A stretch of DNA of 44,364 nucleotides. It comes from an uncultured Saccharophagus sp. GTDB taxonomy: Bacteria; Pseudomonadota; Gammaproteobacteria; Pseudomonadales; Cellvibrionaceae. The stretch spans positions 1 through 44,364 of the forward strand of contig CAKZUG010000051.1 in NCBI GenBank assembly GCA_937920545.1. The letters run 5' to 3'. The position numbers were made by a program, and so were the translations under genes. The notes below the pieces were generated by a model. It made no database searches and was not told the DNA's origin. It saw only the letters and a list, made by a program, of their open reading frames with translations. This document shows positions 1-44,364 of this stretch, one piece after another. The stretch's first letter is position 1. Each line of letters opens with the position of its first letter.

Positions 1-1235
1 GTTTGAGTGAAGGATTTGGTTGTTTCGGTTGGGTTTTGCCAATAGCCCGCCATGACTTGCGGGCCTTTAACACATAGCTCGCCAGGTTCGCCTTGTTTAA
101 CGGGCTGCTCGTTATCATCTAAAAATATAATGTCGGTTTCAGGTAGAGCATAGCCAATTGAGCCCATTTTATTTTTGTCGGGGGTATTTGCACTAATAAT
201 GGGCGACGCTTCTGTTAATCCGTAACCTTCTACCACCTCGCAACCCGTTAATGCTTGCCATTGCTTACCTACCGTGGGTGTTAATGCCATGCCACCAGAA
301 GACGTTAATTTTAAACCGCTAAAGTCTATATAGGTAAACGGTTTGTAGTTACACAGTGTGTTAAACAGTGTGTTGATGCCCACAAATACCGTAAATGGGT
401 ATTGCGTAAATGCTTTGGTCAGTGCCTTGGCATCGCGTGGATTCGGTATTAGTACATTATGCTCACCAAGACTAAAGGCATTAAGCAGGTGTAAATTAAA
501 GGCGTAGACATGATAGAGCGGCAAGCAGGCGGCAAATGTCTCTATACCGGGTGTGTAGGATGTGGGCATATGGTTAAATAACTGCCAAACGCTGCTGCAC
601 AAGTTATCGTGTGTCAGCATAGCGCCTTTTGCCACACCTGTTGTGCCACCTGTATATTGCAATACAAATATATCATTTGGTTTGGCTTGCGGTTGGGTAA
701 AAGTTGTGTTGTTGTGTTTAAGTGTGTGCCTAAATGGAATAGCGTTTTTAATGGTATATTCTGGCACCATTTTCTTAACATATTTAATCACTGCATGAAT
801 ACAATGGCGCTTTATTGCGGGGTGCATATCTCCTAACTTGGTCACAATAACGTGCTTTACATCGGTTTTATCCAGTATTTGTGCCGCGTTATGGGCAATA
901 TTTTCAAGTACGAGCAACACTTTAGCGCCGCTATCTTTTAGCTGATGCGTAAGCTCACGAGGTGTGTACAGTGGATTAACATTAATAATAATAAGCCCTG
1001 CTCTTATAGCACCATATAATGCCACGGGGTATTGCAAAACATTAGGCAGTTGAATAGCGATTTTATCGCCTGCTCGTAGCTTCAGAGTATGCTGTAAATA
1101 ATGAGCAAAGCATGCACTTAGGTGATCAACTTCTCGATAAGTCAGCGTGTGCCCCAAACAGGTAAAAGCTTTGTTAGTGGGGTAAGCTGTAAAGCCTGAT
1201 TCGATGAGATCATAAATAGTATTAAAGCGTTGCAT
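1..1235 (-). CDS. fadD: Long-chain acyl-CoA synthetase, FadD type (3' end beyond window)
   Basis: Activates fatty acids to acyl-CoA through an acyl-adenylate (ATP, CoA), feeding beta-oxidation and lipid synthesis at the inner membrane. Reverse translation gives about 411 residues without a stop, beginning MQRFNTIYDLIESG. The AMP-binding P-loop QYTGGTTGVAKGAMLTH is encoded near 610-660 and GYGLTEASPII near 190-225, the two hallmark motifs of the adenylate-forming family; the flavour of the first is that of FadD. The frame is still open at base 1, so the C-terminal lid domain is missing here. The ATG at 1235 is preferred because AAAGG lies about 9 nt upstream. An in-frame ATG at 1265 lacks a Shine-Dalgarno. 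Another acyl/aryl-CoA ligase is possible, but FadD fits best. Confidence 0.88.
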   Translation of the reverse strand, partial: MQRFNTIYDLIESGFTAYPTNKAFTCLGHTLTYREVDHLSACFAHYLQHTLKLRAGDKIAIQLPNVLQYPVALYGAIRAGLIIINVNPLYTPRELTHQLKDSGAKVLLVLENIAHNAAQILDKTDVKHVIVTKLGDMHPAIKRHCIHAVIKYVKKMVPEYTIKNAIPFRHTLKHNNTTFTQPQAKPNDIFVLQYTGGTTGVAKGAMLTHDNLCSSVWQLFNHMPTSYTPGIETFAACLPLYHVYAFNLHLLNAFSLGEHNVLIPNPRDAKALTKAFTQYPFTVFVGINTLFNTLCNYKPFTYIDFSGLKLTSSGGMALTPTVGKQWQALTGCEVVEGYGLTEASPIISANTPDKNKMGSIGYALPETDIIFLDDNEQPVKQGEPGELCVKGPQVMAGYWQNPTETTKSFTQ

Positions 1236-1279
1236 GCTTTGCAGCCTTTTTGCAGTGTTGTTCATGAAGTTAAGGGTGG

Positions 1280-1570
1280 TTATTGACTATTATCAGCGTC
1301 ATTTTTATGTGTTGTTTGCGCAGTACTCTTATTCATTGATTGCTTATTCGTTGATTGCTGCAATGTGTTTAATATTTTACGGATTAACCAGGCTACTGCT
1401 GCCGCTGCCAAGATCATTATTGCAATAATAATTACAACCAGGAAAGCAAAGCCACCTAGTGTTTCTAGGTTAATCCAATTGTTGCGTACCATCATCCATA
1501 AAAATGCACAGCATGCAATCATCATGGTGTAAAAACGAATACGCTTACTAATTTTAAGGGTTATTTTCAT
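1280..1570 (-). CDS. Small inner-membrane protein, unrecognised
   Basis: This is a 96-residue protein that I do not recognise. It has two hydrophobic segments, about residues 14-31 and 40-66, joined by a short loop containing RNNW. A hydrophilic Ser/Thr/Asn/Gln-rich tail of about 30 residues follows. The predicted form is a two-pass membrane hairpin with a basic N-terminus (MKITLKISKRIRF). It lies just upstream of the acyl-CoA ligase on the same strand and could be co-transcribed with it. No strong Shine-Dalgarno precedes the ATG, so expression is not certain. The membrane hairpin pattern makes a chance frame unlikely but not excluded. Confidence 0.55.
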   Translation of the reverse strand: MKITLKISKRIRFYTMMIACCAFLWMMVRNNWINLETLGGFAFLVVIIIAIMILAAAAVAWLIRKILNTLQQSTNKQSMNKSTAQTTHKNDADNSQ

Positions 1571-1647
1571 ATCTATTTACTGGCTATATATTCATAGTAT
1601 TCAAGTTGATCTGAGCAGCTATTGTTTCACCAAAGACTGAAACAGCA

Positions 1648-2070
1648 TTAAAAAACAGCACTTTCACGTGACCATTCGCAGCGTGTTTGCGATAAAGGCT
1701 GGCCCGGTGTGTGGCTCTCGTCATTAGCTTCCCATGTAAAGGTATGTAATCCGTTTAAATCGGTTTCTAGGTGTACCACCGCCGATACCCAGTACATTTT
1801 TTCGAGTAGTGCTTCAAAACTGTCTATCCACCCTCGCCATTCGTATTCTACGCCAAAGTACGAGGCTCCAAAATGGGTCACTTCGGTTTGTATTCCGTCG
1901 AGGGTAAAACCGTGCTCAGGCGCCGCGAACATCTCTTTATATAAAAATGGCCACTGCTCTACCGAAGGTAAATCGTTTAGGGCACGGCGATTACTCTCTC
2001 GGCGCTGCGTATTTTTATCAGGTAATATGAGCTCTTTAATACAGCCATATACGATGGATTCGCTACTCAT
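1648..2070 (-). CDS. Hypothetical cytosolic protein, 140 aa
   Basis: I do not recognise this protein. It has no signal peptide or membrane segment and is acidic and tryptophan-rich, with seven Trp in 140 residues. A compact aromatic stretch (YFGVEYEWRGWIDSF) sits near the middle. Only two cysteines are present and no metal or nucleotide motif is visible. The ATG is preceded by AAGAAGAG at about 5 nt, a good ribosome-binding site, which favours this frame over a plus-strand frame covering the same bases. It is flanked by the small membrane protein and the transglycosylase on the same strand. No function is proposed. Confidence 0.6.
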   Translation of the reverse strand: MSSESIVYGCIKELILPDKNTQRRESNRRALNDLPSVEQWPFLYKEMFAAPEHGFTLDGIQTEVTHFGASYFGVEYEWRGWIDSFEALLEKMYWVSAVVHLETDLNGLHTFTWEANDESHTPGQPLSQTRCEWSRESAVF

Positions 2071-2143
2071 TTCACTCTTCTTTTAGGTTTTTAGCTACTT
2101 ATTTGGTTATGTTTTATGGCTTTTAATGGTGTATTACCGGTAT

Positions 2144-2779
2144 TTAAAAAAGCCACCAGCCCGACGATTGTAAGCGCCGCTCGCATTGTTTTAGTTGGGT
2201 ATAATACCGTTTGTGGCGGCGATGTACTTTTGATGCAACATTCTTAAGCCAAGTTTTATGTTTAAATGTACGCTGTTTAAACCCGCCATGGCCTTCATGG
2301 TACGCTAAATATAACGCGTAACCATCGCTGGGTTTAACTTTATTAATTTTGACAGTTTGCGCGTTGTACCAGGCAATAAAATCAATGGCATCGGCAAAGT
2401 TATCTCGATCTGCGCGCCGTTTTTTGGCCTTTTTTTGATACCAACGCCAAGTGGACGTTTTAGCTTGTGCGTAACCGTAAGCGCTGCTTTTTCGCGGCCC
2501 CGGAAATACCCATAAAAACTTAGTGCGCGGTGGTCTTGCGCGGGCTTTAAACCGAGATTCTTGGTGCATGAACGCCATATTAACGGATATAGGCACGCCC
2601 CAGCGTTGAGAGGATTTATTGGCTGCTTTGTACCAACTGCGTTTTTCATCAAAAATATCACATAGGTTATCCAACTTTTTGGGCGGCGTGCTGGCACAAC
2701 CACCAAAAAGTGTTGCAGCTAACAGCAGTAACACAACAGCGAATTTTTTACTAAGCCGCAAATATATGAGCCTTAACAT
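2144..2779 (-). CDS. Lipoprotein with lysozyme-like transglycosylase SLT domain
   Basis: Probably a membrane-anchored lytic transglycosylase cleaving the MurNAc-GlcNAc bond of peptidoglycan. From the ATG at 2779 the protein starts MLRLIYLRLSKKF. A hydrophobic core follows and then LFGGC-AS, a lipobox with an atypical Phe at -3, so lipidation is likely but not certain. The SLT-type fold shows the catalytic glutamate in MHQESRFKA, the SAYGYAQAKTSTW segment equivalent to the GLMQ motif, and AYHEGHGGF near the substrate groove. The very basic C-terminal region may hold the protein on the wall. A GTG at 2806 in frame would add nine residues, but the ATG gives a more normal signal peptide and has AGGTG upstream. 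It follows ligA by 31 bp. Confidence 0.8.
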   Translation of the reverse strand: MLRLIYLRLSKKFAVVLLLLAATLFGGCASTPPKKLDNLCDIFDEKRSWYKAANKSSQRWGVPISVNMAFMHQESRFKARARPPRTKFLWVFPGPRKSSAYGYAQAKTSTWRWYQKKAKKRRADRDNFADAIDFIAWYNAQTVKINKVKPSDGYALYLAYHEGHGGFKQRTFKHKTWLKNVASKVHRRHKRYYTQLKQCERRLQSSGWWLF

Positions 2780-2810
2780 ATTGCATTCACACCTAAAATT
2801 CAGCACCTTG

Positions 2811-6097
<3,287 letters not shown>

Positions 6098-6161
6098 TTA
6101 CCGTGTCATCCTTTTTAAGTTTTTCATTTTAATAGCCTTTGTCTTCGCCAGTGAGGTTGCG

Positions 6162-9100
6162 TTAGCTTGCAGCCAGTTCAGCTGCTTCGTCAACATCAAC
6201 GGTCACAAGGCGTGATACGCCTGGCTCATGCATAGTAACACCCAGTAGTTGGTGCGCCATTTCCATGGCTATTTTGTTATGGGTAATGTATATAAATTGT
6301 ACTTTCGACGACATTTCTTCCACCATGCGAGCATAACGCCCAACGTTGGCATCATCAAGGGGTGCGTCAACCTCATCTAGCATACAGAATGGTGCAGGGT
6401 TCAACCTGAAAATTGAGAATACCAATGCAATCGCAGTGAGCGCTTTTTCGCCACCAGACAATAAATGAATGGTGCTGTTCTTTTTACCGGGTGGCCTGGC
6501 CATAATAGCAATACCCGTGTCGAGCATGTCGTCGCCTGTTAATTCTAGATAGGCATGGCCACCGCCAAACACTTTAGGAAAGAGCTCTTGAATACCACTA
6601 TTGACTTGGTCAAAGGTTTCTTTAAAGCGTGTGCGTGTCTCTTTATCGATTTTCTTTATGGCGTTTTCAAGCGTTTCTAGTGCTTCCATTAAGTCATCGT
6701 TTTGTGCATCTAAATAATTTTTACGTTCAGATTCGACTTTGTATTCATCAATAGCGGCAAGGTTAATTGCGCCTAGGCGGCTGATACGCGTCGCGAGCTT
6801 TTCAAGTTCCTGCTCTATGAAGTCTTCGGTTAACGCATCATCCAGTTGCGATAAGACAGTATCAAGATCAAACTGTTCATCAATCAGCTGTTGGCGTAAG
6901 TTATCGCTTTGCACAACGTAAGTTTTTGCTTCTAAACGAGCACCTTCAAGTTGTGTGCGCAGTACGGTAACTTGTTGTTCAATTTTTTGACGTGACTGTT
7001 CGGCGCTGCGTAAAGCTGTTTCTGTTTCATCAACATTTTGGCGTGCTTTGCTGAGTTCGTGCTCAACCGAAATGCGTTTTTCGAGTAGGGCTTCTAATTC
7101 TAACGCGTTTTCCTGGGTAGGATCGATGCTTTCCTCTAGTTGCTCCAGTAATAACTCACGGCGTTCTTGCATGCGTGCCGATTGCTCTTCTAGGCGGGAA
7201 ACACCCAGTTTAATGGCATCAAGCTGGGCTTTAATTGACTGAACGCGCATTTGTAATTGGTGAGAACGGTCTTTGTCTGAGCGTGCAGATTGACGGGCGT
7301 TTTCTAGCTGTGATCGAATCGTATCGCGCTCAACCACAAGTACTTCGCGTTGTTCGGTGTCGGCTTCCATGGCATTAATCGCGTCTTGCAAGATGAGTCT
7401 ATCTTGCGCAAGGCTTTCTTGTTCTCGTTCTAATTGCTCGCGCACATCCACAATATCGTTATCAACACGCGCACGGCGCTCAATCACCTGCTCTACCTTG
7501 GCTCTTTTCGTGCTTAGTTGTGACGATAACTCGGCAAATTGACGTTGTAATTGGTCGCTTTGTTTGCGCAGCATTGATTGCGCGTGTTCTTTTTCGGTCA
7601 GCGAGGCTTTAAGTGTATCGATATTGTCGCTGTCGTCGGCGATTTGCTCTTCTAAATCGGCCACTTTTAGCGTTAGTGTATCTAACTCTTGCTTACGGGC
7701 AATAATACTTTGGTTGTCTTTTGAGCCTTTAACTACACGCAACCAATTTGGACTTAACCATAAACCGTCTTTGGTTACGACTGACTCATGATTGTGTAAC
7801 GTTTTGCGCATACTGAGTGCGGTGTTTAAATCGTCGCACACGTAGATACCATGTAATAGATGCTCGGGAATATGCGATGATTGTACTTTTGAGCGTAATG
7901 TGTCGCCCTCTGAAGCTGGTTGAGGTATATGACAGGGCTCAACAAAATTCAGTTGCGTTTGCATACTGCTAATTAAGTCTGACCACGGGGAATCATTATT
8001 CTCAAGGCAGACGGCCTGTAACGATGACTCTAATACGGCTTCTACTGCTTTTTCGTAGCCTTGATCGACATGTATGTTCTCGGCTAAACGGGGTAAATGA
8101 TCGAGTTTATTCGCGGTTAACCACTTGCTCGATGCGCTATTTGCGTCCCCCATGGCAGCCTGGTGTAACGTTTCTAAACTAGCCAAACGTCCTTTTGCCG
8201 ATTGGTATTGTGCTCGTTTTTGATCACGGTTTTCGTTGGCACGTTGAATCTGCTCTTTTAATGTAGAGCACGATTTATTCACGCTGTGCGCTTGCTCGAC
8301 GGCCTCTTCTATTTGCAGATCGGTTTCGCCAAGTGTTTCTTCTAACAGGGCTATATCTTCTTCACTGTCACCCAAAACTAAGCCGTCGCGCTCTTGCTCA
8401 AGCTTTTTAATGCGTTCATATAAACGCTGCTGGACTTGCTCTAGGTATTTAATGCGCGATTGCTGTACTTCGGCTTGTTGGCGCGGTGCGGCCGCGTCTT
8501 GGTTGAAGCTGTCCCACTTTTGCTGCCAAAGCTGCATGTTCTCTTCAGATTCTAATAGTGTGCTGGCCGATAGCTCTTCATTAAGCGCAATGTCTTCTAG
8601 CTCGGGTTCTATCTCGAGTAGTTCTGCTGATAACCCTTCTGATTTCATGTTGTCAGATTCGAGATGTTCTCGGGCATCGCGGCAATCACGCTCGGTTTGA
8701 TCTAAATCGACTTTTATTTGCCGCTCACGATCTTTGGCGTGCGCGATACTTTGCTCAAGCTTTGCCACTTCTGTGCCAATGGCATAAAAACGGCCTTGCA
8801 CTTCGTTAAACTTATCACTGGTATCGGTGTAGTCGGTACGCTTTTTCTCGATGAGCGTATCGAGCCGAACTTGTTCGGTCACCGATGCTTCTACACTTAA
8901 CTCTAATTCGTTGATCGTTTGTTGTTTTTGATCGGCTTGGGCTTTCAGTTTTTGATAGCGAATCGCTTGTAAATCTGCTTTAAGCTCTCGCTCTTCTTTT
9001 TTGAAATCAGTATATTTTTCAGCTGCTTGGGCTTGGCGCTGTAAACGTTGTAGTTGACGCTCTAGCTCATCTCGGATATCGGTTAAACGTTCTAGATTTT

Positions 9101-9665
9101 CATAAGTGCGGCGTATGCGGTTTTCGGTATCACGGCGGCGTTCTTTATATTTAGAAATACCAGCCGCTTCCTCAATATAAACACGCAGCTCTTCGGGTTT
9201 GGCTTCGATTAACTTCGAAATCATCCCCTGCTCTATAATGGCATAACTGCGCGGACCCAGCCCCGTACCCAAGAAAATATCGGTAATATCGCGCCTGCGA
9301 CATTTTACGCCATTAAGATAATAAATATTTTGAGATTCACGGGTCACCTTACGCTTAATCGATATTTCGTTAAAACCTGCGTATTCACCTGTAATGGTCG
9401 AATCGCTGTTATCAAAAATAAGTTCGATTGACGCTTGTCCTACAGGTTTACGCCCACCAGAGCCATTAAAAATAACATCTGTCATGGATTCACCACGCAG
9501 ATTTTTGGCCGATGACTCCCCCATTACCCATCGCACAGCATCAATAATATTTGATTTACCGCAGCCGTTAGGGCCAACAACAGAGCAAAGATTACTCGGA
9601 AAGGTCACGGTTGTTGGGTCGACGAACGACTTAAACCCAGCAAGTTTTATACTTTTTAAACGCAT
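6162..9665 (-). CDS. smc: Chromosome partition protein SMC
   Basis: Condensin ATPase that organises and segregates the chromosome. The protein has 1167 residues with the full SMC layout. The N-terminal head has Walker A GPNGCGKSN at residues 31-39, and a first long coiled coil runs from about 165 to 490. A hinge near 500-650 is followed by the returning coiled coil. The C-terminal head carries the ABC signature LLSGGEKALTA and Walker B CMLDEVDAPLDDANV. This is a true SMC rather than the unrelated MukB found in enterics. scpA and scpB are not in this window. It begins 46 bp downstream of ccmI, so transcription may continue from the ccm genes, and it is followed by zipA. Confidence 0.97.
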   Translation of the reverse strand: MRLKSIKLAGFKSFVDPTTVTFPSNLCSVVGPNGCGKSNIIDAVRWVMGESSAKNLRGESMTDVIFNGSGGRKPVGQASIELIFDNSDSTITGEYAGFNEISIKRKVTRESQNIYYLNGVKCRRRDITDIFLGTGLGPRSYAIIEQGMISKLIEAKPEELRVYIEEAAGISKYKERRRDTENRIRRTYENLERLTDIRDELERQLQRLQRQAQAAEKYTDFKKEERELKADLQAIRYQKLKAQADQKQQTINELELSVEASVTEQVRLDTLIEKKRTDYTDTSDKFNEVQGRFYAIGTEVAKLEQSIAHAKDRERQIKVDLDQTERDCRDAREHLESDNMKSEGLSAELLEIEPELEDIALNEELSASTLLESEENMQLWQQKWDSFNQDAAAPRQQAEVQQSRIKYLEQVQQRLYERIKKLEQERDGLVLGDSEEDIALLEETLGETDLQIEEAVEQAHSVNKSCSTLKEQIQRANENRDQKRAQYQSAKGRLASLETLHQAAMGDANSASSKWLTANKLDHLPRLAENIHVDQGYEKAVEAVLESSLQAVCLENNDSPWSDLISSMQTQLNFVEPCHIPQPASEGDTLRSKVQSSHIPEHLLHGIYVCDDLNTALSMRKTLHNHESVVTKDGLWLSPNWLRVVKGSKDNQSIIARKQELDTLTLKVADLEEQIADDSDNIDTLKASLTEKEHAQSMLRKQSDQLQRQFAELSSQLSTKRAKVEQVIERRARVDNDIVDVREQLEREQESLAQDRLILQDAINAMEADTEQREVLVVERDTIRSQLENARQSARSDKDRSHQLQMRVQSIKAQLDAIKLGVSRLEEQSARMQERRELLLEQLEESIDPTQENALELEALLEKRISVEHELSKARQNVDETETALRSAEQSRQKIEQQVTVLRTQLEGARLEAKTYVVQSDNLRQQLIDEQFDLDTVLSQLDDALTEDFIEQELEKLATRISRLGAINLAAIDEYKVESERKNYLDAQNDDLMEALETLENAIKKIDKETRTRFKETFDQVNSGIQELFPKVFGGGHAYLELTGDDMLDTGIAIMARPPGKKNSTIHLLSGGEKALTAIALVFSIFRLNPAPFCMLDEVDAPLDDANVGRYARMVEEMSSKVQFIYITHNKIAMEMAHQLLGVTMHEPGVSRLVTVDVDEAAELAAS

Positions 9666-9711
9666 ATATATCCAATATATTTATATGACTCGCTTGTCTT
9701 TTACTTTTACG

Positions 9712-10905
9712 TTATTTGACTTGCTTGTTAATAATTAATGTAACGGCTTCTGTTAGGCTGTCGACGCTTAATTTTCCGCTTGTCGCTTGCCAGTCACCTT
9801 TTTTCACAAGAGCATTGCCACTTTTAGAAACACGAGCCACTAATTCTATTTCGTTAAATGAAGATAAGTTCATGCCTGGGGCCATGGCCATAGAGTTATC
9901 TAATGTAATATCCATAGGCAGTTGTGCAACAGTAACGCGTTTAATGGCTAAAGGCATTTTAGGGCCGCGCCACGCACGTGCATAAATAAATACCACGGCA
10001 TCATCAGGTACACGTACTTTTTCATCGAGAGACACTTTTAGGCTAATGCTAATGGACTGCTCTTGTTCTTCTTGTTGCTTGGCTTTTTCTTTTGACGCCT
10101 CAGACGCGCCTTTTTTTACTATTTCACTAAGATCATCTTTCTCAGGAACCATTTTTTTGGGCACAAGGGGTTTCTTTTTAACCTTGCCTTTAGTTTGCAG
10201 TGCCACTTCTGCTTTTATGAGAGCCTGCTCTATTGCTTGAGCGCTAGGCGAGTTGGGTCTAAAAGTAGCTAATGCGCGTTTCCAAAAGCCAATTGCGGCA
10301 TTGTAGTCATCTGCCTGAAAGGCTGCAACACCCGCAAGGCCAAGAGCATCAGCGTTTTTATCATCTAATGCTAAAGCTTGGGTGATGAGCTTTTTAATCT
10401 CTGGGGTGATGACGTTTTCAGATTGGGCGAACAGTACTTTGGCTAAATCGGCCATCACATCTGGCGACTCTGGCTTATGCACTAAAATCTGGCGATAAGC
10501 GTAGATGGCTTCTCCTGTATTTTGATTTGCCGTCGCCATGTTGGCCAACACATACCACGCTTGCACGTTTTTTGGGGTTTGCTTGGTACGTTTTTGAAGC
10601 ATGGCGTAAAGATCTTGGCGATCTTGCTGTGTAAGCGAGCTTGATTTTTCGAGTAGTTGATGAATTTTCCAATCCGTTTTTTGACCCATGAAGTGGTAAT
10701 ACACAATTGACGCGACGGGAAGAAGTAACGCTAAAAACAATAAAAGCAATCGGCTTTTTACATTTTTAGGTGAGAATATACGATCGAAACGCTTACTTTC
10801 ATTGACTGTGGTTGGCTCATCTGATTCGTATCGTCTTAATAACGGTAATACAACAAAGCACGATGCAATCACGCACAGCAGTAAAATCACTTGCCAAAAA
10901 GCCAT
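9712..10905 (-). CDS. ccmI: Cytochrome c biogenesis protein CcmI (TPR apocytochrome chaperone)
   Basis: Binds apocytochrome c and delivers it to the haem-ligation complex CcmF/CcmH. Two transmembrane helices lie at about residues 4-23 and 53-72, joined by a cytoplasmic loop. The periplasmic part has TPR repeats (NVQAWYVLANMATANQNTGEAI..., NADALGLAGVAAFQADDYNAAI...). A Lys/Glu-rich linker follows, then a beta-rich C-terminal domain (VFIYARAWRGPKMPLAIKRV, WQATSGKLSVDS) typical of CcmI. At 397 aa it matches stand-alone CcmI, as opposed to the fused CcmH of E. coli. GGAG lies 6 nt before the ATG. It is the last gene of the interrupted ccm set. Confidence 0.92.
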   Translation of the reverse strand: MAFWQVILLLCVIASCFVVLPLLRRYESDEPTTVNESKRFDRIFSPKNVKSRLLLLFLALLLPVASIVYYHFMGQKTDWKIHQLLEKSSSLTQQDRQDLYAMLQKRTKQTPKNVQAWYVLANMATANQNTGEAIYAYRQILVHKPESPDVMADLAKVLFAQSENVITPEIKKLITQALALDDKNADALGLAGVAAFQADDYNAAIGFWKRALATFRPNSPSAQAIEQALIKAEVALQTKGKVKKKPLVPKKMVPEKDDLSEIVKKGASEASKEKAKQQEEQEQSISISLKVSLDEKVRVPDDAVVFIYARAWRGPKMPLAIKRVTVAQLPMDITLDNSMAMAPGMNLSSFNEIELVARVSKSGNALVKKGDWQATSGKLSVDSLTEAVTLIINKQVK

Positions 10906-10927
10906 TCTAAACTCCAGTTAAATATAG

Positions 10928-10946
10928 AGCAGGTCACTTACCTGCT
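10928..10946 (-). terminator. Hairpin in the ccmH-ccmI gap (possible attenuator or processing site)
   Basis: AGCAGGT and ACCTGCT form a perfect 7-bp stem around a 5-nt loop between ccmH and ccmI. In the direction of transcription it is followed by CTATATTTAAC, too weak a U tract for a confident intrinsic terminator. It could lower ccmI expression or stabilise the upstream mRNA end. Confidence 0.4.
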
Positions 10947-10984
10947 GGTCTGACTACGTTACGTACGGATTAACCTCTTCTTGG

Positions 10985-11416
10985 CTAATCGCGTGTATCA
11001 CTATTATCATGCTCGTTACGTTTTATTAGTTTGGCACGGTTAAAAACAACAAAACCAAAGATGCCTAAGCCCACTAACAGCATAAATAAAGGCGACCACC
11101 ACAATATATAGGTTTTTTTATTTATTGGGGGTTCATACAGCACAAAATCGCCATAACGATTAACCATGTAGGTTTTGATTTCGGCTTCGGTATTGCCCTC
11201 TTTAAGCAACCTGGCTACTTCGCGCCTAAGATCATAGGCAATAGATGAATCTGTGCCCACAAGATTTTGATTTGGACATTTAGGGCAACGTAGCTCTTCG
11301 CTGAGTTTTTGGTACTGTTCGCGCTGTTTGTCACTGTCAAATTCAATAACATCCACAGCACTGTGCGCATAAAATGCGAAACATAAACTAAAAACAACAA
11401 CAAATCGAATTAGCAT
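10985..11416 (-). CDS. ccmH: Cytochrome c-type biogenesis protein CcmH (thiol-disulphide component)
   Basis: Periplasm-facing thiol protein that resolves the disulphide of apocytochrome CXXCH motifs before haem attachment. From the ATG at 11416 the protein has 143 residues: a signal/anchor segment (MLIRFVVVFSLCFAFYAHS), then ELRCPKCPNQN with the redox pair C44 and C47. The conserved helix DLRREVARLLKEGNTEAEI and VNRYGDFVLYEPP follow, then one C-terminal transmembrane helix near 110-130 (WWSPLFMLLVGLGIFGFVVF). A TTG 24 bp further upstream is in frame, but AGG lies 7 nt before the ATG. It is separated from ccmG by three other genes, which is unusual. Confidence 0.94.
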   Translation of the reverse strand: MLIRFVVVFSLCFAFYAHSAVDVIEFDSDKQREQYQKLSEELRCPKCPNQNLVGTDSSIAYDLRREVARLLKEGNTEAEIKTYMVNRYGDFVLYEPPINKKTYILWWSPLFMLLVGLGIFGFVVFNRAKLIKRNEHDNSDTRD

Positions 11417-11557
11417 AGTGATACCTACTCTAACGGCCAAAGAATTATGCGGTGGCGAAGTATATCAGTGTTGGCATGATTGCTCTAGAAAACTATTAAA
11501 AACAGAATGTTGGGTAATGAAATACTGCGAATGAGATGCAAATGAAAAGAATAGAGT

Positions 11558-11583
11558 CAGCCCTATCGTTGATGATCGGGCTG
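11558..11583 (-). terminator. Weak hairpin downstream of the secreted unknown gene
   Basis: CAGCCC pairs with GGGCTG across a 14-nt loop, about 10 bp after the stop of the minus-strand secreted-protein gene. The minus strand then reads ACTCTATTCTTTTCATTT, a loose T-rich run. It may end the aguA-aguB transcript ahead of ccmH. The signal is weak. Confidence 0.35.
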
Positions 11584-11592
11584 GGTATGGGT

Positions 11593-12108
11593 TTATAACG
11601 TATCTTGAAATGCGATTATTTTTGATCGTGGAGACGGTACAGGAACAAGTTCATATTGACCCAACCCACCAATAATGAGCTTAAATGGCATAACATGATT
11701 TTCATAATGAGATTTTACAGACACATTCAACGTTTGACAGTTTGTTTGACTCAGACAGCGGGGTACTGAAAACTGAAAATTAGCACTATGGTTTAGTTCA
11801 TTTACAGAGACCATGTATACAGACTCTTCTTTATCGTGGTCTGTCCTTACCCATTGTAGTTGCATACTTTGGGCAGGCGCTTCGCCTTTAGCTGAATAAG
11901 GGTGTGGCATATAAATAACATGTATATAACCCGACATCCCATTGTACTGCCAATCACCACCACGCCAAACCTGACGCTCCTCATTGGGGATAGTAAGATC
12001 TAGCATATTTGTATGACGCGATAAGCTATGTGTCGTAGATAGCGCATAAACAGATGAAAAAGCCAATGAGCATGCAATGACTAAACGTATTAAAACTAAG
12101 TTAAGCAT
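11593..12108 (-). CDS. Secreted or periplasmic hypothetical protein, 171 aa
   Basis: I do not recognise this protein. The N-terminus MLNLVLIRLVIACSLAFSSVYALS is a convincing Sec signal peptide with cleavage probable after VYA. The mature part of about 148 residues looks beta-rich. It has a single cysteine pair in PRCLSQTNCQTL that could form a small disulphide loop, and no recognisable catalytic motif. The gene starts 27 bp after aguB ends, on the same strand, so it is likely part of the aguA-aguB transcript, and it lies before ccmH. A link to agmatine metabolism is only suggested by position. Confidence 0.7.
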   Translation of the reverse strand: MLNLVLIRLVIACSLAFSSVYALSTTHSLSRHTNMLDLTIPNEERQVWRGGDWQYNGMSGYIHVIYMPHPYSAKGEAPAQSMQLQWVRTDHDKEESVYMVSVNELNHSANFQFSVPRCLSQTNCQTLNVSVKSHYENHVMPFKLIIGGLGQYELVPVPSPRSKIIAFQDTL

Positions 12109-12135
12109 AATGTGTATATCCCTTTTTCTGGCAAG

Positions 12136-13059
12136 TTAATCAAGCCAGCGTGTATTAATATAATTATAGGCGTCAATACGGCGATCGCGAAAATAAGGCC
12201 ACATCCGCCTGATGTCCTTTGTGCTTTTTTCACTCAATATTGCCGTGATAATACGATCACCTTGTTGATCCGCTTGCGCTAATATCTCTCCTTGAGGCCC
12301 GGCAATAAAACTGTTACCCCAAAATTGGATACCTTCAATACCCGTTTGGGGGCATTTTACGGTGGCAGGGCTTGGCTCAAAACCGGCTCTGTTGGCAACC
12401 AAAACGGGGATACCATTAGCAATAGCATGCGCGCGCTGTATGGTGATCCAAGCGTCAAGCTGGTGTTCTTGCTCTTGCTCTGAATCATTTTTATCCCAGC
12501 CTATCGCTGTTGGGTAAACCAGGCATTCTGCACCCGCTAAGGCCATAAGGCGTGCGGCTTCAGGAAACCATTGATCCCAACATATAAGCACACCCAACTT
12601 CCCTACTTTTGTTTGAATTGGCTCAAAGCCATAGTAAGGTGGATTGGCATCACCAGGTGTAAAATAGAATTTCTCGTAAAAACCTGGATCATCAGGAATG
12701 TGCATTTTACGATATTTACCGACAAAGCCGTTTACCCCATCAATAACCTGCGCCGTGTTGTGGTACAAACCCGGAGCACGAACTTCAAAACCCGACACAA
12801 CCAAGACACAATCTAACTCTTTGGCTAACGCCTCAAAAAAAATAAAGGTTTCACCGTTTAATGGCTCAGCTAAATCAAACTGATCAACGTCTTCGGTTTG
12901 GCAAAAATATTGCGTAGCATGTAACTCTTGTAACACTATTAGCTCACAACCCTGCTTTACCGCATCACGTATTAAATGCGCTGTTTGATCGTTATTGTAT
13001 GGCTTGTTATTACCCGCTACCGACTGCTGAATAACAGCAGCATGGATGAATTTTTTCAT
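12136..13059 (-). CDS. aguB: N-carbamoylputrescine amidase
   Basis: Hydrolyses N-carbamoylputrescine to putrescine, ammonia and CO2, the last step of the agmatine deiminase route from arginine to polyamines. It is a nitrilase-superfamily protein of 307 residues with the complete Glu-Lys-Cys triad: E45 in LQELHATQYF, K118 in KYRKMHIPDD and C160 in VLICWDQWFPEAAR. The HATQYFCQ and HIPDDPGFYEKFYFTPGD segments are characteristic of AguB rather than of other nitrilases. It lies 42 bp downstream of aguA, its pathway partner. Both genes sit inside the ccm cluster. Confidence 0.95.
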   Translation of the reverse strand: MKKFIHAAVIQQSVAGNNKPYNNDQTAHLIRDAVKQGCELIVLQELHATQYFCQTEDVDQFDLAEPLNGETFIFFEALAKELDCVLVVSGFEVRAPGLYHNTAQVIDGVNGFVGKYRKMHIPDDPGFYEKFYFTPGDANPPYYGFEPIQTKVGKLGVLICWDQWFPEAARLMALAGAECLVYPTAIGWDKNDSEQEQEHQLDAWITIQRAHAIANGIPVLVANRAGFEPSPATVKCPQTGIEGIQFWGNSFIAGPQGEILAQADQQGDRIITAILSEKSTKDIRRMWPYFRDRRIDAYNYINTRWLD

Positions 13060-13101
13060 AACGTCGCACCAACGTTTATACCAAGGGATAATGCCACCAC
13101 G

Positions 13102-14127
13102 TTAAACAGTGAGCTGCATAGTGGCACAATGTAGGCTACCGCACTGCTCAAGTAAGGCTCTACAATTAATTGAGACAAGATTATACCGACTAAATACACT
13201 TTTTAGAATATTAAATGCAACCATGTCACTTTTGACGCCATAAGCTGGGCAGAAAACGGTGTTTTTAACAATCAAGAAATTAGTATACGTCGCAGGCAAA
13301 AGTACTTTTGGCGCAATACGACTAAAAACCTGTGGCGTTGGCAGGCCCGTTAGTTGCCATGCATATATACCAGCCAATGCCTTTAATTGCGATTCAAGCT
13401 CTATCAACGTGTTGTTATCAGGGTGGGCATGATTAGGCTGAGTGTAAACAACATGGTTATCGCTAACAAAACGGGCAATGGTATCGATATGACCATCGGT
13501 GTCATCACCTGTTAGCGGGGCCACGTCAAGCCAGGCAAAATGCCGAATATTTAGCACACGTGAAAGAATGTATTCATGCTCACTGAGTGTTAAGTTTTTA
13601 TTGCGGCTGGGGTTAAGAAGGCATGTTTTATTGGCAAGCAGAACACGCTGATGATTCACTTCAAGAGCGCCACCCTCCAGTACATAATCGCTCGTAATGA
13701 GGAGCCTAGAGAGTGAGACTGCCAGCGCCGATGTCACATTATTATCGTGCGCGCTGGGGTATTTATCGCCCCAGCCATTAAACTGAAAGCGCATCCACTG
13801 CTGTTTGGCGGTATGTGTAGCGGAGATACTTTCAACATTCAGCGGACCATAATCGCGCACCCATGTGTCGTCATAGTCAATAGCATTAATCACACAGACA
13901 GTGCTTTTAGGCTTGTAACGCTTTAGCCAACTAACTACATCAATACTGGGGTGTAACAAAACAATAACCGAGTAATCCGCCGAAAAAGCATCAAGCATAT
14001 CGCTGTAACACTTTTCGGCTTCCTCTAAATTGGCCTGCCAATCACTTGTTGGGTACGGCCATGCAATGAGGACAGCATTGGTGGTCTGATTGTTATGTTC
14101 GGGCGTTAATGAGTATTTTGGTGGCAT
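13102..14127 (-). CDS. aguA: Agmatine deiminase (peptidylarginine-deiminase family)
   Basis: Converts agmatine to N-carbamoylputrescine and ammonia. The protein has 341 residues of the guanidine-modifying, five-bladed PAD fold. Visible motifs are AIDYDDTWVRDYGPL, FNGWGDKY, YVLEGGALEVN (substrate acid), the DDTDGHIDTIARF segment with the catalytic His/Asp, and the nucleophile C334 in GSLHCATMQ near the C-terminus. It is slightly shorter than the roughly 365-aa AguA of Pseudomonas, so a broader arginine/agmatine deiminase activity cannot be excluded. Pairing with aguB makes agmatine the likely substrate. A 208-bp gap from ccmG suggests its own promoter; two direct repeats there may be regulatory. 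Confidence 0.92.
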   Translation of the reverse strand: MPPKYSLTPEHNNQTTNAVLIAWPYPTSDWQANLEEAEKCYSDMLDAFSADYSVIVLLHPSIDVVSWLKRYKPKSTVCVINAIDYDDTWVRDYGPLNVESISATHTAKQQWMRFQFNGWGDKYPSAHDNNVTSALAVSLSRLLITSDYVLEGGALEVNHQRVLLANKTCLLNPSRNKNLTLSEHEYILSRVLNIRHFAWLDVAPLTGDDTDGHIDTIARFVSDNHVVYTQPNHAHPDNNTLIELESQLKALAGIYAWQLTGLPTPQVFSRIAPKVLLPATYTNFLIVKNTVFCPAYGVKSDMVAFNILKSVFSRYNLVSINCRALLEQCGSLHCATMQLTV

Positions 14128-14145
14128 TAATGTAGCTTACTTAAT

Positions 14146-14179
14146 TAGCGTGAACCTAAATTGAACGTATAGCGTGAAC
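14146..14179. repeat. Pair of direct repeats upstream of aguA
   Basis: The 10-mer TAGCGTGAAC occurs at 14146-14155 and again at 14170-14179, a 24-bp period, 19-52 bp upstream of the aguA start. Direct repeats spaced by about two helical turns upstream of a gene can be operator half-sites. No regulator gene is adjacent, so this is only positional evidence. Confidence 0.4.
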
Positions 14180-14335
14180 GAAGCTTGAGCGAGAAATAAT
14201 CAATAAGAAGAAGGGCTCTCATCCCAAAGCGGGAAACTAAAAAAGCCAATACTTCTTAAACTGTATGCAGCCATTTAAATGTCGAAATTCAAATGCTGCA
14301 TTAGATTAATGCATGCTCACCAAGTTAGCTCCAAG

Positions 14336-14884
14336 TCAAAACTGGGATATTTCAAGCCAAATCGGGCGCAGCTTATCGAGCCAGATCTTATCGTTTATTA
14401 CCCCTGTGTGCTTGTACTTGATGACGCCCTGTGCATCCACAAAATAGGTTTCAGGTATGCCCGTCACGCCCAAATCTAGACCTAGGCGGCCTTCCTTATC
14501 AAAGATAATATGTGTGTAAGGGTTTTCCAGCTCGTTGAGCCAAACCTGAGCATCAGCGGCTACATCTTTATAATTTAGCCCTACAATAGCAACGCCTTCT
14601 TTAGCCATTTTAATAATGGTAGGGTGCTCATAACGACATGGCCCACACCATGTTGCCCATGCATTAATAAGGTAAGGCTGGCCTGCAAAGGTTGTTTGCT
14701 CAAGCAGGCTTTTATCTTCAATGCCATTTTTTGCAGAAAGTGCAGGCAGCTTAAAGGCGGGCATTGGTTTGTTGATTAACGCCGATGGAATCTCGCCCTT
14801 ACCGCCCGCCAGCAATATTGCCATCAGAAAAATGCCCAAGCCCAAAAACAAAATAACGGGTATAAATAACTTCAATCGTTGCAT
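14336..14884 (-). CDS. ccmG: Thiol:disulphide interchange protein CcmG/DsbE
   Basis: Membrane-anchored periplasmic thioredoxin that keeps the cytochrome c maturation thiols reduced. Residues 7-26 form the N-terminal anchor (FIPVILFLGLGIFLMAILLA). The thioredoxin fold carries WCGPC (C80, C83) within INAWATWCGPCRYEHP, and the cis-proline loop is in GVTGIPETYFVD. The active site WCGPC differs from the WCPTC or WCVPC of many CcmG proteins, but the GIPETYFVD and DKEGRLGLDLGV segments are typical of this family. It follows ccmF by 18 bp and is the last ccm gene before the agmatine genes. Confidence 0.93.
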   Translation of the reverse strand: MQRLKLFIPVILFLGLGIFLMAILLAGGKGEIPSALINKPMPAFKLPALSAKNGIEDKSLLEQTTFAGQPYLINAWATWCGPCRYEHPTIIKMAKEGVAIVGLNYKDVAADAQVWLNELENPYTHIIFDKEGRLGLDLGVTGIPETYFVDAQGVIKYKHTGVINDKIWLDKLRPIWLEISQF

Positions 14885-14902
14885 TTTTTGCTCTCTATTA
14901 CG

Positions 14903-16969
14903 TTAAGCTGGCTGGTGTGTCGGCGCGCTATCATCTTGCGCATGCTCACTACTAGGCTCATCATCTACTGCATCACCTGTGTTGCTATCAGGTGCGGTTG
15001 ATGGTTTAGGTGTTACGCCCGACGATAACTCTGCGACTTTTCTTGTTCTGTAGCGCTTATCAAAAACGGCAATCAAACCACCTAAAGCCATAAGAATCGC
15101 GCCCAACCAAACCCACCTGACAAAAGGTTTGTAATGCACGCGCATACTCCAAGCGGTGTTATCAAGTTTCTCACCCATGGCGACATATAAATCCCTAAAG
15201 AAAGTAACATCCAGAGCAACTTCAGACATGATACTCCCACCCGAAAAATAACTGCGCTTTTCAGGGTACATGGTACTGACAAGCTTGCCTTCGTCACGGA
15301 CAACCACCTCACTAATAACAGTACTGTAGTTAGGCCCGCGGGCCTGCCTTAAATCCGTGAGTTCGTATTCAAAATCGCCCACCACAATTGGCTTACCTAT
15401 TTGTAAGCGCACATCACGTTCAACGCTATAAATCATATTTAAGGCGGAGCCTAATAAACACACAGCAAAACCAATATGGGCAACCACCATAGCGTAGTAA
15501 CTGGGCGATAGCTTTTTAAACCCCTTAAGGCCCTTTAAGCGAGGTCTAGCGCGGCGGTATAAATCAGTAATCGTTGAAAAAATAACCCAGCTACCTAAAA
15601 ATATCGTGATAGCACTGGAAATACTGTAACCATCATCGATCATGCCTGGTATGGCTGTTCCCGCCCATAGTGCGTAGAATAAAGGTGACTTGAGCCACGT
15701 CTTCACACGGCTAGATTCCGTTCGCTTCCAGTTTAATGTAACAACAATACCAGTTGATATCGCCGCCATGCCCATAAGGTAAGTAAACATTAAGTTGTAG
15801 TAAGGTGCGCCTATAGATATAGCGCCAATATCTAATGCCATAGTAATAATGGGATACAGCGTACCAATAAGCACTACCGCTGTTGATATGAAAAAGATGA
15901 TGGTATTTAAAAACATAAATGCATCTTTTGACAGCAACGTAAAGCCAGATTCTGACTTAACTAACGGTGCGCGTAGCGCAAATAAAATTAATGACGAAAT
16001 AATAACAACAAATAAGAAGCCGCCAATAAATAAACCGCGCGAAGGATCACTCGCAAAAGCATGAACCGATGTTAATAACCCGGAGCGCACAAGTAATGTA
16101 CCCAAAAGACTGAGAGAGAAAGCTAAAATAGCCAAAAATAATGTCCAATTTTTGAACAATCCGCGCTTTTCTGTAATAGCTAATGAGTGAATAAAAGCCG
16201 TGCCCACAAGCCAAGGCATAAACGACGCATTCTCGACTGGATCCCAGAACCACCAACCGCCCCAGCCAAGCTCGTAATAGGCCCACCAGCTACCAAGCGC
16301 AATACCAACGGTTAAAAAACACCACGCTAAATTGCCCCACGGACGGCACCATTTGGCCCAAGTTGCATCAAAACGCCCTGTTAACAGCGCCGCAATAGCA
16401 AAAGAGAAAATAACAGCAAAACCCACATACCCCATATAGAGCATGGGCGGATGAAAAATAAAGCCTGGATCCTGCAAGAATGGATTAAGGTCGCTGCCAT
16501 CAGTCGGCGGCAAGGGTAATGTGCGATCAAACGGGTTAGACGTTAACAAGATAAACAGTAAAAAACCTACCGTTACCATACCTAAAACAGACAGCACACG
16601 CGCTAAAAAGTTAAGAGGTAAACTTTTACTGAAGTAACTCACGGCAAATGTCCAGCCAGCAAGTATAAACACCCATAAAAGCATTGAGCCCTCATGACCA
16701 CCCCATATAGCAGTGACTTTATATTGTGCGGGCAGTAGCGAGTTCGAGTGCCCAGCCACATATTTTACGGTAAAGTCATCGACATAAAACGACCAGCCAA
16801 GCATAACTAGCGAGATCGTAATAAATAGAGCCATGCCCGCGGTGAGTGATTTAGATGATTGCATCCAAACAACTTTACCATTGTAGCTGCCTACCATAGG
16901 GATAATAGCGAGCGCTAGGCTAAAAAATAACGCAATAATTAAGGCGAAATGGCCGTATTCAGGAATCAT
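14903..16969 (-). CDS. ccmF: Cytochrome c haem lyase subunit CcmF
   Basis: Large polytopic membrane protein of the haem-ligation module; it receives haem from holo-CcmE and, with CcmH and CcmI, attaches it to apocytochrome c. The protein has 688 residues with many transmembrane helices. The WWD domain reads YELGWGGWWFWDPVENASFMPWL at about residues 230-252, so the key piece is GGWWFWDPVENASF. Conserved histidines lie in GFIFHPPMLYMGYVG and ITEKRG-flanking loops, and a large periplasmic domain precedes the last helix. The C-terminal tail is acidic and Ser/Pro-rich, longer than in E. coli. Its start overlaps the ccmE end by 11 bp, indicating translational coupling. Confidence 0.97.
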   Translation of the reverse strand: MIPEYGHFALIIALFFSLALAIIPMVGSYNGKVVWMQSSKSLTAGMALFITISLVMLGWSFYVDDFTVKYVAGHSNSLLPAQYKVTAIWGGHEGSMLLWVFILAGWTFAVSYFSKSLPLNFLARVLSVLGMVTVGFLLFILLTSNPFDRTLPLPPTDGSDLNPFLQDPGFIFHPPMLYMGYVGFAVIFSFAIAALLTGRFDATWAKWCRPWGNLAWCFLTVGIALGSWWAYYELGWGGWWFWDPVENASFMPWLVGTAFIHSLAITEKRGLFKNWTLFLAILAFSLSLLGTLLVRSGLLTSVHAFASDPSRGLFIGGFLFVVIISSLILFALRAPLVKSESGFTLLSKDAFMFLNTIIFFISTAVVLIGTLYPIITMALDIGAISIGAPYYNLMFTYLMGMAAISTGIVVTLNWKRTESSRVKTWLKSPLFYALWAGTAIPGMIDDGYSISSAITIFLGSWVIFSTITDLYRRARPRLKGLKGFKKLSPSYYAMVVAHIGFAVCLLGSALNMIYSVERDVRLQIGKPIVVGDFEYELTDLRQARGPNYSTVISEVVVRDEGKLVSTMYPEKRSYFSGGSIMSEVALDVTFFRDLYVAMGEKLDNTAWSMRVHYKPFVRWVWLGAILMALGGLIAVFDKRYRTRKVAELSSGVTPKPSTAPDSNTGDAVDDEPSSEHAQDDSAPTHQPA

Positions 16970-17423
16970 ACTTTACAACCTCACATGTTTTTTGATGGTC
17001 TGCACCGGTTGCAGCGACAGCCTCTTTGACCTCTATAGGAACATAATTTTCATCATGTTTAGCGAGCACTTCCTGGGCAACAAATACGCCATTCATATAC
17101 TTACCTGTAACAACTGCCGCCTCACCTTCTTCAAATAAGTCAGGCAGTAAGCCCTCGTACTTAACCGATACACTATTTGCGCCATCGGTTATGTCAAACT
17201 TAACCTTTAAGTTTGCACTTGAACGCTCAACACTGCCTGGCACAACACAGCCACCACCACGGATGGTAACCCCGATAGGTACATCGCCAGAGACGATTTT
17301 AGTGGGTGGGTAAAACGCGTTTAAATTACCGCGCAATGCATAGATGATAAGCCCTATGGCAATAGAGCTTGCAATCACAATGACAAGCACGGTTATCAAC
17401 CGTTGTTTTCTTACTGGATGCAT
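16959..17423 (-). CDS. ccmE: Cytochrome c maturation haem chaperone CcmE
   Basis: Periplasmic haem chaperone that binds haem covalently through a histidine and passes it to CcmF. From the ATG at 17423, preceded by AAAGG at 9 nt, it has 154 residues. One membrane anchor (residues 9-30) is followed by a beta-barrel OB-like domain. The haem-binding histidine is H123 in LAKHDENY, with the conserved Tyr at 127. Oddities are a cysteine at 59 (RGGGCVVPGSV, where E. coli has VGGMVMPGSV) and a second cysteine near the C-terminus (HQKTCEVV). A TTG two codons upstream is in frame but less likely. Confidence 0.95.
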   Translation of the reverse strand: MHPVRKQRLITVLVIVIASSIAIGLIIYALRGNLNAFYPPTKIVSGDVPIGVTIRGGGCVVPGSVERSSANLKVKFDITDGANSVSVKYEGLLPDLFEEGEAAVVTGKYMNGVFVAQEVLAKHDENYVPIEVKEAVAATGADHQKTCEVVKYDS

Positions 17424-17545
17424 TAACAATGACCTTTAATAAAAGAGTAAACATGAGTTAAACAGTAAATATGCAAGTAGCCATACTAAAACGAGTACAA
17501 AACAAATAGCATTAAGCTGAAATACCCAACAAAATACGCAGCGTG

Positions 17546-17725
17546 TTATTGCTGCTCTCGCCTTATTACCTGTGCTTGCTTACGTATAAACGCGCTCTTT
17601 TTCATCCATGAAAGAATAAACAAACCGCCAAACACTACAATCGTCATCACATAACACAGCCAAACAAATAATCCATGACCGTCCATGTAAATAAAGTCGT
17701 GTAAAGAATCAAAATAAAATGTCAT
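17546..17725 (-). CDS. ccmD: Haem exporter protein CcmD
   Basis: Small membrane protein that stabilises the CcmABC-CcmE complex and helps release holo-CcmE. Hand translation gives 59 residues: MTFYFDSLHDFIYMDGHGLF, then a transmembrane segment VWLCYVMTIVVFGGLFIL, then a basic tail (MKKSAFIRKQAQVIRREQQ). The F..F..M-GHG-(Y/F)VW pattern followed by one helix and a charged tail is diagnostic of CcmD. It starts 4 bp after ccmC ends and precedes ccmE by about 120 bp. Confidence comes from both motif and position. Confidence 0.93.
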   Translation of the reverse strand: MTFYFDSLHDFIYMDGHGLFVWLCYVMTIVVFGGLFILSWMKKSAFIRKQAQVIRREQQ

Positions 17726-17729
17726 ATCG

Positions 17730-18482
17730 CTACCTTTTCTGGCTCACTGAGAGCACGATATTTTTTACCCAACTTGTTTTCCTCTCACGCTGCAGTATCT
17801 CTGCTCGTACGTGTAGTATCAAAAGCAAGCTGTATAATGCATAAAAGGCAACAACCATAATGCCCAGTGGGTAAGCCATCGATGCCGCTATAGTGGATTC
17901 ATCGGTGATCTTGATAGTCGCTGGCTGGTGTAATGAGTACCACCAGTCGACCGACTTATAAATAATAGGGATATTAACGGTGCCTACCAGAGCTAAAATA
18001 GCACAGATTTTATCGGCTAAATCATTTTTAGCGTATGCGTTATGCAGTGCCATAATACTGATATAAAGTAGGAGAAGCACAAAGGTAAACATGATACGGG
18101 CATCCCAATGCCAGTAAGTACCCCACGTAGGCTTACCCCAGACAGCACCAGTAAACAGCGACAAAAAGGTTAGGCCAATACCGATAATCGCTGCGCAACG
18201 CATAACCACAAACGATAACTTCATTTTCCAGATTAGACCAACAGCACCCGCCACAGCCATTATATAATAGCCTGCCATGGCAACAATCGAGCTGGGTACA
18301 TGTACATAAATAATACGAAAGCTATTGCCTTGTTTGTAATCTTCAGGGGCGAACCCTAAACCCCAAATAGCTCCAACAACAAACAGTAAAACACTTGCGA
18401 TGCTCAAGTAAGGTAGCCAAAGACTGGTTTTTTCATAAAACCACTTTGGTGAGCCCAATCGATGAAACCACTGCCAAGCCAC
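17730..18482 (-). CDS. ccmC: Haem ABC exporter permease CcmC
   Basis: Six-helix membrane protein that presents haem to CcmE. The WWD-type motif is WGKPTWGTYWHWDARIM, and conserved periplasmic histidines occur in YVHVPSSIVAM and YSLHQPATI. The GTG at 18482 is chosen because GGAG lies 6 nt upstream, giving MAWQWFHRLGSPKWFYEK and 250 residues. A TTG at 18494, four codons further up, has no ribosome-binding site. The gap from ccmB is 14 bp and ccmD follows within 4 bp, so the genes form one transcript. Confidence 0.96.
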   Translation of the reverse strand: MAWQWFHRLGSPKWFYEKTSLWLPYLSIASVLLFVVGAIWGLGFAPEDYKQGNSFRIIYVHVPSSIVAMAGYYIMAVAGAVGLIWKMKLSFVVMRCAAIIGIGLTFLSLFTGAVWGKPTWGTYWHWDARIMFTFVLLLLYISIMALHNAYAKNDLADKICAILALVGTVNIPIIYKSVDWWYSLHQPATIKITDESTIAASMAYPLGIMVVAFYALYSLLLILHVRAEILQRERKTSWVKNIVLSVSQKR

Positions 18483-18492
18483 TTGCTTCTCC
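18480..18492 (-). promoter_or_regulatory. Ribosome-binding site and GTG start of ccmC
   Basis: GGAG (complement of 18489-18492) is followed after 6 nt by GTG (18480-18482). It decides the start of ccmC; the alternative TTG overlaps this Shine-Dalgarno itself. Confidence 0.75.
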
Positions 18493-18496
18493 AAAA

Positions 18497-19222
18497 TTAA
18501 TGATTGCGTAAGCTAATAATAATAGCGGCGGCGGCGGCTAATGGTGCTAGCACCATGGCCAATAAAACCATTGCACCTAAAATAGCAAATTGCCCCGTCA
18601 CACTCAAACCAACAGCTGCGTTATTAACCGCACCAGAACCGAAAATAAGAACAGGGACATATAAAGGCATCACAATAAGAGACAGTAATACACCGCCTTT
18701 TTTCAATGAGACCAATAGTGATGCCCCAACAGCACCAATCATACTAAGTACGAATGTACCCAGTAAAAGGGATGCCATTAAAGCAATATATGCCGTTGTG
18801 GGCAATGACAACATGAGGCCCAGCACAGGAGAGAGTAATGTAAGTGGTAACCCTGTCACACTCCAGTGTACAAGACATTTACACATCACAATCCAAAACA
18901 TACTTTGGCCAGACACCATCATTTGATCTAAGCTACCGTTTTCAAAATCGACTACGAATAATCGATCCAATGAAAGCAGCGTAGCCAGTAATGCAATAAT
19001 CCAAATTAAGCCCGGCGCAATGCTTGAGAGTACTTTCGCATCAGGAGTGATGCCTAACGGTACAAACATTAAAATACTAAAAAAGAAAATAAGCGGGTTG
19101 GCAATATCGGCGCGATTCCTAAAAACAAGCAGCCACTCCCGCTTAAGGCTTAGCCCAATGAAAGGCCAAAATGAAAAAGATATTGCTGATGTTGTGTACG
19201 CAGGCGGCTGAGGTTTATTCAT
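18497..19222 (-). CDS. ccmB: Haem exporter permease CcmB
   Basis: Membrane subunit of the CcmAB ABC transporter needed to release haem-loaded CcmE. The protein has 241 residues with about six transmembrane helices. Family signatures include the N-terminal LKREWLLVFRNRADIANPLIFF, FVVDFENGSLDQMMVSGQS in the first large loop, and LPLTLLSPVLGLML. The N-terminus is about 20 residues longer than in E. coli CcmB and is hydrophilic. It overlaps ccmA by 8 bp, so translation is probably coupled. Confidence 0.96.
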   Translation of the reverse strand: MNKPQPPAYTTSAISFSFWPFIGLSLKREWLLVFRNRADIANPLIFFFSILMFVPLGITPDAKVLSSIAPGLIWIIALLATLLSLDRLFVVDFENGSLDQMMVSGQSMFWIVMCKCLVHWSVTGLPLTLLSPVLGLMLSLPTTAYIALMASLLLGTFVLSMIGAVGASLLVSLKKGGVLLSLIVMPLYVPVLIFGSGAVNNAAVGLSVTGQFAILGAMVLLAMVLAPLAAAAAIIISLRNH

Positions 19223-19901
19223 CTTTTACACCTGGCGGTAAATATGCTGTAACGCTGTTTTGGGCGAGGGGCTTAAAATCTTGTAGGTCTAATGTGTGCA
19301 AATGGGGTAAATCAATAGGCTGATGGCTTGTTATTAGAAGTACGCCCCCAGATGCTGTGTGCTGCGAAAATAATTGGCACAATTTTTCTACGCCAGTCAC
19401 ATCAATTGCTGTAAACGGCTCATCTAAAATCCAAATAAGGGCTTTTGAGCAGAACAAGCGAGCTAGGGCAGTACGACGTTTCTGCCCTGCAGATAGCTCA
19501 CTGCAGGGCGTATATTCATAACCCATAAGGCCAACCTGATTGAGCGCATCAAGCATTTCAAGGGTTGAGACATCTTGAGCGTTTAATCCTGTATACCACC
19601 GCAAATTTTCGAGGGGTGTCAGTGACGCATCCACACCACTATCATGCCCTAGATAAAGCAAGTTATTAAAAAAGTCGATAGATCGGTGGGCTAACTTATT
19701 AAACGTGATGGAACCTTCATATAAATCGCTCAAGCCGGCAATAATTCGCAACAGCGTTGTTTTACCCGCGCCATTCTCGCCCCGTATTTGCACTGTATCG
19801 CCAGCACTGAACAGGTACGACAAATCTACAAATAACAGACTGTCGTCACGCTCACAGGTGATATTGCTTAACTCTAATTGGTGCGTCAATTGGTGCGTCA
19901 T
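19215..19901 (-). CDS. ccmA: Haem exporter ATP-binding protein CcmA
   Basis: ATPase subunit of CcmABCD, using ATP to free holo-CcmE. In 228 residues it has Walker A GENGAGKTTLLR, the ABC signature ELSAGQKRRTALARL (the AGQ-R form is typical of CcmA) and Walker B ALIWILDEPFTAID, followed by the H-loop ITSHQP. It is the first gene of the minus-strand ccm operon, divergent from the fliK-like gene. The N-terminus carries a 12-bp tandem duplication that repeats THQL, so residues 2-5 may be a recent addition. Confidence 0.97.
   Translation of the reverse strand: MTHQLTHQLELSNITCERDDSLLFVDLSYLFSAGDTVQIRGENGAGKTTLLRIIAGLSDLYEGSITFNKLAHRSIDFFNNLLYLGHDSGVDASLTPLENLRWYTGLNAQDVSTLEMLDALNQVGLMGYEYTPCSELSAGQKRRTALARLFCSKALIWILDEPFTAIDVTGVEKLCQLFSQHTASGGVLLITSHQPIDLPHLHTLDLQDFKPLAQNSVTAYLPPGVKDE
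19876..19899. repeat. 12-bp tandem duplication in the ccmA start region
   Basis: AATTGGTGCGTC occurs twice head to tail at 19876-19887 and 19888-19899. On the coding strand each copy encodes THQL directly after the initiator Met. The duplication preserves frame and looks like a slippage product. Confidence 0.85.
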
Positions 19902-20166
19902 AAATTACGGTGCATACCTAGGCGATTGATTTTCGTACTATTTATTATTTAAGCGTTGTGTTTAAAACGCTTAAAGAGAAATCAGTAAAACAAGATAAGT
20001 GTATCAGATTTAACTGTATCAATCTGCCTATCATCGCCCTAGTTATTATTACTATTTACATCGAATAGTAAACGCGCTTCTTTTTCATACATCTACTTTA
20101 TACGTCTATAATTAATTGCACATAGCTTTTTATTGATAGCGCCCACAAACAACAAACTGGCTACCC

Positions 20167-21849
20167 ATGAACATATCTGCCATCACGCAAGCACTAAAAC
20201 AGCACGCGGCCACACTAAGCCCGACACAGGCTAAAATTACCGCCACTCAAAATACTCACGGTCAAGCAGCCAGCCGTGGGGCGAGATTAGCGCTTAATAC
20301 CTTGCCCGCAGGTACGCTGGTCAAAGCTACCGTAACAGATAGCATAAATACAACTAACGATATTAGACAGCAGCTTATTCAGGCTCAATTTGCCCAAATA
20401 AGCGCCCCCCACTCAAAATCATCAAACAACAAAGGGCTTCAGCAACAGCTATCTGCCCTCCCCCAAAACACGGCAAAATTATTGAGCGACCCAACACTTA
20501 AAATGGCCAAGATTCAGGCGGGCGCATTACAAAGCTGGGTGTTTACATCGCAACCCATGAAGCTAGGGCAAAAAATTCGGGCCACAATAACAGACAGCGG
20601 GCAACTGTTATTACAAAATCACGCTGCGAATGCACCTAAAAACGGATCATCCAACCCAAAACCTCAAATCATGCCGTCCAATATTCAACATTCAACACTC
20701 ATGAATTCAAAGCTCGGCAGCGAAAGTCATGTAAAACTCAACCTATCAGATACACATACCTCGAATATGGTTAAAGCAACCACACAGCAACGTCAAGCCG
20801 CTGTCGATGCATTAAGAGGCATCATATCGACGCTTAAGCCCGCAGGTGAAAATTTAAACAATTTAACGCAACTCAAAAAAGATATTGGCACTTGGTTAAA
20901 ATCGACTCAATCGACAAACCAAAGTACAGCCAGTGATACATTAAAACCCTTTTTAGCCAAGTCGATAACATCTCTCACGCAAAGCATGCCCATTTTGTCC
21001 CACACCATGTCTCACCAGCATGTACAAAAAGCATTTAACAGCAACGGTATGATGCTAGAGCAGCAGTTATTTCAGCTGAGCCAACTAAAGTCAGGCTCAA
21101 GCAGTAAATTAGCACAGAAAGTTAATATAGCAGCAGCCATCGCCCAAACCGATCAAAAGGCAATCAGCTTAACCATCGCTCAACACCTATCCACCTCTAG
21201 CGTTCAACCAATAACAGCGCGTTTTAGTGATCAAGCACTGCAGCGCCTATTTAAACTATTAGGTTTGCCTCAGCCCAATGTGGACACACTCAAAAAAGAA
21301 GGCGCAGCCGTCAAACTATTGCAGCAGCTTAGCCAGCTGACATTCGATAACGTGAACCGTATTCGGTCCAATCAAATATCACAAATACTCAAACAGGTAG
21401 AAGCGTCGGCAGAAGGTATTCGTAATAGCAGTCTGTCACTAGAAATACCGTTGCGCTATAACACAACGTTCATCCCTCTTTATGTGGAGCTGCTCCAAAA
21501 GAACTATACAGAAGACGAGCACGCAAGCAGTGATGCAGGCCACGAGGAAGAAAAACCTAAAAAGCAGTCGCAGTGGGAAGTTTTTTTAACGCTAGAGCTG
21601 AAGCATATAGGGAAAGTATCGGTATGCGTGAAAACACTGAGTGAATCCAAACATGCGCCCAGTATTGACACCAAACTATGGATTGATGATTCACACAGCT
21701 TCAGCTTGCTTAACATGCACTTACCCGACTTAAGCGCCGCACTGGAAAAAGATGGCTTTAAAAAAAACACACTCACCTGCGTTAACCAACCCCCTCCAGT
21801 TGGTAAAAAGCAACATATAGCGGCAAATCTTATTGATATCACCACTTAG
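20167..21849 (+). CDS. FliK-like flagellar hook-length control protein
   Basis: The protein has 560 residues with the general layout of FliK. A long Gln/Ser/Asn/Thr-rich, low-complexity N-terminal ruler region occupies residues 1 to about 400. A compact C-terminal domain near 415-530 follows (SLEIPLRYN...WEVFLTLELKHIGKVSVCVKTL...LWIDDSHSFSLLNMHLPDLSAAL), matching the hook-length-control C-terminal fold. FliK measures hook length and switches export specificity by contacting the FlhB C-terminus. The next gene encodes exactly such an FlhB-like domain, which supports the call. No other flagellar genes are in this window, so this may be a second, non-canonical copy. No strong Shine-Dalgarno precedes the ATG. 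The gene is divergent from ccmA. Confidence 0.78.
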   Translation: MNISAITQALKQHAATLSPTQAKITATQNTHGQAASRGARLALNTLPAGTLVKATVTDSINTTNDIRQQLIQAQFAQISAPHSKSSNNKGLQQQLSALPQNTAKLLSDPTLKMAKIQAGALQSWVFTSQPMKLGQKIRATITDSGQLLLQNHAANAPKNGSSNPKPQIMPSNIQHSTLMNSKLGSESHVKLNLSDTHTSNMVKATTQQRQAAVDALRGIISTLKPAGENLNNLTQLKKDIGTWLKSTQSTNQSTASDTLKPFLAKSITSLTQSMPILSHTMSHQHVQKAFNSNGMMLEQQLFQLSQLKSGSSSKLAQKVNIAAAIAQTDQKAISLTIAQHLSTSSVQPITARFSDQALQRLFKLLGLPQPNVDTLKKEGAAVKLLQQLSQLTFDNVNRIRSNQISQILKQVEASAEGIRNSSLSLEIPLRYNTTFIPLYVELLQKNYTEDEHASSDAGHEEEKPKKQSQWEVFLTLELKHIGKVSVCVKTLSESKHAPSIDTKLWIDDSHSFSLLNMHLPDLSAALEKDGFKKNTLTCVNQPPPVGKKQHIAANLIDITT

Positions 21850-21876
21850 GATACGACCTTCAACAAGTATTTTATC

Positions 21877-22164
21877 ATGACGCAACTGACTAAAGACGAT
21901 ATTACCAAAGCCGTTGCCCTATATTACGACGGCAACAACAGCCCCGTTATAACCGCAAAAGGAGAAAACGATGTAGCGCAAGAAATTATAGAGATTGCCA
22001 ACCATCATGATGTCCCGCTTTGCGACAATGCATTGCTGGTCGAGCTACTATGCCAACTAGAGCTGGGAGATAATATTCCAGAGCATCTTTATAAGGCGAT
22101 AGCGCATATTTTAGCTTTTGCCTATCAAATGGACACCCTCGCCCTGAAGAAAAATAGCGTTTAA
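21877..22164 (+). CDS. Stand-alone FlhB C-terminal domain homologue (FhlB type)
   Basis: The 95 residues align with the part of FlhB cytoplasmic domain that follows the autocleavage site: AVALYYDGNNSPVITAKGEN, VAQEIIEIANHHDVPLCDN, LCQLELGDNIPEHLYKAIAHILAFAYQ. The transmembrane region and the NPTH cleavage motif are absent, so this is the post-cleavage half expressed by itself. Known FhlB proteins can partly substitute for the FlhB C-terminus in export switching. The gene lies 27 bp after the fliK-like gene and is probably co-expressed with it. Ribosome-binding sequence is weak. Confidence 0.82.
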   Translation: MTQLTKDDITKAVALYYDGNNSPVITAKGENDVAQEIIEIANHHDVPLCDNALLVELLCQLELGDNIPEHLYKAIAHILAFAYQMDTLALKKNSV

Positions 22165-22213
22165 ACGCGTCAACTTACGTTATCGGGCTCAATCAATTAG
22201 CTCTGACAATCGC

Positions 22214-22241
22214 TTGACATCTTACAAGTATTGCGTATAGT
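22214..22241 (+). promoter_or_regulatory. Sigma70-type promoter of the cold-shock gene
   Basis: TTGACA at 22214-22219 and TATAGT at 22236-22241 are separated by 16 bp, a near-consensus promoter. Transcription would start near 22248, leaving a leader of about 165 nt before the csp ATG, as in cspA-type cold-shock mRNAs. Confidence 0.7.
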
Positions 22242-22247
22242 GAACGT

Positions 22248-22412
22248 CAGCAAGAAATCTTTACATTTTTACTATATCCATTTCGATGTTGTACTTAGTT
22301 CTACTGCTTTATCGCGTAATTGAGTGATGTTCACACCGTCCTGAAGTTTAAATTGACGTTTCAAGCTACAAACGCCCACATGGGCAACATTTTTTTATTT
22401 TAGGAAATTATT
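22248..22412 (+). promoter_or_regulatory. Long 5' untranslated leader of the cold-shock gene, with hairpin and U tract
   Basis: About 165 nt separate the predicted transcription start from the ATG. Near its end GCCC (22374-22377) pairs with GGGC (22382-22385) over a 4-nt loop, and seven T follow at 22390-22396. The Shine-Dalgarno AGGA lies just after, 7 nt before the ATG. Cold-shock leaders are known to change structure with temperature. The hairpin-plus-U element could add attenuation, but the stem is short. Confidence 0.5.
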
Positions 22413-22622
22413 ATGTCTGATAAAGTTACTGGTACAGTTAAATGGTTTAACGAATCTAAAGGTTTTGGTTTTATTGAACAAGCTTCTGGTCCAGACGTTT
22501 TTGCTCACTTTAGCGCTATTCAAAGCGACGGTTTCAAAACTTTAGCTGAAGGCCAAAAGGTTGAGTTTAAAGTAACTCAAGGCCAAAAAGGTCCACAAGC
22601 TGAAGAGATTATCGCTCTTTAA
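22413..22622 (+). CDS. Cold-shock protein, CspA family
   Basis: A 69-residue single-stranded nucleic-acid-binding protein with one cold-shock domain. RNP1 is KGFGFI (within SKGFGFIEQ) and RNP2 is VFAHF; the N-terminal [14 protein letters not shown] is the family signature. It acts as an RNA chaperone that melts mRNA structure in the cold. VFAHF, where CspA of E. coli has VFVHF, is common in marine gammaproteobacterial CSPs. The gene stands alone with its own promoter, long leader and terminator. Which csp paralogue it is cannot be told from one sequence. Confidence 0.96.
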
Positions 22623-22646
22623 TTATTAGCCTTTTGCTAGTAATAG

Positions 22647-22674
22647 AAAAAGCCAGCTATATGCTGGCTTTTTT
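22647..22674 (+). terminator. Rho-independent terminator of the cold-shock gene
   Basis: AGCCAGC and GCTGGCT form a perfect 7-bp stem with a TATAT loop, flanked by five A before and six T after. This is a strong intrinsic terminator on the plus strand. The flanking A/T runs could also let it end transcription from msrA on the opposite side. Confidence 0.93.
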
Positions 22675-22726
22675 GTGTCTGATCAATATTGAAATCTGAG
22701 CTAACTTGCTCAAAAATAACGCTAAA

Positions 22727-23383
22727 TCAAATATGACCCACAACATCAACGGTAATACCCACACCTTTCAATGCACAATAACCGTTTGGATTTTTATCTA
22801 AGTACTGCTGATGATATGTTTCAGCATAATAAAAATGATCCAGCCATTTTATTTCTGTAGTGATATCCCCAAACCCTTTTTGACGCAAGGCTTCTTGAGC
22901 CACAGCCATTGATGCTTCAGCCATTGTTTTTTGGTGATCATTATTACAATATATACCCGAGCGATATTGACTCCCTCTATCATTACCTTGTCGCAAACCT
23001 TGGGTCGGGTCATGATTCTCCCAAAAAATTTTCAGCAGCGCCTCAAGGCCAATGATTTTTTCATCAAAAACAATTAATACAACCTCATTATGAGCCGTTA
23101 AACCGGAGCAAACTTCATCATAAGTTGGATTAACTGTATGGCCTGCAGTGTAGCCAACAGCAGTAACATGCACACCCTTCAACTGCCAAAACAATCGCTC
23201 CACGCCCCAAAAACACCCCATACCAACAATAATAGAACTCAATGCAGGGTCAAACGGAGGGTGATATGATAAATTAAGCACACAATGCATCTCGCCGGAT
23301 TCTATTGGCGTCTCCCTCCCCTTCAATGCTTCACTCTTTGCCACTAAACGATTTTTACTTAACATCTTAGAAAAAATATCCAA
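22727..23383 (-). CDS. msrA: Peptide-methionine (S)-S-oxide reductase MsrA
   Basis: Reduces methionine-S-sulphoxide in proteins using thioredoxin. The catalytic GCFWG (GMGCFWGVERLFWQ) is present. The FWENHDPTQGLRQGNDRGSQYRSGIY, AETYHQQYL and KNPNGYC segments are typical of the family. The protein has 218 residues with an N-terminal extension (MDIFSKMLSKNRLVAKSEAL) matching the E. coli-type long form. The TTG at 23383 is chosen as start because AGAGGG lies 7 nt upstream; an internal ATG at 23365 has no ribosome-binding site. C-terminal recycling cysteines seem reduced to the one in NGYC. Confidence 0.95.
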   Translation of the reverse strand: MDIFSKMLSKNRLVAKSEALKGRETPIESGEMHCVLNLSYHPPFDPALSSIIVGMGCFWGVERLFWQLKGVHVTAVGYTAGHTVNPTYDEVCSGLTAHNEVVLIVFDEKIIGLEALLKIFWENHDPTQGLRQGNDRGSQYRSGIYCNNDHQKTMAEASMAVAQEALRQKGFGDITTEIKWLDHFYYAETYHQQYLDKNPNGYCALKGVGITVDVVGHI

Positions 23384-23396
23384 TGCGTTACCCTCT
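23381..23396 (-). promoter_or_regulatory. Ribosome-binding site and TTG start of msrA
   Basis: AGAGGG (complement of 23391-23396) stands 7 nt from TTG (23381-23383). This strong site supports the rare TTG start over the downstream ATG. Confidence 0.65.
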
Positions 23397-23711
23397 TTGT
23401 CTATACGTTAGAGATAGTACGATTGCTTCCAGCATTAGTACTTAAGAAAGAAAAAAATAAATTAGCTTAAATTTAGACTTCAATATAGGCATTATACTCA
23501 CGGTAAGCCTTATGTGAGGTGCTGTGTTAACGGCAGCGATAAAAAATTAAACAACATTATCCCTAAAGATTGACTATGCTGATTGCACTCAGTGCATGAC
23601 GGTAAAACCCAAGCATGTAATAATGTATTTTGATATTCACAAAAAATAAACCAGCATGCGGTAAAGTCTTGGGTCCGCATGGATATAACGATTAATGGAT
23701 ATAACACCCCT
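23384..23711. other. Divergent intergenic region msrA / ppx-gppA
   Basis: This 328-bp AT-rich spacer should hold both promoters. A near-perfect palindrome TGCACT-C-AGTGCA sits at 23584-23596. CATGCGG and CCGCATG (23655-23681) form a 7-bp stem with a 13-nt loop whose right arm covers an upstream in-frame ATG at 23679. ATGGATATAAC is repeated at 23679-23689 and 23695-23705. No coding frame is convincing. Confidence 0.6.
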
Positions 23712-25208
23712 ATGAGCAATATTGATACCCACTACAATTTTGAATCGCCCTATTTTGCTGCAATTGACCTAGGCTCAAACAGCTTTCACATGATTATTGT
23801 GCGGATACATGAAGCCAAAATAGAAGTTATTGATCGCGAAAAAGAAATGATTCAAATTGCCAACGGTATTCATTCAGAGGGCCATTTAACAGATGAAGCA
23901 TTTGACAAGGCTATTGCCTGCTTGCAACGTTTTTCTGAACGCCTTCGCGACATCCCCATTAAACAAATCCGTGCAGTTGGGACAAAAACATTACGCTCAG
24001 TTAAAAATGCAAACGCCTTTTTAAAAAAAGCGGAAAAAGCGTTAGGCTCATCCATTCAAATTGTATCGGGCTTTGAAGAAGCACGCTTGGTGTACACTGG
24101 CTTTTCGCATTCGGTAAACCATGATCATAATCAGCGCTTAGTTATCGATATTGGTGGCGGCAGCACAGAGTTTATAGTGGGTGTCGATTACGATCCTCAC
24201 CTGCTTGAAAGCTTAACGTTAGGCTGCGTCATCTTCACTAAGCAATTTTTCACACCACAAGTCAATATGGCCTTAGCTATGAAGCGTGCCTATATTCGTG
24301 CTTGCGGTGAACTTGAAAGCATCCGCAAACCTTATTTGGCAAAAGGTTGGCAGACCGCTCATGGCACGTCGGGCACAATTAAAGCCATTGCCGAGCTGCT
24401 ATCAAATGAGCATGGCGACGCAAAAATAACACGTGAAGCATTAAATACACTTTACAAAACGGTTGCCGATGCGCAAGCATTACCTAACAACTCGCTTAGC
24501 CAGCAACGCATAAATGTGCTGCCTGCAGGCATAGCCATACTTAAAGCTATTTTTGATCAACTAGAGCTAGATGCAATTTTTGCCTCGACAGCGTCTTTAA
24601 AGGAAGGTTTAATTTACGACACTATTGGGCGATTTAGTAACCACGATTCGCGTGAGTCAACAATAAGTAAGTTACAAGAGCAATATAATGTTGACACTAC
24701 CCACGCCGACAACGTGGCCGAACAATCTCAAAGCCTCTGGGAAAAAGTCGACAGACTTCCCATACAGGGCGTATCGCGCACACGTATGCTACGCTGGGCA
24801 GCTAAAGTGCATGAAATTGGCTTAAATATTTCGCACTCAGGCTACCACAACCATGCATATTATATTTTAAAGCACAGTGACTTGGCTGGCTTTGGACGCT
24901 ATGAGCAGTATATTTTATCGTCACTCGTAAGGGCGCACCGAAAAAAAATATCAGCTAAAAGTTTTGACGGTATGGACGAAATAACAAAATCTGCATTTAT
25001 ACCTGTGCTTGCATGCCTGCGTATTGCCGTTGTATTAAATAGAAGACGTGACAAAATTGAACATCTAACACACATCAATGCTAGCGAAAATGCTATCTCG
25101 CTTACTTTTGAATCTGGCTGGCTGCAAAAACAGCCGCTCACCTACTCAAGCCTGCAGCAAGAAATCTTTTATTTATCGCAAGTTGGCTTTGACCTTAAGA
25201 TTAAATAA
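23712..25208 (+). CDS. ppx: Exopolyphosphatase / pppGpp phosphohydrolase (Ppx/GppA family)
   Basis: Hydrolyses terminal phosphate from polyphosphate or converts pppGpp to ppGpp. The actin-like N-terminal domains show AAIDLGSNSFHM (phosphate loop 1), SGFEEARLVYTG with the catalytic Glu, VIDIGGGSTEFIVG (phosphate 2) and GTSGTIKAIAEL. A C-terminal HD-like helical domain (WAAKVHEIGLNISHSGYHNHAYYILKHSDLAGF) gives the full four-domain E. coli-type architecture of about 498 residues. Sequence alone does not separate Ppx from GppA; length slightly favours Ppx. The ATG at 23712 is preferred to one at 23679, which falls in a hairpin. The J-domain gene begins 5 bp after the stop. Confidence 0.9.
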   Translation: MSNIDTHYNFESPYFAAIDLGSNSFHMIIVRIHEAKIEVIDREKEMIQIANGIHSEGHLTDEAFDKAIACLQRFSERLRDIPIKQIRAVGTKTLRSVKNANAFLKKAEKALGSSIQIVSGFEEARLVYTGFSHSVNHDHNQRLVIDIGGGSTEFIVGVDYDPHLLESLTLGCVIFTKQFFTPQVNMALAMKRAYIRACGELESIRKPYLAKGWQTAHGTSGTIKAIAELLSNEHGDAKITREALNTLYKTVADAQALPNNSLSQQRINVLPAGIAILKAIFDQLELDAIFASTASLKEGLIYDTIGRFSNHDSRESTISKLQEQYNVDTTHADNVAEQSQSLWEKVDRLPIQGVSRTRMLRWAAKVHEIGLNISHSGYHNHAYYILKHSDLAGFGRYEQYILSSLVRAHRKKISAKSFDGMDEITKSAFIPVLACLRIAVVLNRRRDKIEHLTHINASENAISLTFESGWLQKQPLTYSSLQQEIFYLSQVGFDLKIK

Positions 25209-25213
25209 TATTT

Positions 25214-25921
25214 ATGATATTACGTCTTGTCTTTATTGTTCTGGTTTTATTTTTAGTTTTTTGGTTGTTGCGCAATATTCGCAAGCAACCCGCACCCAAG
25301 CAAAAAAAAGCTTACTTAAATGCTTTTTTGTGGGGCCTTGTTGGTATCCTTATTATTGGCTTTTTAACAGGTCGCATGCATTGGCTTGGCGCTATTGCAG
25401 CATTTATTATTGGACTGGCCAAGCTAGGGTTTCGGTTTTTACCTTTACTGGGATTCTTAGGAAGTAAAACAGGTATACCTAGTCCAACTTTCACCTCGCC
25501 ATTATTACGTTGTACGCTCAACACTCAGCCTCTGGGCTTATCAGGTGATATTTTATCGGGCGAACACAAAGGTAAATCACTCGATCAACTGAAATCTAGC
25601 GAGATTCAAGCATTACTCCAATTAACACAACAAGCCGATAAAAAAGCGTACTACCTCTTAACCGTTTACCAACAGCTTAACCGTGGCTCAGATAATACAC
25701 AGCAGGAAAATCAGGCTAACTTTGATGATATTTCGGCACCGGATATCCAAGAAGCCGAACAAATTCTGGGGTTAGATAAAGGTTACTCAAAACAAGATAT
25801 CATTAAAGCCCATAAACGGCTGATACAAAAATTACATCCAGACCGTGGTGGAAATGACTACTTAGCCTCACGCGTCAATCTCGCTAAAACACAACTACTA
25901 GATAACCTAAAAAACCATTAA
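25214..25921 (+). CDS. Membrane-anchored J-domain protein (Pam18/Tim14-like)
   Basis: A 235-residue co-chaperone with two or three N-terminal hydrophobic segments (residues 2-20, about 38-54, and 58-85). A linker containing LSGEHKGKSLDQL follows, and then a J domain at the extreme C-terminus, about residues 180-232. The HPD motif that stimulates Hsp70 is H208-P209-D210. The segment ILGLDKGYSKQDIIKAHKRL with HPDRGGNDYLASRVNLAKTQL closely follows the mitochondrial Pam18/Tim14 J domain (ILG...I..AHRR...HPDKGGS.Y.A.KINEAK.LL). The J domain should face the cytoplasm, recruiting DnaK to the membrane. It sits between ppx (5 bp) and the M16 peptidase (22 bp) in an evident operon. Confidence 0.88.
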   Translation: MILRLVFIVLVLFLVFWLLRNIRKQPAPKQKKAYLNAFLWGLVGILIIGFLTGRMHWLGAIAAFIIGLAKLGFRFLPLLGFLGSKTGIPSPTFTSPLLRCTLNTQPLGLSGDILSGEHKGKSLDQLKSSEIQALLQLTQQADKKAYYLLTVYQQLNRGSDNTQQENQANFDDISAPDIQEAEQILGLDKGYSKQDIIKAHKRLIQKLHPDRGGNDYLASRVNLAKTQLLDNLKNH

Positions 25922-25943
25922 CTGGTTTTATTTTGAGGCACAC

Positions 25944-28892
25944 ATGCAAGATACTGTCATAGAAAAAACACAACAACCCGCCGCCGCACATGCAAGCTTT
26001 CGTCTTGACCGTACTCGTTACCTGTCATCACTTAAGGTCGATTTTCAAGAGTTTACACACATCGCTACGGGTGCAAAACATTACCATCTAGCATCGCAAA
26101 GCAATGAGAATGTGTTTTTAGTGGGCTTTAAAACAGTACCCGATAGCGATAATGGTGTTGCGCATATTCTCGAGCACACATCATTATGCGGTAGTAAAAA
26201 ATACCCTGTGCGCGATCCATTTTTTATGATGTCTCGTCGCTCACTTAACACTTTTATGAATGCGTTAACCAGTTCAGACTGGACTGCCTACCCGTTTGCT
26301 AGTATGAACAACAAAGATTTTAATAACTTGTTAGATGTTTATTTGGATGCGGTATTTTTTTCACGCCTAGATCCGCTTGATTTTGCTCAAGAAGGTCACC
26401 GCCTAGAATTCAAAGAGCCGACTAACCCCGAAAGCCCCCTAGAGTTTAAGGGTGTTGTCTACAATGAGATGAAAGGAGCTATGAGTTCTGTCGTGTCTCA
26501 ACTGTGGCATACTCTGACTAAATATTTATACCCATCAAATACCTATCACTACAACAGCGGTGGCGATCCTCAATCAATCCCTGACCTCACTTACGAGCAA
26601 CTACAAACATTTTATCAAAAATATTACCACCCCAGTAATTCATTATTTATGACATTTGGCAATACACCTGCATCAGAACTACAAGCGAAATTCGAGCAAC
26701 AAGCATTGTCTCAGTTTGAGCAATCCGAACAAATTATTGATATTGCAAACACCAAGCGCTACTTTGCCCCCGTACGTGTACAAGAAAGCTACGCCTACGC
26801 GCAACCCGATTACGAAACCAAATCACATGTTGTGGTGGCCTGGCTATTAGGCTCCAGTATTAACACCGAAGAAGCGTTGCGCGTACAATTGATTTCAAGC
26901 TTGCTATTAGATAACAGCGCCTCGCCGTTACTACGCGCGTTGGAATCAACACCTTTAGGCACATCACCGTCGCCTCTATGTGGTCACGATGACTCTCAAA
27001 AAGAAATGACATTTATTGCTGGCCTAGAGGGCTGTAAAGCCAGCGATGCTGATGCAATTGAAGCGCTTATCATTGATACATTGAAAACAGTTGCAGAAGA
27101 CGGTATCCCCCAAGAAGATATTGACGCCGCTTTACACCAGCTAGAACTACATCAAAAAGAAGTGGGCGGTGACAGCTACCCCTACGGCTTACAGTTATTA
27201 ATGTCATCGTTAAGCAGCTGTATTCACGGTGGCGACCCTGTTGCTCAACTTGATCTAGACGCTTCGCTTAAGCAATTGCGTGAAGATATTAAAGATCCTG
27301 CATTTTTATCGCACACAATTAACACGCTATTTTTAAATAATGCTCACCAAGTTAGGCTAACACTTGTTCCTGATGCCGCATTACAAAATAGAGAAGAGCA
27401 AGCCGAAAAAACATTACTCGAAAATATTCAAAAAAACTTAACAGATGAACAAACAGCACAGTTGGTTAGCGATGCACAGGCATTGCTCGATAGACAAGAT
27501 CAAGAAGATGATGAATCACTGCTGCCCAAAGTGACCTTACGAGATGTCCCCTCCAGCGAAAGTGCGGTTAGCGGCGAGAGTGTGTTTATCTCAGGCGATA
27601 TCAAACTAACTCAGTATTCTGCTGGCACGAATGGATTGTGCTATCAGCAGTTTATTTACCCACTTGCAGAACTAACCGATGAGCAAACGGCACTGCTCCC
27701 CATTTACAGTCAATGCATCAGTGAGCTAGGCGTTAACGAGCTTGATTACCTTGCGACACAAAAATGGCAAGCACAAGTCACGGGCGGACTATCTGCTTTT
27801 AGCTCCATTCGCACAGGGCTGAATGATTTATCGAGTCTACAGGGCTACTTTTGCTATTCGGGTAAAGCGTTATCGCAAAATCATACAGCCTTAACCGATA
27901 TTATGAAAACCACTATTGATCACGTTCGCTTTGATGAGCCTGAGCGCATTCAGGATTTAGTTGCTCAAATCAGTGCTTACAAAGAACAAAGCATCACCAG
28001 CAATGGCCATAGCCTTGCTATGACGGCAGCAACAGCACAGTTTAATGCTCAAGCCAAATTAAACCATAGCTGGTCTGGCCTTGAGAGCATACAAGCTATT
28101 AAAGCACTTGATAATGCGTTAAAACAAGAAAACGGCGCTGAAACAGTATTGGCACAATTTCAAAAAATACACACATTAATGACCACACAACAACCGCAGG
28201 TACTTCTTGTAGCCGAACCCAACGCTCTACCCGCAATGGCTAAAACGCTAGACGCCACGTTCGCAGATCATTCAGAGAGTTCTGCACACGCATTTACAAA
28301 AGTTCAGCCTCTTACGCATGTTAAACAAGCGTGGCTAACCCAATCACAAGTTAACTTTTGTGCTAAAGCCTACCCGACTGTTGAGATGAATCACCCAGAT
28401 GCCGCTGCACTGGTCGTATTGGGCGGCTTAATGCGCAACAGCTTTTTACATAAAGCTATTCGCGAACAGGGCGGCGCATACGGTGGAGGTGCCAGTCAAG
28501 ACAGCGGTATTGGTGCATTTAAGTTTTATTCTTACCGTGACCCGCGTTTAGTAGAGACACTCAATGACTTTGACGCTTGCATTGATTGGGCTCTTACAAC
28601 CGAGCACAGCACACAAAAAATTGAAGAAGCTATTTTAGGTGTAATTAGCAGTATCGACCGAACAGAGTCACCGGCAGGCAAAGCAAAGCGGTGTTTTTAT
28701 CAAGACTTACATGACCGTACGCCTGAAACACGTCAACGCTTTAGGGAGCGCGTTTTAAATGTTACCTCTGAGCAACTAAAGTCTGTCACACAAACGTATT
28801 TAAAAGATAAGCCAGCAAGCATTGCGGTTATCTGTGATGTCAGCCAAGCGAACGCGCTAACAGAAGAAGGGTTTGACGTTAACCATATTTAA
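25944..28892 (+). CDS. M16C metallopeptidase, PreP/Cym1 (presequence protease) type
   Basis: A 982-residue zinc peptidase of the insulinase superfamily. The inverted zinc motif H74-I-L-E77-H78 lies in VAHILEHTSLCGSKKYPVRDPF, with the third zinc ligand E175 in VVYNEMKGAM. The SLNTFMNALTSSDWTAYPFAS segment and a C-terminal region with REQGGAYGGGA and FYSYRDPR are typical of the PreP/Cym1 subgroup, which degrades short unfolded peptides within a closed chamber. There is no signal peptide, so it is probably cytoplasmic. GAGG lies 5 nt before the ATG. It is the last gene of the ppx / J-protein operon and is followed by an imperfect hairpin. Confidence 0.94.
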   Translation: MQDTVIEKTQQPAAAHASFRLDRTRYLSSLKVDFQEFTHIATGAKHYHLASQSNENVFLVGFKTVPDSDNGVAHILEHTSLCGSKKYPVRDPFFMMSRRSLNTFMNALTSSDWTAYPFASMNNKDFNNLLDVYLDAVFFSRLDPLDFAQEGHRLEFKEPTNPESPLEFKGVVYNEMKGAMSSVVSQLWHTLTKYLYPSNTYHYNSGGDPQSIPDLTYEQLQTFYQKYYHPSNSLFMTFGNTPASELQAKFEQQALSQFEQSEQIIDIANTKRYFAPVRVQESYAYAQPDYETKSHVVVAWLLGSSINTEEALRVQLISSLLLDNSASPLLRALESTPLGTSPSPLCGHDDSQKEMTFIAGLEGCKASDADAIEALIIDTLKTVAEDGIPQEDIDAALHQLELHQKEVGGDSYPYGLQLLMSSLSSCIHGGDPVAQLDLDASLKQLREDIKDPAFLSHTINTLFLNNAHQVRLTLVPDAALQNREEQAEKTLLENIQKNLTDEQTAQLVSDAQALLDRQDQEDDESLLPKVTLRDVPSSESAVSGESVFISGDIKLTQYSAGTNGLCYQQFIYPLAELTDEQTALLPIYSQCISELGVNELDYLATQKWQAQVTGGLSAFSSIRTGLNDLSSLQGYFCYSGKALSQNHTALTDIMKTTIDHVRFDEPERIQDLVAQISAYKEQSITSNGHSLAMTAATAQFNAQAKLNHSWSGLESIQAIKALDNALKQENGAETVLAQFQKIHTLMTTQQPQVLLVAEPNALPAMAKTLDATFADHSESSAHAFTKVQPLTHVKQAWLTQSQVNFCAKAYPTVEMNHPDAAALVVLGGLMRNSFLHKAIREQGGAYGGGASQDSGIGAFKFYSYRDPRLVETLNDFDACIDWALTTEHSTQKIEEAILGVISSIDRTESPAGKAKRCFYQDLHDRTPETRQRFRERVLNVTSEQLKSVTQTYLKDKPASIAVICDVSQANALTEEGFDVNHI

Positions 28893-28898
28893 GTAGCA

Positions 28899-28936
28899 TG
28901 CGGTATCTTGATGTAAGTCTTACCTCAGGTACCGCA
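28899..28936 (+). repeat. Imperfect inverted repeat after the M16 peptidase gene
   Basis: TGCGGTA (28899-28905) and TACCGCA (28930-28936) form a 7-bp outer stem. TTGA/TCAG and GTAAG/CTTAC extend it inward with small bulges. No T run follows, so it is more likely an mRNA 3'-end structure than a classic terminator. The 11-mer starting at 28895 also begins the hairpin upstream of ppx. Confidence 0.55.
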
Positions 28937-29040
28937 CATTACCTTAAGTATTTGGAAGGTAAATATACTTTTTCGCGCTGACTGTCATCATATAATTGTT
29001 TTTGTGCGTATTTTTTGAGGAGTCACTCAAGAGATACGTT

Positions 29041-29637
29041 ATGTTTAATTTTTTTAAAAAACAGCCTCAAATAGACAAGCTCTGCCCCAGTGTGCATTTT
29101 TTGCACGACGCCATTAAAAATGAAAATAATATCTATTTTCGTACATATACCGCACCGATAAATATGATAAGCGTGTTTGATGATACGCGCTTTGATCGCT
29201 CAGATATCGACAACCTCTCACCTGGCATGTATCGCCACACCGGTAAATTTTTAAAAAATTTAGGGTTTGAGCAAGATTCTGGCAGAATATTTCGCCATAG
29301 CAAGTTTGATATGCGCTGTGAAATCCCCAAATCTCGCGTACAAGGTAGCTCACCTTTTCATGTATTGGATTACACCACTAAGCGCGAACAAGACTTTTAT
29401 ATTTTAACCCCGACACAAATAGCAGGCGTTATTATATCAAAATTACCCCATGCCGATGCGGTACCGCTTTTGATTGACCTTGTTGAGCATCACCCGATCA
29501 ATTTATTTAAACTTAAAGACCACACAGACAACAGCAAAAATCACCAAGATTTTTTAGATGTTATCGCACACCTAAAATATAAACAGCGTGAAGCAACCTC
29601 AAAGCCACCGCTTAGGCAATTAAAAACGCTTAAATAG
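29041..29637 (+). CDS. Hypothetical protein, 198 aa
   Basis: I do not recognise this protein. From the ATG at 29041 it begins MFNFFKKQPQ, with AAGAGA about 8 nt upstream; an in-frame start at 28996 has no such site. It is soluble, lacks a signal peptide, and is basic at its C-terminus (KYKQREATSKPPLRQLKTLK). Features that stand out are a segment rich in Asp (FDDTRFDRSDIDNLSPGMYRH begins near residue 46) and only two cysteines. No catalytic motif is evident. It is separate from the preceding operon by about 150 bp and convergent with the rhodanese gene. Confidence 0.65.
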   Translation: MFNFFKKQPQIDKLCPSVHFLHDAIKNENNIYFRTYTAPINMISVFDDTRFDRSDIDNLSPGMYRHTGKFLKNLGFEQDSGRIFRHSKFDMRCEIPKSRVQGSSPFHVLDYTTKREQDFYILTPTQIAGVIISKLPHADAVPLLIDLVEHHPINLFKLKDHTDNSKNHQDFLDVIAHLKYKQREATSKPPLRQLKTLK

Positions 29638-29671
29638 ACATGCGTTGTTATTTTATTCGTCAATTATATTC

Positions 29672-29697
29672 ATCCCTTATATTGGTATCTAAGGGAT
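29672..29697. terminator. Hairpin between converging genes (weak bidirectional terminator)
   Basis: ATCCCTTA and TAAGGGAT form an 8-bp stem over a 10-nt loop between the unknown plus-strand gene and the rhodanese gene. It covers the rhodanese stop codon. There is no clean T run on either strand, so terminator activity is uncertain. Confidence 0.4.
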
Positions 29698-30207
29698 ATA
29701 ACGAATAAGGCTTTTATCTTTAATGAGCCTCCCCCAAAAATCATTATAGGGATGCACCCCACTGCCCTGAATGTCTCGACCCTGATTGGCCCACATAAAT
29801 AGTCCACCTTTAAGGTTTACCATGTCATGGGCGTTATGTAGCTGGTTAATTTTTTCAATATAAGCTGACGAGCGATACCCAACAGAGCAGTAAAAAACGG
29901 CCTTTTTATCTTTTAATATGTGACCATACGCTTGCAAAAAATTGTTGGCTGACATGCTGGGGGTAATATGAATAGCTTGGCGAATATGACTAACGCTGTA
30001 TTCATCATGTTCGCGTATATCAAAAATAACCGTATCGCCTAAATTAAGTTGTGAATACTCATCAGGACTGATGTGCCTAACGCTAGAAAATTCATTTTCA
30101 ATTTTCACGTGCAAACGATGCAGATTAGGTTTGTATAACCAGAGGCTAACTAGCACAATACTTGTTATAATAACGATGGCTAAAATAATGATTGAGATTT
30201 TTTGCAT
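29689..30207 (-). CDS. Membrane-anchored rhodanese-like protein
   Basis: A 172-residue protein with one N-terminal transmembrane helix (residues 3-24) and a single rhodanese domain, probably periplasmic. Conserved rhodanese elements are VIFDIREHDEYSVSHIRQAIHI (the DxR..EY..GHI-type strand) and the active-site loop CSVGYRSS with the sulphur-accepting C107. A late NLKGGLFMWANQGR segment matches the end of the fold. Rhodaneses transfer sulphane sulphur; the acceptor here is unknown. The domain end HPYNDFWGRLI is also seen in other rhodanese-like proteins with N-terminal anchors. It is transcribed towards the unknown gene and divergent from the GH9 gene. Confidence 0.87.
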   Translation of the reverse strand: MQKISIIILAIVIITSIVLVSLWLYKPNLHRLHVKIENEFSSVRHISPDEYSQLNLGDTVIFDIREHDEYSVSHIRQAIHITPSMSANNFLQAYGHILKDKKAVFYCSVGYRSSAYIEKINQLHNAHDMVNLKGGLFMWANQGRDIQGSGVHPYNDFWGRLIKDKSLIRYIP

Positions 30208-30483
30208 CCTATACCTTTTAAATTTATCAGCAAGAAGTGTGGACTACTTATTTTTTATATATGCCAATATTTAATAAAAAATGTGAACTTTATACATATT
30301 TATGACACACATATCATTATAAAACTGATTTTGATTGAATTTGCACATAAAAAATATTAAATCAGTTCAACAACAATCATTATTAAAGATTATTCATGCG
30401 CCATTAAGTTTTTATTGGTTATAACATCGTATATTTTTAATATGACCGAACTAATACTTGTTTAATTAACCGCGAAGAGCCTT

Positions 30484-32298
30484 ATGAAAAAACACCTTCT
30501 GTATATAGCATCGACTCTCACCCTTGCCGCATGCGGCACTTCGGGTAACCTCATTAAAGAAATAAATAACCTAACGCCAACCGCAAGCGGCGCATCGGCC
30601 CCAGCCAATATAAATACGGCTTTTGCAGTACCATCAGCAAACAAAGAAAACGTTACTTTTCGCATTAAGGCAAACCAAATCGGTTATATGCGCAATGCTC
30701 AGAAGCTCGCCGTTATTCCTAACGTTAGCTCAACAACGTTTGATGTCATCAATAACGTCACAAAAGAGGTCGTATACTCTAGTACATTATCGTCACCGAG
30801 CACTTGGGATGCATCCGGTGATACAGTTAAGATTGCCGATTTCACCAGCGTAACAACGCCTGGCGAGTACACTATAGCGGTTAAAAACTTACGGTATAAT
30901 GCCTACCCATTCACCATAGGCGATGATGCACTAAGTGATATCCACGATGCTGCATTAAAAGCATATTATTTTAACCGAGCTTCTATCAAGCTAGACCCAA
31001 AATATGCGGGAGTTTGGGCGCGGCCTTTAGCTCATCCTGATACCAATGTTAAAATTGCCCCTGGCGCAGAGTCGGGCAACCGTAAAGTAGGCGATATTAT
31101 TTCCGCATCAAAAGGTTGGTATGATGCTGGCGACTACAACAAATATGTTGTTAATGCTGGGATTTCCACCTACACACTACTGGCTTCTTATGAGCACTTT
31201 AGCGATTTTTATAAAAATCGAGATATCAATATCCCTGAATCAGGAGATGCGGTACCCGACATTCTCGATGAGATAAAATGGAACCTCGACTGGCTCGAAA
31301 ACATGCAAGACCTTGATGGCGGCGTATACCATAAACTTACCACGGAGAACTTCTCCGGTAAAGTGATGCCACATGAAACCAATGAACAGCGTTTTGTTGT
31401 ACAAAAAAACACCCCGGCTACGTTAAATTTTGCGGCAGTTATGGCTGTGGCTAGCCGTGTATTTGCTAATTATGAAGACGCTTTCCCAGGCAAATCTGCC
31501 GCATATAAACAAGCGGCAATTAAAGCCTATGACTGGGCAAACCGTTTTGCAGGCATACGCTATGACCACGCGTTTTCTGTTACCGGTGAATATGGTGATG
31601 CCACCTTTAGCGATGAATTTAGCTGGGCAGCCGCTGAACTCTTTATTCTCACGCGTGAAAAAAGCTACTTAAATGAGTTTTATGCAGAAAACCAGGCCGT
31701 CTCTGCTCCTTCTTGGCCAACAGTGGCCGGGCTTGGGTTCATTTCCTTAGGTTTTCATGGCGAAAAACTGTTAAACGAGAAACAGCTTAGCGCTAAAGAG
31801 TTTAACGAAATTAAAAGTAAAATTGTAAACCATGCAAGTGCCATTACGGATCAGGTCAACGCCAATGCATTTAGAGTTCCTATGAACAAAGGAGACTTTT
31901 ATTGGGGGAGTAATTCGGGCGCGCTCAATAAAGGCCTGATGGTTTATCAAGCCTACGCATTAACAGGTGAGAAGCGCTTTTTAGACACTGTCACATCATC
32001 GATTGATTACATTCTAGGCCGCAATGCCGTTGATTATTCGTTTGTGACAGGGTTTGGTGAGAATTCGACTTTATCTCCACACCACAGACAATCGTATGCT
32101 GATAATGTGCGAGCACCGGTACCAGGCTTTGTTGCTGGCGGCCCCAACGAAGGCAAACAAGATAAGTGCCCCAATTATATTGGTGATGCACCCGCACTCT
32201 CATATGTCGATAGCTGGTGTAGCTATGCATCAAATGAAGTAACTATTAACTGGAATGCCCCGCTTGTATATCTTTTAGCCGCATTACAAGCAAAATAA
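30484..32298 (+). CDS. Glycoside hydrolase family 9 lipoprotein (endoglucanase or related beta-glucanase)
   Basis: Probably cleaves beta-1,4-glucan or short cello-oligosaccharides at the cell surface or in the periplasm. The signal peptide MKKHLLYIASTLTLAAC has lipobox LAAC with lipidated C17. A Ser/Thr/Ala linker precedes an Ig-like CelD-type N-terminal domain (about 59-145) and the (alpha/alpha)6 catalytic domain. Catalytic elements are GWYDAGDYNKYV with D214 and D217, PHHRQS (H533/H534) and SNEVTINWNAP with general acid E585. The protein has 604 residues and no carbohydrate-binding module. AAGAG precedes the ATG by 4 nt, and a terminator follows. The +2 residue Gly does not give an inner-membrane retention signal. 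Confidence 0.95.
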   Translation: MKKHLLYIASTLTLAACGTSGNLIKEINNLTPTASGASAPANINTAFAVPSANKENVTFRIKANQIGYMRNAQKLAVIPNVSSTTFDVINNVTKEVVYSSTLSSPSTWDASGDTVKIADFTSVTTPGEYTIAVKNLRYNAYPFTIGDDALSDIHDAALKAYYFNRASIKLDPKYAGVWARPLAHPDTNVKIAPGAESGNRKVGDIISASKGWYDAGDYNKYVVNAGISTYTLLASYEHFSDFYKNRDINIPESGDAVPDILDEIKWNLDWLENMQDLDGGVYHKLTTENFSGKVMPHETNEQRFVVQKNTPATLNFAAVMAVASRVFANYEDAFPGKSAAYKQAAIKAYDWANRFAGIRYDHAFSVTGEYGDATFSDEFSWAAAELFILTREKSYLNEFYAENQAVSAPSWPTVAGLGFISLGFHGEKLLNEKQLSAKEFNEIKSKIVNHASAITDQVNANAFRVPMNKGDFYWGSNSGALNKGLMVYQAYALTGEKRFLDTVTSSIDYILGRNAVDYSFVTGFGENSTLSPHHRQSYADNVRAPVPGFVAGGPNEGKQDKCPNYIGDAPALSYVDSWCSYASNEVTINWNAPLVYLLAALQAK

Positions 32299-32304
32299 TA
32301 ACTG

Positions 32305-32337
32305 AGCAGGTGTACCTATGTACCTAGTACACCTGCT
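32305..32337. terminator. Strong hairpin terminator between GH9 and glutaredoxin-like genes
   Basis: AGCAGGTGTAC pairs with GTACACCTGCT, a perfect 11-bp stem with an 11-nt loop, followed on the plus strand by TATTTTAT. It lies between two converging genes and may work in both directions. Confidence 0.8.
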
Positions 32338-32341
32338 TATT

Positions 32342-32614
32342 TTATCTTGAGTTAAATCCCTGCAGATTAAAAAACCCAGCTAGTTGCTCAATGTTAAACG
32401 GCCACGCCAATACCTCTTCGTTCTCCATTTTTTCCAGTACGGGTATTTTTGTACCGTATCTATCAATTAATATATCATCGCTTGCGATATCACATAAGCC
32501 AATCCGTAACACGTGATCAGGAAAGTGCATAGCCAGCATGGCCATGGCCTCATCACATAAGTGACAACCCGATGTGGTGTAAAAAATAAAATTAAAATCA
32601 GACCTTTCCTGCAT
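32342..32614 (-). CDS. Glutaredoxin-like thiol protein
   Basis: A 90-residue protein of the glutaredoxin-like (DUF836-type) family. It has a thioredoxin-fold N-terminus FIFYTTSGCHLCDEAMAML with the CXXC pair C17 and C20. The cis-proline segment is YGTKIPVLEK, and ALAWPF-like WPFNIEQL follows, which is characteristic of this small family. It probably takes part in cytosolic thiol redox reactions; the partner is unknown. The Cys-His-Leu-Cys active site is the usual one for the group. It lies convergent to the GH9 gene, separated by a hairpin. Confidence 0.88.
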   Translation of the reverse strand: MQERSDFNFIFYTTSGCHLCDEAMAMLAMHFPDHVLRIGLCDIASDDILIDRYGTKIPVLEKMENEEVLAWPFNIEQLAGFFNLQGFNSR

Positions 32615-33042
32615 ATCAATACCTGTCCTCGCAACTCAATGTAAATTTTGACAATAGAGAAATATAACACGATAGTTGGCGCATTAAATATGACCGCTCT
32701 AAATAAGACTGAATAGCGTTAAGGTCTATTTAATAATGAAGGTATGTTCAAGTAAGGGTAATATCCATGCATTAATTTTTGAGGCTAAAAAACGTAGAGA
32801 GAATGGTTAACCGCACACTCAACAATGCTAACGGCTTTGGCCAAACCAAAAACGGAAGCTAACACCCACAAAAGGACGCTGCTTACTGCAGTGTTTAGTG
32901 AACATTGCCTGCCCTTTAAAAGCCCCGCCCACCTTGAGACGCAGATTTTACCGATACAAAGCGTGAACAAAACAGTGTGGCGCACAACGTAGTAACAGAT
33001 AAGATAAAAGCCCCGTTAACTTACCCACCTCAAATATGAGCA
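32615..33042. other. Intergenic region with a compositionally distinct block
   Basis: A 428-bp spacer. Bases 32615-32780 are AT-rich and show nothing. Bases about 32785-32990 are visibly richer in G+C, and the minus strand carries a 66-codon frame starting MRHTVLFTLCIGKI with no ribosome-binding site. The plus strand of the same block is also open over a long stretch. It looks more like a dispersed repeat or a gene fragment than a real gene. I did not find inverted ends or target duplications. Confidence 0.45.
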
Positions 33043-34254
33043 TTAACCAAGCTCATCAAGCATGGTATTGATTGCTTCACCTGCCTGCTGGATATTAGGC
33101 TTATTTTGATTGAGCGATGTAAATATGTCAGTAATACTGCGATTACTGATAGCGAATGACTCGGCATTGTCTTTAATAATATCAAGCTGCCGAATAAAAT
33201 CTGACAGCTGAGTTACCACATTATTTAAAACGTCTGACTTGGACGTGCTTCCACCTTGCGGCGTATTCACATTTTGCTGGCTATATTCGCTGTAGGTTAA
33301 TGTTAATGCAAAACCGGCTATTTCTTTTGAGTCAAAACCCAATGATTGGGCATCGTTAAAGGCCTTACCTATATCGCCATCATAAAACGTACGCGACAAA
33401 TCACCAATACTATTGAGTAAATCACCAATCGCTTTTTGCTCGTCACTGTCTAATTCACCGACAATGTCTAATTCATACGATGATTCTGACATAGCGGCAA
33501 AAGCCGATACAGACCCAGATTGCGCATAACTTGCTGCCGATTGCGCATTCACTTTGATGTTAACCGTATCGCCATCTGCTGTGTGTAAGGCAAAATCAAA
33601 TGTCTTTTGCTGAAACCCACCTATTTGTACATTATTTTCAAGTACAGCCCCTAGTACACTATCGGCATTAACATCATTTCCATTGTCGCTTGATAGGCCT
33701 TTATTCTCGCCTAGCTCTTCTTTCAGCTCTGCCGCAGGATCCGCTAAACCATACTGATAGGCTAAATCACTCACTGATTGTAAAACTTGCCTGTAAGTGT
33801 CTTCTGTTTGCTGCCTGACATCTTCAGGTAAGTTATCAAGGCCACCCAATATGTCAACGGCTTGAGCATACCCATCTAAAAACCCTTCAAGCCCAGCCTC
33901 CAGCCGGCTCTGTAGCTCCTCAGTTGTTGCCCCGTCTTGCAAATCAATGGATAACTGATTACTGATCGCATTAGATATGGCTTGCGCTGCACCAGAAGTC
34001 TGAGCACTAGATTGACTGGATACCTTTTGTACAGAATAAACAGATGACGATTGATGCGCCCCTATTGTTACTTTATCGGCCGTAGACGAACTTAACGTAT
34101 GAGTGGACGAGCTTGAGCCTACCGAAGAGCCATTGACCGTATTTTTATTTGACTCATCACGTAGCAAGTTATCAGAAAGCTTATTATCCGACGCGCGATT
34201 CAATGAGCGACTGCTTAAAGACAGTGCAGTATCAATACCTGTATCAATTTTCAT
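33043..34254 (-). CDS. DUF5610-like protein of unknown function
   Basis: A 403-residue acidic protein without signal peptide, transmembrane helix or cysteine. Residues 1-85 are Ser/Asn-rich and probably disordered. Residues about 88-170 (AISNQLSIDLQDG...LEAGLEGFLDGYAQAVDILGGLDNLPEDV) resemble the DUF5610 domain found in many gammaproteobacterial proteins. A second structured part (about 215-330) has FDFALHTADGDTVNIKVN and GFALTLTYSEYSQQ. The function is not known for the family. It is flanked by 428- and 315-bp spacers and appears monocistronic. Confidence 0.78.
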   Translation of the reverse strand: MKIDTGIDTALSLSSRSLNRASDNKLSDNLLRDESNKNTVNGSSVGSSSSTHTLSSSTADKVTIGAHQSSSVYSVQKVSSQSSAQTSGAAQAISNAISNQLSIDLQDGATTEELQSRLEAGLEGFLDGYAQAVDILGGLDNLPEDVRQQTEDTYRQVLQSVSDLAYQYGLADPAAELKEELGENKGLSSDNGNDVNADSVLGAVLENNVQIGGFQQKTFDFALHTADGDTVNIKVNAQSAASYAQSGSVSAFAAMSESSYELDIVGELDSDEQKAIGDLLNSIGDLSRTFYDGDIGKAFNDAQSLGFDSKEIAGFALTLTYSEYSQQNVNTPQGGSTSKSDVLNNVVTQLSDFIRQLDIIKDNAESFAISNRSITDIFTSLNQNKPNIQQAGEAINTMLDELG

Positions 34255-34569
34255 ATCATTAACCCTGCCCTTCAGCGACGGCTTCGCACCGTTTAGATGT
34301 AAGGGCTAACTGTGAATATCATTTTGTCATAACACATCACGCATACGAACCCCGCATATGAATATTCAATGAGCAAGATCAAGCGCGTGAGTAACTCTAA
34401 TAAGTATCGGCCAAAAATAGCGAAACGTGAGGGATTATTGAATAAATAATACGGAATAAATAGCTTATAACTGTCATGACGGATGAGTGAAGAGTGACGC
34501 ACAAAAAATAGACTAGTGTGCGGCAGGGCTCAATGAGCCAGTTATTCACTGAGAGTGTGCACCTTATTA
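34255..34569. other. Intergenic region upstream of the DUF5610-like gene
   Basis: A 315-bp spacer between two minus-strand genes. It should contain the promoter of the DUF5610-like gene and the 3' end of the FHA transcript. A short hairpin GGCT-CAATG-AGCC at 34527-34539 is not followed by a T run on either strand. I see no convincing coding frame or strong promoter. Confidence 0.5.
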
Positions 34570-35421
34570 CTATACAAAACCAACGGTTATCAACGCCCCC
34601 ACCACAATAAGACCAAGTAAAATAAAGAGGGAGGTATGTGATCGTTTAGCCTTAGGGGCACTAATCTGAACGGTATGACCATCTTTATACGCTTTATGCT
34701 CTTTCGCTTTTGTGTTGGCCGATATAGGTTTATGACCGGACGTTTTTGGCACCACGACGGCTCTAAGTTGAGTTTTGTTCGGGTCATCTGTTGCTTTGGT
34801 GTGCACTAACGGAGCCATTAGCTTAAATGGTAAGGCTCCAAACATAATATGATCACCATGATGAAGTACTCGCTGCTTGATGCGTTGTTTATTCACAAAT
34901 GTGCCATTCGATGAATCTAGGTCGATGATGGCAAGCTGATTATTTTTTGTAATAAAACGTGCTTGTCGCTTAGATACATGCTGAGAGCGCAAGACAATAT
35001 CACACTGTGCATCACGCCCTAAAATAGCATCATTCGAAATAGCAAAGGCATGATCCTCAAGGGCACTTGAAAGCGCGAGCAGATGCCAATGGGAACCTAT
35101 ATCCAAGGGCTGAACACTTTCTGCCGCATGAATAACTTGAGAATCTGTTATTTCAATACGACTGCGCCCCACAGTTAACGTGTCACCATGCTTAAGCACG
35201 TCACGTCCAATCAATACTTTACCATTAATATAAATCGGTAAGGATGATGCGCCTAATTCGCAGATACTAATGTGTCGCTCACCTACTTGTAGTTGTAAAT
35301 GCGCTTCCTCTAGACCAGGCTCTTTCAAGTAAATATCATTGGCACCATTGCCAATAGTATACACAGGCTCTACCAACCAAATAGCCGGCGTATTTGCAGA
35401 TACAATTTCCAATTGCAGCAT
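34570..35421 (-). CDS. Tail-anchored protein with two FHA domains
   Basis: A 283-residue signalling adaptor. The second FHA domain (about 128-200) is canonical in most positions: ILGRDAQCDIVL, HVSKRQARF, DLDSSNGTFVNKQRI, which would bind phosphothreonine; the usual His after the Ser is replaced by Gln. The first (about 15-90) is degenerate, with TIGNGANDIYL in place of the GR motif and no Ser-x-x-His, and may only serve structure. A basic linker leads to a single C-terminal transmembrane helix (about 264-282), so the FHA domains face the cytoplasm. AAGGA is 6 nt before the ATG. It is divergent from a PP2C phosphatase gene, a natural functional partner. No Ser/Thr kinase gene is in the window. 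Confidence 0.88.
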   Translation of the reverse strand: MLQLEIVSANTPAIWLVEPVYTIGNGANDIYLKEPGLEEAHLQLQVGERHISICELGASSLPIYINGKVLIGRDVLKHGDTLTVGRSRIEITDSQVIHAAESVQPLDIGSHWHLLALSSALEDHAFAISNDAILGRDAQCDIVLRSQHVSKRQARFITKNNQLAIIDLDSSNGTFVNKQRIKQRVLHHGDHIMFGALPFKLMAPLVHTKATDDPNKTQLRAVVVPKTSGHKPISANTKAKEHKAYKDGHTVQISAPKAKRSHTSLFILLGLIVVGALITVGFV

Positions 35422-35745
35422 GTAATTTCCTTATTGAAATAACTCATTAGAATATAATTGGGCGATTATATTGTGTTTACTTGAATTTTACTGCAGCTTA
35501 ACTTGCACACCACTATAATTAGGTGCAACTCTTTTAATTTATTCTGCTCAGAAGAACATTCCCACTACAAGCAAGCAACAAATACGCGTTATTTGAGCTA
35601 AATACATTGCTCTTATTTTTTGCTGTCATATACTTTTAATAACAATGGCCATCTTCGTTCGTACTTATGAAAAAAAATGCACCATCTCAACCCATATTCT
35701 TACTAGTGCGCTCACTGTGCGCCAGCATGTTATTACTTAATATTT
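35422..35745. other. Divergent intergenic region FHA / PP2C
   Basis: A 324-bp AT-rich spacer, expected to carry promoters for both signalling genes. TATAAT-like hexamers are present on both strands near 35460-35520, but none has a matching -35 at the right distance. Its right end contains the short candidate leader frame described separately. Confidence 0.5.
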
Positions 35746-35759
35746 ATGCCGTTACTTAA
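35667..35759 (+). CDS. Candidate short leader ORF overlapping the PP2C start
   Basis: An ATG frame of 30 codons begins MKKNAPSQPIFLLVRS, has a hydrophobic C-terminal half (LCASMLLLNIYAVT), and ends at 35759, 14 bp inside the PP2C gene in another frame. The PP2C ATG has no Shine-Dalgarno, so coupling to this frame is conceivable. The leader itself also lacks a clear ribosome-binding site, so it may be a chance frame. Confidence 0.25.
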   Translation: MKKNAPSQPIFLLVRSLCASMLLLNIYAVT

Positions 35760-36525
35760 TTTTAGTGCGGCAACAAATATTGGAACGCGCCAAAATAATG
35801 AAGATTGTTTTGCCTGTTACCCAAGCATTGGGCTTTGGCTTGTCGCTGATGGCATGGGCGGTCATGCCGCCGGCGAGGTAGCCAGTGCTATCACGGCAAC
35901 ATCTATACACGATGCCATCGCATCTAAATATAACTTATCACATGCTGTTGAATGTGCCCACAAAGCTGTTTTAGATGGCGTATCCCGTGGCGTAGGCGGC
36001 TATGGTATGGGCTCAACACTTGTTGCGTTGCACTCTACTCGTACTCAATATCATATTTCTTGGGTCGGTGATTCTAGGGCCTATCTTTGGCGTGAAAGTG
36101 ATCGTACACTCACGCAACTAACAAAAGATCATTCATATGTCCAAGCACTATTTGAAAGCGGCGCTATATCCCGAGATCAAATACAAAGCCACCAAGATAA
36201 AAATGTGATTACACAATGTATCGGTTCAGACGACATAGAGGCGTTAGATATCCCCGTCATATCCGGAACATGGCAACCCGGTGAAACCATCATTTTATGC
36301 AGTGATGGCCTAACCGATAGCTTAACCAGTGAACAATTAGGAAAAACCATTGCGCATAGCTCTTCATTAAAAGCCATGATTCACTCGCTTATTGCAGAAG
36401 CACTCGTGCAAGGTGGCGATGATAATATTACCGTTTGCGCTATATCCACACCAAACTCATGGCATCACTGGCTATATCGTCAATTTGGCCACTACTTTTC
36501 AAAACATAGTATTGCCCCCTTTTAA
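35746..36525 (+). CDS. PP2C-family serine/threonine protein phosphatase
   Basis: Metal-dependent phosphatase (PrpC/PppA/Stp type) that removes phosphate from Ser/Thr. In 259 residues it has the metal-binding aspartates: D20 in NNEDCF, D35 in LVADGMGGHA, D187 in LCSDGLTD and D226 in GGDDNIT. GSTLVAL and WVGDSRAYL are also present. It lacks any membrane segment and is cytoplasmic. It is divergent from the FHA gene, which suggests a shared phosphothreonine signalling circuit. The residues after NITVCAIS form a short tail (HHWLYRQFGHYFSKHS) not part of the core. No ribosome-binding site is visible before the ATG. Confidence 0.93.
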   Translation: MPLLNFSAATNIGTRQNNEDCFACYPSIGLWLVADGMGGHAAGEVASAITATSIHDAIASKYNLSHAVECAHKAVLDGVSRGVGGYGMGSTLVALHSTRTQYHISWVGDSRAYLWRESDRTLTQLTKDHSYVQALFESGAISRDQIQSHQDKNVITQCIGSDDIEALDIPVISGTWQPGETIILCSDGLTDSLTSEQLGKTIAHSSSLKAMIHSLIAEALVQGGDDNITVCAISTPNSWHHWLYRQFGHYFSKHSIAPF

Positions 36526-36538
36526 GGCAAAAGCGCTA

Positions 36539-36577
36539 CTTTGGTTTAAACACGGTTCAAGGTATACTAAACCAAAG
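36539..36577. repeat. Inverted repeat between the PP2C and recQ genes
   Basis: CTTTGGTTTA (36539-36548) and TAAACCAAAG (36568-36577) are perfect 10-bp arms around a 19-nt loop, directly after the PP2C gene. No T run follows. It could be a protein-binding site upstream of recQ or an mRNA end structure. Confidence 0.6.
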
Positions 36578-36657
36578 AATATGGCATAATTAACAGCGGT
36601 ATATGTTGTTGAATATTGACATAAAACTTCCCATTCAAACATCAAAAGCGCCCCTGT

Positions 36658-38463
36658 ATGCCATCTACTCCCGCCGAGATATTAGAACACACTTTTGGAT
36701 ACACGCAGTTTCGCGGCCATCAAGATGCCATTATTCATCATGTTACTGAAGGTGGCGATGCGCTTGTTATTATGCCAACAGGTGGCGGTAAGTCGCTTTG
36801 TTATCAGATCCCTGCGTTAGCACGAGAGGGCATGGGTGTTGTGATCTCACCATTAATAGCCCTTATGGAAGACCAGGTTAATGCCCTAAAAGAGTTAGGC
36901 ATTAACGCCGCATACCTCAATTCGCAGCTAAATAGCACAGAAGTCTTTCGCATTGAACAAGATATACGACAAGGGAAAATAGAACTTTTATATATTGCCC
37001 CTGAACGCTTAATCCAAGACCGTACTGTTCATTTACTCCATCAAGCATGTATTTCGCTATTTGCAATCGACGAAGCGCACTGCGTTGCACAATGGGGCCA
37101 TGATTTCAGATCAGATTACCTTGCCCTTAATATTTTACACGAGCAATTCCCAAATGTTGCACGAATTGCATTAACCGCAACCGCCGACAATCGAACACAA
37201 AAAGAGATTGCCCAGCGTTTAAATTTAGATAACGCGGCGCATTTTATTAGCGGTTTTGACCGACCCAACATTCAGTACCGCATTAAAGAGAAGAACAAAC
37301 CGAAACAACAGCTATTGGCATTTTTAAATACAGAGCAACCCAATAGCGCGGGAGTTATTTACTGTTTATCCCGTAAGAAAGTCGAGGCCACAGCCGAGTT
37401 TTTAACAGAAAATGGGTTCAATGCTCTGCCCTACCATGCTGGTTTGCCTGCCCTTACCCGCCAACAAAATCAAGCCCGCTTTCTACGTGAAGAAAACCTG
37501 ATTATGGTGGCCACCATTGCATTTGGGATGGGAATTGATAAGCCCGATGTTCGCTTTGTTATGCACCTAGACATGCCTAAAAGCATTGAAGCTTATTATC
37601 AAGAAACTGGTCGCGCGGGCCGAGACGGCGAGCCTGCTACTGCCTTACTTCTATACGGCTTAGAAGATATTGTCAAATTACAGCAAATGATGGAAACCTC
37701 ACAGGGTAGCGATGAGCATAAAATGCAAGAACGTCAGCGATTGAATGCCATGCTAGGATTATGTGAAATAACCCATTGCAGACGACAATCATTATTACGT
37801 TATTTTAATGATAAGCTCGATGAGCCTTGCAATAACTGTGATAATTGCTTAACACCCGCCCAAACGTGGGATGCAAGCCAAGCAGCACAAATGGCGTTAA
37901 GTGGTGTGTACCGCTGTGAACAAAAATTTGGGGCTGCCCATATTATCGATATGTTACGCGGATCAAAAAACGAAAAAATAACTCGGTTTAACCATCAGCA
38001 TCTATCCACTTATGGCATTGGGGTTGATATTAGCGCACAACAATGGCGCTCTATTTTCAGACAGCTAGTGGCATTAGGCTACCTAAAAGCTGACCCATCA
38101 GGTTATGGAAATTTACTCTTAACAGAATCATGTCGCCCAATATTAAAAGGTGAGCAAACATTATTTTTACGTAAAGATGCAGCCAAACCCACAAGTATTA
38201 GACAAAAATCAAAAGCGTTGGATATCGATGATCACGACATGCCCCTCTGGATGGCGCTAAAACGCGTAAGAAAAGAGCTCAGCGATGAACAGGGCGTCCC
38301 GCCCTACGCTATTTTTCACGATGCAACATTAAAAGAAATGCTCGAAAAAAGGCCGACTAATGGCTGGGAGTTACTCTCAGTGACAGGTGTCGGTGATAAA
38401 AAACTAGAAAAATACGGTGAATATTTTTTAGAGGTCATTCATGAACATGAATACACGCGCTAA
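36658..38463 (+). CDS. recQ: ATP-dependent DNA helicase RecQ
   Basis: 3'-5' superfamily 2 helicase that processes stalled forks and recombination intermediates. In 601 residues it carries motif 0 FGYTQFRGHQ, Walker A TGGGKS (41-46), the DEAH box (138-141, in FAIDEAHCVAQWGHDF), motif VI YYQETGRAGRDG and the zinc module GLCEITHCRR...CNNCDNC. A winged-helix RQC domain (AAHIIDMLRGSKNEKITRFNHQ...YGIG) and a C-terminal HRDC domain (LWMALKRVRKELS) complete the housekeeping architecture. AQWGHDFRSDY replaces the commoner SQWGHDFRPEY. The stop overlaps the next gene by 23 bp. Confidence 0.97.
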   Translation: MPSTPAEILEHTFGYTQFRGHQDAIIHHVTEGGDALVIMPTGGGKSLCYQIPALAREGMGVVISPLIALMEDQVNALKELGINAAYLNSQLNSTEVFRIEQDIRQGKIELLYIAPERLIQDRTVHLLHQACISLFAIDEAHCVAQWGHDFRSDYLALNILHEQFPNVARIALTATADNRTQKEIAQRLNLDNAAHFISGFDRPNIQYRIKEKNKPKQQLLAFLNTEQPNSAGVIYCLSRKKVEATAEFLTENGFNALPYHAGLPALTRQQNQARFLREENLIMVATIAFGMGIDKPDVRFVMHLDMPKSIEAYYQETGRAGRDGEPATALLLYGLEDIVKLQQMMETSQGSDEHKMQERQRLNAMLGLCEITHCRRQSLLRYFNDKLDEPCNNCDNCLTPAQTWDASQAAQMALSGVYRCEQKFGAAHIIDMLRGSKNEKITRFNHQHLSTYGIGVDISAQQWRSIFRQLVALGYLKADPSGYGNLLLTESCRPILKGEQTLFLRKDAAKPTSIRQKSKALDIDDHDMPLWMALKRVRKELSDEQGVPPYAIFHDATLKEMLEKRPTNGWELLSVTGVGDKKLEKYGEYFLEVIHEHEYTR

Positions 38464-40159
38464 TCAGTACCTTATCACTTTATTACTTGGCTTAACGAGT
38501 ATCATTACGTTTTCTCAATCCGCACCTGACAGCACACAAAATGTATCGCCAGAAGAGTCTACTCTAGAGCAGACATATAAGCTGGAACAAAACACAACAC
38601 TTGAGCAAATCAATAGTATTATTGTCAGTATTGAAGAAACCCAAAAAAGCATAAAAGCACTGGGTAAAAAAATTCTCAAAACCACGTTAGATTCAGATAA
38701 AAAAAGCCTCATTAGCAAAAGAAAAATGGAGCAAGAAAAACTGAAGAAATTAAAAAATGCGCTAGAGCAGATTGCCACAGGTGCCGTTGATTTAGCTATT
38801 TTTGAGCGCACATTAAAAGATGACTTTAGCTGGCAAGAAGAACTAAAAGAAATCTTTAGACCAATTATCTATGAGCTAAAAAAAATCACTGAGAAACCAC
38901 GTAAAATAGACCAATTACGCAATACTATATCAGGCTTAGAAGATAAAATTGACGCGACTAATTCTGCTATTTTCGAAATAGACGATCTACAAGAGGCTGC
39001 AAGCCAAAAGCATGTAAAATCAGCATTAAAAGCCCTAGAAGAAAAATGGCGCAATAAACAAATCGAATTAGGGCAAACGCTGCAACTGACACAGTTCCAG
39101 CTAACAGAGAAGCTCAACAACGAACAAAGTCGCGGCGCGGCAATAGGTAGCGCATTTAAAACGTTTTTTACAGGCCGTGGCCTCAATCTTATTTTAGCGA
39201 TAATTGCTTTCAGCGTAACATTCGTGCTGCTACGCTATATTAGCCATATTATTGAAAACTTGATAAGCCGTGGGAGTGATGCTGACAGCCGATTTATTGC
39301 GCGAATCGTTCATGTAATTTTCCAGTTTATTACCGTAATATTGTCAATTTTATCGCTCATGTTGACGCTCTATATTTTAAGTGACTGGTTACTACTTGCT
39401 TTACTTGTGCTTATTTTAATTGGTGCAGCATTTACATTGCGTAACTCGCTACCTAAATACATAGAAGAAGTAAGGCTATTACTCAACCTTGGCCCTGTAA
39501 GAGAGGGTGAGCGCGTGTTATATAATAGCGTCCCGTATAAAGTGTCGCGCTTAAATATTTATACTATTTTAGTTAATCCACGCTTAACTGGCGGTAAAAT
39601 TAGATTGCCGCTACGCGTAATGAGCCAACTTATATCACGTGAATGGTCAAAAGAAGAATCTTGGTTCCCTACACGCAAAAATGATTTTGCGTTATTAAGT
39701 GATGGCACCTTTGGTAAAGTTGAAATTCAAACACCAGAGCATGTGCACATTCGGAGCTTTGGTCATACCCCTATCTTTTTTCATACGAATGATTATCTTG
39801 CGCTAGCCCCACAAAATTTATCAATGGGGTATGGTGTTATTGCCAGCTTTGGGCTTGATTACAAACACCAACCCTCTATCACCACGGATATACCCAGACT
39901 ATTACAAGAAAATTTACATGAACAATTTGCACAAACCAAATTCAAAAAATACATGACTTCCTTGCGTGTAGAGTTTGACAACGCCGGCGCGTCCTCACTG
40001 GATTTAAAACTCCTTATTATGCTTGATGGTGAAGGTGCCGAATTCTACTATCAAATAAAACGGTTTATACAAAAAGCTTGCGTTAACACCTGTAATAAAT
40101 ATGATTGGATCATTCCCTTTGCTCAAATTACTGTTCACTCAGCGTTAACAGATACTTAA
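38441..40159 (+). CDS. MscS-like membrane protein with periplasmic coiled coil
   Basis: A 572-residue protein. A signal peptide (MNMNTRANQYLITLLLGLTSIITFSQS) is followed by a charged periplasmic coiled-coil region to about residue 225 and three or four transmembrane helices (about 246-270, 288-310, 312-336). A cytoplasmic part resembles the MscS beta and alpha/beta domains: YIEEVRLLLNLGPVREGERVLYN and PLRVMSQLISREW, ending with CNKYDWIIPFAQITVHSAL, like the (I)PFPQxxVH end of MscS channels. It may release solutes on hypo-osmotic stress, but the pore-lining glycine/alanine pattern is not conserved, so another role is possible. GAGG lies 6-7 nt before the first ATG, within recQ. Confidence 0.75.
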   Translation: MNMNTRANQYLITLLLGLTSIITFSQSAPDSTQNVSPEESTLEQTYKLEQNTTLEQINSIIVSIEETQKSIKALGKKILKTTLDSDKKSLISKRKMEQEKLKKLKNALEQIATGAVDLAIFERTLKDDFSWQEELKEIFRPIIYELKKITEKPRKIDQLRNTISGLEDKIDATNSAIFEIDDLQEAASQKHVKSALKALEEKWRNKQIELGQTLQLTQFQLTEKLNNEQSRGAAIGSAFKTFFTGRGLNLILAIIAFSVTFVLLRYISHIIENLISRGSDADSRFIARIVHVIFQFITVILSILSLMLTLYILSDWLLLALLVLILIGAAFTLRNSLPKYIEEVRLLLNLGPVREGERVLYNSVPYKVSRLNIYTILVNPRLTGGKIRLPLRVMSQLISREWSKEESWFPTRKNDFALLSDGTFGKVEIQTPEHVHIRSFGHTPIFFHTNDYLALAPQNLSMGYGVIASFGLDYKHQPSITTDIPRLLQENLHEQFAQTKFKKYMTSLRVEFDNAGASSLDLKLLIMLDGEGAEFYYQIKRFIQKACVNTCNKYDWIIPFAQITVHSALTDT

Positions 40160-40170
40160 TTAAGGTTTAC

Positions 40171-41238
40171 ATGTTTTATATTTTACTTGCTTTAAGCACG
40201 ATACCCGTTGTGTACACACTACTGCCACTGCTCAACATTAAACACTGGATTGTACGAGGGTTTGATTACCCTAAGCTACAATTTTGCGTATGTAATAGCA
40301 TATTAATTATTAGCTGGTTTTTTTACATTGCGCTTTCTGATGCCCATCAATATAGCCACTACAGCTACGGTATTATTGGGTTATTATTTGTTTCGTTACT
40401 TTATTTATTCTCAGATGTGTACCCTTATTTGCCTATTGCACCGAAGGTAACAGAAACATCGCATCTAGACGCAAATACACGTAATAACGATACCGTGAGC
40501 TTACTGATTGCAAATGTATTAACGCCCAATGAAAACTACAGTGGGTTACTGTCGCTTATTTCAGATAACAACCCAGATATTATTTTAACACTTGAGAGCG
40601 ATCAATCGTGGCAGGACGCACTAAAGATACTTGAAGCCGATTACAGCTATACCGTGTTTAAACCTCTTGATAATTTATATGGAATGCACTTGTACTCAAA
40701 GCTTGCATTACATCATACTGATGTACGCTGCATTATAGAAAACAATATCCCGTCCATTCACAGCACCATCACGCTAAAAAACAATCAGAAAATAGATATA
40801 CATTGTATCCATCCGGCCCCACCTAGCCCTACAGAAAACACACGTTCTGCTGAGCGAGATGCCGAGCTATTGGTTGTTGCAAAAGAAGTGATTGAGAAGA
40901 AAAACTCCGCCATTGTGACAGGTGATTTGAATGATGTAGCTTGGTCTAAAACCACTAAATTATTTAAAAAAATAAGTGGTTTACAAGACCCAAGACTAGG
41001 TCGCGGATTTTTCAATACCTACAATGCCGAACACACTTTTTTACGCTGGCCTTTAGATCACCTTTTTCATACCCCCGACTTTAAGTGTGTTGCGATTAAA
41101 CGCTTACCATATTTTGGTTCAGATCACTTCCCCATGTTTATTACATTAGAACATATACCAGATTCGACAAAAAAAATGAAAACACACACCACGCAAGATG
41201 AAAAAAATGATATTCAAGACTCTATTGATCAAGTGTAA
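40171..41238 (+). CDS. Membrane-anchored endonuclease/exonuclease/phosphatase (EEP) family protein
   Basis: A 355-residue hydrolase. Three N-terminal transmembrane helices lie at about residues 2-20, 38-55 and 64-82, and an EEP (DNase I-like) domain follows. Catalytic features are LLIANVL (the usual N of motif I), LTLESDQSWQ with the metal-binding Glu, DIHCIHPAPPSP, VTGDLNDVAWSKTT with Asp/Asn, and FGSDHFPMF with the terminal Asp-His pair. The substrate (DNA, phospholipid or other phosphodiester) cannot be told. The ATG at 40171 is preferred because AAGG stands 5 nt upstream; an in-frame ATG at 40105 lies inside the preceding gene. The tail is Lys/Thr/Asp-rich. Confidence 0.88.
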   Translation: MFYILLALSTIPVVYTLLPLLNIKHWIVRGFDYPKLQFCVCNSILIISWFFYIALSDAHQYSHYSYGIIGLLFVSLLYLFSDVYPYLPIAPKVTETSHLDANTRNNDTVSLLIANVLTPNENYSGLLSLISDNNPDIILTLESDQSWQDALKILEADYSYTVFKPLDNLYGMHLYSKLALHHTDVRCIIENNIPSIHSTITLKNNQKIDIHCIHPAPPSPTENTRSAERDAELLVVAKEVIEKKNSAIVTGDLNDVAWSKTTKLFKKISGLQDPRLGRGFFNTYNAEHTFLRWPLDHLFHTPDFKCVAIKRLPYFGSDHFPMFITLEHIPDSTKKMKTHTTQDEKNDIQDSIDQV

Positions 41239-41296
41239 GCGTTAATAGCAGATCACAACGCTATCTTTTAATCCATAAACTAAACAACCTCACTCT

Positions 41297-42298
41297 ATGT
41301 CAAATACTCTTACAACTCATGTCGACGCTTATCGATTTTGCCTTGCTCCTATGATGGAGTGGTCCACCAAGCATTGCCGTTATTTTTGGCGGCTATTGTC
41401 GTCCCATTCACGTTTATACACCGAAATGGTGACCGCAGGTGCCATTATTCATGGCGATAAACAACGATTTTTAGATTTTAATTCACAAGAACACCCTATT
41501 GGCTTACAAGTAGGTGGCAGTGACCCGAAAGACCTTGCTAAATGTGCCATGGCCGCCGAGCAATGGGGCTACGATGAAATTAATTTAAATTGTGGCTGTC
41601 CCAGTGACAGAGTGCAGAACGGCATGATCGGTGCGATATTAATGCAGCATCCCAATAAAGTAGCAGACTGCATTAAAAGCATGCAAGATACCTGTAATAT
41701 CGACGTCACCATCAAACATCGTATTGGCGTTGATGAAATGGAAGATGAGGCTGGCTTATTCGCATTTGTTGAAACCATTGCCAACACAGGCTGTAAAACC
41801 TTTATTGTTCATGCCCGTAAAGCTTGGCTCAAAGGGTTAAGCCCAAAAGAAAACCGTGAAGTCCCGCCTCTTAGGTACGACTTAGTACGTGCATTAAAAC
41901 ACGCTTTCCCTGAGCTCAATATTATTATTAATGGCGGTATTACCACGCTTGATCAAAGCGCAACTCTTCTTAACAGCGTTGATGGTGTCATGGTTGGGCG
42001 CGAGGCTTACCACAACCCCTACATACTTGCCGACGTCGATCAACGCTTGTTTAACACTCAACACAAGGTGAAAACCCGCCAAGAAGTACTGATCGATTTT
42101 ATAGATTACGTCGATCAGCAAATTGCACAAGGCGAAAAATTACATTATATGTCAAAGCATATTTTAGGCTTATATCATGGCCAGCATAACGGCAAAGCCT
42201 TTAGACGCTATATTAGTGAGAATGCGTTTAAACCCAATGCAAATAGTGATGTGCTAAAACAAGCGTTAACACTGGTTGAAAAACAACCTTCATTATAA
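41297..42298 (+). CDS. dusA: tRNA-dihydrouridine(20/20a) synthase DusA
   Basis: FMN-dependent enzyme reducing uridine in the tRNA D-loop. The protein has 333 residues with CLAPMMEWSTKHCRYFWR, GLQVGGSDPKDLAKCA (FMN binding), the catalytic Cys in EINLNCGCPSDRVQNG, VTIKHRIGVD, and HARKAWLKGLSPKENREVPPL, the DusA-specific segment. The FMN phosphate site follows in NGGITTLDQ and GVMVGREAYHNP. GMIGAILM replaces the GRFGACLM usual in other DusA proteins. Its neighbours are the EEP gene upstream (58 bp) and transaldolase downstream (133 bp). Confidence 0.96.
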   Translation: MSNTLTTHVDAYRFCLAPMMEWSTKHCRYFWRLLSSHSRLYTEMVTAGAIIHGDKQRFLDFNSQEHPIGLQVGGSDPKDLAKCAMAAEQWGYDEINLNCGCPSDRVQNGMIGAILMQHPNKVADCIKSMQDTCNIDVTIKHRIGVDEMEDEAGLFAFVETIANTGCKTFIVHARKAWLKGLSPKENREVPPLRYDLVRALKHAFPELNIIINGGITTLDQSATLLNSVDGVMVGREAYHNPYILADVDQRLFNTQHKVKTRQEVLIDFIDYVDQQIAQGEKLHYMSKHILGLYHGQHNGKAFRRYISENAFKPNANSDVLKQALTLVEKQPSL

Positions 42299-42374
42299 AT
42301 CTTATATTAAAAACAAAGCTCGCTCACAACAGCATAAATTTACCTTTTTCAACAGTTTGGGCTGATACTATGTT

Positions 42375-42393
42375 TTACAGTAAAAAGCTGTAA
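42375..42393. repeat. Inverted repeat upstream of transaldolase
   Basis: TTACAG and CTGTAA form a 6-bp stem with a TAAAAAG loop about 40 bp before the tal ATG. It lies where an operator or promoter would be. The signal is short and could be chance. Confidence 0.35.
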
Positions 42394-42431
42394 TAATACG
42401 GCCCGATTTTACGTCAAAAAAAGAGGACACC

Positions 42432-43364
42432 ATGACAAATAAATTAGAACAACTTAAAAAGTTTTCAGATGTTGTAGCCGATACTGGCGATATTGAAGCC
42501 ATTAAACGTTATACACCATTAGATGCTACAACCAACCCTTCTCTTTTATATAAAGCCGCGCAATTACCTCAGTATGCGCCACTTTTAGACGCTGCTCTTC
42601 AGGGCGCAAAAGATATAGACGACGCATGTGACAAGCTTGCTGTTTCTATCGGCTCTGAGATTCTTAACATCGTACCGGGTCGTGTTTCAACAGAAGTGGA
42701 TGCGCGCTTATCATTTGATAAAAATGCATCTATTGAAAAAGCCAAGCGCTTAATGGGTATGTACGAAGATAAAGGCATTGGCCGTGACCGTGTATTAATT
42801 AAACTTGCAGCAACATGGGAAGGTATTCAAGCCGCTCATGAGCTACAAAAAGACGGTATCGACTGTAACTTAACGTTATTATTTAGCTTTAGCCAAGCCG
42901 CTGCTTGTGCTGATGCGGGTGTATTCTTGATCTCACCTTTTGTTGGTCGTATTTTAGATTGGCACAAAGCCAATACCGATAAAACAGAATACGCACCACA
43001 CGAAGATCCAGGTGTGGTATCGGTTACGCAAATCTATAATTACTACAAACAACACGACTACAAAACCGTTGTTATGGGCGCAAGCTTCAGAAACACCGGT
43101 GAATTAGAAGCCCTTGCAGGTTGTGACCGCTTGACGATTAGCCCTGATTTACTAGAGCAACTCGCTAACGATAATGGCACGCTTGAGCGTCAACTTTCTC
43201 CAGAAAAATCAGGCGAAAGCATCGACAAGCTAATCGAAAACGAATCAGCTTACCGCTTCTCAAACAACGAAGACCCAATGGCGACGCACAAGCTAGCCGA
43301 AGGTATTCGTAACTTTGCTAAAGATCAAGTGAATTTAGAAAACTTGCTTAAAAGTAAGAAGTAA
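42432..43364 (+). CDS. tal: Transaldolase (TalB type)
   Basis: Transfers a dihydroxyacetone unit between sugar phosphates in the non-oxidative pentose phosphate pathway. The protein has 310 residues. The family signature [13 protein letters not shown] is present, and the Schiff-base lysine lies in [47 protein letters not shown] and [12 protein letters not shown] complete the barrel. Length and motifs are those of the E. coli TalA/TalB group (about 315 aa). AGAGGA precedes the ATG by 4 nt. A 7-bp tandem repeat overlaps the stop codon, and a strong terminator follows. Confidence 0.97.
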
Positions 43365-43372
43365 GAAGTAAC
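43352..43372. repeat. Tandem 7-mer across the tal stop codon
   Basis: AAGTAAG-AAGTAAG-AAGTAAC, three near-perfect copies, spans the end of tal. The stop (43362-43364) lies in the second copy, so loss or gain of a unit would change only the last residues. Confidence 0.8.
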
Positions 43373-43380
43373 GCTAGATA

Positions 43381-43411
43381 AAAATAGGCAGGTAAACCTG
43401 CCTATTTTTTT
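43381..43411 (+). terminator. Rho-independent terminator after transaldolase
   Basis: AATAGGCAGGT and ACCTGCCTATT form a perfect 11-bp stem with a 2-nt centre (a slightly larger loop in practice), flanked by A upstream and seven T downstream. Strong intrinsic terminator. Confidence 0.93.
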
Positions 43412-43455
43412 GTCTAAAATTTATTTGATGACGTGAGTAACGTAATACTTTAACA

Positions 43456-43487
43456 CAATCATAAAGGGCATATGCCCTTTATGATTG
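43456..43487. repeat. Perfect 32-bp palindrome
   Basis: The sequence CAATCATAAAGGGCAT is followed at once by its exact reverse complement, giving 32 bp of uninterrupted symmetry between tal and the last gene. It lies 15 bp after the stop of the minus-strand gene and could act as its terminator, although no U run follows, or as a protein-binding site. Confidence 0.85.
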
Positions 43488-43501
43488 CATGTCTTTAACG
43501 A

Positions 43502-44364
43502 CTAAAGTGCAGAGCCAGATACGCCCACATTATCCATATCAATATTGCGATTATCTGTCGTATTAATCGTTAAGCGCAATGTCACTGTCTCGCCAGATGC
43601 AATAGTCGCATCATCAAGAGCAGATAAATCAACATCAACATCGCCCAATGTGTTCACGCCAAAATCAGACGCAATATTACCTGTCGCTACTTCACCAGGA
43701 GTCAGCGCCCCACCATCTACGACCTCTAAAGCCCACGTTGCGCCACTGCCGCCACGGGCAATAATATCAAAATGAAACGCACTTAAATTAAAGGCTTCCT
43801 CAGCAGAGAAGGTAAATTCGATAGAGCGATCACCCGTTGTTCTAGTGCGAAAACCGGTGAAATGAGACTCGCCTGTGGTACCGATAAGGTCGCTAGCATT
43901 ACTGCCTTCGGTATCAAGACCGCCAAAGGTTGCATCATTACTACCTGCCCTAAAATTGGCCACCCAACTCGCGTCAGCATTACTTAACACACCTGTTAAG
44001 CCACGCTCCACAGTCGCTTTACTTGTTCGGCTACGCCACTCTTCCCAACCAGCCAAAATAGTACCAGGTTTCTTTAAATCCCACTTTATTTCAATTTTTT
44101 CATATGAGTACAAAGGTAACTCTGTATCTATTTGAATAATTGAACCTGCCTCACCACTTTCACGTGCCAGTGTTTTAGCTTCTACCCACTGCGTCCACGC
44201 TCTGGGATTGGGATGATCGAAATCAGCCCATAAAGCTAAACCTTCTTCATTCAAAACTTGATTAGGATTACCATATCTATTAAGGCCTCGACCCGATTTT
44301 AGCCATGATTCAGCATTAGGTTGATTCATAAAATGATAAAACTTATTTTGCTCTCTTCCATCAA
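43502..44364 (-). CDS. 3' part of a secreted-looking protein gene, function unknown
   Basis: The minus-strand frame ends at 43502 and stays open to the right edge of the window, so the real start is outside; an ATG at 44329 is in frame but has no close ribosome-binding site. The visible 287 residues are Trp- and Gly-rich near the start (SWLKSGRGLNRYG, ADFDHPNPRAWTQWVEA). A beta-rich domain follows (GWEEWRSRTSKATVERGLTG, FTFSAEEAFNLSAFHFDI, DLSALDDATIASGETVTL) ending in VSGSAL. The second part looks like an extracellular beta-sandwich of the sort seen at the end of secreted bacterial proteins. No cysteine or catalytic motif was recognised. The true role is unknown. Confidence 0.7.
   Translation of the reverse strand, partial: DGREQNKFYHFMNQPNAESWLKSGRGLNRYGNPNQVLNEEGLALWADFDHPNPRAWTQWVEAKTLARESGEAGSIIQIDTELPLYSYEKIEIKWDLKKPGTILAGWEEWRSRTSKATVERGLTGVLSNADASWVANFRAGSNDATFGGLDTEGSNASDLIGTTGESHFTGFRTRTTGDRSIEFTFSAEEAFNLSAFHFDIIARGGSGATWALEVVDGGALTPGEVATGNIASDFGVNTLGDVDVDLSALDDATIASGETVTLRLTINTTDNRNIDMDNVGVSGSAL

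Follow-up and report, generated by a model that had tools for sequence, protein, structure and literature searches.

A Pam18/Tim14-type membrane-tethered J protein of Cellvibrionaceae, its PreP-type neighbor, and a VWA gene partner in other proteobacteria

The juxtaposition, in a bacterial genome, of a J protein resembling that of the mitochondrial import motor and a peptidase resembling the protease that clears presequences raises the question of whether the two function together. The case at hand is a contig of 44,364 nucleotides from an uncultured Saccharophagus sp. (CAKZUG010000051.1; here, the window), in which a ppx gene, the gene for a 235-residue membrane J protein, and that for a 982-residue PreP-type M16C peptidase follow one another codirectionally with gaps of 5 and 22 bp (Table 1). 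Taken jointly, we consider it very probable that the J protein is a tethered version of the Pam18 type, that a VWA protein is its steady partner and has been lost in Cellvibrionaceae, and that the M16C peptidase is an independent neighbor.

TABLE 1 Features of the ppx-J-M16C region of the window
Feature	Position(s)	Strand	Basis or remark
ppx/gppA-type exopolyphosphatase	23679..25208	+	Ppx-GppA match, 1e-68; ends 5 bp before the J gene
Pam18/Tim14-type membrane-tethered J protein, 235 aa	25214..25921	+	ORF, profile, tree, predicted fold
Three predicted membrane helices of the J protein (aa 2-23, 27-52, 55-75)	25217..25438	+	
Middle beta/alpha domain of the J protein (aa 92-156)	25487..25681	+	Diverged in the window
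J domain (aa 178-235)	25745..25918	+	HPD at 25835-25843
J-M16C intergenic gap, 22 bp	25922..25943		
PreP-type M16C metallopeptidase, 982 aa	25944..28892	+	Pfam, human PreP match, motifs
M16C motif residues	HILEH 26163-26177; E175 26466-26468; R840 28461-28463; Y846 28479-28481	+	

Architecture and affinities of the J protein

The J protein is predicted to begin with three helices, hydrophobic in Kyte-Doolittle windows, which lead into a small beta/alpha middle domain (about residues 92 to 156) and a C-terminal J domain (residues 178 to 235) containing HPDRGGNDYLASRVNLAK. This predicted layout, with a membrane helix N-terminal to a C-terminal, HPD-bearing J domain, is that of the Pam18/Tim14 type. 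A basic loop at residues 21 to 36, with five Lys or Arg residues, suggests from the sequence an N-out topology, which would place the J domain in the cytoplasm. The Pfam DnaJ model scores the protein at the borderline (25.4 bits; cut-off, 27.8) and lists it just over the cut-off in the genome search (27.5; 28 with neighbors), and the Pfam Pam16 model touches it with a score under the cut-off.

Profile, tree, and predicted fold place this J domain with those of Pam18/Tim14 and apart from those of DnaJ and DjlA. On a profile of 22 J proteins, yeast Tim14 scored 59.6 bits over the domain versus 31.8 bits for the best DnaJ. Eukaryotic Pam18 proteins (three rows, two with provisional sequences, here and in the tree) scored 66.5 to 79.1 bits on the profile of the long bacterial J proteins, 12.5 to 19.7 bits on that of DnaJ, and 22.4 to 24.0 bits on that of DjlA, which comprises five proteins with a provisional DjlA label. 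In a tree of 58 J-domain columns, eukaryotic Pam18 clusters with the bacterial J proteins, both long and short, at a support of 99/96. Superposition of the predicted J domain on 2guz_A gave 1.6 A; in Foldseek, the J model matched Tim14 with a weak E value of 0.02, and no match fell below 0.001.

Like Pam18/Tim14 (DNAJC19 and DNAJC15), the protein is membrane tethered and ends in a J domain, matched over its full length and superposing well, that bears the HPD(K/R)GG...N.AK pattern and has nothing after it. Unlike Pam18, which has one membrane helix and is not known to carry the middle domain, it is bacterial, with three predicted membrane helices and the additional middle domain. The original prediction of three genes side by side, with 22 bp between the J and M16C genes, and of a membrane-tethered protein with a C-terminal, HPD-patterned J domain of the Pam18 kind is borne out by the ORF coordinates, the predicted helices, and the tree, which recovered the 99/96 group rather than a grouping with DjlA or CbpA. 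By analogy, we propose that this is a type III J protein tethered to the inner membrane, which would recruit DnaK to the cytoplasmic face of that membrane and trigger its ATPase activity for clients found there. In a 2026 study, the ancestral Pam18 group of metamonads is assigned to Alphaproteobacteria (PMC13428257).

A VWA gene as the conserved neighbor of the J gene

Outside Cellvibrionaceae, the recurrent neighbor of the J gene encodes a VWA protein whose MIDAS site appears complete. Of the clusters of genes flanking J, some of which lack annotation, it alone is widespread across families. The long J gene is next on the same strand in 52 of the 53 VWA-bearing genomes, with a gap of 2 to 125 bp in 50 genomes and of 430 and 1,292 bp in two. 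The arrangement occurs in gamma- and alphaproteobacteria, with named cases in Azospirillum brasilense and Microvirga. The pair is likewise present in 36 of the 80 named gammaproteobacterial loci. No VWA match was found in 36 of the 37 Cellvibrionaceae genomes or in the window genome (84% complete), where ppx stands upstream of J instead. The J family is widespread in gamma- and alphaproteobacteria, where its regular companion is a VWA protein whose gene lies immediately upstream. We propose that both proteins act in concert, with the middle domain of J as their likely point of contact.

This middle domain is well kept where the J gene follows a VWA gene; in Cellvibrionaceae without VWA it is diverged or missing, and several genomes of the family encode a short J protein consisting of the membrane part and the J domain only. 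Its median score was 89.7 bits in 27 VWA-bearing gammaproteobacteria versus 34.4 bits in 18 VWA-less family members, and the sole VWA-bearing member of the family (1 of 37) has it at 94.6 bits. The 27 genomes were drawn from 33 (G041, G051, G056, G086, G110, and G216 were left out, as was the locus L139 of G399, with VWA elsewhere in the genome). The J domain itself differs somewhat between the contrasted groups (94.1 versus 82.7 bits; P = 1e-4). Beyond the family, four of eight VWA-less gammaproteobacterial genomes keep the middle domain at 73 to 82 bits, and its median is 99.5 bits in six VWA-less genomes from outside Gammaproteobacteria. These figures come from 78 rows, none of them lost at ORF extraction; a first pass, which lacked 4 of 19, 7 of 27, 1 of 26, and 1 of 6 rows, gave the same direction and is the sole one to cover the 80 named loci, where 33 VWA-bearing and 36 VWA-less loci had medians of 83.4 versus 53.6 for the middle domain and 85.0 versus 89.2 for the J domain. 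That the decay of the middle domain tracks VWA loss is suggestive only, with one supported independent pair. The VWA gene was probably lost first in Cellvibrionaceae, after which ppx would have ended up ahead of the J gene and the middle domain would have drifted or vanished.

A bolder reading, possible but in our view somewhat improbable as a whole, is that the bacterial relatives of Pam18 form a two-protein module with the VWA protein, which docks on the middle domain of J at the inner membrane and hands clients to DnaK, and that Pam18 descends from such a J protein. Mitochondrial Pam18 would then have arisen after loss of both VWA and the middle domain, and Cellvibrionaceae would present a parallel loss, with VWA gone, the middle domain diverged, and some J proteins short. 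No recognizable description of the VWA-J pair was found among the papers that literature searches for such a pair brought up. The pair is like MoxR AAA+/VWA pairs such as NorQ-NorD and RavA-ViaA, as these are reported, in coupling a VWA protein with a chaperone-type partner and unlike them in that this partner is a Pam18-type J protein. The VWA-J pair is a better lead than the J-M16C pair. With a conserved partner in cultivable alpha- and gammaproteobacteria, the role of the bacterial forerunner of Pam18 would become directly testable.

ppx upstream of the J gene in Cellvibrionaceae

As in the window, the gene immediately preceding J is ppx in 13 of the 21 family loci where J was anchored (L038 to L042, L044, L046, L047, L053, L054, and L188 to L190), and the two genes overlap or touch in L039, L041, and L054. 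Among the 80 named loci, ppx is present in eight, all with Cellvibrionaceae-type names (family placement partly checked), and it was not seen beside J in the inspected loci of other families. This arrangement could be taken to mean that ppx, and with it polyphosphate metabolism, is the close partner of J in a lineage-specific operon. We consider this unlikely and keep it as a mere rival because it is seen only in Cellvibrionaceae; moreover, a shared promoter alone would account for the gene order. The J, ppx, and M16C genes may well be cotranscribed in the window. A scan for promoters and terminators gave matches no more numerous than in shuffled sequences.

The PreP-type peptidase and its linkage to the J gene

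The peptidase possesses the HILEH motif at residues 74 to 78, E175, and the pair R840/Y846, which we take to be the catalytic residues of M16C peptidases. These correspond to the HxxEH zinc motif, the distal Glu, and the R/Y pair in the C-terminal half that, along with the M16C_assoc domain, define PreP and Cym1. The Pfam M16C_assoc and PreP_C models are both matched, and human PreP is recovered with an E value of 6e-156. By these sequence features, it is a PreP-type enzyme, sharing the M16C architecture with M16C_assoc and PreP_C of PreP, Cym1, and PITRM1 and unlike them being bacterial and devoid of an import context. PreP homologues in bacteria are already on record (PMC9291397). No signal sequence was evident by eye at its N terminus, and among the 19 anchored M16C regions compared, no neighbor cluster recurred in more than two.

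Could the J protein bring DnaK to peptides or proteins at the inner membrane and the M16C peptidase then dispose of the peptides produced, much as mitochondria combine an import motor with presequence cleanup? Such a pairing would fit the direct, codirectional adjacency in the window, the linkage of the two genes within 10 kb in 25 of 35 Cellvibrionaceae genomes (under 200 bp in 6 of the 35), and their co-occurrence in the class above expectation, with 26 genomes holding both (odds ratio of 3.1, with P = 0.001 uncorrected for kinship). We do not accept the last as support because kinship is uncorrected and the co-occurrence is not seen outside the class, where the 59 genomes with a J match (in some through the J domain only) and the 25 with an M16C match are entirely distinct sets. 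Against the pairing, linkage was found in none of the nine other genomes of the order that hold both genes (on different contigs in eight) and in none of the 26 such genomes of the class (on different contigs in 24, 146 and 207 kb apart in two). Since most of these negatives are draft assemblies in which the two genes sit on separate contigs, a contig break could conceivably hide an adjacency. Adjacency was seen only in Cellvibrionaceae-type genomes, among them Teredinibacter and Agaribacterium, where the genes adjoin, and it is tight in just a few of these; it was not recovered in distant genera. Such a restriction is the outcome that the original prediction had named as counting against a J-M16C unit. 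Further, in 9 of the 15 family loci with both genes anchored, a gene in the opposite orientation lies between them, cmoM-like in seven; even in a genome of the same genus (G001), an interval of 1.4 kb holds such an opposed cmoM-like methyltransferase gene.

On the grounds of this distribution and of the opposed intervening genes, we reject the J-M16C unit, which we regard as very unlikely. The original prediction hence stands in part: the Pam18-type J protein and the PreP-type peptidase with its intact HILEH motif hold good, the latter by its residues, Pfam matches, and likeness to human PreP, but the undescribed functional unit of the two is not supported. We infer that no functional link joins them. 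The M16C enzyme would rather be an independent cytosolic oligopeptidase encoded nearby in Cellvibrionaceae, which became the immediate neighbor of J mainly in one subgroup, probably via loss of intervening genes (cmoM-like in relatives). The appealing mitochondrial parallel, an import-motor J protein beside a presequence protease, most likely reflects chance gene order within a single family.

Relationship of the J protein to DjlA

DjlA, like the J protein of the window, is a membrane-tethered bacterial type III J protein. Prokaryotic J proteins are reportedly the subject of a study by Barriot et al. in 2020, cited in PMC8215388. That ours is an ordinary type III protein of the DjlA/CbpA kind, with an accidental likeness to Pam18, is most improbable and is rejected: DjlA is indeed its best NCBIfam match, but at 29.4 bits against a cut-off of 162, the provisional DjlA rows fall outside the Pam18/long-J group in the tree, and the profile scores, the tree, and the superposition all favor Tim14/Pam18. 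Separately, the J protein has two matches in PHROGs, both of unknown function (1.4e-7 and 2.9e-5).

Gene order around the J protein and the M16C peptidase

In the window, ppx (exopolyphosphatase), the gene of a membrane J protein and that of a PreP-type M16C peptidase follow one another on the same strand, as originally predicted, separated by 5 and 22 bp; because of this short spacing, they are likely to share one transcript. The original prediction had further put forward the J protein and the peptidase as a candidate functional unit, which a neighborhood survey across the Gammaproteobacteria does not bear out. A search of 58 relatives recovered a specific J match together with an M16C match in 44. 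Among the 35 Cellvibrionaceae genomes, 25 carry J no more than 10 kb upstream of a co-directional M16C gene (at ≤200 bp in 6), and 5 have the two on different contigs; in other families of the order Pseudomonadales, such linkage was found in 0 of 9, 8 of which have the genes on different contigs. In the class survey (232 genomes; J threshold, E of 1e-12), 55 genomes gave a J match, about 20 through the J domain only, and 68 an M16C match; the two co-occurred in 27, one of which is the window's genome. Adjacency was not found in the other 26: in 24, the genes fall on different contigs, with a contig break possible for each, and in 2 they share a contig at distances of 146 and 207 kb. In the phylum survey (249 genomes), the seven genomes with both genes are all from the Pseudomonadales; outside the class, J was recovered from 59 genomes, in part on the J domain only, and M16C from 25, the two sets sharing no genome. 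Among named loci, taken as the best 80 of 586 confirmed matches (J ORF recovered in 78), six have M16C in their flanks: Agaribacterium haliotis, Teredinibacter sp. ISS155, a Cellvibrionaceae MAG, bacterium 005FR1, Pseudomaricurvus alkylphenolicus, and Aestuariicella albida. Teredinibacter, Saccharophagus, and Agaribacterium are all Cellvibrionaceae in the NCBI taxonomy. The pairing most likely reflects chance in the gene order.

In a genome of the same genus (G001), an opposed gene, CmoM-like by eye and a methyltransferase according to Pfam, separates J and M16C. Some opposed gene lies between them in 9 of the 15 family loci with both anchored, a cmoM-like gene in 7, and 3 additionally contain a cluster represented by a DTW-domain protein; the window's own genome, a 2.97-Mb draft of 84% completeness, gave no match for the cmoM-like protein. 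In the tree, the window J groups with those of four genomes (G007, G008, G013, and G032), all tightly adjacent to M16C, and that of G001 falls just outside (supports, 99/87 and 99/80), as expected if one loss joined J and M16C. Another genome, G022, shows tight adjacency but has a short J, which is separate in the tree.

Features in the window and in compared loci (L handles)
Feature	Location	Strand	Remark
ppx	window 23679-25208	+	5 bp before J gene
J protein gene, 235 aa	window 25214-25921	+	22 bp before M16C gene
M16C peptidase gene, 982 aa	window 25944-28892	+	
198-aa ORF downstream of M16C	window 29041-29637	+	Pfam search at E 0.1: none
Rhodanese-like protein, hydrophobic N terminus	window 29689-30207	-	opposed, downstream of M16C
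Short Pam18-type J	L049 7655-8128	-	
Short Pam18-type J	L053 3992-4537	+	
Short Pam18-type J	L056 3828-4349	-	
Short Pam18-type J	L057 3708-4184	-	
Short Pam18-type J	L172 3415-3918	+	
VWA protein, family uncurated	L173 4448-5146	-	ORF cluster
VWA protein, family uncurated	L176 3011-3754	+	ORF cluster
MipZ ATPase cluster	L176 766-1689	+	
Carboxypeptidase/SPOR cluster	L180 4620-6326	-	

Affinities of the two proteins

In the AlphaFold2 model of the J protein (34 sequences, mean pLDDT of 87.4), three helices at the N terminus are followed by a small beta/alpha middle domain, and a three-helix J domain forms the C terminus. With a profile from 22 J relatives, yeast Tim14 scored 2.9e-15 (59.6 bits, profile positions 179 to 232), followed by the best DnaJ at 9e-7 (31.8 bits, positions 183 to 215). 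Yeast Tim14 and human DNAJC19 and DNAJC15 scored 66.5 to 79.1 bits on the bacterial long-J profile, 12.5 to 19.7 on a DnaJ profile, and 22.4 to 24.0 on one built from five proteins with the provisional label DjlA. A J-domain tree (80 rows, 58 columns) unites 47 long J, 13 short J, and the 3 eukaryotic Pam18 proteins with 99/96 support, leaving DnaJ and other rows outside; the clade also contains L242 (from G422, of another class), provisionally labeled DjlA, and a clade of 63 rows without it is not rejected by the AU test (p = 0.50). Foldseek placed Tim14 (2guz_A) second in its list for the J model (rmsd of 1.6, TM of 0.76 by target, E of 0.024), with no match as low as 0.001. Taking the profile, tree, and structure comparisons together, the predicted Pam18 kinship therefore holds for the J domain.

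The M16C protein aligns over residues 18 to 972 with the insulinase-family zinc metalloprotease 2fge, which we take to be plant PreP (1.1e-137). The predicted intact HILEH motif is present, along with E175 and R840/Y846, and a match to human PreP (6e-156) and the Pfam domains M16C_assoc and PreP_C support the PreP/Cym1 kinship. Bacterial PreP relatives are already known, chiefly from Terrabacteria and Proteobacteria (PMC9291397).

A VWA protein encoded upstream of J in other lineages

Clustering of ORFs from 60 regions around J or M16C (J anchored in 51) and 20 around M16C (anchored in 19) yielded a von Willebrand-type (VWA) protein of ~230 to 320 aa in 21 loci from Gammaproteobacteria and other classes, directly upstream of J in all 19 with J anchored. 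Three members scanned gave no Pfam or NCBIfam match over the cutoff (VWA_2 was subthreshold in two), and the AlphaFold2 model of one member adopts a VWA fold, its top match in the PDB being 8j4a_B of a SAP05-AtRPN10 complex entry (E of 2.9e-8). The invariant blocks D-A-T-x-S-R, T-Q-I, and D-x-x-E-E resemble an intact MIDAS; inspection by eye revealed neither a membrane helix nor a signal sequence. With a profile built from 17 members, matches were obtained in 7 of the 58 relatives, 24 of the 232 genomes of the class, and 23 of the 249 of the phylum, amounting to 53 distinct genomes. In 52 of these, a gene for a long J, with a middle domain between the membrane part and the J domain, follows on the same strand, at 2 to 125 bp in 50 and at 430 and 1,292 bp in G056 and G086; the exception, G399, has both genes apart. 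Within the class and phylum sets, 16 genomes carry a long J but no VWA. The gap is 33 bp in Azospirillum brasilense and a 1-bp overlap in Microvirga sp. VF16, the annotations being "VWA domain-containing protein" and "DnaJ domain-containing protein." Among the best 80 of 586 matches, VWA is found in 36 named gammaproteobacterial loci, including Halieaceae, Amphritea, and Marinobacter. Searches of open-access papers for the pair retrieved no account of it; a link between Pam18 and Alphaproteobacteria has already been published (PMC13428257).

Cellvibrionaceae as the exception

Only 1 of 37 family genomes, G027, has a VWA match; there, the VWA gene precedes J by 18 bp, and M16C follows 2.4 kb farther on. 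Using a middle-domain profile trained on 19 nongammaproteobacterial J proteins from VWA-bearing genomes, the median score was 89.7 bits in 27 VWA-bearing versus 40.6 in 26 VWA-less gammaproteobacterial J proteins (p = 2e-9); among the latter, it was 34.4 in the 18 family members, whereas G027 scored 94.6. J-domain scores differ less (94.1 versus 82.7; p = 1e-4). Against a simple rule stand eight VWA-less gammaproteobacterial J proteins outside the family (53.8 to 81.7) and six nongammaproteobacterial ones (median, 99.5). Because a tree built without the middle columns holds one supported independent pair, the association of middle-domain divergence with VWA absence is suggestive only. Several family members have a short J (157 to 209 aa in the compared set), whose N-terminal part and J domain align with the query but with no match in between, a layout closer to that of eukaryotic Pam18. 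A genome of another family, G054, carries both long and short J.

Judging from its J-domain family and predicted topology, the J protein most likely brings DnaK to the inner membrane. Where VWA is present, the two would probably form a two-protein unit, with VWA contacting the J middle domain; in the window's lineage, J would act without VWA. The M16C enzyme, we infer, degrades cytosolic peptides independently of J.

VWA gene copies are also found on large plasmids of Azospirillum, Methylobacterium, and Microvirga sp. VF16, the last having them on two different plasmids (NZ_CP069356.1 and NZ_CP069359.1). Around J genes of other classes, we observed clusters represented by a MipZ ATPase (Pfam, 4.6e-111; loci L176, L178, L179, and L186) and by a D-Ala-D-Ala carboxypeptidase with a SPOR domain (L180, with members also in L176, L178, L182, L185, and L187), raising the possibility of a cell division or envelope context for J.
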